Assembly: GCA_037951105.1 (NCBI GenBank)
Contig: JBAMJV010001357.1
Location: 24,527-88,526, forward strand
Length of the DNA stretch: 64,000 nucleotides
Reading direction: 5' to 3'
Source of the DNA: Echinarachnius parma
Lineage: Eukaryota > Echinodermata > Echinoidea > Clypeasteroida > Echinarachniidae
Part shown: positions 1 to 64,000 of the stretch, piece by piece
Position numbering within the stretch: the stretch's first letter is position 1
Layout: each line of letters begins with the position of its first letter
Program-made: the position numbers and the translations under genes
Notes under the pieces: generated by a model
What the model was told of the DNA's origin: nothing
The model's input: only the letters and a program-made list of their open reading frames with translations
Database searches by the model: none

Positions 1-183
1 TGTTTGCGTGGCGATACAAAGCCTCTTTATACATACCCTTGCATCCACTACAGAACATGTAACTGTTAAGATCGCTCTTCCCTTTACTGAAATTAGGTCT
101 TTTGTGAACTACTAATGGACCCCGTGCTTCACCTAGTATAACCTTTCGGTCATGCTCATATTCGCCGGCCTTACGAAGCTTCA
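1..183 (-). pseudogene. N-terminal fragment of a tyrosine-recombinase-like repetitive gene
   Basis: Read on the minus strand, this stretch gives an open peptide starting KLRKAGEYEHDRKVILGEA and later containing a C-x2-C...H group (YMFCSGCKGMYKEALYRH). It runs off the left edge. I recognise this as the N-terminal zinc-finger-like part of a family of uncharacterised proteins common in fish and marine invertebrate genomes, whose C-terminal half resembles tyrosine recombinases. The middle and C-terminal parts of a second family member lie at 4340-1514 on the same strand. Because the N-terminal part here lies downstream of that C-terminal part, the two belong to different copies. No start codon or upstream exon could be placed. 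Family assignment is from memory of the pattern, not from a search. Confidence 0.5.
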
Positions 184-469
184 CAATTTAAGATTGTCTC
201 TTAGGTGATCCTTTCAATGAGGACAGGCTTTCACACACTTCAGGCTCACTTTCATGCTTTTCATATAAACCTCATGACTAGACCCCCTGTTCTTCACATG
301 CCTAACAGTAATGGACAATTCTCACTTTATAGTGACACCTCACGAATTGCTACTGGTTGCTATTTAAGTTCTCTTAGTGCCAAAGAAGTGTTGCCAAAGA
401 TTGTGTTTGTTTTATTATCATGTTTATACTTGTGCATATTATATGCATATATACTTGTACACTTGTAAT

Positions 470-545
470 TGTATTTCTCCCATGCCCCCGTGAGGGGCCG
501 TTATTGAGAATAAAATTCATTGTCATTCATTGTCATTGTCATTTA
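470..545 (+). repeat. 3' end of a non-LTR-like element
   Basis: A short GC hairpin (CCCCCGTGAGGGG) is followed by AATAAAATTCATTG and three or four copies of an ATTCATTGTC-like unit. A polyadenylation-like signal running into a short tandem tail is typical of the 3' end of CR1/L2/RTE-type retroelements. The body of the element is not recognisable upstream. Confidence 0.4.
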
Positions 546-1513
546 ACTCAAATTATAAATTGAAAAGAGAGAATTATTGGATATTATTCCAAATTGCTCC
601 CCGTAGCATGTCAACGCTATAGCGTCACCGAGTTAGAATTATTTGGATTGTTAATCAACGTCACTGCCTTTAAACATCTTTTAAAGGGATGTGAGTTTGA
701 TGCCTTTGTCGACCACTGAGCTCCTTTTGTCTGCCCCCACTGACAGGCTTATGACCCTGCACAGAGGTCGATTTAAAGCAGGGCAACTACAAATCTTGAC
801 TTCGTTTGACAAGACATGTGAGAAAGCAACCAGACAAGTACAATTATGGTGGAACATAGGACAGTATAGGGTAACAGACGACCTAGTTAGGAAGATATTT
901 AGTGAACGATCTATACACGTGACAGGTTCACCACAAAGGTTCTTTAGACAATTGTATACAATGTAACTATCATTATTCCATGAGATAACGTCATCTAATT
1001 TATAATTGATGAGATATATCAGTTCCAGGTGAACTGTTCAGGTTGATAATTAGTGCCTTTATTATGTTTATAATGTTAAAGGTTCGAGACACGAAGAGTT
1101 ACTGAATGTTGATATGTTGTTTTTTATTGGTTTGATAAGCCAATACAATATTTGTTTATGGACAACATTGTATCGTATTACATCAATTTGATGACTTAGA
1201 CAGGTTGAATTATACTCTGCCTTAGGATATGTGTTAAGTTGAATGCACTTGTTCATTATGTTCATTGATTTAATGACTGCATACATGCAACATACGAAAC
1301 AGGATAGGTTTGATAGTTAGTTAATTCTTAACATAGACTGCTGTCAACATTAACTCGGGGAAATGGAAATGATGGATTCCTGGGTGAAAGAAAAAGCAGT
1401 TTATACTTGGGGCAGCGCCTCTCAGAAAATAGTGCTTTTCCTGTCACCTCGGAATCCATAATTTCAACTAGAGGCTCTCGGTGCATGGTATATTTGTTTA
1501 CTATTCTGATTTC
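546..1513. other. No recognised gene
   Basis: AT-rich sequence. A 91-codon open frame at 691-966 on the plus strand has a plausible composition but no recognisable motif, no paired splice context and no second copy in the window, so it is not called as a gene. A TTAAAGG stretch near 675 resembles the ends of the MITE family described below but lacks a partner. Confidence 0.3.
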
Positions 1514-1873
1514 TCAAGACCTTTCCATTCTTTTCATTTGTTGTATCATTGTCCACACTTTACTTTTCACTTGCACAACGCTTCTCTTTTGCAAAATGGG
1601 ACAACTATCAATCGCATCTTTACATGCAGAAACTGCAGGAACTTTCCCTAGTGCCAGGCATACCTTTAAGGATTTATCAGCTTTTATAGCTGCCAACTCC
1701 TTTTTCGACCATGCTTCTCTCTTGAATGGCTTCTTCTTTCTTCCAGCATGAATTTCAGAAAGCACTTTTTTTCTGGTCATTGCTGCTGCACATCTCAACT
1801 GGCACTTTGCTTGATCCAGGCTTTTGTAAAGCTGGGTTTGGGTCGGGTTCTTCAGAGAGCATTGTGTTGTCAT
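1514..1873 (-). pseudogene. C-terminal domain fragment of the tyrosine-recombinase-like family
   Basis: A 119-codon minus-strand frame contains a lysine-rich linker (RKKKPFKREAWSKKELAAI) followed by a small helical domain ending WTMIQQMKRM. This matches the characteristic C-terminal 'KRRPWSEEE...' domain that follows the recombinase-like core in this protein family. It is collinear with the core remnant at 3049-4340 on the same strand, so both probably come from one ancestral copy now split by a palindromic MITE (1879-2048) and other repeats. The link between the two pieces is inference. Confidence 0.45.
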
Positions 1874-1878
1874 CTATA

Positions 1879-2048
1879 GTGATATACAACTAACGAATGG
1901 GCTTCTTGTGATAGTCAAATCTATTACCGAGGTGGGCTCAAAATGATTATTACCCGAAGCGTAGCTGAGGGTAATAGTCATTTTGAGCCCACCGAGGTAA
2001 TAGATTGCCTATCACAATCAAGCACATTCGTTAGTTGTTTTATATCAC
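1879..2048. mobile_element. Palindromic MITE
   Basis: The two ends are inverted copies: GTGATATACAACTAACGAATG on the left pairs with CATTCGTTAGTTGTTTTATA near the right. The inner part is also inverted around about 1963 (TCTATTACCGAGGTGGGCTC against GAGCCCACCGAGGTAATAGA). The whole element folds back on itself, has no coding capacity, and lies directly next to the recombinase-like C-terminal fragment. Confidence 0.75.
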
Positions 2049-2690
2049 TCATCAATATCAGTGATTGTGTTCAGCTTATAGCAAAATAAGTGATAATCTC
2101 TGAATATTTCATAAAATCGCTTGTAAATTTTGATATAAAAATCAATCGACATTAATGAAGCCAGTATGAGCCTCCAGAACCACGGCGCATCTAATACGCT
2201 TAAAGTTATTGTTATTTTGCGCACACAATCACAAAGACGCAAAACTGAGTGCGCACCAACGCGCTGGCAGTTGCGCACATACGCGATGAATGCGTGCTAG
2301 CGTGCTTTGTTGAAGCTATCCAAATTCTGCAGCATCATTATGGACAGATTTAAATAAATATTGTGTATATTTTTGTATATTATTGTACATACGACAAAGA
2401 ATTATCACTGCTTGTATTTCAATATTGAAAATCAAACATTAAGTGTAAAATCTAAAATTTTAGATTTTCACAGTGATAAATCTGAAACTGAAATAATTTG
2501 TAACTAATTCATTTAGTGCCTTTAATTAATTTATTGATTACTACATCACCTGCATATACATTTATAACAAACTTACAATTAGAGAACATTACTTTGTAAA
2601 TATTAGATGTTTTCATTATACTTTGTAAATATTATATGATTATACTTTGTACATATTGTATATAACTATGTGACATTATTCAATGAGACA
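2049..2690. other. AT-rich spacer, no gene seen
   Basis: AT-rich DNA with a short local duplication of TTATACTTTGTA(A/C)ATATT near 2590-2660 and a small hairpin TAAAATTTTAGATTTT near 2450. No coding signal was found. Confidence 0.3.
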
Positions 2691-2800
2691 TTTCTTATAT
2701 TGTTATCCTCAATACCCTTGTTAAGGGTGAAAGGATATTAATAAATTTCATTTCATTTCATTTCATTTCATTTCATTTCATTTCATTTTCATTTCATTCC
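2691..2800 (+). repeat. Non-LTR-like 3' tail with TTCAT microsatellite
   Basis: The sequence CCCTTGTTAAGGGTGAAAGG is followed by AATAAATTTCATTTCATTTC and about nine TTCAT units. Hairpin, AATAAA and simple-repeat tail resemble the 470-545 element, so this is probably another retroelement 3' end of the same general type. Confidence 0.5.
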
Positions 2801-3048
2801 CATGGATGTGCTTATTGGCTGTCTTGGCGTTCTTCTTCCCAGGGTGTTAGTTTTTACCAGCAATGTCAATCACGTGACTAGAACGTGTGCGCCATAGAGT
2901 ACTGCACAAATTTGATCGCGTGTGCATTTTGCTTAAACACATGATCTATGGGACGAACGCGTAACGAACTTTTAGTGTTAATTTTTTGCTAACAGCCCGG
3001 TCACATGATTGCGCGGGGATTGCGCGTGTTGTCCAAAACTATCATTTG

Positions 3049-4340
3049 TCAAATGCAATGGTAAAACGATCTTATGAGGGATATAATGTCATCTATAGGG
3101 ATGTCATCTAAAGGGATATTATCTAATGACATGTCTTTGTACTCTTGAACTTTACCATTTTCAAACAAGTTGAGCAGTTTGCTGACTTTGGCTAAGACTA
3201 TGGCTTCATTTGGCAGTCTGTAGTACTGTCTGTGTACAGAGATATCATGACCCAGGTGGTGAGTGAGCTGTTCAAGCTCATGATTCTTCAAATTCAGTAG
3301 TTGGCACATTGTAGCTATTTGCTTACGCAAGGATGTGGCAGTGAGTGTTTGTGGATATTGTGCATTACATTCTTTTGCAAAACGGCGCAAGCAATCATGT
3401 GACCTTTGTGGTCCTTGACCATCAAAGTTATTTGTGGCAAATATGTACAAATTTTGAGGATTGACGCTTGCCACTTTTCTGTTGCTCTCATTGCACAGAA
3501 TCGTTATAGATTCTGTCATATTATTAGTCAGAACGACAGACACACCTCTGTCTCTTTTGCCCCTAATGTAAATTAAGGACAGTCTATCAATAGACACTCT
3601 TTCTGACAAGGACAACGCATTTAGTACTTCTGGCTGTGCTTGTCTTCCATGCATTAGCCTTTTCCTGTAAGCACCAGCCTTAAAAAACTGTGTTTCTCCT
3701 GGTCTTCTCCTATTGTATAACACAACTTGTGTAAGCGCACATTAAGCAAGCTCTGCAAAGTTTTCTACTGTAATACCACTATTCTTCATGGTTGTTTTTA
3801 AGGTCTCTTCTAGCTTGTTTAGATACTTATGAAGCGCTGTGATATCTTGTGAGAGAGGCAGTTGGACAGGATGCTCCCATTTGTGAGCTGATACAGTTTT
3901 TGAAAGCTTTCTGCATTCTTGTTATGCAGTCCTATTTTGAGGTCTTCAGCATAGAGAATATCTGCCATCCTGTTTAGCGAGTGACCAAGCTTTCTAGTGA
4001 GTGATGGACACACGTATGTTGATGTTCCTTCGTCATAGGAAGCACATAGGCGAGTCGCTTGTACAAGGGAGTCAAAATTGACTGTATCTATTAGGTCTTT
4101 TGCTGTCTGAAAACATGAGCAAACTGAGCGCGTCTCATCTAATAATCGAGCCACTTCTCTCATTTTCTGCCCAATGTAGTGGTGGCTGTTGTTAGTGTGT
4201 CCTGATTTGCTTACATAATGTTCTCCTAATTTTAGAATTAATGGGTCATTCTTACAAATGAGAGTGCATTTATCACTCATCATCCCATCAATTACCGTCT
4301 TCAATTTGGTGCTGATTCTTTCCTTGGTTGGTAAACTCAC
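3049..4340 (-). pseudogene. Tyrosine-recombinase-like gene, core region, broken
   Basis: Two minus-strand open frames (4340-3819 and 3723-3049) are parts of one gene. A frameshift near 3828 and a TAA near 3739 separate them; between these points the frame reads HKYLNKLEETL and leads into VVLYNRRRPGE. The first part has a helical N-terminal region (DPLILKLGEHYV, LTRKLGHSLNRMADIL). The second part, 224 codons, ends with features of the tyrosine recombinase fold: TATSLRKQIATM with Arg133, then a LTHHLGHDISVHRQYYRLP segment with His159 and Tyr167/168, where the H and Y of the LGH...Y motif would sit. The family occurs in multiple copies in animal genomes. Catalytic competence is not claimed, since the copy is interrupted. 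Crypton- or DIRS-related ancestry is possible but not proven. Confidence 0.55.
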
Positions 4341-4360
4341 AATAAACTCACAATGTATTT

Positions 4361-4560
4361 AGAATTTACAATTTGATAATTTTCCGACAATGTTGAATTC
4401 TTATTGAATGTACTTACAATGATCTATTTGTAATTTAAGAATTTACAATTTGATAATTTTCCGACAATGTTGAATTTTTACTGAATGTACTTACAATGAT
4501 CTATTTGTAATTTTTGAATTTACAATTTCAGAATTTTCTGACAATGTTGAAATTTGAATT
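4361..4560. repeat. Tandem repeat, about 77-bp unit
   Basis: The segment GAATTTACAATTTGATAATT followed by TTCCGACAATGTTGAA recurs with a period of about 77 bp, giving two full units and a partial, diverged third. It lies immediately upstream (minus-strand sense) of the broken recombinase-like gene. Confidence 0.8.
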
Positions 4561-4587
4561 TCTGATCATTAAAAAAAAAGTTTTTAC

Positions 4588-5456
4588 TTAGGGATAGTTT
4601 AGTTTTGGTAGAGAGGGCGCTATAAATAATATTTTTTTGTGAGATAATGAAAAACTGAGTGTAAAATTTGAATGAGCATAATATTTTAGTGACAGAATAA
4701 ACTTTATTTGATCAAAATCGGTTTAGAAGTGGCTGAAATATCCTTAAAGGGACTTAGTAACATTGTCCAAATCCTCAAAATAAAATTTTAATTCTAGCGG
4801 TTCCCTCATACCTTGTTGTATTCGTATTAACAATAAAATCATGGGACAGGTTTCGGTTTTTCAAATTTCCCTTTCGTTACAAAGATATGTACGATCGTAG
4901 TATTCAGATAAGAAAAACTCCGGGGGAGTTTTTCTTATCGCTTACAAAGTGATTGCAGTGAGTTAGTAAATATCACTTTGCATTTTCGCTCATAACTTGG
5001 CCATGCAATGTCCATTTGACTTGAAATGTTCACACAATACCCTGTGTACATATGAGATAACGGTATACATTGCATCAACCATTCATCACTTTTTGCACAT
5101 TTCAACAAAGTTACTAGATCCCTTTAAACGTGACCATTTGTAATAAATGTGGGGCCCCCCAAATATTAGATAATTTTGAACCAACCGTTACAAATTTTAA
5201 AAAAATGCTTCCTCTATTCAAAAATGTTCAAACAAAGTTTTTTGATAGTTGTTGATTTTCTCTCTTTCTAATCACTATATTTACGAACCTTCACATGCAC
5301 AATATTTAATTTAAAATGGTTTAAACCAATAAGTTTTTAGAGAGCGCATGGTAGAGTTATAACTATTAGTTTGTAATGTAATGGTTCAGGTTTTGGTTAC
5401 TTAAATTCAGTTTGACCAAAACTGTACTCTCTTTACCAGAACTCAACTATCCCTTT
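4588..5456. mobile_element. MITE family 2, copy with nested insertion
   Basis: The ends are inverted: GGGATAGTTTAGTTTTGGTA on the left and ACCAGAACTCAACTATCCC on the right, with an AGAGGGCGCT block inside the left end. Full copies at 53059-53620 and 28770-29319 allow the family to be defined. This copy is interrupted at 4745-5127 by MITE family 1. Comparison with the 53-kb copy shows the flanks rejoin there at a TTAA/ATAA site. Confidence 0.8.
4745..5127. mobile_element. MITE family 1 (TTAAAGGGA ends), nested
   Basis: A 383-bp element with inverted ends TTAAAGGGACTTAGTAAC and GTTACTAGATCCCTTTAA. A near-perfect hairpin (GATAAGAAAAACTCC against GGAGTTTTTCTTATC) lies near 4908-4940. A second full copy, in the opposite orientation, is at 38105-38498, and diverged copies are at about 33725-34130 and 62220-62420. 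There is no coding capacity. Insertion is into MITE family 2 at a TTAA-like target. Confidence 0.85.
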
Positions 5457-5690
5457 AATAAGGTTGGGCTGACAAGTTCATTGGCTGACCCTGACACACT
5501 TGTTACATTTTACCTTTTATAAGAAATCAGCATTTTTGAATTGTCTGAGAACATTAAAAATATGAAACATTGATCTGGTATCTAAAATTTTTAATTTAAT
5601 TGCTTTATTCCAAGGTTCATGAGTCGTGTCTCTATTGCTAATTACAATGTCCAGAGTCATGTGGCTCAAGTTGTCTGGCATTTGAGCTAT
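5457..5690. other. Spacer, no gene seen
   Basis: Unremarkable AT-rich sequence between the MITE and the minisatellite. The last 60 bases grade into the minisatellite unit. Confidence 0.3.
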
Positions 5691-5694
5691 TTGT

Positions 5695-6205
5695 TTGTGA
5701 TGTGTTAGAACTAAAGCACCATGCAATTTGAGCAAGGCTGGCTCAAGTTGGATGGTGTATAATTTCTTTGTGTGTGTTGTGTGTGTGTTAGAACTAAAGC
5801 ACCATGCAATTTGAGCAAGGCTGGCTCAAGTTGGATGGTGTATAATTTCTTTATGTGTGTTGTGTGTGTGTTATAACTAAAGCACCATGCAATTTGAGCA
5901 AGGCTGGCTCAAGTTGTATGGTCTATGAGTTCGCTGTGTGTTGTGTGTGTGTTAGAACTAAAACACCATGCAATTTGAGCCAGCCTCCATGCAATTTGAG
6001 CGAGGCTGGCTCAAGTTGTATGGTGTATGAGTTCGCTATGTGTTGTGTGTGTGTTAGAACTAAAACACGATGCAATTTGAGCCAGCCTTCATGCAATTTG
6101 AGCGAGGCTGGCTCAAGTTGTATGGTGTATGAGTTCGCTGTGCGTTGTGTGTGTGTTATACTAACACACCATGCAATTTGAGCAAGGGTGGCTCAAGTTG
6201 TATGG
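5695..6205 (+). repeat. 81-bp minisatellite, small array
   Basis: Five to six units, each with GTGTGTTAGAACTAAAGCAC, CATGCAATTTGAGC, GGCTGGCTCAAGTTG and a TATGGTGTATGAGTTCGCT segment. Two units carry an extra AGCCAGCCTCCATGCAATTT insertion that makes a local inverted repeat with the GGCTGGCT core. The same unit forms the much larger array at 19490-21250. Confidence 0.9.
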
Positions 6206-6400
6206 TGTATGCAGGGGCGTAGACAGCGGTGAGGGGGATGCATCCCCCTCACCTCACAAGGTGGGGAGGGGGGGAGGGTGGGGGAAGACATGTACAATCA
6301 TCCCCCCCCCCCCCCAGGTTTTAGGGAAGGATATTTTTGTTCTGTATGTATTTGTAAACGAGTGGGATAGAAAACATTAGTTGTATGAGCTAAGGGGGGG
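6206..6400 (+). mobile_element. G-run element starting AGGGGCGTAGAC
   Basis: Begins GCAGGGGCGTAGACAGCGG, then a self-complementary GAGGGGGATGCATCCCCCTC, G and C runs, and ends with GTGGGATAGAAAACATTAGT plus a G run. An inverted copy with the same order lies at about 16370-16562, ending TCTACGCCCCTG. The paired dispersed copies support a mobile, non-coding element. Its true ends are blurred by homopolymers. Confidence 0.6.
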
Positions 6401-7090
6401 GGGGGGGGGTGGGAAGGGGTTTCCCCCACTCCCACGGTAGGGAGCTCAGTTGCAAATTTGGACTCGAAATAATGCAAGAAAATTTGATATACTTAATTAC
6501 AGAAATCATCACCATCTCCCCTACACACACACACACACCAGAAATACACTTACATCGTCCGTCTGCCATCCGTGTATGTCTATAGATACTTGGGGGAGGG
6601 GGTGTGCCCCCTCCCACGTGGAGACATTTTGGAAATTGGTGTTTAAAACATCACTGTGTAGGTATGGTCATAATCGTTGCAGTTATATATTATTAGTATT
6701 ATTATTATGCATTTTGTAAGATTTTTAGAAGATTTAACTTCTAAAAAAAGTGGGGATTGTTTGTCTTGTACAGGCCACCCCCAAATCAAAAAGTGCGGGA
6801 TATATCCCCCCTCCCGGGTTGGGGGTGGGGGGGGGGGGGGGGTAATCAGATAATTGTCGGACGGCGTGTGCGGCTGAGACCTCTGAACAGGCGAGCCGGA
6901 AGTAGTTTTGGATTGGGGGGGGGGGGGAGCAAAACCGCAAGGGGGCTCACAATTTTTGTGTGTAGGGGCTCATATGCCCAACCACACTCTGGATTGCCAA
7001 CTTTGAGCTAGATGTGAGAGTGAGAAATTGCGTGGGAGCGAAGCGTTTTTGGACTTGAAATTGTGCATACCTAGATAAGGAAATTTGGCT
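6401..7090. repeat. G/C-homopolymer-rich repeat fragments
   Basis: Several fragments with long G runs (about 6390-6408, 6826-6842, 6916-6927), a CA microsatellite near 6522-6538, and a block GGCTCATATGCCCAACCACA to GAGAGTGAGAAATTGCG that recurs inverted at about 19100-19180 and 19250-19340. The open frames across it are Pro/Gly-rich artefacts of the homopolymers. Confidence 0.5.
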
Positions 7091-7099
7091 GTATTTGGG

Positions 7100-8510
7100 A
7101 AAGCGTGCATAGGCGCCGGAAGTGGGGGGGGGGGGGGGGGCAGGGGGCGGCTGCCCCCCCAATCCAAAAAGTGGGGGGCAAAACGCGTTTTTGCCCCCCC
7201 AAAAAGCCCCCCCCCCCCCTCAAAAAAAAGAAAAAGAAAAGAAAAGAAAGAAAGAAAGAAAGAAAAGGGAAAAGAATGTATCAGCCAATACTTGTTAATT
7301 CTAACGTTTAAAAACTAAGTTATACAATCATCCATTTAACGTTTTCGCTGCGCGCTTCGCGCGTAAACAAATTATCTCAGTTTGTTGTGTAACTTGCGTA
7401 TGGTACGTCTGGGGTGGATTTTTATGTACCGGTCCACGTAGTTCCTGTGTAGGCTGTTTGTGGCTGTTTGTGTGACGTGCACCAAATTGCACCATTTCAA
7501 GTATATCAATGCAAAATCTTCCCCGTGGGAGGGGGATACCCCCTCCCAAACCCTCCCCCTCTGGCTCTGCCCCAGCCCTCAGTCGTTTCGCTCCATCGGG
7601 ACTAATTTTTGGCTGTAAGCTATGTTGTTGGATCATACGTAATGTGGCATATGGTTTATGTTTTTATGCACCAAATCGCACCATTTCAAGTATGAAATGC
7701 AAAATCTTCCCCGTGGGAGGGGGATACCCCTTCCCAAACCCTCCCCCTCTGGCTCTGCCCCAGCTCTCGGTCGCTTCGCTCCCTCGGGACTCATTTTTGG
7801 CTGTAAGCTATGTTGTTGGATCATACATAATGTGGCATATGGTTTATGTTGTTATGCACCAGAATGCACCATTTCAAGTATATAGATGAAAAATCTTCCC
7901 CGTGGGAGGGGATACCCCCTCCCAAACCTTCCCCTCTGGCTCTGCCCCAGCCCTCGGTCGCTTCGCTCCCTCGGGACTCATTTTTGGTTGTAAGCTATGT
8001 TGTTGGATCATGTTTTTATGCACCAAATTGCACCATTTCAAGTATATAAATGCAAAATCTTCCCCGTGTATGATCTAACAACATGGCCTACATCCAATAA
8101 TGAATCCCGAGGGAGCAAAGCGACCGAGGGCTTGGGCAGAGCCAGAGGGGGAGGGTTTGGGAGGGGGTATCCCCCTCCCACGGGGAATATTTTGCATTTA
8201 TGTACTTGAAATGGCGCAATTTGGTGCACTTCATGCCATACCTGTGAAGGAAATTTAGAAACTCTCATCAGAATGTTTACAACAAACTGAGATAATCTGT
8301 TCGAAAATGGGTGTATAAACTAGTCTTTGAACGTTAGCTAATACATTTGATTTTGTCTTTCTCACTCTTTTTTTTATTTTTGGGAGGGGGGAATTTTTTT
8401 TTGGAGGGGGGGGCACATTCTGTTTTGCCCCCCCCCCCCCCCCACACTTTTTGGATTGGGGGGGGGGGGGGGCGGCTGCCCCCCACTTCCGGCGCCTATG
8501 CCTCCGAACC
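7100..8510. repeat. Inverted-flank repeat complex with an internal direct-repeat array
   Basis: The left flank carries GCATAGGCGCCGGAAGTGGGG and the right flank its inverse CCCCACTTCCGGCGCCTATG. Both are followed inward by C/G runs, an AATCCAAAAAGTG block and an ACGTT-containing stretch. Between them, 7490-8067 holds three direct copies of a unit of about 175 bp (ACCATTTCAAGTAT, ATGCAAAATCTTCCCCGTGG, CTCTGGCTCTGCCCCAG, TCGCTTCGCTCCCTCGGGAC, GCTATGTTGTTGGATCAT). At 8068-8230 lies one further copy in inverted orientation. No coding function is inferred. Confidence 0.7.
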
Positions 8511-8679
8511 CATACCCACATTAAAGGGTCCTTTTGCTGTAATAGGTACCCATGTCTAAGGATTTTTTTGTGAACAATTTACCTACTGTATGTCTAAGGA
8601 TTTCAAATCTGTAATATAAAACAATGGCCAATCATTTTGCAGTTTTTGATGAAATTCTTCATTAGTAAACTGTACCATA

Positions 8680-9165
8680 CTACAGGGGCGGCGCCAGGGT
8701 ATTTCTTAGGGAGGGCGAAAGTTTATACTTTGAGGGAGCGAAGCCACCTAGCGGGGGGGGGGGGGGGGAGGGTGTCCCCCCTCCCACACCAGGGAACTTT
8801 GGCAATATAAACACCCGAGGTTGTGAAATATTATGTATGCTAGCGAGCGGAGCGAGCTTGAACATTTTAGCAATTTCACATCGGCAAATTCCAACATCCC
8901 GGAGAAAATGAGGGAGAAAAGAGGGAAAAGGAATAAATAAAAAAGGCACAAATGTCTAAGGACCTTTCTTGAAAAATTCACCCTTCCCAGCGGCACATCC
9001 CCGTATACCCACTAAATACTTGAGGACCCCCCCCCCCCCTCCCCCCCCCCCCCCCCCCCCGCCCCGGGTATCCCCTATACTTCGAGATCATACGCCCGTG
9101 GACACACTAAAGCACACGCTGTTGATCCCATGTGTATCTCATATAGTGGAACTGTTATTTCTCGG
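8680..9165. repeat. Another G/C-run element
   Basis: Starts ACAGGGGCGGCGCCAGGGTA, contains a G run at 8753-8768, a GAGCGGAGCGAGC motif, and a broken C run at about 9030-9061. The start resembles the AGGGGCG-type start of the 6206 element. No partner copy with clear ends was identified. Confidence 0.45.
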
Positions 9166-9261
9166 TAAACCCCCACTTGGTCTAAACCCGCTTCGTCTAA
9201 TATCCACTTCGTCTAATCCTATATAGTCTAAACCCATTTCGTCTACAACCACTTAGTCCAT
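9166..9261 (+). repeat. TCTAAT minisatellite, left part
   Basis: Imperfect tandem units of about 14-20 bp of the form CCACTTCGTCTAAT. The array is cut by the LTR retrotransposon at 9262 and resumes after it at 14471, which shows the element inserted into a pre-existing array. Confidence 0.85.
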
Positions 9262-11089
9262 TGTCACAGTAGATTTGAATTAAGCCTAGTTTGTTTACGT
9301 GTGTTTGGGCAAGGACCCCAGCACGTGCACGGCGCGATGATGCTTTGTTATGGAATCGGGTATTATTACGATGTGTCGCTCCAGTAGGCAGCGCTGGTTT
9401 AATTTGTTATTGCTCATTTGTTTGCCCGGCATAGCAGCAAAGCTGTTTGTTGATTTACGGGATAGCGCGATCGCGTGCCACACCGTGATTGGTGCGCACG
9501 ATCGGACACCGCACCCAGGTTGGGTTTGCCGAGCTGTAACTCGGGGCTGTGTTTTGCATATAAATGTTTGCCTCACCTAGTAACGGGACGATAGGCTCGT
9601 AGCCGTACTTGTAGGGCCAATTGTAGTTGAGCGTCAAGTCACATGATAGCATGGTGATTGATGAGTGGGTAAATTAATGATTGGTGAGAGAGGAATTTAC
9701 ACTTATCAGTTGGTGATTGGGTGAACGGTATTGTACACTGCTGGATGTGGTGATTCTGTGAATGAGTTTTGGGGCGCTTTGGTGAGACGTCAGAAGCCAT
9801 TAAGATCTGGTTGAGAGCGGACCTGTTTGAGCCACCAATAGGAGGCGTGTCTCGAGACACGGCCGGAGTTCTGGGAGAATGTGTACTTTGCTGTTGAGAG
9901 CGAGTGTTTTCCCCGTATTCATAGCTGCCAAGTAGTCGGGCTGTATATGCAGACTGTGCAGACGACCGTAGAAAGAGACCGAATTCCTCCGGGAGGGCAA
10001 GCATCGGTCCACAGCTTCTCACGGGCTTCTCATACCAAGGATAGCTGTGAGTTCTGAACTTGTTTATGATTAATTAATTTTATAAAATGTATTATTTAAC
10101 TGTAGTAATTTCTGGACAAACCAGTAAATATATTCTGATACGATATATGTACTGCAAGCAAAATGTAGATAATTATAGAGAGTAATGTATACTATAGTAA
10201 ATGAATGGTATCTTTATAATATCACCATTGAGAGTATGCGATGAATATTATATTACGTATGGAAAGGTAACGATTGATTCATTGAATATACATTAGTCGG
10301 TAAAATTAGACATGATATGTAACCGAAGATAACTTGTTTGCGTTACACAATCTGTTGCAAAGATGTTTGTATGTGCTAACTGCATACAAGAAGTGATCAA
10401 ATGATAACATGCGATTAATATGTCAGCAAGAAGATACTGCTTTAATATATATTTGCAAGTGTTATGGATGCTTTTTCTTTGCAGCCGCATTCGCTTAGGC
10501 GGAATTTGGATTCCGGGCACCGGGCATCGGGACTCGGGAGGGATCACCGACGGCCAAGGGTTACGTCGCCACCGAGGACAGCGGGTACGTGGGCGGTTCT
10601 TTCGCGCCAGATGACAACGTGGTTTTCGGGAGCAGAGGCTTCGCGCACAGCGTACGGTCACGCGTTAGGACGTCGACATCGAACTGGGTTCGACCCGCAC
10701 TACTTCGCGTTGGGCACTCTTCGGGACTGCGTGAGATCACCGACGGACAAGGGCTACGTCGCCACCGTGGACAACGGGAACGTGGGCGGTTCTTTCGCGC
10801 CAGATGACTACGCGGGTACTCGGGAGCAGGGGCTTCGCGCGCACAGCGTATGGTCACGCGTCAGGACGTCGACATCGAACTGGGTTCGACCCGCACTACC
10901 TCGCGTGGGGCGCTCTTCCGCTGGAGATTCGGTATCACATGAACTATAAATATTAGCTGTTAGCTTGAACTAATGAATACTTTAAATATGATCAATGATT
11001 TGAACAATTACTTGTTATTAAACTCTCATTTTATTTCTTAATACCTGTGTACCTAGTGCTTTAATTCACTTGTACTGTGGTAGGCCGCA
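9262..11089 (+). repeat. 5' LTR
   Basis: 1828 bp, TG...CA ends. The AT-rich central part is followed by a GC-rich 3' third containing a 193-bp tandem duplication starting at about 10542 and 10735 (GATCACCGACGG start in both). The LTR is unusually long compared with the 1.55-kb internal region. The strand is set by the gag frame and the primer-binding/purine-tract order. Confidence 0.85.
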
Positions 11090-11418
11090 AAACCTTTGCC
11101 AATTTTTGGCGACCACGAAGGGACTTTCTTTAAAGGGTTTGTAGCTGATGTAATAATTTGAGAAAATATTTATCATTGATTCGCATTTTTATGTACAATT
11201 GTGATTATATATATCGCATTAAACATTGCTCTGTACTAACGTAGAAGTTCCGAGTTCTTTTGTTGTTACTACAGGAGCTTCTACGTGACTAGCTGTACCG
11301 TTGCTCTGCCCCTGTCTCTGCGGTCAAGTCTGTTCACCTCTGCTCGACTCAGCCTGACAATTGGTGAGTGCTTTTTACCCCCCCCCCCTTGTGCTGATTG
11401 TTTTGAGGTGCAAATAAG
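11090..11418 (+). other. LTR element leader with primer-binding-like site
   Basis: Contains TTTTTGGCGACCACGAAGGG at about 11103, a T/A-rich leader, and a C run at about 11380. It lies between the 5' LTR and the gag start at 11419. No open frame of interest. Confidence 0.5.
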
Positions 11419-12486
11419 ATGGATTTGGGTAACCTTGTGTCGATTGGGAGGACACTCGGGTTGGAGGGGAGTGCATTGAAGCAATTTGTTGATGGTGAGC
11501 ATGCGAGAGAGAAGGCGGAACAGGACAATGAGAGAGATCAGAGAGGGGTAGAACGGGATAACTTAAAGGAAGAGCAAGCATTGTTGAGTTAAAGTTAAAG
11601 AGAGCTTGAGGAGTTGAGAAGTAGTAATCTAGCTGGCGTAGGCAATGTAGGGCAGTCGGATGATGCTGCTGCAGCTGCGGGTAGGGCGCCTAAGTTGCCA
11701 ACTTTCCAGGATGGGAAGGATCAAATGGATGCATATTTGAATAGGTTTGAGCGCTATGCGAAGGCTCAACAGTGGCCTGTCAAGTAATGGGCATCAAATT
11801 TGAGTGCGCTTCTTACAGGCAAGGCCTTTGAAACTTACGCTAGAATCGATGAAGATGATTCACGGGATTACACTAAAGTTAAGCAAGCGCTATTGGAGCG
11901 ATATTCTTTGACTAGTGAGGGGTTTCGCAAGAAGCTGCGTGCAGCGAAACCGGAGAGTGGAGAATCTGCTTCTCAGTTTGTGAGCAGAATGCGGAGCTAT
12001 CTAAATAATTGGATGAGATGATCGGGGTTGCAACCCGGGTATGAGAATTTGATTGAGTTGATGTTGATGGAACAATTCTATTCGAGTTGTTCATCCTCAA
12101 TGGCCACTTTCATCAAGGAAAGTCGGCCAAGGAGACTTGACCGCATGGTCGATGCCGCCGATAGGTACATTGAATCACGTACTGGGTGGAATGTGCACCC
12201 CAGTAGTGAGGAGCAACCTGATGCCGAACATGTTTAATATAGTCCTAGTCTTGAAACGGGTGGTCATCAGAACAAGCCGGTCAGCGGGCCAAAAGGGGGT
12301 GGGGCACCAAAGAAGGGTGCATGCTTTATTTTCGGTAGGCCAGGGCATATGGCACGTGACTGCAACAAGCGACCTCGGGCAGAGAAGCTGGGGGCCGGCC
12401 TGGATGAACCTGACCCGTGGTCAGGAGAGGATAATGATGTTGACGTCAGCATCGGTGCGGGGTTAAAGGATCGAGGGAAAAGTTAG
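11419..12486 (+). pseudogene. Retrotransposon gag, interrupted by stops
   Basis: One continuous reading frame of 355 codons runs from ATG at 11419 to TAG at 12484, but has four in-frame stops: TAA at 11590, TAA at 11785, TGA at 12019 and TAA at 12235. There is no frameshift. The middle (about 11680-12230) resembles the retrotransposon gag/SCAN-like capsid fold, with LPTFQDGKDQMDAY, ALLTGKAFETYARI and KQALLERYSL. Near the end is a CCHC zinc-knuckle-like GRPGHMARDC in which the expected second Cys is Phe. Gag normally forms the particle that packages element RNA. This copy could not make it, so any mobility must have used proteins from elsewhere. Confidence 0.75.
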
Positions 12487-12643
12487 TGTCGGTGCTGATT
12501 ACGCTTGTAGACGGCATTAAAAAAGAAGGGCTAAAATTTAATTTGCATTTAGAAGAGTTGTAAAATGTTGTTAAATTGAGCGCTGGAGAAGTAGTGGGTT
12601 TTTTTTTTTTTTTTGAAAAAAAAAACTTAAGAAGGGGGTGAAT
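12487..12643 (+). other. Remnant between gag and 3' LTR, with polypurine tract
   Basis: A short AT-rich stretch with T and A runs (12597-12625) replaces the pol region. It ends with AAGAAGGGGGTGAA, a plausible polypurine tract directly before the 3' LTR. Confidence 0.5.
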
Positions 12644-14470
12644 TGTCACAGTAGATTTGAATTAAGCCTAGTTTGTTTACGTGTGTTTGGGCAAGGACCC
12701 CAGCACGTGCACGGCGCGATGATGCTTTGTTATGGAATCGGGTATTATTACGATGTGTCGCTCCAGTAGGCAGCGCTGGTTTAATTTGTTATTGCTCATT
12801 TGTTTGCCCGGCATAGCAGCAAAGCTGTTTGTTGATTTACGGGATAGCGCGATCGCGTGCCACACCGTGATTGGTGCGCACGATCGGACACCGCACCCAG
12901 GTTGGGTTTGCCGAGCTGTAACTCGGGGCTGTGTTTTGCATATAAATGTTTGCCTCACCTAGTAACGGGACGATAGGCTCGTAGCCGTACTTGTAGGGCC
13001 AATTGTAGTTGAGCGTCAAGTCACATGATAGCATGGTGATTGATGAGTGGGTAAATTAATGATTGGTGAGAGAGGAATTTACACTTATCAGTTGGTGATT
13101 GGGTGAACGGTATTGTACACTGCTGGATGTGGTGATTCTGTGAATGAGTTTTGGGGCGCTTTGGTGAGACGTCAGAAGCCATTAAGATCTGGTTGAGAGC
13201 GGACCTGTTTGAGCCACCAATAGGAGGCGTGTCTCGAGACACGGCCGGAGTTCTGGGAGAATGTGTACTTTGCTGTTGAGAGCGAGTGTTTTCCCCGTAT
13301 TCATAGCTGCCAAGTAGTCGGGCTGTATATGCAGACTGTGCAGACGACCGTAGAAAGAGACCGAATTCCTCCGGGAGGGCAAGCATCGGTCCACAGCTTC
13401 TCACGGGCTTCTCATACCAAGGATAGCTGTGAGTTCTGAACTTGTTTATGATTAATTAATTTTATAAAATGTATTATTTAACTGTAGTAATTTCTGGACA
13501 AACCAGTAAATATATTCTGATACGATATATGTACTGCAAGCAAAATGTAGATAATTATAGAGAGTAATGTATACTATAGTAAATGAATGGTATCTTTATA
13601 ATATCACCATTGAGAGTATGCGATGAATATTATATTACGTATGGAAAGGTAACGATTGATTCATTGAATATACATTAGTCGGTAAAATTAGACATGATAT
13701 GTAACCGAAGATAACTTGTTTGCGTTACACAATCTGTTGCAAAGATGTTTGTATGTGCTAACTGCATACAAGAAGTGATCAAATGATAACATGCGATTAA
13801 TATGTCAGCAAGAAGATACTGCTTTAATATATATTTGCAAGTGTTATGGATGCTTTTTCTTTGCAGCCGCATTCGCTTAGGCGGAATTTGGATTCCGGGC
13901 ACCGGGCATCGGGACTCGGAGGGATCACCGACGGCCAAGGGTTACGTCGCCACCGAGGACAGCGGGTACGTGGGCGGTTCTTTCGCGCCAGATGACTACG
14001 TGGTTTTCGGGAGCAGAGGCTTCGCGCACAGCGTACGGTCACGCGTTAGGACGTCGACATCGAACTGGGTTCGACCCGCACTACTTCGCGTTGGGCACTC
14101 TTCGGGACTGCGTGAGATCACCGACGGACAAGGGCTACGTCGCCACCGTGGACAACGGGAACGTGGGCGGTTCTTTCGCGCCAGATGACTACGCGGGTAC
14201 TCGGGAGCAGGGGCTTCGCGCGCACAGCGTATGGTCACGCGTCAGGACGTCGACATCGAACTGGGTTCGACCCGCACTACCTCGCGTGGGGCGCTCTTCC
14301 GCTGGAGATTCGGTATCACATGAACTATAAATATTAGCTGTTAGCTTGAACTAATGAATACTTTAAATATGATCAATGATTTGAACAATTACTTGTTATT
14401 AAACTCTCATTTTATTTCTTAATACCTGTGTACCTAGTGCTTTAATTCACTTGTACTGTGGTAGGCCGCA
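12644..14470 (+). repeat. 3' LTR
   Basis: 1827 bp. Nearly identical to the 5' LTR: one G is missing at about 13918 relative to 10537, and one base differs (AGATGACTACG here, AGATGACAACG there). The open frames seen in both LTRs are duplicates of each other and not genes. Confidence 0.85.
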
Positions 14471-14815
14471 AACCGGTTCTTCTAATAACCATTTGGGCTA
14501 TACCCTTATTGTCTAATATCCACTTGGTCCAAACCCACTTAGTCTAATGCCATTTCGTCTAATCACCAGATTGTTTAATATTCGATTCGTCTAATATCAC
14601 TTCGTCTAATATCTATTTGGGCTACACCCACTTCGGCTATATCCAGATGGGCAGTTCATCACTTTGTCTAATCACAATTTCTTCAACTTCCCGTTTGGTC
14701 TAATTGACAGTTGGGCTACTCCCATTTGGGCTAATGTCCCACTTGGGCTAATGACCACATAGTCTAATGCCCATTTAGTCTAATGACCATTTGGTCTAAA
14801 GGACGTTAGTGTAAA
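14471..14815 (+). repeat. TCTAAT minisatellite, right part
   Basis: About 20 imperfect units such as CCACTTAGTCTAATGCC, CATTTGGGCTATACC and CATTTGGTCTAA. The variable positions alternate TCG/TAG/TGG and TCTAAT/GGCTAT, so units are diverged. It continues the array at 9166-9261 that the LTR element split. Confidence 0.9.
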
Positions 14816-15303
14816 GTTTGATATGATAATTGTAATTCAGTATCAGTAATAGTGCCCACTAAGTTCAACAGGGGCCGCGAAAAGGTGTTGAAAGAAGTGT
14901 GCTGAGTTGCTGACCACATTTCAATAATTGTTATATAGTGTGTTATTATTATGTTTATGTATTTTTTTTTTTTTAGCCAAAAAAAGTGGGGGCTCCACCC
15001 CCAGCCCCCACCCGATTCCGGGCCCTGTTCAAGAAGTGTCTTAACCCATGTTATATCCTATGCACCCGTCCGAAACTAGACAAGTCAAAATTACCACTAA
15101 ATAACCAGTGTAATACAAGTATATGTTGTGAAAGCATAAGGTTACCCTATAGTTTATAAATGTGTGTGAAATATCTTAATATTAACCTGTGAATCATGTT
15201 TCCGGTCATATTTGCTCCTCTCTGTAGTCAAATGAACCATGCTAGCAGACATCGTTTGTTGTGTGTGCCAAAATAATGTTGCTTATGAAACTTGTTTGAA
15301 AGC
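14816..15303. other. Spacer with a short G/C repeat, no gene seen
   Basis: AT-rich DNA with a T run near 14963 and a GTGGGGGCTCCACCCCCAGC hairpin-like fragment near 14986. No coding signal. Confidence 0.3.
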
Positions 15304-15919
15304 TTTAGGTGGTATCTCACCGGGCTGGAGACTAGTTGGCGACTAGTTGGCGACTCAGTCTCTGCTAGTCGCGGAGACGTCTCCGCGACGTCACCGCGAC
15401 GTCTCCTGGAGACTAGCCGGGTCGCCGGGGAGTCACGGGGAATGTGGGCGTAGATACTTACGTAATACCTATTCATCAGGGGGAATGAATGAATAGATAT
15501 TCCCCCTAGTTGAATAGGTATCAATGACAAATCTACGCCCATTGTGCCGGGGAAATCAAACGTGTCTGACTTTTTCCAGTCTCCGCGACGTCTCATGGAG
15601 ACTAGCCGGGTCACCAGGGAGTCGCGGAAAAATCTCCAGCAGGTCTCCAGCAGGTCTCCGCGACGTCTCTGCGACGTCTCCGAAATCTACTGGAGACCAA
15701 GGCGACTGAGAGGAGACGTCGCGGCGACGTCTCCGCGACTTTGTTTGACGGTGCTTGACCCACTTTAGAGACCACGTGACTGAAGTTTTTATCATCTAGT
15801 TGTAGATCTAGATGTATACAGACAGGCAGAAGTCGCGGCGACGTCGCGGCAACCTTGTGGAGACTCGAGTCGCCAACAGGTCGCCAACAAGTCTCCAGCC
15901 CGGTGAGATACCACCTTTA
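15304..15919. mobile_element. TIR DNA transposon, non-autonomous
   Basis: About 616 bp with perfect inverted ends of at least 25 bp: AGGTGGTATCTCACCGGGCT and its inverse AGCCCGGTGAGATACCACCT. Inside both ends are many short copies of GTCTCCGCGACGTC-like and GTCGCCAAC-like motifs, resembling the subterminal binding-site clusters of many cut-and-paste transposons. A smaller palindrome lies in the middle (about 15446-15541, GGGCGTAGAT against ATCTACGCCC), possibly a nested element. There is no transposase. Confidence 0.85.
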
Positions 15920-16369
15920 AACAGTGGCAAGCTTAATTTTGACATTGGAAGATTGGAGGATTTTCTTTTCTTTTTGTAGATATTTGTTAGACTATTGATG
16001 CCTTGAAATGCCGCGTGTGCCACTTGCGGGGAGGGGAGGGGGGGGGGGGGGGGGGGAGGTATACCGCTTTGTTTTGACATACGAGATAATTGATTGCTTG
16101 AAGTTGTACGAGCTTGCAATTCCACATTAATATTTATTAGGTTATTTTGCCCAAAAATACGAAAAGAAAACATTTGTTTGGACCCTGATGACAAAATGAC
16201 AATTCAATTAAACAATGAAATGAAAACTTCTAAAAGGATTATAAAAGTTACTATTTATGAAACAAATATCAATAAAAACATAGAGAATTTAAATATTTTC
16301 TGTATGCAGAATATACACATTTTGTATTTTTTTTACAATTAAAAGTGGATGTATAAATTAGGTTTTTAA
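15920..16369. other. Spacer with G run, no gene seen
   Basis: Contains a G run at about 16038-16056 and AT-rich sequence. Open frames here show no recognisable motif. Confidence 0.3.
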
Positions 16370-16562
16370 CCTTAGAATTAACAAGTCTTAGCTCATACAA
16401 CGATTGTTTTCTTTCCCACTCGTATACAGATACACACACACACACACACAAAAAGCTTCCATAAAAGCTGGGGGGGGGGTGGGGGCGTGAGGATAATTGT
16501 ACATGTCATCTCCCCACCTTGTGAGGATCCCCCTCATCCCCCCGTTGTCTACGCCCCTGTTT
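16370..16562 (-). mobile_element. Inverted copy of the AGGGGCGTAGAC element
   Basis: Reads as the reverse complement of 6206-6400: CGATTGTTTTCTTTCCCACT at the left, G run, TGTACATGTCATCTCCCCAC, GGATCCCCCTCATCCCCC, then TCTACGCCCCTG at the right. It contains a CA microsatellite (16433-16449). Confidence 0.6.
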
Positions 16563-16909
16563 GACGATATACGATGTTATGGACCTGTTCTTTTTTTGAA
16601 GGTACCTGATTATAACGCCCACTATCTTGCTTTCTTTTAGGTGGTCAATGTATACACTGTTTGATGAAATTCGTCTATAAAGTCCACTTGTTTATAGCGG
16701 CCACATATCTATTTTCCCTTGGGTGGTGAGCGTACGAACGATATTTTGGGACTTGTCTATGAAGGTCACCTGATTGAAGCGGCCAATTAGTTTTCTCTTA
16801 TATACAGGTTTCGTCTAGTGAAACCGCTGTGGCTAAATATCCATAGAGCTAAAATTACAGCCCTATGTAATCTTTCATACGGTATGCAGGCGGTGGCCAT
16901 CACAGAGGT
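16563..16909. other. Spacer, no gene seen
   Basis: A loosely repeated text (GGTACCTGATTATAACGCCC, GTCACCTGATTGAAGCGGCC, AGTCCACTTGTTTATAGCGG) suggests a degenerate tandem unit of roughly 65-110 bp. No coding signal. Confidence 0.35.
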
Positions 16910-17350
16910 CAGTGTGGGCGATCGTTAGACCAAATGAGAATTAGACTAAAGGGTCATTAGCTGAAATAGTGTGTAGACGAAATGGCATTAGACGAACTGC
17001 TTTTAGACCAGGTGGAAAATAGACCTATTGGTATTAGACGAAATGGTAATAGACCAAATGGATATAGACCAAACGGTAATTAGACGAATTGCATATAGAC
17101 CAAGTGAAGAGAAGCCTAACTGGGAATTAGACGAACTGATATTAGACGAAGTGATAATAGACGAAACGAGGAAGAAAAAAAAGTAGACGAATTGACAATT
17201 AGCCCATTTGGTGATTAGACAAAACGGCAATTGCCTAAATGGGCATTAGACCTAGTGATTATTAGACCAAATGGGTTTAGCCGAAGTGGAGTTAGACGAA
17301 CTGATGATTAGACCAAGTGGTATTAGACCAAGTGAATATAGACCGTTGTT
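16910..17350 (-). repeat. TCTAAT minisatellite, reversed array
   Basis: The same minisatellite in opposite orientation, for example GACGAAATGGCATTAGAC and GACCAAGTGGTATTAGACC, about 20 units. Together with 9166-14815 it forms an inverted pair of arrays about 2 kb apart that encloses the 15.3-15.9 kb transposon. Confidence 0.9.
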
Positions 17351-17687
17351 TCTGGCGTATTTTCGTATAGTTAGGTGGATCTGTAAATGATGCGCTTGAT
17401 GTAGAAGGATTGTGTTCAAGATGGGAGCAAAAGGTTCTCAAAATTATCTTACCGATGCTTTGATGGATCTCTATTTGGGGTGCCCTTTTACTTCAAAATG
17501 TTCTGACAAGCCATGCAGAAGAAAAAAAATCATCAGAATTGATTTGTTTATTTGCTGATCCTCCCCCACCCCCCCGCACCCCCCGCCCCCTCCCCCGGCC
17601 CACTCCCTGGATCCGCCCTGACCCCCTTACCAGTGAAGGGTGTCCAAATGATCGTGTCCTATATAAAGGCCGGGTGCGGTTCGTTAT
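17351..17687. other. Spacer with C-rich stretch, no gene seen
   Basis: Includes a C-rich segment at 17561-17625. No coding signal that survives inspection. Confidence 0.3.
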
Positions 17688-17860
17688 TCCGAAGGTTCGT
17701 TATTCCGAAGGTTCGTTATTCCGAAGGTTCGCTATTCCTAAAATGAAATCTGGTTCGTTATTCCGAAGGTTCGTTATTCCGAAGGTCCGTTATTCCGAGG
17801 GTTCGTTATTCCGAAGGTTCGCTATTCCTAAAATGAAATCGGGTTCGTTAATCCAAAAAT
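17688..17860 (+). repeat. GGTTCGTTATTCCGAA array, forward
   Basis: About eight units of a 15-16 bp repeat, with two ATGAAATC(T/G)GGTTCGTTA interruptions spaced regularly. It forms the left arm of an inverted array pair with 18016-18255. Confidence 0.9.
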
Positions 17861-18015
17861 GAATTTGGGTTTGTTATAATGCTATAATTTCATATAAAGA
17901 GATAAAATAAACTTAATTGTTTGATTGGTCTGGCCAAGGGAGGGAAAGGGGGAGGGGTATGCTTAATGCAGGCTGTAAATTAAATAAACAAAACACAAAC
18001 TATAGTATTATAACA

Positions 18016-18255
18016 AGCCCGATTTAATTTTCGGAATAACGAACCCGATTTTATTTTCGGATCAACGAACCTTCGGAATAACGAACCTTCGGAATAACGA
18101 ACCCGATTTTATTTTCGGATCAACGAACCTTCGGAATAACGAACCTTCGGAATAACGAACCTTCGGAATAACGAACCTTCGGAATAACGAACCTTCGGAA
18201 TAACGAACCTTCGGAATAACTGAACCTTCGGAATAACGAACCTTCGGAATAACGG
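18016..18255 (-). repeat. TTCGGAATAACGAACC array, reverse arm
   Basis: Twelve or more units of the reverse complement of the 17688-17860 repeat, with two copies of GATTTTATTTTCGGATCAACG as interruptions. About 155 bp of ordinary sequence (17861-18015) separates the arms, so the locus can fold into a long hairpin. Confidence 0.9.
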
Positions 18256-18960
18256 ACTGTAACCTAAAGGCCTACGTTGGAATTGAAAGCAATTTTTTTA
18301 AATAGAATGAAGAGGTGGCGAAAATGGGCAGAAAAATCTATACAGGCCTAACCTATACATAGGAGGTTTTACGGTCAGGTGGTGAGCTTAATTTATCACT
18401 TTCTTGAGGATATTATTTTTAAAATTTGCGATTGGATGACCAAGTTTTGTGGCATACGCTGTTCTTCGGCTTCCATGATTTTTGTCTGAATTTATTCATT
18501 ACTGCACATTTATATTAATTTACAAGTCGTATAGTTGTTGCGATTGGTTACAGACTTCGGTTTATATGATAATGCGTTACATAATTATGGAAAAAGGGTA
18601 ATGTCACTTCGATGTTCGTGTTCTTTCATTAGCTGGTGATGATCAGCCTACATGGCATGACATTTATCATCCTCAAACAGTCTCTCTTCTTTTCTTCTCC
18701 CTCTCTTTTTTTTGTTTTGGTTTTGGTATAGGCTGAAAAGTGGTACGTATGAATCCGTACCATCCGTAGCGGCTCCGCCGGGCCTGCCTCCCACACCCTT
18801 CCCCTGCTTAGTAATTTCGCTCCCTGTGTTGGGGTGCATATTTATTAGTGTGTCAATTATTTGTTTTCTTTGTGAAAATATATTCAAAATTTATGGTCGA
18901 TCAAATCATAACACGCTTTCCCAGATACAGTCAATTTGAAGCCCGAATTTCCTATCTAGG
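18256..18960. other. Spacer, no gene seen
   Basis: AT-rich with a GTACGTATGAATCCGTACC hairpin near 18741. The following GCTCCGCCGGGCCTGCCTCC block is similar in style to the G/C-run elements. No coding signal. Confidence 0.3.
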
Positions 18961-19480
18961 TAACCACCGGATTGCACAATTTAAATTTTAAAAATGCAAA
19001 AGCTCTCTACCGTGAGAGGGGGATACCCCCCTCCGACAAGTACCCTCCCCTCGCTCAGTCACTTCGCTCCCTCAGGCTTGGTCGCTTCGCTCCTTGCAAT
19101 GTCTCACTCTCACATATGGCTCAAAGTTGGCAGCACTGCGAGTGTGGTTGGGCATGAGCCCCTACACACACAAAATCGTGAGCCCCCATAGGTTTTGCCC
19201 CACCCCCCCCCCCCCACCCTCGCAATCCAAAACTGTCGCTTCGCTCCTTGCAATGTCTCACTCTCACATATGGCTCAAAGTTGGCAGCACTGCGAGTGTG
19301 GTTGGGCATCGAGCCCCTACACACACAAAATCGTGAGCCCCCATAGGTTTTGCCCCCCCCCCCCCCCCCCCCCCCCCCACTGAGCCACTTTCGGCAGGTG
19401 GTCTCGGCCACGAAAAAATTGGTCTTGGTCCGGTGAACGGCAAATCACCCCCCCCCCCCCCCCCCCGGTGTTAGAACCTG
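18961..19480. repeat. G/C-run element with internal duplication
   Basis: Two direct copies of a block of about 145 bp (from GTCGCTTCGCTCCTTGCAAT through CACTCTCACATATGGCTCAA, GTGGTTGGGCAT and CATAGGTTTTGCCCC) at about 19080 and 19230, each ending in a C run. Further C runs follow at 19355-19378 and 19448-19466. It is related in inverted orientation to 6950-7060. Confidence 0.65.
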
Positions 19481-19489
19481 TCAACGCCA

Positions 19490-21255
19490 CTGGGTGTATG
19501 AGTTTGCTGTGTTGTGTGTGTGTGTGTTAGAACTAAAACACCATGCAATTTCAGCAAGGGTGGCTCAAGTTGTATGTTGTATGAGTTCGTTGTGTGTTGT
19601 GTGTGTTAGAACTAAGGCAACATGCAATTTGAGAAAGGCTGGCTCAAATTGTATGCTGTATGAGTTCGCTGTGTGTTATGTGTGTGTGTTAGAACTTAAG
19701 CACCATGCTATTTGAGCGAGGCTGGCTCAAATTGTATGGTGTATGAGTTCACTGTGTGTTGTGTGTGTGTTTTAGAACTAAAGCACTATGCAATTTGAGC
19801 GAGGCTGGCTCAAATTGTATGGTGTATGAGTTCACTGTGTGTTGTGTGTGTGTGTGTTAGAACTAAAGCACTATGCAATTTGAGCGAGGCTGGCTCAAAT
19901 TGTATGGTGAATGAGTTCGCTGTGTGTGTGTTAGAACTTAAGCACCATGCAATTTGAGCGAGGCTGGCTCAAATTGTATGGTGTATGAGATCGCTGTGTG
20001 TTGTGTGTGTGTTAGAACTTAAGCACCATGCAATTTGAGCGAGGCAGGCTCAAAATGTATGGTGTATGAGTTCGCTGTGTGATGTGTGTGTGTTAGAACT
20101 AAAACACCATGCAATTTCAGCAAGGGTGGCTCAAGTTGTATGTTGTATGAGTTCGTTGTGTGTTGTGTGTGTTAGAACTAAGGCAACATGCAATTTGAGA
20201 AAGGCTGGCTCAAATTGTATGCTGTATGAGTTCGCTGTGTGTTATGTGTGTGTGTTAGAACTTAAGCACCATGCTATTTGAGCGAGGCTGGCTCAAATTG
20301 TATGGTGTATGAGTTCACTGTGTGTTGTGTGTGTGTTTTAGAACTAAAGCACTATGCAATTTGAGCGAGGCTGGCTCAAATTGTATGGTGTATGAGTTCA
20401 CTGTGTGTTGTGTGTGTGTGTGTTAGAACTAAAGCACTATGCAATTTGAGCGAGGCTGGCTCAAATTGTATGGTGAATGAGTTCGCTGTGTGTGTGTTAG
20501 AACTTAAGCACCATGCAATTTGAGCGAGGCTGGCTCAAATTGTATGGTGTATGAGATCGCTGTGTGTTGTGTGTGTGTTAGAACTTAAGCACCATGCAAT
20601 TTGAGCGAGGCAGGCTCAAAATGTATGGTGTATGAGTTCGCTGTGTGATGTGTGTGTGTTAGAACTTACGCACCATGCAATTTGAGCGAGGCTGGCTCAA
20701 ATTGTATGGTGTATGAGATCGCTGTGTGTTGTGTGTGTGTTAGAACTTAAGCACCATGCAATTTGAGCGAGGCAGGCTCAAATTGTATGGTGTATGAGAT
20801 CGCTGTGTGTTGTGTGTGTGTTAGAACTTAAGCACCATGCAATTTGAGCGAGGCTGGCTCAAAGTGTATGGTGTATGAGTTCGCTGTGTGATGTGTGTGT
20901 GTTAGAACTTAAGCACCATGCAATTTGAGCGAGGCTGGCTCAAATTGTATGGTGTATGAGATCGCTGTGTGTTGTGTGTGTGTTAGAACTTAAGCACCAT
21001 GCAAATTGAGCGAGGCAGGCTCAAATTGTATGGTGTATGAGATCGCTGATTGTTGTGTGTGTGTTAGAACTTAAGCACCATGCAATTTGAGCGAGGCTGG
21101 CTCAAAGTGTATGGTGTATGAGTTCGCTGTGTGATGTGTGTGTGTTAGAACTTAAGCACCATGCAATTTGAGCGAGGCTGGCTCAAATTGTATGGTGTAT
21201 GAGATCGCTGTGTGTTGTGTGTGCGTTATAACTTAAACACCATGCAATTTGAGCA
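19490..21255 (+). repeat. 81-bp minisatellite, large array with higher-order repeats
   Basis: About 22 units of the 81-bp sequence also seen at 5695-6205. A block of seven units is repeated as a whole: the distinctive TTTCAGCAAGGGTGGCTCAA unit appears at about 19550 and again 566 bp later. From about 20640 to 21210 a three-unit block of about 242 bp (GATGTGTGTGTGTTAGAACT start) repeats three times. Open frames rich in CVCV arise from the TGTGTG tracts and are not genes. Confidence 0.9.
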
Positions 21256-21391
21256 AGTGCACTCACACACACACACTCACACACACACACACACACACAC
21301 AATAAGAACACCTATCACACAAACCATACATTTCGAGTAGCTCCTCAAATAACTGGACTGGACTTACGGGCTCATATTGCATGGTATACAA

Positions 21392-21426
<35 letters not shown>

Positions 21427-21515
21427 TGTGTGTGTGTATGTGTGTTTGTGTGTATGTGAATAAGGGTGTGTGTGTGCGTGTGTGTGTGTGTGTGTGTGGT
21501 ATCTGGTATTAATGG
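21256..21515. repeat. CA and GT microsatellites
   Basis: A CA run at 21262-21300 and GT runs at about 21394-21500 in opposite orientation flank ordinary sequence. They sit between the minisatellite and the LINE. Confidence 0.9.
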
Positions 21516-22432
21516 TATCTGGTCCCAATAATTGTACAGCCATGGTCAATTTGTTTATTTTGTTTCATTGAGTATTGTTATTGAGTGGTATTTTGAAGGA
21601 GGGGCTGTTTTCATTGGAAAGATTTAGGTCGGCATATACGTAGATAAGGTGTTTAATCTGTTTATATGCAAAATAATGCTTTGGTATGAAGAATGTATAG
21701 TTGATGTTTATATGAACAGGCCTGGCATCATTAGGTAATGGTGACATTTTTCACTGAAAGAGTTAAGCCCAGGTGAATTAGTGGCTTTATTTAGAGGATT
21801 CGAGATCTTTAAGGTATACATGGTATATGCCATGTTAAAGGAATGTGTGGACTATTGTAGTAGTTGTTTACTCTGATGTATAGCAGGTGCGTGCATCATC
21901 ATTACTTTGAACAGACGTGCGCGTATTGTTTGCATGCACTGCTGAGGAGGTTTATTATTAATTGATGATAAGTGCATGCATTTCCCTATGCACATCATCG
22001 GTAAGGTATTTTTTTTTTTGTCTTTCTTTTGAAATGTAATGAGCTTAAAAGGTAGCTCTTGATTTGAAAGAAAAAGGCAAAGATTAGTCAAAGAGTAAAT
22101 GTTTTTTTTTTTTTAAGGTAGAGTCATACTAGGATAATATTGAGGGAACATTGTCTTGATATGAGGAAGTGTGAGGGGGGAGCTTGACGGAGTAGGCCTA
22201 CTTCCGGATTTTTTTATTTTTGTTTGTTTTTTATGTTAGTTCTCGATGGTGGACAGGGTTGGGTGGGGAAGGGTGCGTGTGTGTTGTGTACGGGTTGGGG
22301 TCTGCTCACAGTCAATATGTTTTTTGATACGTCATGTAGGTTTCGTGGTAGTTATTTTTGTTGTATAAACATGCTCACGGGGGATACAGATCACGCGGTA
22401 ATTATACAGATTTTATATACCTGTAAAATAAA
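21516..22432 (+). other. Region upstream of the LINE ORF, no ORF1 recognised
   Basis: This would hold the 5' UTR and ORF1 of an L1/Tx1-type element, but no coiled-coil or RNA-binding ORF1 is readable in either strand. It contains T runs and a GGGTGGGGAAGGGTGCGTGT segment that resembles the 3' region at 26345-26400. Either the element is 5' truncated or ORF1 has been lost. Confidence 0.35.
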
Positions 22433-25400
22433 ATGGTGAATTTTTCTTGGATTACTTTAAATGTAAGAGGGTTACGGAATAAGGATAAAAGAACACGCAT
22501 TTTTGAATGGTGTAAATGTAAAGGATCTGATATTTCTTTTTTACAGGAAACATATAGTACTATAGAAGTAGAAGAACAGTGGAAGAAGGAATGGGGCGGG
22601 CCAATGTTCTTTAGCCATGGGTCAAACCACAGTAGAGGTGTTCTTATTTTATGTTCGCCCCTTTTAGATTTTAAACGGGATGCAGTTGTAATAGATGAAG
22701 AAGGGAGGTACATTATATTTAAAGGGGAAATACAAGGGGTTAAATTTTTGTTGGGAAATGTGTATTTCCCTACAAGAGATAAAGTACAATTACAGGTTGA
22801 TTTTTTGAATAAGTTAGATAAAAGTATATCTGAAGTTTTTGATAAGAATTATTCGGTAATATTAGGGGGAGATTTTAACACTATAATGGAAAGGGGCATG
22901 GATTATGAAGGGCCAAATATTGTATTAAAATCTAGGTTTATTGAGGTATTAAAAAGTTTTTTGAATAAATATGATTTAGAAGATATATGGAGGAAAAGGA
23001 ATCCTAATGTTAGACAGTTTACTTTTAGACAAAGGTCGTCCTTAGTCCAAAGTCGTTTAGATTATTGGTTTATATCATGTAGTTTAGAAAAATTAGTGAA
23101 TAAGTGTGAAATTTTGGTATCGATAACACCGGATCATTCGGGCATTAAATTACAATTTCAGCATTTAGTGGATAAGTTTGTTTTTGGAAAATCGTATTGG
23201 AAATTTAATAATAGTTTATGTATGGATAAAAATTTTGTTGAGGGGATGCATGATATAATATTTGAATTGAAAAATGAATGGGGACCTAGGATTTTGAATA
23301 AATTAGTATTTTGGGATTTTTTGAAAATGAAAATGAGGGAATACGCCATGAAATATTCACGTGAAAAGGCGAAATTAAGGAAACTTGAAATAGAGACGTT
23401 GGAGACTGAAATTAAGGATTTAGAAAATCAGTTAGTCAACGGGGCATCTAGGTATGTTATTGATAGTATTAAATTGAAAAAAGATAAGTTGAATAAATTG
23501 TATGATTTTTCTCGACAGGGCATTAAAGTTCGTTCTAGAGCAGCTTGGTTTGAAGAAGGGGAGAATAATACTCAGTATTTTGAACAATTGTTGAAAGTAA
23601 ATAAGAGGAAAAGTTTCATTAGAGAAATGTATAAGGAAAATGGAGAAATTACTAGGGATAAAAATGACATTTTAAAAGAGATAAAGACATTTTATGAAAA
23701 ATTATATTCTTTGAGGAATGATAGTGGTCCAAATAATGGTTTATTTTTTGATGATATTTTAAAGTTAAGTGAACAGAATAAAGAATTATGTGAAGGTAAA
23801 ATGACGAAAGATGAGTGTTTTAAGGTTTTGAAAGAAATTAAATGGAATAAATCCCCTGGATATGATGGGTTCACGGTGGAATTTTATGATACATTTTGGC
23901 CCTTATTAGGGGATTTGTTGGTAGAAGTATTGAATGAAACATTTGTAAGGGGGGAATTGACGGTATCTCAAAAACAAGGGACTATAACATTGATAGAAAA
24001 AGAGGGAAAAGATGCGAAGCATATTAAAAATTATAGACCCATTACACTGTTAAATGTAGACTACAAAATATTATCGAAGGTTTTAGCAACTAGGATTAAA
24101 AAGGTTTTAAATGAAATAATTCATTATGATCAGGTGGGATATATAAAAGACAGAAATATTGGGGAAGCGGTTCGATTAATAGAGGGTATATTATTTTATT
24201 CTAAACATTCATTAGAGCAAGGACAGGGGTTTCTGATTGCGGTAGATTTCGAAAAAGCTTTTGATTCTGTATCCCATCAATATTTATTGAAAGTGCTAAA
24301 ATTGTTTGGTTTTGGTGATCCGTTTTGTTCTTGGGTGAAGATATTATATAATGATATAAGTAGTTGTATTATGAATGGGGGTTATTCCACTGGTTATTTT
24401 GATATAGAAAGGGGGGTCAGACAAGGTGATCCATTGTCGCCCTATTTGTTTTTGGTTGCAATAGAATTATTGGCAAATGAAGTAAGGAGGGACAAAATAA
24501 TTAAAGGGATACATTTTGGGGAGCATGAAATAAGACAAGTATTGTATGCAGATGATATGACGATTTTTTTGAAAGATTTAGACTCCATAAGAAGGTTGCA
24601 ATATATATTTGAAGAATTTGGAAAAGTAAGTGGTTTGAAAGTTAATAAGGAAAAGACACATTTTATGTATATGGGTGAGGAAAATGGGAAACCAGATGGG
24701 CCTTTATTTGGACAATTTGTTAAGGAAGTAAACATTTTAGGTGTTAATTTCTCGGTCGATTTTAGATTAAAAGATGATTTAAATTACAAAGAAATATTAA
24801 GTAAAATTAAAAAGCTTCTAGGTTGGTGGAAACCGGGATTTGACTATTATGGGTAAAATATACATTTATTGAAAACGTATGCATTAATAAAGTTGAATTA
24901 TGTTTCATCTCTCCTTGTTGTTCCCCTATGGGTTTATATAGAAGTGGAGAAAATATCGTTTGATTTCATATGGGGAGGGAAGGATCGTATAAAAAGAAAA
25001 ATTATGTATCAAAATTATAATTATGGTGGAGTAAAAATGATTAATTTTGAAATATTTGTTAGAACGCAGCGGATAATGTGGGTGAAACGATTATTATATG
25101 GAGAAAGAAATTTGGGATGGAAGTTATTTTTTGATTATTGCTTAAGTTCAGTAGGAGGAAGGCTAATTTTCTTATGTGATTATGAAATGCAAAAGATGAA
25201 GTTTAGGTTCAAGATTCCACCTTATTATTTGGAAATGTTGAAAGCTTGGAAAGAGATTGATAATTTAAGGCATTTTAATGGTTGTATGAATCCAATTATT
25301 TTTAATAATAGGAATATATGTATTAAAAAAAATAAGATGGTATTTGATAAAGAATTATTTGAACGAGGGATTGTTATGTTGAACCATGTTATGGATAATG

Positions 25401-26194
25401 GACATGTTAAACCCGTTGCATACTTTTTGAACCTTGGTATGAGAGGTGACAACTTACTTACAATAATTGATATATATCATGCGATTCCGAGGGATTGGAA
25501 AATTGATTTAGGTTTGATACAATTTTGTGAGGTAGACTTAATAAATTATAATATTAATTTATATCTTTTGGATACAAAATTAAGTTTTAAGGATGTACCA
25601 TCAAGAAAAATATATGATTATTTTATTAGAGAATTGCAAAAGACATATGATTTACAGATAAGAGATGGACAAAATGATTTTAATTTTATAGATAAAGAAA
25701 TGTATGATTGTTTTTTTAGACCAAGAATAACATTAATAATTGGGAAACAGAGAGAGTTTCAATTTAAGTTACTCCATGGGGCAATTTACACTAAAGATAA
25801 TTTATTTAGATTTGGATTTGTTGAAGACAACTTGTGTTCGTACTGTAAACGGGAAAGGGAAACATATTCGCATTTATTTTTATTTTGTTTAAATGTAAAA
25901 TTGACATGGCAAGCTTTGATACAACGTTTTTTGTTAGATGAAATAAAGGACTTAAATTGGCGGGATATATTTGTTGGATTGTTAGGTAATTCAAATAGAA
26001 TAAAATGTTGCAATACCATAATTTTTATGGTAAAATATATTTTATTTGTATTTAGAAAAGAGGGTGTTCTACCTAATATTGATAAAATACAGAAACTGTT
26101 ATTGGATTATAAGGCCCAGGAAAAGGGAATAGCAATTAAAATGGGAAAATTAGGACTACATTTACAAAAATGGGAAACGGTAAAATTAGAATAA
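22433..26194 (+). pseudogene. LINE ORF2 (endonuclease + reverse transcriptase) with one stop
   Basis: The frame from ATG 22433 runs 807 codons to TAA at 24854, then stays open in the same frame for a further 446 codons to 26194. An apurinic-like endonuclease occupies about residues 1-240 with its key residues visible: Asn10, Glu39 (FLQET), Asp147/Asn149 (GGDFN), Asp210 (SRLDYW) and Asp234-His235. The reverse transcriptase follows, with KSPGYDGF, NYRPITLLN, AVDFEKAFDSVSH, GVRQGDPLSPYLF and YADD at residues 705-708. Near the C terminus, CSYCKRERETYSHLFLFC is the zinc-knuckle-like motif of L1-type ORF2. The single stop lies just after the RT domain, before the C-terminal third. Domain order and motif style fit the L1/Tx1 group. 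The copy is recent or recently disabled. Confidence 0.88.
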
Positions 26195-26556
26195 GATTGA
26201 AAGAATAAACTCTTCATATGTGATGTTTCCCCCGTGAGCTTGTAAAAAAAAAAATTTTTAAAAAGTATTTTAAAAGTATTGATTTAAATATGTATTTTGT
26301 AAGCATTATTATTATTATTTTTTTTTTTTTTAAAGGATGTGAGCAGATTTCCGGGGTAGGGTGCGGGGGGGGGGGGGGGGGGGGGAGGGGGGTGAGAGAA
26401 GTAGCGTGTCTTACTTCTTTTTATTGTTTGTTAAATCTCCATTGTGTTTAATGTTTGTGAATTACACTTGATTTGTACACTTGAGATGTAATGTTATTCA
26501 ATTGTAAATGTTATGTTAATAATTTGGAGAAATAAAAAATCATAAAAAAAAAAAAA
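22433..26556 (+). mobile_element. L1/Tx1-like LINE, nearly full ORF2 with 3' end
   Basis: The element comprises an endonuclease-reverse transcriptase ORF (22433-26194), a 3' UTR with a G run (26367-26385), and an AATAAAAAATCATAAAA poly(A)-like end at about 26530-26556. No ORF1 was found upstream, and no target-site duplication could be fixed because the 5' end is unclear. Coding sequence is strongly A/T-ending. LINEs copy themselves by target-primed reverse transcription. Confidence 0.85.
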
Positions 26557-26785
26557 GTGTGCGCGAAAGTGTGTGTCTGTTTTTGAATAATTATGTGTGG
26601 GTTTATTTACAATGCGGCGACATTATAATTTATGCTAATGAGTGTGTGTCCGAGAAAGGGAATCTAAATAATAACACGTTTTTTTGGATCGCGTATTCAT
26701 GTGAACTTTCATGTGCCTCATGAAGTCGTGGGGAAGATATAATTTCGCAAGCTTGTTATCGGACAATAATCTTTACGATGACATA
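26557..26785. other. Spacer, no gene seen
   Basis: Starts with a GTGTGCGCGAAAGTGTGTGT stretch after the LINE tail. No coding signal. Confidence 0.3.
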
Positions 26786-26787
26786 TG

Positions 26788-26930
26788 GGGGTGTGGCACG
26801 TTCGGATAAGCGCTTGAATTCATATCACGAAACCCGATCGAGTTCGAGACCAATCGATGTTCCGGTATTTAATGTCCTTCAGCAAGGAAATTGTAATCCT
26901 AATTGCTGCTCTCTACCAAGAAGTATACAT
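26788..26930 (+). mobile_element. tRNA-derived SINE-like element
   Basis: A tRNA-like head has an A-box-like GGATAAGCGCTTG and a B-box-like GAGTTCGAGACC about 30 bp apart. A body follows (TGTCCTTCAGCAAGGAAATT, CCTAATTGCTGCTCTCTACC) of a kind shared by many animal SINE and L2-like tails. It is not a functional tRNA gene: no cloverleaf closes. Confidence 0.5.
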
Positions 26931-27925
26931 ATGTACTTGATCGGGTGTTAAAGTAGGCCTAACGTGCCCTATATAGTAGAGAAGCTTGGACTAGTATGCT
27001 CCCCCGGGAGTTGAGATGGTGCGCATGATATTTGTGCAATATGTGTGCCGTATGATCATTTATAATCAAGTTATGATCAATTATAATGATAATCTAAGTA
27101 GGTAATCTAGATACATGGCGCTAAATAAATGCTTGATATCATATTTATATTACTCAAGATAATCGTAAAAAAGATCATCGAATTCAGTATCCTACTGATA
27201 AATTCAACGTTTAAGTTGGCAACTGGTCCCCAAATAAAGCTAACATATACAAAACCTTTCTAAATAAAAACAATATTACGCCTATGTAATTGGCAACCCG
27301 AGCGCGGTGTTGAAATGCACTAGCGTTTGAATAGACGTAATTAGTTTAGGTTTCCAATTACATTTGAGTTTGAAGGTCTGAAGTATCGTTCACTATGTAT
27401 AGCATACGTGTGGCCAAGTGCTAACGAATCGGAGATAGGCACCGCCTTATGTGCCACGTGGTACAGGGAGGACTTTAACTAACATCACATTCATCATGGA
27501 GGCTTATAGTGCTTTTGCTCTGTCCCCTGGGACGAGGTGCCTTGGCAGCCATTATCGAACCTGTCTTGTCTGCTTGACCAGTTATGTAGGAGCCATGGTA
27601 GTTTTAAACGAATTTAAGCGAACGATGTGTCCTAAGGAGAGACACTTTCATTAACATTGAAAGTGTATTCCATTATATTATAATCAATTATTATAATCAA
27701 TTATGCACCAGGCATATCATTCGTTCAAATGCTCATATTTTCTTAATTGCAAGTATACATGTAATTGCAACTTTACAATTGATCGTAACGGGGCCCTTGT
27801 GTACCTGTTTATAAAGACCACCTGCGTATGAGAACCTATTAAATTGTGTCACTGCATAATACATTTATCTGGATAACTTGGTAAATATTCATGAATGTGT
27901 AGCATGGATAATTATTGTCTTCAAT
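26931..27925. other. No recognised gene
   Basis: Ordinary mixed sequence. The plus-strand 67-codon frame at 27451-27654 has no motif and is not called. A small duplicated TTATAATCAATTAT lies near 27685. Confidence 0.3.
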
Positions 27926-27929
27926 TTGT

Positions 27930-28105
27930 CAATCATTCCAATCAGATCTAGATGTTTCAGTCGTTTCTAAACCAGATTGTATCCTATGCCGATAAAGTTG
28001 ATTCTGTCATTAAAATGTGTAACTTTTTTCAAATTTTACTATTTGTTTTTCAGTACCTCATGAAAAAAAAGATCTTGAAGCATCCTATAAAAACCAAAAC
28101 AAAAC
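27930..28105. mobile_element. MITE family 2 fragment
   Basis: AGTTGATTCTGTCATTAAAA, a T-rich stretch, TACTATTTGTTTTTCAGTAC and AAGATCTTGAAGCATCC match the inner right half of the 28770-29319 copy. The terminal repeat is missing, so this is a truncated copy. Confidence 0.55.
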
Positions 28106-28769
28106 CAAAACCAGCAACATGACCAGTATGAAAAATGCACTATTGTAATGGTAAAAGGAACATTGGCACAGTGCGGTCGTACTGATTTTTGGGGAACGCG
28201 AATAATTGGTGCCATATACTTTATGTATTTCCGTCTCCTTTTCACAGCTGTATCTCTTGTTATTAATTTGTTTATCGTTGGGGGCACTTGCACCCCTTCC
28301 ACCTCCGTGCCTCACGTAGTGAACAAGCTGTTCACGTTTTCTAGTTTATAAGTAAGATTTTTTATTTAGCTTTATAACTGGGGTTCCAATAACAAGCTTC
28401 TGACTTTCAGGGGATCCAAACCATTACAACAAATATTTTGTTTTAATATTGTAAATATTGGTTGATTGTGTATGGTTGAATAAAATAAAAGAAATGAAAT
28501 GAAAAAAAATTAAGTTTGAACAAGTAACTGTACTAGCCCTTTACACGACGGGTTCGATCTTCGTCGACCTGTTGAGGGCGCTAGTCATAATAAAACCATG
28601 TAGGCATTTGTTTCTCATCCTGCTCTCATCGTACAAGTCAAGCGGTATAACCTCGGAATTAGCTTGAGTTACCCACTTCACGGATATCAATTGTTGGCCC
28701 AATGCTTCAACAGATGTACCAGCAACTTGAACTCATGTGGTAAGGGGTCAGTGAAATGACACCCTGATC
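28106..28769. other. Spacer with a retroelement-like tail
   Basis: Around 28470-28510 GAATAAAATAAAAGAAATGA followed by A's looks like a retroelement or gene 3' end. Nothing else recognisable. Confidence 0.3.
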
Positions 28770-29319
28770 TTAAAGGGATAGTACAGTTTTGGTCAAACAG
28801 AATTTTAGTAATTAAAACTTGCAAATTATCATTACAACATTTACAGTTAACAGTTATAGTTCAATGATGCTTGAATGGTAGTAAAACGAATACGCGGTTA
28901 AGTTACAGGGCTGTTTTCATTTAAAAACCAGCCGTTAACAAAAGAAGTCTCACCCCAGACACCTCAATTTTCAACCATTTTGTTTGTATCAACACATGTG
29001 AATGTGATGTTGTGGTTAAAATGATTATTCAATAGAGACATCATCAACAAACAATTTCAAAACCATTTATTTGGATTTAAACAAAATGTGTAACATTTTA
29101 AAATATGTTTTTAATTATTGAATTAATGTTGGTCCGCCACATTTATTTAAATCTGATATACTGGATATTTTAGCTCTTTCTGAACCAATGTTGATAAAAT
29201 AAGTTGATTTTGTCATTAAAACTGTTTCCTCTTTTATTCTTTGTACTCAGTTTGTTATTACCTAACAAAAACAAAATTCTTGAAGCACCCTTAATAGCAA
29301 CACTGAACTATCCCTTTAA
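28770..29319. mobile_element. MITE family 2, full copy
   Basis: Inverted ends TTAAAGGGATAGTACAGTTTT and AACACTGAACTATCCCTTTAA. The inside matches the 53059-53620 and 4588-5456 copies. No coding capacity. Confidence 0.75.
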
Positions 29320-29561
29320 CGACGATTGAGAACGAAAATGGCGCTAATTCACTGCGTGCACTTCGGAGATATTTAAAAGATTGAAACCTTACTGGAACCC
29401 TAAACCTAACCCAAACCTCAATTCTTCCTTACCAGCTCGTGTTCTCTTTCATATTTGATGATTATTCTCAAAATTTGTCATTGAAATTATATATTATTTT
29501 AAATATCGCATCACGTAGACATGATAGATGAGGCTCTGACCTATACAAGGTGGTTAATCAC
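29320..29561. other. Spacer, no gene seen
   Basis: Ordinary sequence, includes a CCCTAAACCTAACCCAAACC stretch near 29397. That is a short telomere-like similarity only. Confidence 0.3.
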
Positions 29562-29815
29562 AATTGAAGAGCTTAATTCAAAAAGGAGCTAAATCCACTT
29601 TGTCAGCTTTGGAGAAAGGCAGGTTTCTGTGTCCATCTTTGCACACATGCCTATGGGAATATGAAACTGAAACGTTCCATATTTTGATTTGTATTGTGTA
29701 ATTTGTCCTCAAGTTTGGATTTCTAGAAAGCTACGTAGCTTATTAATATACCGATCTTTTTAACTCAATTTTTATGGAAAGTGGATTTAGCGCCTTTTGG
29801 AACTAAGCTTTTCAA
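29562..29815. mobile_element. MITE family 3 copy
   Basis: Inverted ends: AATTGAAGAGCTTAATTCAA then AAGGAGCTAAATCCACTTT on the left, and AAAGTGGATTTAGCGCCTTT then GGAACTAAGCTTTTCAAAT on the right. A second copy is at 38704-38960. Confidence 0.75.
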
Positions 29816-30060
29816 ATATGTAACTCATTTTAGACACTCAATTTCGATTGAACGCTCTTTTCACCCACAGCCGACGATGTGTGCTGTGGTACGATCGAGT
29901 GGGCGCTAGACATCAAGTGTAGAGACCCGGAGTTAATGCCGATTGATGCCCCGGCATTTGAATGCCAAAACTAATTACGGCTTTTTTTGTTACAAGGGAT
30001 ATTGTAAAGATGTGTATAATGTATATGAAAAATTATGAACTATTTTAATATCTGAATTAA
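29816..30060. other. Spacer, no gene seen
   Basis: Ordinary AT-rich DNA. Confidence 0.3.
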
Positions 30061-30258
30061 TACTCTCATCATCATCGCATCATCATTATCATCACCATCA
30101 TCACCATCATCACCATCATCACCATCATCATCATCAACATCATCATCATCATCATCATCAACATTATATCATCATCATCATCATCATCATATCATCATAT
30201 CATTATCATCATCACCATCATCATCACCATCAACATCATCACCCTGTCTATCATAATT
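30061..30258 (+). repeat. ATC microsatellite
   Basis: Nearly 200 bp of CATCAT/CACCAT triplets with a few AT interruptions. Confidence 0.95.
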
Positions 30259-30682
30259 ATCAGCATCAGCATCAACACCATGCACAATTAACACGATGTC
30301 AAGAATAGGACATTTTCATAATATCTAGTAAATAATTTTATTTTTCTCTAACGTCTAGGATTTTGTCTGCCTCATGCAACTTTGTCATAGATCATGTCTG
30401 CTCCGAGACATATTTTCCCAATCACATTGTTACCTCAACAGTCATTGCCCGCAGGAACTTTCTTTTTCTAAATATTTTCGATTTGTCTGCGAAATGTCGG
30501 GAATTCCCGTTCACGTACTACTGTAATTAATACAATTAGATAGGAGACCGCTGCAGATGTTTCCGAATAAATAGATAAAGACGAAGGACATAACAACGAT
30601 CGTTAAATGTGTACGTTATCCTAACTATATTGCCTTCGGAGCGAGAAAAGTGATTATTTTCGAGCTAAAAACGTTGTGTTGA
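30259..30682. other. Spacer, no gene seen
   Basis: Ordinary sequence, no coding signal. Confidence 0.3.
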
Positions 30683-31233
30683 TTAAAGTCATACCTGTAA
30701 AGTGTCCAAATCCACAAAAATTACTTGGAGCTTCCTCGTTTCTATTCTACCGTGTTGTTAAGCTTATGGTAAGAGAAGAATAAAATAGGGTTGGATTTTT
30801 TTTCAAATGTCCCTTTAGTATGAAGATAATTATCATTGAAAATCATTATTTCAAAAGCGTTGATTAACGCAATTGAAAAAAAGTACAATTGTTGTAGCTA
30901 AACAAGTCCGAGCCAGCACGCGTGGGAACATTCCGGAGATTGAACTTTGAACCCAGCGAGCGCAAATTCCATGAATTCTGTACTACGTCTACATACACGG
31001 GTGCGAATATCTCAAACGGACGATTATTACTGTGACAAATGTATGGCAGACCATCAGTATTCGGTGATAAAATATGAACTCAATATTCGTTTTTTTTCAC
31101 TAGGTAAACAGTGTTCGTTTTCTTTCAAACTTTCACAAATCTTTCAATTGTATTTTACAATGATATTGATGTAGGATTGAAGTCTCAAATGTCATTTTGT
31201 GCAATATCTGACACTTTACAGGTATCACTTTAA
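30683..31233. mobile_element. MITE-like element with TTAAAGT ends
   Basis: Inverted ends TTAAAGTCATACCTGTAAAG (then TGTC) and GACACTTTACAGGTATCACTTTAA enclose about 550 bp of non-coding DNA. The TTAA flank type recalls MITE family 1, but the interior is unrelated. Confidence 0.65.
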
Positions 31234-31689
31234 TAACTAAAAATTACCATCTGATGCAGTAAGTACTTAACGGAATGGACACCGTTAGCCTACGGTGTTT
31301 AGAAATGGGGTTTGGCCTTAGCTTTATTTTAACATAGAGGACTGAATTGGTTTGGTTTGAGACTTCAAACAGTCTACATAGTATCATGTTATTATCTTAT
31401 GTTATATTGAAATGTTTAGATTTAGCATTATCTACTGGATAAGTATTACTCTGTACAAAATCAGTGCAATTATTTAGCGATTATCACTTCGAATTGTCAC
31501 TTAATTACTCGGTCATGTGAGATTCAATTACCATAATAATGTTCACTCATCTCTCAGTGGACATAACTATCGGATCACAAACATACACATTTAAAATGCC
31601 ACATTAAAATTTACTGTTCTGGGTATCGTTTTTAATTGGAAGAGACACTCTATACGATGAACATAATCATTGTGTTAATATATATATAA
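31234..31689. other. Spacer, no gene seen
   Basis: AT-rich DNA before the duplicated upstream block. No coding signal. Confidence 0.3.
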
Positions 31690-33249
31690 TTAGAATGGCA
31701 GTTTGAGAGCCCTGTAGAAAGACAAAAACAATCGTTTTCATTTTTAGAAATCAGTATGGTCGCAAATGTTGACAGAACTAATGCGCAACGAAAACTGTAT
31801 AACTGAACTTAGCGATTAATTGACTTTTCTTTTACATCCTTATACCACTCTCATACGGCGAAGTGCTCATGTAATTCGTGTGTTTTATAGTAGCTGGTGT
31901 ATAATAATTATGTTATCATCAATCATTACTATGTTCTTTGTAATAACAATGTTTTCAAATCGTAATGTTCGAAGTTAGTATCTTTTTTATATAAACTATA
32001 TAACATGAAGCCACTGATTGATGTGTTTTGCTAATGTTCTTTTGTAAACTTATCACCATGAAGAACGGTTACAAGTACTCTCATAATATATTTTATTGTA
32101 GAATTATTAACTTCAAAACTTAGTTTGAACGATGTGGTCACACAATTATAACAATGTTCTAGTTTCGCCTAAGCCATTGTTTACTGGATATTTTTGTATA
32201 TGAAGAAGGAAAAAAATGGTATAAGTGCAGCAATTAACAACTGACCAATTGAGACTATGTCTTTGAGATGGATATAAATTCAAATGTAGAGTTTCATTTA
32301 TCCTTTTGAGTGTTAAGATTTTAACAATAAATTTAAAAACAAAGCGATACAAAACCAAACCACATAGTCATTAGTTATTTGCCAAATTGGTGTGTGGACA
32401 ATTTTCTGTATTCTGATTCCAACATACAGCGGGTGTGTCTGAATATGTGTTATTTTATCCAGAAAAGAATGGAGACTTCCCATTTAAATATGGAGTCGTG
32501 TGAGGCGAGTGAGTATTAGTGTGTTTGTACCTGTGTGTGTGTGTGTGTGTGTCTGTGGATGTTTGTTTGTTTGTTTGTTTAATCAAGCAAGAGAAAATAA
32601 ATAAATTAAAGAGTGTTGTGTCAAGGTTGGTTGGTAGGATGAGTTAAATGATAACACAATATACAGTTTGGACAGAGATAAAAGAAAGATACAAATCTTG
32701 TTCCCAGGCTTGGACCATGACATTCAGCATGCAAGACGGGCATAGACTCCATTATCCCATGTGTTGCTTCACACAATCACATGGATATTATGCATGTCTC
32801 TTGATTTAGAAGCACACACTACACAGTCATTTGTTTGTGTGTTCATACGCGACGGCCAGATCACATTTGTATAGGGTCAGTACTAAGTTCCCCAAAATCA
32901 CTAATAATTACATGAGTTGATGTCTGAATATTAAACTAATATTGGGAAGTGTGAAGTGCAGCAATAACCTACGGACCAATCGAGACTATGTCTTTGAGAT
33001 TGATATACATTTAAATGTAGAGTATCACTTACCCTTTGAATGTAAAGATGTTAACAATGAATTAACAAATTAAATCTACAAAACCAAACCACATAGTCAT
33101 TACTTAATTACAAAATTCGTGTGTGCGTGATATTTGATGTCCTGATTCAAACATGACAAAGACGGGTGTGTCAGAATATGGCTCTTTTTTTCTCGAAATG
33201 TACACAAGTCCACAACATTCACCTGTGTATTCATGTGAGGTGAGTAGGT

Positions 33250-33471
33250 GTATCGGTGTGTGTGTGTGTGTGTGTCACATTATGTTGGTGTGTGTGTTCA
33301 TTTGTATGTGTCCATAGGCCTTCATGTGGGTTTGTTTGTTTGTTGTATGTTGTATATATTGTGCCTGTGATGTCAAGTTTGTGAATGTGTACGTGTGTTT
33401 GTTTGTTTCTTTATGTGCGTCTTTCTGTGTGTGTGTTTCTGTGTGTGTTTGTGTGTGTATGTGTGAGTGTG

Positions 33472-33524
<53 letters not shown>

Positions 33525-33535
33525 GTGTGTTTGTT
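33250..33535 (+). repeat. GT microsatellite
   Basis: GT-rich tract, cleanest at 33477-33521. The counterpart in the second block is 61865-61894. Long frames across it on both strands (CVCV- or TH-rich) are artefacts. Confidence 0.95.
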
Positions 33536-34599
33536 TAATGGCTTTGTATAGGTGTTTTGTGTTGCTGTCGTTTTGTTGCCGTAAGGGTCGTTGTTATATT
33601 TGTTCTTCTTGGTGCAATTTTTGATGTGGTTTCTCTTTCTTTCATTCGTCAGGTAAAAATTAAGAAAAGGGGACACAATAAAATAAATATAATCATTTTG
33701 CGTTTGTATTGCATACAGCAAATTATGCCATTTTATTGGGAAGGTGTAGTGGGGTCACATGCCCACCGTGTCCCCCATATAATAACTGTATTGCCGTGTT
33801 CAAAAAGTGATGAATGGTTGGTATAGTTTTGTGGTCTGATATGTCATCTGAGTATTGTGTGAAAATGATACGTTGAATGGATGTTATATGGCCGAGTAAT
33901 GAGCAAAAATGTAAAGTGATATTTGCTAACACATTGCACTGACTTCGAACACATTCATCACTTCATAACAGTTCAGTCGTAAATAACCTTCTAATGATGG
34001 GGAGATTCGAAAAAGCAAAACATGTCCCATGCTTCTATTGGTAATACGAATACAACAAGTTATGAGAGAACCGCTACATTTCTAAGTAAGTTTTGTTGAT
34101 TTTGACAATGTAACTAGATCACTTCAAAGGGAAAGTTCAGATTGTGTTAATGGGGCGCTTCAAGCAATAATTGTTTTGTGCGGTAATGAAAAACAAAGTG
34201 TTTAATTAGTCGGAAAAACACACAGTGTTATAGACAGAATATACTTTGTTTGATCAAAATCAGGTCAGAAGATGAAATATTTATAAATATACCTGATCGA
34301 AATAAAATGTTGGGGACCTAATTTTATTCATTAATTTAATACAATATTTCGAATTCCTTCACGTTTTGGTAAATATACCCACATATTTTCAACATTATGT
34401 TTCAGTAACATTTTAACTTTAGACAAAACCTAACGTATAACAACAAGAGAGCGACTAGCATGTAGCGCCTAGAACAGACATGCCAGAGGCGCCGCAAAAC
34501 AAGTTTAGTCTTTTTCAACCATTCGTTGTTCATATCGCAACCCATAACAAGTTGTGTGCATGCTTTTTTCAAACCTGTCTTTCAGGGGTGATCTGGATT

Positions 34600-34930
34600 G
34601 TGTTCCTCTGCTTTGACCTGTTGGGGGAATAATGAACATCGTATCACAATCTATATTTCAACAAGGGCAGCAAACCTCACATGAGTCGCCCTCACCCCTC
34701 TTGTGGCGCAGCTACGTTAACCGTTCCCTTCGAGATTCTGACATTTTCATAGACTTTGTACCTGGTAAACCAAGTACTCGTAATACGTTAAACCTAATGA
34801 TCGCTGTTTCGAGTGATGCGCATAGCGATTACAAATTGATTGCCGGAGAACGCAGTTTGGGCGACCGACGACATTTTGGATTTAATCGTGTTCAAGATAT
34901 GCGCGTGCTTCAGCACCCTTTGCAGAAGTC
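34600..34930 (+). promoter_or_regulatory. Conserved upstream segment of the receptor gene
   Basis: This segment is retained in the duplicated block (62480-62580 and 63900-64000, split there by later insertions). It sits 60-390 bp upstream of the TATA box. A 103-codon frame at 34632-34943 covers it but is not conserved in the second copy, so conservation at the DNA level suggests a promoter-proximal regulatory role. This is inference. Confidence 0.4.
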
Positions 34931-34991
34931 GCCATGTATCTGAGGCCTTTCTGAACTCGTCATAGGCTGCTGGATCCTCGATCGGGCAATG

Positions 34992-34998
34992 TATAAAT
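34992..34998 (+). promoter_or_regulatory. TATA box of the receptor gene
   Basis: TATAAAT preceded by GG-rich sequence (CGGGCAATG) lies 146 bp upstream of the signal-peptide ATG at 35138. The spacing allows a transcription start near 35022 and a 5' UTR of roughly 115 bases. Confidence 0.5.
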
Positions 34999-35137
34999 GT
35001 CTGTTAAACTGATCTGCTTGTTTTATTTCCGTTTTATTTGTATCGTGCCTTATTGTTGACTGTAAACCGTATTTGTATACAATTTAACAAACCACCCCAG
35101 GCGTCCTGTGAGATTCCTAATAGTGAAAAGTGTGAAG

Positions 35138-35222
35138 ATGGCCAAGACAATTTTGAAATTCCTTGCACTTTTTGTTCTGTGCCTGGCCTCATTCGTCAAC
35201 GTATCAACATGCCAATTTCAAG
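35138..35222 (+). CDS. Receptor exon 1: signal peptide
   Basis: ATG at 35138 opens a 28-residue peptide: a short basic start (MAKTILKF), a hydrophobic core (LALFVLCLASFV) and a likely cleavage region NVSTC. This is a textbook secretory signal. The exon ends CAAG in phase 1. The next bases are GCGAGT, so the intron would be of the rarer GC-AG type with a strong consensus (AG|GCGAGT). Joining to the CUB1 exon at 36024 completes a Glu codon and keeps the frame. An alternative GT four bases further (GGCGA|GTACTA) would shift the phase and fit worse. Confidence 0.65.
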
Positions 35223-36023
35223 GCGAGTACTAATTTTCATTTCCAATATCTGAATCATAGCATGAATTTAATTTACTTAAAATATAATTAGTATTCTGCC
35301 GAAAATTGCAGTAAATTGTTTTTAATGATGTTTCAGTAAAACAAATTACAGTGAAACGGGGTCAGTGTTTCTGCTTTTTAGTTTATGATTCTGGATTATT
35401 ATATTCGTTTGTTACTTCGATGTTGCCGGTGATCTCACGAATAACAGTAAAGATGATGTAACATTTCATTGATGTTGTTTGTTTAATATTTGTTTGTTAG
35501 GCTGGATAAATGTTTTATTCAAGACACATGAAAATTAATTTTAAATTTAAAAAAAATCTATTTCGACTATCAATTTTATACTTTAAACAATGTATATGAT
35601 TGAAAACGATAAGATAAGATAAATGTAAATTGCCTAATTATTCTCACAAGAATGTAGCGTAGATTTTTCTCTGGGGGGTTGGGGGATGGAATTTTGTTTT
35701 CTTCAAAAGTCCAGAAAATTAATTCAAAATGTAATAACTCGATTTCGATTATCATAGCGTACATTTATCTTCTTTACTTTGACAGAATGTATCTGATTTA
35801 AAACGATACAAGACGGGTTGTTTCTAATGGGAATGTTTGCAAAGTTTGATACAGATTAGATAAATGTAAATTCCGAATTATTCTAACAACAATGTAGCAA
35901 TATGATACAATGACATGAAATACAATATCATGCTGATATTATGTTCATAACAAATTTACATATAAATAATGTTATTGGATATTCATAAATAATTATGTTA
36001 ATCTTCCTATCATTTTCTTGCAG
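35223..36023 (+). other. Receptor intron 1
   Basis: AT-rich intron with a diverged internal tandem duplication: ACGATAAGATAAGATAAATG...AATTATTCTCACAAGAATGT at about 35600-35655, and ATTAGATAAATGTAAATTCC...AATTATTCTAACAACAATGT at about 35854-35895. It ends TTTTCTTGCAG. Confidence 0.5.
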
Positions 36024-36368
36024 AACACTATATCCTTGGAAATGATGATACCATAACACTGACGGACACTGACGCCCGGAACGCTTGGGATGCTGGAGAT
36101 GACTACCCATGGTGGACCTTCAAGACATCCGTGGGCAGAAGAATAAGATTCCACTTTAGAAGATTTTATTGGTATTTGCAAATTGGAGATGGTCTGTCAC
36201 CTGGAGACAACACACGCTTGGTTTATTTCTGGGGTGACGATCAGCCAAGCGATGTATTCTCCATATCTAATGCTGCGTGGTTAAAGGATCCACCGCAAAT
36301 ACTCCTATATATGGTCTCAATAAGTCGAGTGCATTTTTTCGATTTTTATTACAACATCTATATGGGCA
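36024..36368 (+). CDS. Receptor exon 2: CUB-like domain 1
   Basis: After acceptor CTTGCAG the frame reads EHYILGNDDTITLTDTDARN and continues through WWTFKTSVGRRIRFHF, LQIGDGLSPGDN, FSISNAAWLKDP and ILLYMVSISRVHFF. The pattern (beta strands, an IGDG turn, then SISNAAWL) matches the C-terminal part of the neighbouring CUB3 remnant (KSVSNAAWVRILF), which supports a CUB-type fold. It lacks the usual CUB cysteines. The 3' boundary is uncertain: a phase-1 donor could be GTTTAC after 36368 or a GC donor after 36365. The frame otherwise stays open to 36454. Confidence 0.5.
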
Positions 36369-36589
36369 GTTTACATTCGTATGGCAATGCCAGCAATAAT
36401 AATCACACTCTACGTTCTAAAACGGATATACATAAATATATCAATGTGATTTAATGTTATGTTAAAAATAGTTCGAGCATGATTTAAACCGACTTTTGGA
36501 AGATTAAGGTTTATTATGGGATCCCTTAAATGAGCCAATAAGTGGTCATCAATAAAATGTTGAAAATATTGACGCCCTTGTCTTTTCGT

Positions 36590-37290
36590 TTAGAATGAAA
36601 CATTCAAATATTGGGGTAAAACAAAGTTAATCTACTCTACCACGACGCTGCCTTACCTGGCTTGTATTATTTTAGTAATGTGAAGTATGTGACACGTGTA
36701 GTTCAGCTCGACGGCGACCAGATAATGGTTGACAAACGGTACAGTGGACCGTAGGTCCGCTGGTATTCGGCACCGTACGGTCAAAATGTGACAAGGCAAT
36801 GCCTTCGAATTTTCGTTTGTAATTGTATAATAAATTGAGGTAAAACAATATTGTATCTACTCTACCACGAAGCATTGTTACCTGATTTGTATTATTTTAG
36901 CAATGTAAAATTTGTGACGCGTGTAGCTCAGTTCGACGGCGACCAGATAATGGTTGAACAATGGTACATACTGGACCGTAGCTCTGCTATAATTCGACAC
37001 TGTACAGTACCATTGCGACAAGGCAATGCTTTCGAATTATCGTTTGGAATTTAACATTCTTTTATTTGTGTAAAATAAACTTTCATCTACTCTACTACGA
37101 AGCAGTGTTACCTGACTTGTATTAACTAATTGTACTAACTAATCTGAAGTATGTGACACGTGTAGTTCAGTTCGACGGCGACCAGATAATGGATGACAAA
37201 CGGTATACGCTACACCGTAGATCAACTAGTATTCGGCACCGCACACTAAACAATTCGAACAATAATATTAACGAATTTAAGTCGTAAAAT
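36590..37290 (+). repeat. Triplicated unit of about 230 bp with exon-like core
   Basis: Three direct units begin near 36613, 36837 and 37068 (GTAAAACA...CTACTCTACCACGA). Each contains an acceptor-like GTATTATTTTAG (lost in unit 3), then AATGTGAAGTATGTGAC and CGACGGCGACCAGATAATGG. In unit 2 the frame is open: SNVKFVTRVAQFDGDQIMVE and on to LRQGNAFELSFGI. Units 1 and 3 have stops. It lies inside the intron between CUB1 and CUB2. It may be a duplicated dead exon or a non-coding tandem repeat; I do not recognise the peptide. Confidence 0.6.
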
Positions 37291-38104
37291 GTGACATATT
37301 TTGTATATAAAGTCAAATCGTAATATTTCCATCGTTAATATATGTGTTGGTTATGCGTCCACTGATCTGATATTTTAAATATCTACCCATTTATCGAATA
37401 CTGGTGGGACCGAATAGTGGTATTGCTACGATATTATTTCACAGTCGATATCACCTCTACTCCTGTGCCAGGTAAGTCATAATACAAATATTTTATGTTT
37501 GATATAACATATTTTTGCTTTCCAACCGGCTGAATCTTCATACATTCAATTTCATATTCTTTATATCCCAACGTTACATCTCGTTCCATGTATTTCTTCT
37601 TTTTTTCAGGGCAATTTTCATGTCTAAAACACTGCTTACGGTTATTGATCTGTTCATAATCTTTTAAAATTTCAGTGAATGTAATTTACCAAACTTATTA
37701 TATATGTTACTGTTTCGTAAAGATATTTGTTTTCATCAATATTTAATATTCTACAATTGTGTTCCTGATTTATTAGTTGTGCATGTTTTGTGAATATATT
37801 TGTCTAATATTCGTGTAAGTATTTGTATTATGAGTTGATATTGAAAGTAACTGCAATGGATAAGTACATGAAAAATAAATGAATAAATAGATAATCAAAA
37901 TTATATTAGCTGCATCATTTGGCTACACCTAATCATAGCGCTTTACCTAGATTAAGAAGAATATGTCTTATATAGTACATGTTTATGTCAGAATATTATT
38001 ATGCATGTTCTGCGATACAACTGGCATGAACCCACTATTACTACTATTGCAGAAACGAATTCAGTTCTTTAGAGTACAAACACGAATAAACTGCATGATT
38101 ATGT
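37291..38104 (+). other. Intronic sequence, no exon seen
   Basis: AT-rich DNA between the triplicated unit and the MITEs. No splice-bounded frame with domain similarity. Confidence 0.35.
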
Positions 38105-38498
38105 TAAAGGGATCTAGTAACTTTGTTGAGATGTGCAAAAACTGATGAATGGTTGATGCAATGTATACTGTTGTTATCTCATATGTCCTCAGGGTATTGT
38201 GTGAAAATTTCAGGTCAAATGGACAATGTATGGCCAAGTAATGAGCGAAAATGCAAAGTGATATTGGGTGATATTCACCAACTCACTGCATTCACTTTGT
38301 ACAGGGATGAAAATCTCGCCCGGAGATTTTCTTATCTAAATACTTCAATCATACATATCTTTGTAATGAAAGGGAAATTTGAAAAACCGAAAGCTGTCCC
38401 ATGATTGTATTGTTAATACGAATACAACAAGGTATAAAGGAACCGCTAGAATTACAATTTTATTTTGAGGATTTGGACAATGTTACTAAGTCCCTTTA
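38105..38498. mobile_element. MITE family 1, full copy
   Basis: Ends TTAAAGGGATCTAGTAAC and GTTACTAAGTCCCTTTAA. The interior matches 4745-5127 in the opposite orientation, including the AATCTCGCCCGGAGATTTTC hairpin region. It abuts MITE family 2 directly on its right. Confidence 0.85.
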
Positions 38499-39120
38499 AA
38501 GGGAAAGTTCTGTTTTGGCTTAGAGGGCGCTTCAAGTAATACCCTTTTTGAGGAAATAGAAATCTAGGTGTAGACTTTGAAATAATACACAATCTTAAAG
38601 ACAGAATGCACTTTGTTTGATAAAAAGCGGTTCAGAACCTGCCAGTTAAACTACACATAAATATTTCGATTGAAATACATTTTGGGACCACGTTTTAGTC
38701 AATAATTGAAGAGCTCACTTCCAAAAGGCGCTAAATCCACTTTCCGTAACAATTGAGTTAACGATATATATACATGTATAATCTACGTAGCTATCTAGGA
38801 ATCCATTTTACGACAAATAACTCACTCAAAATCAAAATATAGAAAGTTCAATCTTCATAATTATTCCCATAGGCACGTGTACAAAGTGGGACAAAGAAAC
38901 CTGTTTTCGTCGAAAGTTGAAAAAGTGGATTTAGTGCCTTTTGGTTGAAAGCTCTTCAATTTGAGCCAATATTTTTGGTATTTTTGATCATCTCTCTATT
39001 GAATAATTATTTTTCAATAAAAAAATGGTTGAAACTTGAGTTGTCTGGAGGGCATCATTTTGTTATAACTGTTATTTTTTTAATGATAACATACAAGTTT
39101 AAGTTACAACAATAATGTTT
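38498..39120. mobile_element. MITE family 2, diverged copy with nested MITE 3
   Basis: Left end AAAGGGAAAGTTCTGTTTTG with GAGGGCGCTTCAAG. The interior resumes after the nested MITE 3 (38704-38960) with ATTGAATAATTATTTTTCAA and AACTGTTATTTTTT. The right terminal repeat is decayed. Confidence 0.6.
38704..38960. mobile_element. MITE family 3, nested copy
   Basis: Inverted ends ATTGAAGAGCTCACTTCC, AAAAGGCGCTAAATCCACTT and AAGTGGATTTAGTGCCTTTT, AAAGCTCTTCAAT. Its middle (CCATAGGCACGTGTACAAAG) matches, inverted, the middle of the 29562-29815 copy. Confidence 0.8.
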
Positions 39121-39328
39121 AACTTAAACTGTACTATAATTGAAATATTATAATAATATACGTCTAATATATTGCGTTTCTTTTTCCACACATTCCGTTT
39201 TTATTGATCTTCTTTAATGGCATTATGTGTACATTAGGGGAATATTTGACATTTAAGATGAATGCCTATTGACCTACTTCGTTGGATGGTGTAGTATTGG
39301 AAAATAATTCCACTTTCTTTAATTACAG

Positions 39329-39679
39329 ATGCTACATTGTTGGAGGAGGGCATTGACTTTCCTATTAATACGCCGAATTACCCAAACAACTATCCTAACA
39401 ATGCCTTCCAGCTATGGGAAATGCGAGTTCCCGATGGACTCTCTGTATTGGTCAACGTAGAGCGCTTCAGCACGTATGGTGGTGACTATCTCTTCTTTGG
39501 GGACGGTGTAGACAAGTTTTCCATCAGCGGTAACACGTGGAAGAGGTTCAGCGGTGTTCAAGAGCCAGACAGCTTGGAAGCTGAGCTTACTCCAAGGGCG
39601 TCGTCATTCAAACTAGTTTTCAGCAGTAATGGTGCCACTCAACGAGCCGGGTTTTCCATACGGATGTGCGCATTCAGTC
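39329..39679 (+). CDS. Receptor exon 3: CUB domain 2
   Basis: A 351-bp exon with acceptor TTTAATTACAG and donor GTAAGT, phase 1 at both ends, encoding 117 residues. It shows the CUB signature well: PINTPNYPNNYPNN near the start, ELWE-like FQLWEMRVPDG, YGGDYLFFGDGVDKF, a TWKRFSG turn, then SSFKLVFSSNGATQRAGFSI and the terminal RMCAFS. Only one cysteine is present, so the two classical CUB disulfides are missing or reduced. CUB domains are extracellular beta-sandwiches for protein or glycan binding. The symmetrical phases let this exon be inserted, lost or skipped without changing the frame. Confidence 0.85.
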
Positions 39680-40250
39680 GTAAGTATCTCGTTTAACATT
39701 TTGCATGGCTGACGTAGTATTTTAGGCTTGTCCTGCTTGTGATGGATGCTTTATAATCATTAACTTGATCTTCAATATCTCTTGTACATGATACTTAATT
39801 TGACAGCGAGGTACAACTGCACATTTCTGCTTTTTGTATATATATGTTTGTATATATGAATTGTGTATATTCATGTTGAGTTGTGTAATTATGTATATTT
39901 GGTATCTCAAAATAACATGAAAGAACAATTTTAATATCTGTCTTTCATAGGCATACTATCATCATGTTCGTTTCCCACGCTTATTTCACGGCTTACATTC
40001 CATCCTTACCCCCTTGTCAGATCTTCACCACCTACTATAAACCCACCCCATCAGTATCATAACATCGCCATCCCAGGAAGCATCATATACCCGTCTTGTA
40101 ATTGTAATTAGTGTATCATGTGTTTTAGTAAAAAGTGGATAAATAATAAATAAAGCTCACTTGCGATTCAGACTCCAAGGAAAATAGTGGTTTAATCTCT
40201 TTCCCAGAGTATCTTAGTACCGTAATGTATAAATACAAAAATTACGAGGA
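39680..40250 (+). other. Receptor intron, no exon seen
   Basis: AT-rich intron. AATAAATAAAG near 40145 is only a chance AATAAA. Confidence 0.35.
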
Positions 40251-41091
40251 TGTCCAAAATAGGTCTCTTCCAGCTATCACCCCTCGATGTCGTGTCGGTA
40301 CGGGCATCCCATGAGTGGCTGCGTTGGAAATCGTCTTTTGAGATATACGTCACTGCAGCCGGAATCACGGACGTCGCCGTTAAACGGGCGACTATCCTGC
40401 ATTGACTTTGCCTTGGTTTCTAGCGACTATACAATTCTTTCCGCCTGATGGTGGTTCGGTAAACTCGGCGGTTGGACAACTATCAAAGTACGTCGTGCTG
40501 AAACGCAACGTCGCCTTCGAGAGGCAGCGTCTCCGCCGTTTTGTACAGAAAAGCGGCCAAGGCTCGGACACTGTTCCTGAGAAATCTAGCCTGGTCATCA
40601 TGAAGTGACGAATCCATGAATTCAACGATGATATTGTCAAAACAATCGCAGAATGGATTTCGCTGATATTAATAATAATAATAATAGACCAGCATTTATA
40701 TTGCGCCATCAATCTAGAAATTCCAAGGCGCATCATACTGTACAGTATAGTATTACCCTGGCTGTAGCCGAGCTGCCTTGCAGGCGCATCAAACATTTCA
40801 AGGAATAAATTCCTGCCAGGTACCCATTTACTACACCTATATTCAACACGTCGCGCGATCACAGAATCAGCCTCTCCTTCGAATACCTAAATTTCAAAGA
40901 CCACAGCGAGGTCGTGGAGATCGGTGATAAATCTGACATGGACAATGATTGCAGACTGGCGATATTTAGCGGGAGCACCGTTCTCACTGAAGTAAAATCT
41001 GTGAGTAACGCCGCCTGGGTCAGGATTCTTTTTCCAAATAGTGATATACTTCTGCATGTTCGGATTAAAGTGACTTCAATGGTTTTAACGG
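40251..41091 (+). pseudogene. CUB domain 3 region, broken by insertion and stops
   Basis: Three pieces are visible. At about 40257-40410 the frame LFQLSPLDVVSVRASHEW followed by SSFEIYVTAAG looks like the C-terminal half of a CUB domain, ending in a stop. At about 40419-40606, after an acceptor-like TTGGTTTCTAG, an open frame (TIQFFPPDGGSVNSAVGQL and on) has no recognised family and ends at TGA 40606. After a retroelement-like insertion (40660-40850), 40860-41091 gives another CUB C-terminal half: RISLSFEYLNFKDH, FSGSTVLTEVKSVSNAAW, then a good phase-1 donor G|GTAAGG. No single open exon spans these, so at least one CUB module here is dead. Confidence 0.55.
40660..40850 (+). mobile_element. 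Retroelement 3'-tail-like insertion
   Basis: An ATAATAATA tract, then AGCATTTATATTGCGCC, ATTACCCTGGCTGTAGCCGA, GCTGCCTTGCAGGCG and ATTCCTGCCAGGTACCCATT. A related sequence is at 48803-48945 (CATAGCGCTTACTTAC, ATTACCTTGGCGTTAGCCGA). The dispersed copies support a short interspersed or LINE-tail element, here inside the CUB3 region. Confidence 0.6.
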
Positions 41092-41278
41092 GTAAGGCTG
41101 CACCACTCCCAATTGTAATATCTTGTTTATAAATGCTATAACAAGATAAGATCAATAATAGAAAAGTATGTTACCTAACGTTGTTTTTAATCGTGTATGA
41201 AAGGATCATTATCCGCTTCCCGGTACACATGCTTTATTGATTATAATCATATCATCAAAGTCTTGAATACCACGTGTT

Positions 41279-41500
41279 GAAGGGATAGTACAGTTTTGGT
41301 CAAAGGTAATTGTAGTAACTAAAACTTGAAAGTTATCTTAAAAAAACTAACAGTTATAATTCATTTATACTTGAATGGTTGTAAAACATATAAACTTTAA
41401 GGTTACATGGCTGTTTTCTTCCCTTTTTTTCAGTGCGCACAAACTAGCCAAGTTCAAAATGGCCATCCATGATTAAGCATGCCTACGATTTAAAATACAT
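41279..41500. mobile_element. MITE family 2 fragment
   Basis: Starts GAAGGGATAGTACAGTTTTGG and follows the 28770 copy for about 200 bp (AACAGTTATAATTCA, ATGGCTGTTTTC). The right end is missing. Confidence 0.6.
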
Positions 41501-41989
41501 ATGTTACTACTTGCTTTATACAAAAGAGGCCCTAAACCTTGGACAATAGGAGTATAAACGCTCAACCAATATTCCTGCTAGTGTAGGGTCGTTATTTTGA
41601 CATAGTTATTTAGTTCAGCTCATCTATTATTCTCATTCCCTATTTGTCATCATCACCCCATTCCATCTACATCTGGTTGGATCCTATTCAGTTGATCACT
41701 CAGTTATTTCTGTCATCCATTCATGTACACTGCCATATCTATTCTAGTGTTTCCTATCTGGCATTCCTACCACTTAGCTCTTTAGTTTCTCTCTCTCCCT
41801 CTCTCTATCTCTATCTGTCTCTTTCTACACGTAGATACCACTTACCTATTATATTGTGTTTAGTCACCTTTCCTCATCGACATCACATGATCACTGTCAT
41901 GCTACCTCATCTCATTCCTTACTGGTTTATTTGTAGAATAAGGTTATTCCTTTTCAGTTAGGTCTATTTTGTAATTAGTTGTAGTGTGA

Positions 41990-43058
41990 GATCGCAGAGC
42001 ATCAAGGCTTCCCATTTATAAACAAAATATGCATGACTTGGATTTCTATGAAAAAGTAGTGAGCAGGAACAACGATATTTCAAATCGCATAAACTAAGAG
42101 AAATTAAGTGTTTCATGAAAAGGAAGGCGTCGATACAACGCCTTATATTCCAAGTATATGCAATTATTTGTTTCGCTTCGATCTGACGTAGATAAAAGGG
42201 TGAAATTTAAGGTTAAAATATGATAATAAAACAAGAATTGAACGATTCATGTTTACCTTATAAAATAATATATCAAATGTGCTTGCATCTCGGTAATGTT
42301 TACATCATTGGACAGAGAAACGTATTGGCTCAGATACTACACCATTCATATATTAATTCATTTTTTAGAATAGTCAGGAGCTAGCAAAATATCACAAGAT
42401 GTTCAAACATTACTGTGAATTTACAAATTCCAGCTCTGTGATTGGCTTATTCAACATCACGCGCGACTTGTGGGCTATTCAACCAAGACAGCATGGTGAC
42501 AAATCGGGCAATGTCAGGTGCGAATGAATGTTGCTATGGGCCCGTTACCTCAGCAACAGTGGTCAGTAGTTGAATGAGCCAATCACAGAGCTGGAATTTC
42601 AGAAGTCACAGTTATTTTTTTTTATCCCGTGTGATATTTTGATAGCACCTGACTATTCTAAAAGATTAATGAATATGCGAATCATTTCTAATCAAAAACG
42701 AGTCTTTACCCTTTCCGATGATGTAACATTTACCGAGACGCAAGCATTTATAATAAGTTATTTTACGATATAATTGTGTTGAACATTTTTGCTTTTCGTA
42801 TCCTCTTTGCTGCCTTAAAATTCACCCTTTTATCTGTGACAGGTTGATACGAAATAAATAATAATATGAACTTTGGAATGTTAGTCCTTTAATGAACACT
42901 TTTCTTTCTATAGAACATTCGATTTATCCTAGTTATTTCGATTTCAAACATCGGTGTTTTAGCTCAGTACGTAGGAAAATGACACGTACAGGTCGGTCAA
43001 TTAATTATAATTTGTTCAATTCTGCCTCATTATCTCGGAGAGTGCATTCAAGCTGTGT
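41990..43058. mobile_element. Fold-back element in the A-B repeat
   Basis: Two long diverged inverted arms are centred near 42512, for example AATTCCAGCTCTGTGATTGG at 42426 against CCAATCACAGAGCTGGAATT at 42598, GATAAAAGGGTGAA against TTCACCCTTTTATC, and TTTCAAATCG against CGATTTCAAA. They extend to roughly 42040 and 42985. The loop (about 42456-42567) is unique. Absence from the second A-B unit shows that it is an insertion. No protein coded. Confidence 0.7.
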
Positions 43059-43499
43059 AGCTGTTTTCCCTTCAAGTCATTTGCATATTATGTTATTCTT
43101 ATGAGTTTTCCTTTTCGCCAGTTTGCCTCAATAAAATCAATGCATTACCAGACTACTTCTCGTTCAACATCGAGTATTCTGTTCTCCCTTCATTCTACCC
43201 GTATGTTCTTTGATGATTCCGTACGATTGATTTGCTGCTGATTATTTTACCAGTTAATTTAGTATATTTAGTCTGTTCTACCCTCGGTTCACGACTATCA
43301 CTTTATTACACTAGTAGTAGGGTCGTTATTTTGACATAGTTATTTTGTTCAGATCATTCCATTGTCACCGTCAACCCATTCCATCTTCAACTCTATCAAC
43401 ATCTGTTTGCATTCTACTCAGTTATTTCACTCATCTCATTCATGTCCACTGTAACTATTCTAGTCTATTGTTTCCCTCTAACATACTTGCCACTTGACT

Positions 43500-43550
43500 T
43501 TAAAGTGTCTCCCCCCCCCCCCCCCCCTCGCTCTCTCTCTCTCTCTCTCA
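43500..43550 (+). repeat. C run and CT microsatellite
   Basis: A C run (about 43510-43527) is followed by TCGCTCTCTCTCTCTCTCTC. It lies in the A' segment. Confidence 0.9.
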
Positions 43551-43999
43551 CTCTATGTATTTAACTTTCTCTTCATGTGGACTCCACATACCTATTATAT
43601 TGTGTTTTGTCACCTTTCCTCATCGTCATCACATGATCACTCTCGTGCCACCTCATCTCATCCCTTATTGGTTGTAGAATAAGGTCATTCCATTTCAGTT
43701 AGGTATATTTTGTAAATGGTTGTAGTAGTTTCTCCCTTAGTTCATTTGCATATTATATGTTAATTATTATCTATTGTTATGAGTGTTCTTGTTTGCCAGT
43801 TGGGCTTAATAAAAGCAGTGCATTACCAGACTTAATCGTATCCTCTGTTCTCCCTTGGTTCTACTCTTTTGTTCTTTGATGTTGCTGTATGATTGATTGA
43901 TGTTTGAACTTTTTTTTACCAGTTAAGTTATACTTATAGTTTGTACTACCCTCTCCACGTCTACATTATTTTATCTAATAGTAATACTTTAAAATATTA

Positions 44000-44310
44000 C
44001 ACTAGTTGTCCAAACAATGCCTACAGCATATGGCACCTTCGAGCTCCTGACAATTTCGTCATCGGGATTCAGTTCTTCAAATACGACACAGATCCGGGAA
44101 CAGATGTTCTCCATATAGGGCAAGGCATCATAAGCTCAACGCGATGGAAGCAGATTCGCGGTTACTATGGCAACGGACAGACAACTTTGGATTTCACATC
44201 ATTCAGCTTGTCTCTCATCATGCTCATTGTTATCTTAATGAGAGACCGCCAAGGCACTGCATCCGGGTTCTTGATCGGATTTAAGTCGACACGAACTTTA
44301 TATCCGTACG
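44000..44310 (+). pseudogene. CUB domain 4 exon, 5' truncated
   Basis: From TTGTCCAAACAATGCC the frame reads CPNNAYSIWHLRAPDNFVIG, then TDVLHIGQG, TRWKQIRGYYGNG and GTASGFLIGFKS. This aligns with CUB2 from its PNNAFQLWE motif to its end. The first 20 or so residues and the acceptor are missing: the sequence upstream is the A'-B' repeat, which joins at an ACTAGT shared with the other repeat unit. No phase-1 donor is evident after GFKS. The frame stays open to 44399 without further domain similarity. It is probably a dead module skipped in splicing. Confidence 0.6.
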
Positions 44311-44399
44311 GTTCGTGGCCAGTGGCTCTAAATAGGCCCCGCCTACCTTGTAGACAAGACACACCACGAAACTCTTACGACACCACCAATATACCGTGA

Positions 44400-44660
44400 C
44401 AAAAACGCGGCGTTTTTCCAAGATAACGTCGCGACTTAATCAAGAGCTAACAAGAATCAAACACGAATCATCAAGACTCGTTAAAAATGCGCTACGATGC
44501 CATCAAGACGTCAAAACCTCACCGATTCATATATGAACATGATGCATGTGCAATTATGTTTGTGTGCATGTTGTGTTATTAGAGGCTTTTGTAAACTTTT
44601 ACTTGTTGCTGTCTTTATACCCTTTTACATAATTTTTTTATGTAACCATACTTTTTTCAA
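44400..44660 (+). other. Intronic sequence
   Basis: Ends in the HYR-type intron 3' region, here TGTAACCATACTTTTTTCAAG. No exon. Confidence 0.35.
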
Positions 44661-44661
44661 G

Positions 44662-44892
44662 CACCGATCATAACTGACTGTCCCACGGATATAACTAAGG
44701 ATTCCAAGTTTTGGGCCGCAGTCATTATCACATGGACACCGCCTACTGCCACCGTCAACTGCGGGGTGGTTACTCTAGCTTCAGACTATAGTCCTAGAGA
44801 CTCGTTTGCCATCGGGACAACGACAGTGACCTATACCGCTACGGATGCATCGGGAAACACAGCTACGTGTTCGTTCAATGTCACGGTAGTAG
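44662..44892 (+). CDS. HYR exon 1, with shifted splice acceptor
   Basis: Encodes a HYR module: APIITDCPTDIT, ITWTPPTATVN-like text, SDYSPRDSFAIGTTTVTYTA, then ATDASGNTATCSFNVTVV before donor GTAAGT. The acceptor used by the sister exons (CCCTAG) reads CCATAC here. The next AG, nine bases downstream (TTCAAG), would give an exon three codons shorter (77 instead of 80) but still phase 1-1. Two cysteines are kept. It is either still used through the shifted AG or skipped. Confidence 0.6.
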
Positions 44893-45939
44893 GTAAGTAC
44901 AAAGTAACCCGTGAAAAGAACACGTCGGTACTTGAACGAACATTTTTGATATCTTTCTTAGATCATAGCATTCTCCGAGATATGCTAGGACATTTTTTTT
45001 TCGTATGCGCAATTTATAATGCCAAGTCTCAGTTAGTTAGCCAGATCACAGCGGCATCCGTTGTTCGACATGTTTAATGAATCCTTTTAAAATCATCGGG
45101 GAAAACATTGTAGAGGGTAGTCATTTACCATTTTATTTTCCATTTTATTTCTTTTTTATTCCACTCTACATATATAAAACACATATGATTATAACATCGA
45201 TATAAGTACAAAACATACAAACAACATAATGAAAGATAAACAAAAACATACGAATGGGGAAACCGGCAAGAAAAAACATTAAGGGCTTTGTGTGGTGCTG
45301 GTTCCTTATTTTTACCTAACAACTAACACCTAACAAAAATCCATTAAAAGAGATCACTGTCAATAAATGGAAGGTGAAGAGTTCAAACGTCTTTTAAGTC
45401 ATACTTGAATATCGTGAAACGACATTTAAGGAAATAAGAACCAACTTACATAATCTGCAACATATGTTTCTTTAATTACCGTGGAACCCGCAAATCAAGT
45501 CAAGTCAGCCACATGCTGTTGTAGATAGGGCCTACGGGTAATTTGTATTTGATATTGATTGATTTTTTTGTTCATCCATTTGTTTATTAGTTTATTTTGT
45601 TTTTATATTATTTATGTTGAAATTCAATTGTTTTTTCTTGTAGACCGAATGTTATTACACGTGTTTTATATGTCAAAAACAGCCCTTAGCTAGCACCACT
45701 TCCAACAAAAACAGCATCAAGAACAACCACCAAAAAGCAATAACATCATAATAAAAATACATCAACAAAAACAGTAACAACATCTTCACTGTCATGTCGA
45801 CCTCTCTTTTGTGCAGCACCTATGGCTAGGGTTGCCTTCAATTGAATATATTTCGATGAAGTCGTAAATTATCTTTATTCACGAAACTATTGTTCATAAT
45901 TTTCCCCCCTAAATTATTATTTGTTATCTGTAATACTAG
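44893..45939 (+). other. Intron between HYR1 and HYR2
   Basis: Carries the intron text shared by all HYR units: GACCGAATGTTATTA, a CAACAAAAACAGCA stretch, CTGTCATGTCGACCTC, GCAGCACCTATGGC, and CTTTATTCACGAAACTATTG before the acceptor. This shows that exon and intron were duplicated together. Confidence 0.6.
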
Positions 45940-46179
45940 ACTCGCAAGCACCCATCATAACTGACTGTTCCACGGATGTAACTGAGAATTCTAATTCTGG
46001 GACCACAGTCAATATCACATGGACTCCCCCTACTGCCGCCGACAACTCTAGGGAGGTTACTCTTACTTCAGACTATAGTCCTGGAGACCCGTTTGCCATC
46101 GGGACAACGAGAGTGACCTATACCGCTACGGATGCATCGGGAAACACTGCAACGTGTTCGTTCAATGCCACGGTAGTAG
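45940..46179 (+). CDS. HYR exon 2
   Basis: A 240-bp exon, phase 1-1, acceptor TAATACTAG, donor GTAAAT, 80 residues. The HYR pattern is complete: SQAPIITDCSTDVTENSNSG, NITWTPPTAADNS, SDYSPGDPFAIGTTRVTYTA, DASGNTATCSF. HYR modules are immunoglobulin-like extracellular repeats found in hyalin and complement-related proteins and are used in adhesion. Confidence 0.85.
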
Positions 46180-46718
46180 GTAAATACAGAGTGACGTTTT
46201 AAACCAACACGCCGCTTTCTTTCGTAGATTATAGTATTTCCGCAGATACGCTTATACCATTTTTTTAATTTTGTTTTCTTTATACATTGGTTTACAGGTA
46301 AATTGTCATTGTTATTGATTGAATGATTTCATTGTTAAAGTCTTCTTATCTAGATGTTACACTTTGTTATTCTTGTTTTCTTCTTTTCTTTTTTGTTGGA
46401 CGGGGGGCGGGGGCTGATGTTTTTTTTGACCGAATGTCATTAACCGTGGTTTCAATCTACAATAACATCCCAAGCACTACCACCGCCAACAACAACAAGA
46501 ACAACCACCAAAAATAGCAGCATAATAAAATACATGAACAAAAACAGCAACAGCACCTCCACTGTCATGTCGACATCTCTGTAATGATGCCCCTATGCCT
46601 GTGAAGTTGGGTTACTTATGATTGAATATTTGTTACGCAATCGATATTTATCTTTATTTACGAAATTCGTGTTCATATTTTACCCTTTTAACATTTTGTT
46701 TGTATTGTGTAACCCTAG

Positions 46719-46815
46719 ATTCTCAAGCACCTATCATAACTGACTGTCCCACGGATTTAACTGAGAATATCTGTTCTGGCACCACAGTCAATATCACTAG
46801 GACTCCGCCTACTGC
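46719..46815 (+). pseudogene. HYR exon 3, truncated
   Basis: Acceptor AACCCTAG and the first 32 or so codons are present (SQAPIITDCPTDLTENICSG, TRTPPTA). At about 46814 it runs straight into intron text found downstream of other HYR units (GGGGGCCTGTGGTATCTTGACCG, compare 49027). The second half and donor are deleted. Trp of the WTPPTA motif is Arg. As the exon is phase 1-1, skipping it keeps the frame. Confidence 0.75.
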
Positions 46816-47097
46816 GGGGGGCCTGTGGTATCTTGACCGAATGTCATTAATCGTGTTTTAAAAAGATCGACCCTACCACCTCTTCCACAATCAAAAAGAT
46901 CAAAATACCAACAAGAAAAAACACTAAAAACAACTGCATAACATCATCTTGAGTGCAATGTCGACATCTTTGAGATTTAGCCCCTATGCTTAGAAGGTTG
47001 AGTCACTTACGGGTGTGACCGTCACGCATCTTTATTTGCGAAATGCCTTTCCATAATGTACCCCCTTATGTGTTATTGGTTTTTTCTGTAACCCTAG

Positions 47098-47337
47098 ATT
47101 CTCGAGAACCGATCATAATTGACTGTCCCATGGATATAACTGAGAATTCCAATTCTGGGACAACAGTCAATATCACATGGACTCCGCCTACTGCCACCGA
47201 CAACTCCAAGGTAGTTACTTTAACTTCAGGCTGTAGTCCTGGAGACTCGTTTGTCATCGGGACAACGACAGTAACCTATATCGCTACGGATGCATCAGGA
47301 AACACTGCTACGTGTTCGTTCAATGTTACGGTAGTAG
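47098..47337 (+). CDS. HYR exon 4
   Basis: 240 bp, phase 1-1, acceptor GTAACCCTAG, donor GTAAGT. Encodes SREPIIIDCPMDITENSNSG, NITWTPPTATDNS, then SGCSPGDSFVIGTTTVTYIA and DASGNTATCSFNVTVV. It has an extra cysteine (TSGC where sisters have TSDY), which may be unpaired. Confidence 0.85.
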
Positions 47338-47499
47338 GTAAGTTCAAAGTGACGCTTGAAACCAGCACCGGTACTCAAACTAAAAGTTTTGATATCTCTC
47401 ATACATCACAGCACTCCAGAAGTTCATAACGGTTTTGTATGCACAATTGTTTATTTCAAGCATATGCGTCAAATTCTTCTCGCTATTCATGCCATTACG

Positions 47500-48330
47500 A
47501 GAAGGGGAGAGGGTACGTAATTTTGATCATCTTCGGCGAGGGATCGAAGCGACTAACCCAACAGCGTGGCCGGGCTTATATGACCGGAGGGGGGAATAGG
47601 GTACAGAGGGTACAAGCTTTTGGCTTGAGCTGTTTAGACATTTGAGGATTAAGAGCACGTTGCAAGCCCCCTGATAGAACCCTGAATGGAATTACAATGT
47701 GGGCCAGGGGGTGGAGCCCCCGGGAGGTTTCGGGTTTTGCGTAACAGAACTAAATATGTCCATATTCAAATAGGTTAAATAGTTACGTATTTAAAGTAAG
47801 ATGTATACTTAGCTTAATTTTAGTGGGCATAGCAAGAGTTCCTGAATGAAACTATACGTGTAATGGGGACATGGTCAAATTACAATAATGGGAGTCCAGA
47901 GGGCGCAGCTCCCGGAAGCTTTAGGGTTTTGTGCTAAGAGAATTAAAGATGTTGTCCAGATTCAAATAGGAATATAGTTAGCTACTGGATATAAAATAGT
48001 AAGCTATAATTGAGTGGGCCAAGCGAGAATTCCTGAATACAACTAGTATACGTGTACAGGGAACCGCGTCAAATTACTATAATGGGGGTCCAGGGGGCAA
48101 AACCCCCGAAAACTTTTTGATTTGGGCAGATTAGCACTCTCAAGATCTTATAAACTTTCACCTTATGAATGATAGGGGGCAATGTCCCTTAGTGTTGATA
48201 TTTGATATATATTTGAATCCCAAACATTGGGGGATAATAATACAGGCCATCTCCCACCTAAAATATTGGAGGGATATATCCACCCCACCCCCATCCCCTC
48301 CCCCCCCCCCCCCCCCCGTAATCATGGTAA
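47500..48330. repeat. G/C-run repeat fragments in HYR4-HYR5 intron
   Basis: Includes GAGGGATCGAAGCGACTAAC and CAGCGTGGCCGGGCTTATAT, three spaced copies of a GGGGNCCAGGGGG(C/T)G-type block (about 47705, 47890, 48085), and a C run near 48300-48317 next to TCATGGTAATCGACCCCCAT. Related text lies inverted at 62640-62760 and 63680-63760. Confidence 0.5.
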
Positions 48331-49299
48331 TCGACCCCCATGATGTCAAGTCTAAGTAAGTTAGCCAGGTTAGAGAGGAACAGTCATCTTGATTGATGTA
48401 TCCCCTTAAACTATCGGGTGAATAATTTAACCCATGTGGCACTGTCTAGTCTGGATTTCTGCAATCACAGGCAGGGCAATTTTAATTGTCCATCGGCATG
48501 ATCGGTTGAGATGATAGGCTGGCCTTGCATGAAGTGTTCGTACCGTATTCAAAGCCTATACTTGATGTAAGGGAAGGTTTAAACAAGCTGGCTCTGACGT
48601 ACAGTCTTGTACAAGGTCATGGTTAAGAAGTTCCGATTCCGGACAGGTTTTGCACTGGTTAAGTATTTATTTTGTTAAACTTCTCCTAAATTTGACAAAT
48701 CTTCAACAATTTTTTTTTTACCGTAATCGGAGATATCTATGTTTAACAAATCAATAGTGTTTAAGATTGTCCATGGTCCTGGCGGCAAAATATACTTAAT
48801 ATGATAATAATAATAATAATAACTCTCAATGTGTACATAGCGCTTACTTACAGTAAAGTCTCAAAGTGCTCGGAGCATTATTACCTTGGCGTTAGCCGAG
48901 CAGCCTTACGCAAGCGATCATGCATTTTGAGGAATTTCATTGAGATAATGATTTGTATAATTTGATGTCTTAAATGTTTTCGCTTATTCGTTTATTTATT
49001 AATTTGGAATTTTTATATTTTGGTACGGGGGTCTATGGTATCTTGACCGAATGTCATCCATCGTACTGTCAAAATACAAGAGCAACCCCTGCACCACCAA
49101 CACCAACAACAACAACAACAACGACAATAACAACTAACAAAAACAATATCATCTTGACTGTCATTTCGACATCTTTGTGATGCAGCCCCTATGGATATGA
49201 TGTTGGGTGCTTACTTATATAACCGTTACTCTTCTTTATTCGGAAAACGCTTGTTCATAATTTACCCCTTCATTATTTGTGTTTTGTCTGTAACCCTAG
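48331..49299 (+). other. HYR4-HYR5 intron, remainder
   Basis: Contains a retroelement-tail copy at 48803-48945 (AATAATAATAATAAC, ACCTTGGCGTTAGCCGAGCA) and then the shared HYR intron text from 49022 (GGTACGGGGGTCTATGGTAT, ACAACAACAACAACG) to the acceptor. No other exon. Confidence 0.5.
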
Positions 49300-49539
49300 A
49301 TGCTCAAGCACCGATCATAGCTGACTGTCCGACGGATATAACTGAGAATTCCAGTTCTGGGACTACAGTCAATATGACATGGACTCCGCCTACTGCCACC
49401 GACAACTTCAGTATGGTTACTCTAACTTCAGACTATAGTCCTGGAAACTCGTTTACCATAGGGGTATCGACAGTGACCTATACCGCTACGGATGCATCGG
49501 GAAACACAGCAACGTGTTCGTTCAATGTCACGGTAGAAG
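49300..49539 (+). CDS. HYR exon 5
   Basis: 240 bp, phase 1-1, acceptor GTAACCCTAG, donor GTAAGT, 80 residues: AQAPIIADCPTDITENSSSG, NMTWTPPTATDNF, SDYSPGNSFTIGVSTVTYTA, DASGNTATCSFNVTVE. All HYR landmark residues are kept, including both cysteines. Confidence 0.85.
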
Positions 49540-49755
49540 GTAAGTCCAATCAGACGTTTTAAATCAACGCTTGTCTAGTACTTGAAATAAAAGTTGTGAC
49601 ATCTATCGTAGACATGGTAGATCATAGAATTCCAGAAGATATGCTCATACCTTTATGTTGTCTGTTTCGTATGCGCAATCTATAATGTCAAGTCTAAGTT
49701 CGTTAGCCAGGTCAGAGCGGCATCCGTTGTTTGATGAATCATCTTAAAACCATCG

Positions 49756-49798
<43 letters not shown>

Positions 49799-51175
49799 AT
49801 CATATAAGGCAGTCATTTACCACATGCTGCACTATCTTGTCTGGATTCCTGCAATTACATGCATGGCTATTTTCATTTTACATCAGTTGAGAGGATAGGC
49901 TGACGTAGCATGAAGTGTTCGTACCATATATATAGCCAATTATTGCGTTTAGGTGAGGTTGAAACGAGCTGGCTCTGACGTAGAGTTTTGTACAAGCTCT
50001 TTGTTAGGAAAATCTAATTCCGCCCGGGTGTTGCATTGGTTAACCTTACGTACCCGAAGAGAATATGTGAAACTTTTCAAAATGTTGACAATTCTACAAC
50101 GTGTGTGCTTTTCCCCGAAATTAGAGATGTCACATGTTAAAAGATCAACAATGATACAGGCAAACTATACTTGATATTGATTGATTGAGTTGATGTTTTA
50201 AATTTCTTCGTTTATTGGTTTATTTAGTTATGTTATATTTTGTATTTTGTATATTTGCATTTTTGTATTTTGTTTAGAGGGGGGGGGGGGGGGGAGGGGG
50301 ATGAGGTCTTTATTAAAAGGGACAGGTCCTCTTTTACAAAACATCTGAACAGTTTCCAGTTGACTAATGGGGAAGAATGTAACACACTCCAAATAAATCA
50401 GATCGAACAGCCCTGTAATTTGGATTCTACGAATGAAAAACGAATGCGTCCGTCCATCAAACTATATATCGGTCAATAGAGGAGTTTAACTAATTTAGCA
50501 TAATAATAAAGGTATTGTGAAGCCGGCATTTGTAAAGGTATGTCAAGGGAAAAGATCTACAAAATGGAGAATATATAATGACATGTAGTCAGTTTAAGCG
50601 AGGTTTGGTTATTTTGTTTAGTAACCGCTTACCCATTGTTATTTGTGTGCGGGTCACGTAGCTAGCGCGGGTCACATAGGGGTCACGCAAAGCACTCCGT
50701 GGAATCCGTGAGCGAACTTTCCCACCGGGTGAATACACGTTAAGTGAACAATTAAACGCTACCTGTCGTGTTATTACTTTGAGGGCTATAACTCCACGAA
50801 AAAGAGATTTCAAGCTCTAATTTTTTAAGGCATGACGTTAAATTACATTTTCTTTCATATAAGACAATAACCTCGCAACTTTTAAAATTTGGCTTGCAAA
50901 CGAGGGAATGTCCCTTTAAACCGAATGTCAGTATTCGTGTGTTAAATCTACAAAAACATCAACAACAACAAAACAATAACAGCATAATAAAATACATCAA
51001 CAACAAAAAAACAGCTTATTGACTGTCATGTCTACATTTCTGTGATGCAGCCCATATTCCTAAAAAGTTTGGTTGCTTATGATTTATTTTCTCTTGAAGT
51101 AATCGTTACTTGTCTTTATTTACGAAACTCTTGTTCATAATTTACCCCTTAATTATGTTTTTTCTGTAACCCTAG
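49540..51175 (+). other. HYR5-HYR6 intron with a long G run
   Basis: A G run of about 40 bases (49757-49796) and a second at 50279-50294. The piece TCTGTTTCGTATGCGCAAT with TAGCCAG(G)TCA(G)AGCGGCATCC (49660-49725) also occurs after HYR1 (45000-45060), again part of the shared unit. Shared HYR intron text resumes at 50920 (ACCGAATGTCAGTATTCGTG). No extra exon. Confidence 0.5.
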
Positions 51176-51415
51176 ATTCTCAAGCACCGATCATAACGGA
51201 CTGTCCCACGAATATAACTGAGAGTTCCGGTTCTGGGACCACAGTCAATATCACATGGACTCCGCCTACTGCCACCGACAACTCCAGGGATGTTACTCTA
51301 ACTTCAGACTATAGTCCTGGAGACTCGTTTGCCATCGGGACAACGAGAGTGACCTATTCCGCTACTGATCCATCGGGAAACATTGCAACGTGCTCGTTTT
51401 ATGTCACGGTAGTAG
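51176..51415 (+). CDS. HYR exon 6
   Basis: 240 bp, phase 1-1, acceptor GTAACCCTAG, donor GTAAGT: SQAPIITDCPTNITESSGSG, NITWTPPTATDNS, SDYSPGDSFAIGTTRVTYSA, DPSGNIATCSFYVTVV. It is the last HYR module. Its phase-1 end matches the phase-1 start of the transmembrane exon at 54134. Confidence 0.85.
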
Positions 51416-51499
51416 GTAAGTACAAATTGATGTTTTACACCAACACGAGTACTGGAATTAAAATGTATGGTATCTCTTGTGGATCATTTGAACGCCGAG

Positions 51500-52010
51500 A
51501 GAACACAAGAGATACCATACGTCGCGACGCCTTCACCACTAGGCCACAGAGACTTCGTGAATGAAGGCAGATCCAAATCCAAGTCATTGAAGTTCGAATC
51601 CTGGCGGAGACAGTTTTTCTACCCGTGCCTGTTTTCATTTGGAGGAGCTAAGGGAGGAACATTGCTTATTAAGCTACGCCTGCTATTCTTCCTTTTCAAT
51701 CATTTATGATTATTCTTTGCAATTATTTAAATAAAGGAAGAAACCAAAACTGTATGTATTAGTTCACTTTCGCTTGTATATTATATGTATTAAATAATAC
51801 TTGAATCACTCTAGTGTGATCCAGCTGACGTAAAGGCGGATTGCATTGTTTGTAACTCCCTCCCAATTAATCAATTGAGTACGAAGGGGCGGAAAATTGG
51901 CTCGCCAATGGATCTGTCTTCATTCACAAAATTTCTGTGGCCTAGTGGCGAAGGCGTTGGCGTTCAAAGTCGGAGGCCCGGGTTCGAGTCCTGTCGGAGA
52001 CATAGATATA
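51500..52010. mobile_element. tRNA-derived SINE copies in opposite orientations
   Basis: At 51880-52010 (plus) a tRNA-like head GTGGCCTAGTGGCGAAGGCG is followed by a B box GGGTTCGAGTCCTG. At about 51505-51570 the matching head is on the minus strand (CGCCTTCACCACTAGGCCAC), while a B-box piece AGTTCGAATCCTGGCGGAGA at 51590 is on the plus strand. This indicates a rearranged second copy. These are SINE heads, not tRNA genes. Confidence 0.55.
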
Positions 52011-52384
52011 TTAATATGGGGTCGACTTAACCCTATAAAGAAAGGACTATTTGAGTCTTTCTATGGCCAGGGGTATCACGCCCCCCCCCCCCCCCCTAAG
52101 ATTTCGGTCGTGAAACAGTCGATCGCCGTGAAAGTTTGCACGCATGTCAAGCGAAGTGCATAGATACTATGGCAATTTCATTTTTGTTTTATTCAATAGT
52201 TTTTTTCAGATTTATGGTAATTTATGCAAATGAGTTGATATAATTCATACGTTCACCCATTGATAACTTATTCTTCATAATTGCACATTGGTTTTCACTG
52301 CATTTATACTTTAAGCCATTTAAAATAATAATCCAACATAAACATTTAGAAGAGCCCGGTTAAAGGCATGAATGAGTTATGGAA

Positions 52385-52580
52385 TAAAGAGTACAGTTTT
52401 GGACAAACTGAATTTTAGTAACCAAAACCTGCACCATTACATTGCAAACTCATAGTTATAACTCAACAATGCTCGAAAGGTATGCAAAATTACAAACGAC
52501 TAAGTAAACATAAAACTCAAGGGGGCGCTTTCTAAAAACTCATTGGTTTATACCATTTGTAAGTTTTATAAATGTACATG
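52385..52580. mobile_element. MITE family 2 fragment
   Basis: AGTACAGTTTTGGACAAACT, AACCAAAACCTGCACCATTA and GGGGGCGCTTTCTAAAAACT match the left half of the 53059 copy. Confidence 0.6.
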
Positions 52581-52599
52581 TGATGTTTTGTTGAACAGG

Positions 52600-52960
52600 G
52601 TTTCATGGGAACGTATCCCATTCTTTGTGGTTGAGCATTGGTCTAGCAACCGGAGGTCTCTGGTTCGATTCCTGGCGAAGCCTTTTTTCTTTGCTCATTT
52701 TCAATCATTTAAAATATAGCTAGTCAATTTCCTAAATCTTTGAATTAAAAAAGGTGCATCATTTTGTGCGATCCCGCGCACATTCTGTAGAAAAGTTGAT
52801 GTTATTATCCTTGGGTTAGTGCCATTTTATATAGCTTCTGACTAATTGAGCAATGAAAAGGGTTTCATGGGAACGTCCCCCATTTGATGGTCCATGTGAC
52901 TCATTGGTTCAGCACCGGTCTAGCAATCGTTCTTTTTTTTCTTCTTTTTCTTTGCTTATT
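52600..52960 (+). mobile_element. Two SINE-like fragments
   Basis: GTTTCATGGGAACGT occurs at 52600 and 52861, each followed by a tRNA-like piece: CATTGGTCTAGCAACCGGAG with GGTTCGATTCC at 52642-52672, and CACCGGTCTAGCAATCG at 52911. The same T-rich tail with TTTGCTNATTNTCAATCATT follows both. Confidence 0.5.
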
Positions 52961-53058
52961 GTCAATCATTTAAAATATTTGTAGTCAGTTTATAGAGGGA
53001 TCATCAATAACTATTTTGCACAATCTTTCGAAATTGTTAAATAAGTGTAAGCATTTTG

Positions 53059-53620
53059 TTAAAGGGATAGTTGAGTTCTGGTAAGGAGAGTATAGTTTTG
53101 GTGAAACTGAATTTTAGTAACCAAAACCTGCATCATTACATTACAAACTAATAGTTATAACTAGAGAGGAACACAAAATTACAAATGACGTAGTAAAGAT
53201 CATGTTATCATTCAAAAAGAGTCGTTAAAACGTAAGAGGGCGCTCTCTAAACACTCATCGGTTTCAACCATTTTGAATAAAATATTGTGCATGTGATGCT
53301 TTGTTGAAATAGTGATTAGATAGAAAAATAACCAACAACTATTTCAATACCTATTTTGTAACTTTTTTAAAAGAGGAAGCATTTTTTGGAATTTTTAACG
53401 GCTGGTTCAAAATTCTCTAATAAACCTGGGGCCCAAGCTTTATTACAAATTGTTATATTTATGGATTTTTCAGCCGTCTCTGAACTGATTTTTATCAAAC
53501 AAAGATGATTTTATTATTTAAATATTATGTTCCTTCAAATTTTATACTCAGTTTTTCATTACCTCACAACAACAAAAAGTAGTCTAGCGCCCTCTCTACC
53601 AAAACTCAACTATCCCTTTA
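53059..53620. mobile_element. MITE family 2, full copy
   Basis: Ends TTAAAGGGATAGTTGAGTTC and CCAAAACTCAACTATCCCTTTA, with AGCGCCCTCTCTACC at the right. It is uninterrupted and shows where MITE 1 entered the 4588 copy. It lies in the intron before the transmembrane exon. Confidence 0.85.
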
Positions 53621-54133
53621 TGATTGGTTAAAAATAATTTAATAATGTTGGGGCCCCACAATAATTAATTATCAAATTTGACACTCTTTCCCTTTAATCA
53701 TTATGTTTTCTATTTAATTGATGACTTCGTATGTATTTCTATGTTTATTTTACTTTTACATCTTGTTGTTGTTGTTGTTTTATTTTATTTATAAATATAA
53801 TTCAACTGTTTTGACCCCCCCCCCCAAAAAAAAAATAATAATAAATAAATAAATAATCACCTAAAATGAAAACAAGACCAGATAACCAAAAGATGCATCT
53901 ATTTTTAGGAAACCTGATATTTCCATACTTTCGAGTTGATATGCAAAGACAAAATGTTATGTGACTTTGTAATGATATGTCCGATTTTGTAAACAAGAAA
54001 ACAGCATCTCATACACAACATATAATTTCCATTTTATCGAAGATGATATCCCTTTCAGCACGTGTATGTTGAAATTACAGCCTACAACTTTATCGAAGAT
54101 TGTTTACTTGTAAATTGCACATTATTTTAACAG
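53621..54133 (+). other. Intron before TM exon, remainder
   Basis: AT-rich with GTT and AAT microsatellites (53764-53778, 53835-53850) and a C run (53816-53825). Ends ATTATTTTAACAG. Confidence 0.4.
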
Positions 54134-54267
54134 CCAGAACCAACATGGGACTAACTACTCGCATTACAATACCATCTCTCTCCGTGACAACTGTATTTCT
54201 TCTACTAATATTCATCCGATGGGCGCATCTGAAGCGGAGAAGACATCGGCATAATATCACTCAGAGG
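54134..54267 (+). CDS. Receptor transmembrane exon
   Basis: A 134-bp exon, phase 1 start and phase 0 end, encoding about 45 residues: a short stalk (RTNMGLTTR), a hydrophobic helix ITIPSLSVTTVFLLLIFI and a basic stop-transfer segment RWAHLKRRRHRHNITQR. The acceptor is ATTTTAACAG; the donor is AGG|GTGGGT. The positive-inside rule puts the following tail exon in the cytoplasm. If the donor were not used, the frame would stop five codons later (TAA at 54280), giving a tail-less membrane form. Confidence 0.75.
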
Positions 54268-54519
54268 GTGGGTGACATATAAAGAATGCACCATAATATT
54301 ATACTACGGGATATAATCGATGTTTCCATATTAAAATATTGGTCAAGAAAAATAAACACAACAAAAAAGTAACTCCCCCCCCCCCCCCTAATCCAAATGT
54401 CTTAAGTTTTTAACAAATAGGGTTTGAGCAACATAACTTGGCAGGAATGTTTCTAAACGTATTGGCTAACGTCTCTGTGAAAAAGGAAAAATTTCACTTT
54501 TCAAAAGTCACAAGAGTCA

Positions 54520-54760
54520 AAAAGTGAAAATTTTGCCTTTGATGTGTCGTCACTCATTCATGACTCGACGGACCAATCTAATTTTCACACAGAAGTTATT
54601 CAATAAATGTAGGAACAGTCCTGCCGAGTTATTTTGCGCAAAATAACTCGGCAGGATTGTTCCTACACTTATTGAATAACTTATGTGTGAAAATGAAATT
54701 GGTCCATCGAGTCATGCATGAGTGAGCAAACATCAAATGAAAGATTGGCCCTTTGTGTGC
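54520..54760. mobile_element. Palindromic element
   Basis: Inverted arms are centred at 54637/54638 (ATTTTGCGCAAAAT) and extend from about 54551 to 54724 with few mismatches, then more weakly outward. No coding capacity. Confidence 0.75.
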
Positions 54761-54976
54761 TCACTCATGCGTGACTCAATGGACAATATGTCTCCTTGGT
54801 GTTATTCCTTTAAAATGCCTTACGGGGGGGGGGGGGGGGGGGTAAAATACAACTGATATCTAAGTTGTCATCACTGCTGCACGAACTTACATATATATTA
54901 TGTAAGATATATTGATACTTATTTTTGAATGATTTTTTATTTTAATGGTTAAATTATATTTTAAAAACATATATGT

Positions 54977-55387
54977 CATAGGTTTTCCCGCTCAATTTTA
55001 CACTTTTTCAATCGATTTTATAAAGGGTCATTCAAATTCAGGAGAATTACCACGTAGGAATCGTTGGTATCGGTCCTCCAAATTTCGAATAGGTGCAAGC
55101 GAATTCATGCAAACGCATGAGCTTTCGTGAATAGACACAGAAGTTCATTTATGGGCATTCGAATTCGCGAATGTGCAGCCAACTGTCAACCGCCCTTTTG
55201 CGAATTCGAATGACCATTGATGAAAAGGTATGCTCTTTGTGCAAATTCACTTGCTCCTACGTGATTTTGAACGACTATTTACGAATCCGAATGCTGCTTT
55301 GACACGGCGATCGCAATCGCGCGAATTCGTTTGCTCCTATTATCAATTGGATTGTGACACAATCGCAAAATTGAGCGGGAAAATCTA
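54977..55387. mobile_element. TIR MITE
   Basis: Ends TAGGTTTTCCCGCTCAATTTT and AAAATTGAGCGGGAAAATCTA are inverted copies. The inside has repeated GCGAATTCG and GAATTCG motifs on both sides. It lies about 140 bp before the tail exon acceptor. Confidence 0.8.
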
Positions 55388-55524
55388 TATTACAACTTTG
55401 TTTATGTATCTATGCTTTGTATATTCTGTTGGAGGGCCTCTACAAAAAAAAGTGCTCTCATCACTGACAGAGCTACCCTACTTAAATAAAAAAACGAATT
55501 AAAAAAAAATTTTCTTATTTGCAG

Positions 55525-58413
55525 ACGTATTACGAAGTGACGAGGGCTCTACCAGATACCCCATCAGCATCCGGAGAAGGTGTAGGTCTTCGTCCCTTTG
55601 GAGATGGTCTCCAGACTGATCCACATGGTAACGACAGAGATCCCGATTTTACTTACTACGCAAAATCAACCTGCAACATTTATGAAACTATTCCTGATTT
55701 TGACAGACTACCGGAGATGTCTTGGAAGGGTGAATCGATAGGCACTAGCTTTGGTAACATATCGAATGTATCCACGTTCGGAAAAGAAGCAAATGAAGAT
55801 GATGGTTATGCACCAGTCCCTGATCCTCTTGCCAATAAAATGCAAAGAAAAGTAACAGAAGCAATGCACACAAATCAACCAGAAGAAGGCGGCACACAAC
55901 AGACAGACACGCTCCTGTCTGGAGGGCTGCAGTCTCCTACAAATGAGAGTTTAAGACATGTACAGCCAGATCCCCCAAACCCCGTTTTGGATTCGAGGTC
56001 AGTAAGAGTCTTTGACGAAGAAGGGTACCTCGTTACACTAACAGAAGAAAGAAAGCTGATGAGCATGGTTCAAGAAACTTCAAAGGCAGCCGTGAATATC
56101 ATCCGCTGTACAATTCCTGACGTAAGCAGCCGTCACCCAGATGAACCTGACCACCCGGAACAACATGCTTACGAAGCTCCAGATGAAATGGAGGCCCTTA
56201 CAAGGAAGTCTTCCTTCTTCACTAATACGTCTATCAATCATGAGGGTACAGTCGAGTTGGAAAATGTCTCGCTTCAGCACACATATCATGGATGTGAGGC
56301 AAATGATGATTCTCTTCCCACTCCCCGACCTTCCACCATGAATGGTCGTGACAGGAATACAAGAAACCGGACCCTAGATACAGGCGAAGGCAGCTCTACT
56401 TCATTACCTGTAATAGATGATGAATCATCCTCATCCGGTTCCAATGAGTCATCAGAAGAAGACCTGACCTTATCTGAACCTCTCCAGCACACATACTACG
56501 CAAAATCAACCTGCAACATTTATGAAACTATTCCTGATTTTGACAGACTACCAGAAATGTCGTTAAAGGGTGAATCGATAGTCACTAGCTTTGGTAACAT
56601 ATCTCATGTATCTACATTGGGAAAAGAAGCAAATAAAGAGGATGGTTATGTACCAGTCCCTGATCCTCTTGCCAATACAATGACAAGAAAAGTAATTAAA
56701 GCAATTAACATAAATCGCCAAGAAGAAGATAAGGCAGAACAGACGAACAAGCTCTTGTCAGGAGGGCTGTCTCCCTCGAATGAGAGTTTAAGACACCTAC
56801 AGCCAAATTCCCCAAACCCAGTTTCGGATTTGAGGTCAGTAAGAGTCTTTGACGAAGAAGGGTACCTCGTTCCAATAACAGAAGAGAGAAAGCTGATGAA
56901 AACGGTTCAAGAAACTTCAAAGGCAGCCGTGAATATCATCCCCTGTAAAATTCCTGACGTAAGCAGTCGACACCCAGGTGACCACCCGGAACACCATGCG
57001 TACGAAGCTCCAGATGAAATGGAGACACTGAAAAGGAATTCTTCCTCATTCGCTACTTCTACTCTCAATCATGAGGGTACAGTTGATTTTGAAACTGACT
57101 CGCTTCTGCACACATATCATGAATGTGAAGTAAATGATGATTCCCTTCCCATTCCCCGACCTTCCACCAGACATGGTCGTGACAGATTATCTGGAGGGTT
57201 GTCTCCAACAATTGAGAAAACGGGCAGTCCTCAAAAACCCGTTTCGGATTTGAGTTCGGTAAGAGTCCTTGATAAAGAAGGATACTTCGTTCCACTAACT
57301 GAAGAAAGAATGTTTGTGAAAATGGTTAAGAGGTCTTCAAAGCCATCCATGAAGCTCGTCCCCTGTAATATTCCCGACAGAAGCAGTCAACTCCCTGATA
57401 AACCCGACAACCCGGAATACCATGCGTACGAAGCTCCAGATGAAATGGAGACCATGGCAAGTAAGGCTTCCTTGTTCACTACTACTTCTTTCGATTATGA
57501 GGGCACAGTCGAGTTTGCAAGTGACCCGCTTCAGCACACATATCATGGATGCGAGGCAAATGACGATTCTATCCCCACTCCCAGACCCACCACCACACAA
57601 ATTCGTGACAGAAATACCCTGACAGAAATATCATCCGAAGAAGACTTGTCCTTATTTGAACCTCTTCAGCACACATACCTTACCACCGGTGATCTATCAG
57701 GTAAATCTTTGAAGGATGGCACAAATGGAAGTGGAATCGATGATGAAGAATATCTCGTTCCAAAGAGAGACGATGATATCAGATCAAAGACCCATACTTT
57801 TTCACCAAGAAACAAAGATGGAGAAATCCCTTCTGATAGTCTTTGTCACACCTATCATGAACACCCACCTCAAAATCAACACCAAGGCCAACGAGTCAGT
57901 AGCACCAAAACAAACGCCCCCACCATCGAGTTGTCCGACTGCGATATGACTTATTCACAAGGGCTTCGGCACACTTACCACGATATGCGAGAACAAACCT
58001 CTAACCATCGACACGATGTAGATATCAGTAGTACCAACGCCGTCGAGTTGCCCGATGGCGATATGGATGACACACAAGGCCTTCAACACACGTACCATGA
58101 TATGCGAGATCAAGCATCTTACCATCTGCAAGATGCAGATATCAGTAGTACCAACGCTGTCGAGTTGCCCGATGGCGATATGGATGACATACAAGGCCTT
58201 CAGCACATATACCATGATATGCGAGATCAATGTATCGGAAGCATGAACAACAACACATCCACCGTTGGTTTGCACGATGTCGGCATTATTGATAGATTAG
58301 AGCTTCAGCACACCTACCATGATATGCGGGAAGAATCATTCCACGATCATAAGCACGATCAAGACATACTCGTCGATGAAGATGAGTCTGATTCGCAAGC
58401 ATACCTATCTTGA
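55525..58413 (+). CDS. Receptor last exon: repeated, tyrosine-rich cytoplasmic tail
   Basis: One uninterrupted exon of 962 codons, from acceptor TTTGCAG to TGA at 58411, in frame with the TM exon. It is hydrophilic, low in hydrophobic runs, rich in Asp/Glu/Ser/Pro and therefore probably disordered. Numbering from the open frame start at 55519, a 280-residue module occurs at about 46-325 and 326-556 (the latter shorter), and its second half again at 557-720. Each carries NIYETIPDFDRLPEMS (not in the third), DGYxPVPDP, RVFDEEGYLV, HAYEAPDEME and QHTYHxCE. Residues 774-940 hold a short repeat ending HTYHDMR. The exon has 31 tyrosines: YxxP at 218, 449, 495, 589, 637 and 745; YHDM at 820, 859, 898 and 933; YETI at 55 and 335. 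YxxP, YxxM and YEEI-like sites are known binding contexts for Crk-, PI3K p85- and Src-type SH2 domains. I know of no matching named protein. The signalling role is inference. Confidence 0.8.
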   Translation, partial: TYYEVTRALPDTPSASGEGVGLRPFGDGLQTDPHGNDRDPDFTYYAKSTCNIYETIPDFDRLPEMSWKGESIGTSFGNISNVSTFGKEANEDDGYAPVPDPLANKMQRKVTEAMHTNQPEEGGTQQTDTLLSGGLQSPTNESLRHVQPDPPNPVLDSRSVRVFDEEGYLVTLTEERKLMSMVQETSKAAVNIIRCTIPDVSSRHPDEPDHPEQHAYEAPDEMEALTRKSSFFTNTSINHEGTVELENVSLQHTYHGCEANDDSLPTPRPSTMNGRDRNTRNRTLDTGEGSSTSLPVIDDESSSSGSNESSEEDLTLSEPLQHTYYAKSTCNIYETIPDFDRLPEMSLKGESIVTSFGNISHVSTLGKEANKEDGYVPVPDPLANTMTRKVIKAININRQEEDKAEQTNKLLSGGLSPSNESLRHLQPNSPNPVSDLRSVRVFDEEGYLVPITEERKLMKTVQETSKAAVNIIPCKIPDVSSRHPGDHPEHHAYEAPDEMETLKRNSSSFATSTLNHEGTVDFETDSLLHTYHECEVNDDSLPIPRPSTRHGRDRLSGGLSPTIEKTGSPQKPVSDLSSVRVLDKEGYFVPLTEERMFVKMVKRSSKPSMKLVPCNIPDRSSQLPDKPDNPEYHAYEAPDEMETMASKASLFTTTSFDYEGTVEFASDPLQHTYHGCEANDDSIPTPRPTTTQIRDRNTLTEISSEEDLSLFEPLQHTYLTTGDLSGKSLKDGTNGSGIDDEEYLVPKRDDDIRSKTHTFSPRNKDGEIPSDSLCHTYHEHPPQNQHQGQRVSSTKTNAPTIELSDCDMTYSQGLRHTYHDMREQTSNHRHDVDISSTNAVELPDGDMDDTQGLQHTYHDMRDQASYHLQDADISSTNAVELPDGDMDDIQGLQHIYHDMRDQCIGSMNNNTSTVGLHDVGIIDRLELQHTYHDMREESFHDHKHDQDILVDEDESDSQAYLS

Positions 58414-58825
58414 TTTTAAAGAATAATCCATCTTAACTCATAGCTAAGCCGAAAGAAACACGTCTATAAGATTGAAAAGACGTTAAGAATTCGAGTGTAT
58501 CCCGAGGCCTTCAGGATTTGTACATATCTGTATCTCCCACTGAACAGTCTTCCCAACTTCCAATAGTAAAATTCCCTAACGGACCACAATACTAGCTCAT
58601 GTAAATGTATATACTGTAAATTGGAGATTCCTTTATTACCTAAAAATACAGCTTATCACATATTGTCTGTAAAAACAATGGTTACATGGCACACCTTGAA
58701 ATGTAATGCTATACATTTTCTTCAGAACATGATGCCATTCAGGTACTATTATTTGATTTAAAATGTATATGTCACACCAGTACTTATGTTTACATTATGA
58801 ATAAACATTTACGGTATCATGAAAG
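58414..58825 (+). other. Receptor 3' UTR
   Basis: AT-rich, without domain-like frames, ending at the AATAAA at 58800. Confidence 0.5.
58800..58805 (+). terminator. Polyadenylation signal of the receptor gene
   Basis: AATAAA about 390 bases after the stop codon, the first canonical hexamer downstream of the tail exon. Confidence 0.55.
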
Positions 58826-60429
58826 AATCAACATCACTAATGTTGATCCAACAACTACATCAGAATTGACAGTGGTAATGTGCCTGATTTTCAATAACTT
58901 CACCAAGACCTCTTGTAGAACTAGACTGTAACGAAATCAAGGCCCCTTCTTCTGAGTCTTCGGATACAGACGTTTGAAGAGTCAATCCCCAAATACTGTT
59001 CCCCTATGAAGTTCAGATGAAAGAAAACACATATTAAGTATTAAATATAGGCTGTCATTGAAGTCCTAGAGCATGATGATCGCCAAAGAATGGTTTGCAA
59101 ATCTATCAATATTATACCAAATTTGTTTATTATGATAAAGCTCTGGGATTTATGGAATTAAGAGGATTATATCACATAAGTTCGTGACTCATAAATGGCT
59201 ATAACGTAAGTATATTCTAGAGGAATATGTTGCTTTCCAGATATAGGTGAACATTGGGGATTTTTACATTAAACTGATTATGGTATTGCTTAATGATGTC
59301 ATTTTGAGAAAAAAAACATTTAGTGGTAAGTGTGAAATAACAATACAATGTATATGTATCAAAACTGTAAGATAAGAAATATAGTGGAACGAATGTACTG
59401 TTTAACTGTTCTTATACATAATTTGATGTATTAAATAGTTATGAGTGCAATTATAATTAACGAACCACCAAAATACACACTCTTATCGAGATAAGAACAG
59501 AATATTTGCACGTCAACAAAATGATACCATTCCGCTATCATATTAATGTTGTATATATAATGTTTGTACGTTGTAATAATGATGTTATATGTATTAAGTA
59601 ATGTCTTCATGAATACTTGCATTATGAAAGGGATACTATGAAGGCTTAATATATTATATACAAATATTAAGATTTAGCTGAAATAATGAAAACATGTAAA
59701 CAAAACTCGCAAGTATGTTGAATGATACACGTAGCTAAAGAAGTATGCACACATGTCAAGTTACTAATAGAGTATACTTGCACATCACGCTTTTATTATA
59801 TATAAATGTTAATATGTACGTATTTAACGTAAGTTATGTCGTTATTTATCAAAATACGTTTGCTTTGTTAAAAGGGGTATTGCCTAGGTAAGAGCAATTA
59901 TGTTACACAAGTATATTACATAATGCTTTATAATGCGTAACATCATATCCTAGAATACAGATTTGAATAGTATCGCACGATGTGTTTGATTTTTAATGTA
60001 ATATCTAGTAATAAACGGTGTATATAGATATCGTAAAAGCTAATGTAAATTCATATCACAAGATTTTGATATGTTTAATGATCAGTTGTAATTCATGTAG
60101 CATATGCAAACATACATTATTTTCATATTTGCCGGAACGTCGATGATAAACTATTTAAACCATTCACATTTGGGTTACCAAAATGGACTCAGTTCAATTT
60201 ACTCACACAATTACCCCCGGTTTAAATCATAATATACATTATATATCATTGCTTTATCCGAATACAGATAAGACGTAAGCAGTGGAGTCGCTGACCCAGC
60301 TATTACCCTCGTTCTTCTCCTTGTGAGAAATGTTAGAATGGTCTCTGTTCTCATTTGCCATAACGTCGCTGGTTGAGAACGAGAAGGACGCTAAGACATT
60401 ATTTTAATATTTCGGAAATAATCATGTTT
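58826..60429. other. Intergenic AT-rich DNA, no gene seen
   Basis: Very AT-rich. No frame with domain similarity, no clear repeat ends. This separates the receptor gene from the next upstream-block copy. Confidence 0.4.
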
Positions 60430-61327
60430 ACAGCTTGAGAACCATGTAGTAAGACAAACAGAATCGTTTTCATTTTGGATAAATATTCCTAAAGTATAAA
60501 TAATTATTTTTGAAAAATATGGCATAACTAATACACAACGTGTTGTGTAGGCTCCGACCTACAAGATGGTCTGTATAACTCAATTTAGTGATAAATTGAT
60601 TTTTGATTTACGTCCTTATACCACTCTCACCCGGCGAAGTGCTTATGTAACTCGTATGTTTTAGAGAAGGTACAGTACAATATGTCATCATCAATCATAA
60701 CTATGTTCTATGTGATCATAATGTTTGCAAATCGTAATGTTCAAAGTTAGTATCCTTTTATATAAACTATATAACTTGATGACACTGATTTATGTGTTTT
60801 GCTAATGTTCTTTTCGAAACTTTTCACGATAAAGAAAGCATACAAGTACTCTGATAATATATCGTGTTGTAGAATTGTTAATTTCAAAACTAAGTTTAAT
60901 GATGCGGTCACACAATGTTCTGGTTTCGTGTAAGTCATTGTTCAATTCAACATTTTATTATAAGAAGATATGAAAGTATCAGATAAGTGCAGCAATATAC
61001 AATTGACCAATCGAAACCATGTCAATGTCTGTCTTGGAGAGGATTATGAATACATTATAAAGTACAATTTACCCTCTTAAAGGTATTATTTTAAACAGAA
61101 AATCAAACACTCAACACAACAAAACAAAACCACATAGTCATGATTTCTTTTGCGTTTGTGCAATTGTCGATATCCTGATTCAAACATGTCAACGATGATG
61201 AGTGGGTCAGAATATAACTACATTTATATAAAATAGACAAATAAACAGAATATGACTATTCTTTCCGAAGTTAACAAATATACAGCATTTGATTCTTTAA
61301 ATTGGAAGTAGCCTTTCAGCCGTATAC

Positions 61328-61830
61328 AGAGTGGCCCAAAAAGACGGAACGGGGTACTTGCCATAACAAAGAAACATAATAATAAGTTGGTTCATAGGAT
61401 AGTGCATCTCTTACAAAGAAAATTATACCAAGAACAGTAATTTTGATCGAATATTTCATTTTTTAGGGCGTCTTAAGTGAGACCATGTCAGGTTCCCTGA
61501 TAAACCCCCTACTACCCGTCATAAAATCGAGCAACGAGCAATGCGTGTGCCATTGTTAGTGCGCACTAAGCTGTGTAGAGAGAAGAAGGGATACTAACAA
61601 TGGCGCACGCATTGATAATTAATCGATGCTATGACGGGCAGTAAGTGTGATTTACCAGGCACTGACTTGGTAAAAATTGACGAAAATGGGAACCTGATAT
61701 ATCCTCAATAAAAAACTACTCGATCAAAATTACTGTTCTTGGTATCATTTGTTGACATAAAAGATGCCCGTAAACCTAGTCATCATGTGTCTTTATTATG
61801 GCAAGTACCCCGTACCGTGTTGAGGGGGCC
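61328..61830. mobile_element. Fold-back MITE
   Basis: Inverted ends ACGGAACGGGGTACTTGCCA and TGGCAAGTACCCCGTACCGT. Inner matching arms are CAAGAACAGTAATTTTGATCGA and TCGATCAAAATTACTGTTCTTG, and GCCATTGTTAGT and ACTAACAATGGC. It inserted within the duplicated upstream block; the first block has no counterpart. Confidence 0.8.
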
Positions 61831-61859
61831 GACCTGTATAGTCGTATGAGGCGAGTGGG

Positions 61860-61861
61860 TT

Positions 61862-61895
<34 letters not shown>
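61860..61895 (+). repeat. GT microsatellite
   Basis: Short GT tract, positional counterpart of the 33250-33535 tract. Confidence 0.9.
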
Positions 61896-62159
61896 GGGGA
61901 GTAAGGGGGGATACAACCACTCCACACCCCCCCCCCCCCCCCCCTCGCCCTTCCCGGAGAATAACAGTTATGCAAATGTTCAGACTAAGAGAGCGATATT
62001 AGTGTTGTTCTTGTTGCCGTCTTTGTTGCGTTGAGGGTTGTGGGTTCTTGATGCCATTTATTTGCTTTCTCAGGTTAAAATAGACAAAGAAAGACACAAT
62101 AAAACAAATAAATTCCTTTTGTTTTTGTATTGCATAAAACAAACTTGAAAATTAGGAAT

Positions 62160-62215
62160 ACTTTTTTTGGGGGGTGGGGGAGCTGGGGGGGGGGGGGGGG
62201 GGGAGCTGGGGGTAG
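62160..62215. repeat. G runs
   Basis: Interrupted G homopolymers with AGCTGGGGG spacers. No other content. Confidence 0.85.
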
Positions 62216-62219
62216 GGAG

Positions 62220-62420
62220 GCTACCTAGTAACTATGTTGACATGTGTAAAATTGATGGTTGGTAATATGTCTAGTTTCATGAGGTAAAATGTCCTCTAAG
62301 TATTGTGTGAAAATGATAAATGAAATATTTCAAACAAAGGAGAAATTCGAAAAAGCAAAACCTGCTCCATGCTTCTATTGGTATCATAAATACAACACAT
62401 TATGAGAGAACCACTCACCC
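62220..62420. mobile_element. MITE family 1, diverged fragment
   Basis: CTAGTAACTATGTTGACATG, GTATTGTGTGAAAATGATAA, CATGCTTCTATTGGTA and TATGAGAGAACC match the 33725-34130 copy more closely than the intact copies. This indicates that the insertion predates the duplication of the upstream block. Confidence 0.65.
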
Positions 62421-62639
62421 CCCCCCCCCCCCCCCTCTTCTTTGGAAAATCCCCTGTGAAAACCGCTATGTCCCTATTCCGGGTGAACTGGAATTTGTTC
62501 CTCTACTCTGCGTATATGGTTGAAATGATGATTATCGTAACACGATCTACATTTTAACCCGGGCTGCAAACCTCATCGCCCCACCCCACCAGGCAAAAAA
62601 GGGCTTACCATGGTTGCACCACACTGTGGACGCTATGAT

Positions 62640-62765
62640 AACCGATCCATGGGCGTCGATCACGGGGGTGGAAGGGGGTGGGGATATATCCCCCCAATAT
62701 TTCAGGAGGGGGGGGGGGGGGGTGGCCTGTATTATAACCCCCCCCCCCCCCCCCCCTCCAATATT
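62640..62765. repeat. G/C-run element
   Basis: GATCCATGGGCGTCGATCAC, GGGGATATATCCCCCCAATA, a G run and a C run. Related to the inverted text at 48230-48345. Confidence 0.6.
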
Positions 62766-63016
62766 TGGCGTTCAAAAATATATAATAACATTGAAATAAA
62801 GAAGCATTGCTCCCTTTCATTCATAATTGTGAAAGTTATTACTATAGTACCACTTTTGATAGTGCTAAACTGTCCAAATCAAAATCTTCCGGGGGCTGCG
62901 CCCCCTGGAACCTACATTAAGGTTATTTCACCCAGGCCGGGCCCTGTACTCATTTAATAGTTTTATTCATGACTTCTCTCTTGGCACACTTTCAGGCGAT
63001 TCTGGCCCACTGTGCG

Positions 63017-63358
63017 TACCCAGCTAGCCACCTGACGTTGGGCCGATGTCGGAATTTGGTTGCCGGATGTCGGCATATCGCCGTTGGCTCGAGGTTAAAA
63101 TGTCCGCCAGCCCAACATCGTCACGACGTCATTTTTGTGATATATTGGCATAACGTCATTTTCCGACAATGGCCCAACATCATCTCATGACATGATGTTG
63201 GGCCATTGTCGGAAAATGACGTTATGCCAATATATCACAAAAATGACGTCGTGACGATGTTGGGCTGGCGGACATTTTAACCTCGAGCCAACGGCGATAT
63301 GCCGACATCCGGCAACCAAATTCCGACATCGGCCCAACGTCAGGTGGCTAGCTGGGTA
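63017..63358. mobile_element. Near-perfect 342-bp palindrome
   Basis: The arms are exact reverse complements as far as I can follow, with one visible mismatch pair beside the centre (63184/63191). The centre is CTCATGAC. Outer ends are TACCCAGCTAGCCACCTGAC and its inverse. Each arm contains repeated GATGTCGG, GCCCAACATCG and CCGACAATGG motifs. The same peptide is therefore open on both strands, which is an artefact of the symmetry. It is probably a very recent fold-back element. Confidence 0.9.
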
Positions 63359-63399
63359 GGCGCTTCGCTCACTAAAATTGAGCTTACTATTCAATGATT

Positions 63400-63895
63400 A
63401 ACTTAATTCCTATTAACATATAGCCAACATCTTTATTTCTGGATATAACAAATCCCCAAGCTTCCAGGGCTCCGCCCCCGGACCCCAAATAAGCTTCCCA
63501 ATGTGGGTATCCCTTGACTTATTTTATTCAGGGTTCCATCAGGATGATTGCGATCTTTGTATCTATCAGGCTAAAGTGCATATTGGACAAAGCCCACCTC
63601 AAAACATGATGCTTGCAATGTGCACTTAATAATCTTCCAATTTCTAAACAGCTAAATTCAAAGCTCTTGGGGCCCCCGATCCCCTCCCCCCCCCCCCCCC
63701 CCCCCCCCCCAGTCATACAAACTCGGGCACGCTGCTGGGTTTTCGCTTCGCTCCCTCGCCAGACATTCCAGAAAAGGTCAAAATTACGTATTACCCCCCC
63801 CCCCCCCCCCTCCCCCAATGGCGAGAAGAAATCGACGCCCTTGAACCGATCCCTAGAGATTTTGAATATGCATAGCATTGTAGCCTACATAGCAC
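63400..63895. repeat. C-run element fragments
   Basis: CTTCCAGGGCTCCGCCCCCG near 63460, C runs at about 63686-63710 and 63795-63810, and TTCGCTTCGCTCCCTCGCCA. The last resembles, inverted, 47500-47520. No gene. Confidence 0.5.
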
Positions 63896-64000
63896 AACCA
63901 TGACAACAGGTTCCCGCAAAAATGTTAAAACTGGTAATCGCAGTTTCGAGCAGAGGGAGTTAAAAACTGCTTGCTGTAGAACGCAGTCTGGGCGATCGAC

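Follow-up and report, generated by a model that had tools for sequence, protein, structure and literature searches.

The window analysed here, a stretch of 64,000 nucleotides of Echinarachnius parma DNA, carries a gene that most likely encodes a single-pass docking receptor, with CUB and HYR domains in its ectodomain and a cytoplasmic tail whose tyrosines would recruit SH2 proteins. Taken as a whole, the tail is best explained as a scaffold for docking at many sites, a reading to which we give a probability of about 0.7; docking of SH2 proteins by the tail tyrosines, as predicted from their motifs, is likely. We directly observe the anatomy of the gene, the family to which it belongs, its topology as read from charge, and constraint on its tyrosine sites. 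An earlier interpretation of the same DNA (the sequence-only reading) had proposed a receptor that gathers many SH2 proteins at once; it is partly supported, and it overlooked both YxxM as the commonest class of site and the existence of a family of at least 72 tails.

A single long exon built from duplicated modules

The tail is encoded by one exon with the following features, and a candidate polyadenylation signal lies beyond it:

55525..58413, +, cytoplasmic tail exon; 962 codons plus stop, 31 tyrosines; acceptor tttgcag/ACG
55651..56490, +, tail module copy 1, TYYAKSTCNIYETIPDF ... EPLQHT; direct repeat, spacing 837-840 nt
56491..57187 (end approximate), +, tail module copy 2, TYYAKSTCNIYETIPDF ... 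HGRD; 86% identical to copy 1 over 279 nt
57188..57690 (borders approximate), +, partial tail module copy 3, LSGGLSPTIE ... EGYFVP ... HAYEAP ... HTYHGC ... EPLQHTY; spacing 420
57739..57773, +, DDEEYLVP site
57923..58348, +, four terminal repeats at intervals of 35-39 residues, each containing H(T/I)YHDM (YxxM)
58800..58805, +, candidate polyadenylation signal AATAAA, read directly

An open reading frame of 975 codons runs from 55486 to the stop codon at 58411-58413, with the exon proper beginning at 55525; in 300 mononucleotide shuffles, chance stop-free runs had a mean of 100 aa and a maximum of 188. The sequence-only reading had described one open exon of about 960 residues, two-and-a-half copies of a module of up to 280 residues, and 31 tyrosines in recurring contexts, and each of these holds, with all of its counts recovered. 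A module of ~280 residues, repeated as two long copies and a partial third, makes up the body of the tail; four short HTYHDM/HIYHDM repeats come after it. At the DNA level, the repeats comprise 279 nt present twice (spacing 840 nt, 86% identity), 300 nt present three times (spacings 837 and 420), and an 87-nt unit present four times (spacings 117, 117 and 105).

With a net charge of -86 and a mean hydropathy of 0.399, against a boundary value of 0.445, the tail falls on the disordered side of the charge-hydropathy plot. It has no Pfam match up to E = 1, no match in PDB and none in Rfam, where the rest of the window gave one tRNA match. Tyrosine makes up 31 of 962 residues (3.2%), which by itself is not many; what is unusual is the recurrence and conservation of the tyrosine contexts.

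Transmembrane and ectodomain exons precede the tail

Upstream of the tail exon we identified a transmembrane exon and a series of HYR and CUB or CUB-like exons:

36024..36289 (start is the acceptor, end approximate), +, first CUB-like exon; 51% identical to the matching stretch of paralogous locus L029; no Pfam match alone
39329..39679, +, CUB exon; Pfam CUB 4e-09; 62-69% identical to paralogues
40820..41091, +, CUB-like exon; Pfam CUB 6.9e-4, 20.4 bits, below the curated cut-off of 21.4; 58-60% identical to L029/L030
43983..44290, +, CUB-like stretch; 20.7 bits, narrowly under the cut-off; splice borders of the paralogues missing
44658..44892 (start approximate), +, HYR domain exon 1; Pfam HYR 8e-16; donor read
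45940..46179, +, HYR domain exon 2; phase 1-1; Pfam HYR 8.4e-18
47098..47337, +, HYR domain exon 3; phase 1-1; Pfam HYR 5.7e-20
49300..49539, +, HYR domain exon 4; phase 1-1; Pfam HYR 9e-19
51176..51415, +, HYR domain exon 5, the last before the transmembrane exon; phase 1-1; tblastn 79.6% to HYR exon 2
54134..54267, +, transmembrane exon, ARTNMGLTTRITIPSLSVTTVFLLLIFIRWAHLKRRRHRHNITQR; entry phase 1, exit phase 0
54268..55524, +, intron between transmembrane and tail exons, GTGGGT...TTTGCAG

HYR exons 1-4 score 58.6-71.9 bits against a Pfam curated cut-off of 21.7. The second half of the first CUB-like domain probably lies near 37370-37470, and the CUB-like stretch at 43983..44290 is probably an eroded exon. 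A signal peptide exon was not located.

All five HYR exons end in phase 1, and the tail exon is in phase 0, compatible with the transmembrane exon that joins them. The sequence RWAHLKRRR follows the membrane span, and since the positively charged flank of a membrane span lies on the cytoplasmic side (the positive-inside rule), the tail is placed inside the cell. By exon order, phases and RWAHLKRRR, the window gene fits a single-pass type I topology with a tyrosine-motif tail, and the earlier identification of the exon as a receptor tail is thus upheld.

A large and clustered gene family

Two queries against the 1.2 Gb assembly, one the window tail and the other a diverged tail, gave a union of at least 72 tail loci, possibly including haplotig copies, and the transmembrane exon gave at least 131 matches at 125 loci; because the best candidates were scored, both locus counts are lower bounds. 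For 67 of the 72 tails, the contig also carries a transmembrane-exon match no more than 8 kb away. The loci are clustered, with ten tail loci on one 460 kb contig and seven on another. Some of the family loci are certainly alleles or recent duplicates: the window region is ~97% identical, introns included, to contigs C7515 and C6746, and copies with 97-98% identity may be haplotigs. Grouping 39 tails gives 38 groups at 99% identity and 23 at 95%.

The arrangement of transmembrane exon and tail recurs across the family. At 22 of the 25 tail loci with upstream flank (L009-L033), the transmembrane exon is intact, has retained its acceptor AG and donor GT, and is followed by an intron of variable length; in the other three, the transmembrane exon is broken over two frames (L032), the locus lies at a contig end (L031), or none occurs in ~4 kb (L033). 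The donor of the transmembrane exon is kept in the 22 loci, and the tail acceptor reads CAG in the 37 tails listed. The flanks of the 22 loci contain HYR exons in 15 cases, CUB exons in three and neither in four; L029 has four CUB or CUB-like stretches before its transmembrane exon and no HYR match, and L030 has three.

Thirty-seven tails are 451-1227 residues long with 12-39 tyrosines, some of them being clipped by the fetched stretch; in all, six tails (L042, L043, L044, L048, L049 and L052) are clipped at its end. Most of the family tail frames listed are open; the broken ones include a tail with many stops on C13361, one with a single stop at 84 kb on C1944, and one split across two frames at 40-42 kb on C6746.

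Among the matches listed, 58 transmembrane loci have no tail within 8 kb. We considered that these might form paired receptors with the tailed genes, an idea that is weakened by the HTYHDM sites that a DNA pattern detected next to some supposedly tail-less loci (C622, C1928, C868 near 114 kb, and C1453 near 14-15 kb). The gap in tails arises at least partly from the scoring of best candidates alone.

Tyrosine sites are conserved while the intervening stretches drift

We are confident that the tyrosine motifs of the receptor tail are under selection. In an alignment of the first 330 residues of 39 paralogues (317 of 417 columns kept, with gaps of at most 25%), pN/pS was 0.32 within 3 codons of a tyrosine and 0.77 elsewhere in the tail, values to be read with the caveat that the paralogues are related and that gene conversion is possible. 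These values correspond to 0.0665/0.205 around nine consensus tyrosines and 0.201/0.262 for the remaining codons. The tyrosine contexts are better conserved than their neighbours; the absence of such a difference among paralogues, which by its own account would have refuted the sequence-only reading, was not what we observed. The range of 3 codons on either side was fixed beforehand, and circular shifts of the mask were equally low in 4 of 316 cases, a test of moderate strength. With 23 representatives, one per 95% group, pN/pS was 0.32 near tyrosines (95% interval 0.21-0.49) and 0.75 elsewhere (0.66-0.84). The 39 tails used for the selection analysis and site counts were drawn from 44, with the starts of L026 and L037 set by hand; L011, L015, L031, L032 and L033 were dropped, having no intact start in the best frame.

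Counting amino-acid steps per column on a tree gave 1.33 at the tyrosines, 0.71 at +1, 2.86 at +2, 1.29 at +3 and 1.43 at +4, compared with 4.77 in columns more than 8 residues from a tyrosine. Nine random columns were as low as the tyrosine columns in 0.1% of draws, and among the 39 paralogues no residue type is more conserved than tyrosine, three cysteine columns excepted. Constraint at the tyrosine, +1 and +3, with a looser +2, suits the predicted recognition by SH2-type domains, although the contrast at +2 is suggestive because each of the offsets +1 to +4 is represented by 7 columns. The sites are conserved, and the stretches between them drift much more freely.

Across 14 loci in which the separate parts were readable, pN/pS was 1.06 in the last HYR exon, 0.47 in the transmembrane exon, 0.19 near tyrosines (here -2 to +4, a range picked after the step profile) and 0.98 in the remainder of the tail; the last HYR exon gave 1.10 in 16 loci. 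Because the HYR ratio is 1.5 in the six-locus subfamily of the window copy and 0.53 in the other eight loci, we do not claim positive selection on the ectodomain. Near tyrosines, the eight-locus subfamily has a pN/pS of 0.12, whereas in the subfamily of the window copy the value is 0.78 (from few changes) and that of the rest of the tail 1.05, a weak contrast.

This weak constraint is one of several observations that would be expected if the window copy were decaying, or had recently been lost, in a family whose other members work. Compared with L009, L010 and L011, the window tail is missing 8 bp near its end, with the loss of the usual terminal HTYLDF site; its fourth CUB-like stretch is without the splice borders of L029/L030; and a truncated HYR fragment lies at 46679-46819. 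We nonetheless consider decay or recent loss of this copy unlikely, given 962 stop-free codons, intact transmembrane and tail splice signals, five open HYR exons, and indels within the fourth CUB-like stretch that preserve the frame. The copy may be drifting, with small signs of erosion.

YxxM is the commonest class of tyrosine site

The window tail contains NIYETIPDF twice, DGYxPVPDP twice, EGYLV/EGYFVP/EEYLVP four times, HAYEAP three times and H-T/I-Y ten times. The last count matches that of the sequence-only reading, in which it went unnamed that four of the ten sites read YHDM and are thus YxxM. Across the 968 tyrosines of 44 tails, the residue at +3 is Met in 202 cases (23 expected) and Pro in 169 (64 expected), and the commonest words are YHDM (182), YLVP (83), YEAP (73) and YHGC (70); YxxM, as HTYHDM, is the commonest class in the family. 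The DNA pattern for HTYHDM(R)E has 292 exact encodings genome-wide and none for the reversed-pattern control, and its places among the matches listed include loci outside the 72. In the 39 tails, YHxM sites number 0-7 per tail and mostly occur every 39-44 residues.

Tyrosine is retained at 507 of 513 motif-anchored sites in ten classes across the 39 tails (45/46, 44/44, 67/67, 44/44, 64/64, 31/32, 35/36, 35/36, 119/121 and 23/23), a count that omits strongly altered sites because the anchors include neighbouring residues. The tails do not resemble ITAM/ITIM immunoreceptors: the ITAM pattern is present in 0 of 44 and the ITIM pattern in 3 of 44, the window tail having neither. A Grb2-type YxN occurs in 7 of 44.

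Because YHDM and YETI also fit the pattern YxxPhi (Y-x-x-[LIMFV]), the main rival to SH2 docking is that the conserved tyrosines serve chiefly in endocytic sorting, as signals bound by AP-2 mu, in a scavenger-type receptor for the uptake of cargo. The pattern fits 377 of the 968 tyrosines, with at least one in each of the 44 tails, and takes in YxxM, YETI and YAPV; CUB domains, moreover, occur among endocytic receptors. Such a role as the main one is, in our judgement, distinctly improbable. YLVP, YEAP, YHGC and YFTT do not fit YxxPhi yet recur with their tyrosine kept, the pattern leaves unexplained the conservation at +1, which is the least changed offset, and tens of sites per tail would be more than sorting requires. 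That the repeats are a neutral low-complexity expansion, with motifs recurring merely since the repeats are young, can be all but dismissed: the modules are tandem duplicates and tail pN/pS outside the sites is 0.75-0.98, but sites and not spacers are kept between diverged genes (median dS 0.35), with tyrosine conserved above every other residue type except at the three cysteine columns.

Discussion

The nearest known design to the window gene is CDCP1, which is not known to have a kinase of its own; the comparison is one of design. CDCP1 is described as a transmembrane protein with CUB domains and five cytoplasmic tyrosines, including an ITAM-like pair; Src-family kinases phosphorylate its cytoplasmic tyrosines, and SHP2 binds them (PMC4395315). 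Unlike CDCP1 as described there, 37 of the tails reported here have 12-39 tyrosines in 451-1227 residues (962 residues in the window tail), and none of 44 has an ITAM. The window ectodomain resembles that of CDCP1 in its CUB domain (Pfam 4e-09, with two more stretches just below the cut-off). HYR domains in many members, module duplication, the classes of site and the large gene family set the two apart.

IRS, Gab and p130Cas, which are cytosolic adaptors with PH, PTB or SH3 modules, also gather SH2 proteins through long disordered regions in which YxxM or YxxP sites recur many times. The tail described here shares the disordered region and repeated sites, but it belongs to a transmembrane receptor, has no Pfam domain and is built from a duplicated 280-residue module. 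Receptor tyrosine kinases, including those of the ErbB group, have a kinase domain, whereas the tail has none (Pfam up to E = 1). Among the ErbB tails (EGFR, HER2, HER4), those of HER2 and HER4 share the EEYLVP of the window's DDEEYLVP site in their sequence DAEEYLVP (PMC3894164); the likeness is that of a short motif alone and is probably convergent. The window gene also qualifies as encoding an HYR-domain protein, with four exons above the Pfam cut-off and a fifth assigned by its 79.6% identity. We conclude that it is probably a receptor of the kinase-less tyrosine-docking kind, differing from CDCP1 in tail length, site classes, modules, HYR domains and gene number.

No homologue of the window tail was found among 5.8 billion predicted proteins, nor was one found with an alignment of 15 diverse tails; in each search ~8,000 of the best word-sharing candidates were scored, with candidate length limited by that of the query, in a protein set that covers animals poorly. 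A search of the same set with a retrotransposon of the window showed that animals are among its named sources, Oculina patagonica at least. A COX1 match containing internal TGA codons was also found. We found no description of this receptor family in the literature, of which subscription papers were poorly covered, and the words "HYR" and "hyalin" occur 0 times in the text of PMC13228809. The earlier statement that no such family had been described thus agrees with both kinds of search, within their thin coverage of animal proteomes and subscription papers.

We propose a model for the phosphorylation, kinase, partners, ligand and role of the receptor, which we infer from its anatomy and motifs. 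The protein would cross the membrane once, exposing its CUB and HYR domains at the cell surface and extending a long tail, disordered and acidic, into the cytoplasm. Clustering or ligand would bring in a tyrosine kinase to phosphorylate the tail tyrosines, and SH2 proteins would then bind to these. Domains of the PI3K-p85 type would bind at YHDM (YxxM), those of the Crk/Nck/PLC-gamma type at YLVP/YEAP (YxxP), and those of the Src type at YETI/YEAI. How much of each protein can be loaded would depend on module duplication and on the number of YHDM repeats, with the spacers serving as linkers. It is the motifs that point to the gathering of many SH2 proteins.

The assignments to Crk, Nck, PLC-gamma and Src follow the motif preferences of these proteins, and we regard the named partners (PI3K-p85-, Crk/Nck/PLC-gamma- and Src-type) as plausible at slightly under even odds. 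PMC7337045 describes the +3 side chain as buried in most SH2 domains and gives pY-M-x-M as the p85 SH2 consensus. PI3K is a likely partner because YHDM keeps the +3 Met, although its +1 His, set against that consensus, would argue against the PI3K reading (PMC7337045).

More speculatively, these genes may represent an undescribed animal system of perhaps a hundred clustered CUB/HYR receptors, in which the genes differ in the number of PI3K-, Crk/PLC-gamma- and Src-type docking sites per tail and module number thereby encodes the strength and mix of the signal. Copy number, clustering and fast drift outside the sites would suit receptors of immunity or self-recognition. If the docking model is correct, a single genome supplies dozens of naturally varying docking tails whose sites are retained while their linkers drift, such that the effect of site number, type and spacing on receptor output would be directly testable, and a large kinase-less receptor family would join the signalling receptors of invertebrates, which are poorly known.

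Other features of the window and the receptor family

Features in the window
9295-10949 and 12677-14330: long direct duplication, recognised from recurring translated frames
22427-26194: non-LTR retrotransposon frames
46679-46819: truncated HYR fragment
51931-52002: tRNA match (Rfam, 37.6 bits)

The truncated HYR fragment lies in the stretch that separates HYR exon 2 from exon 3 and is probably a relic exon. The tRNA match, from an Rfam search of the window, sits inside the intron 3' of HYR exon 5, and is possibly a tRNA-derived repeat. The copies of the direct duplication are ~3.4 kb apart and share repeated translated frames, two of them identical. In a protein search, the first retrotransposon frame matched an ENA-source protein that carries both an endonuclease and a reverse transcriptase domain, at 87% identity across 99% of the frame.

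When the window's own assembly was searched with the transmembrane exon, at least six loci among the matches listed had two matches with ~260 bp spacing (contigs C3312, C2385, C3264, C11064, C3334 and C2795); these are perhaps alternative or duplicated exons. At two of the family's tail loci, L029 and L030 (contig C868), the exons adjoining the transmembrane exon are CUB-like, and the upstream flank gave no HYR match; this arrangement is perhaps the older form of the family.
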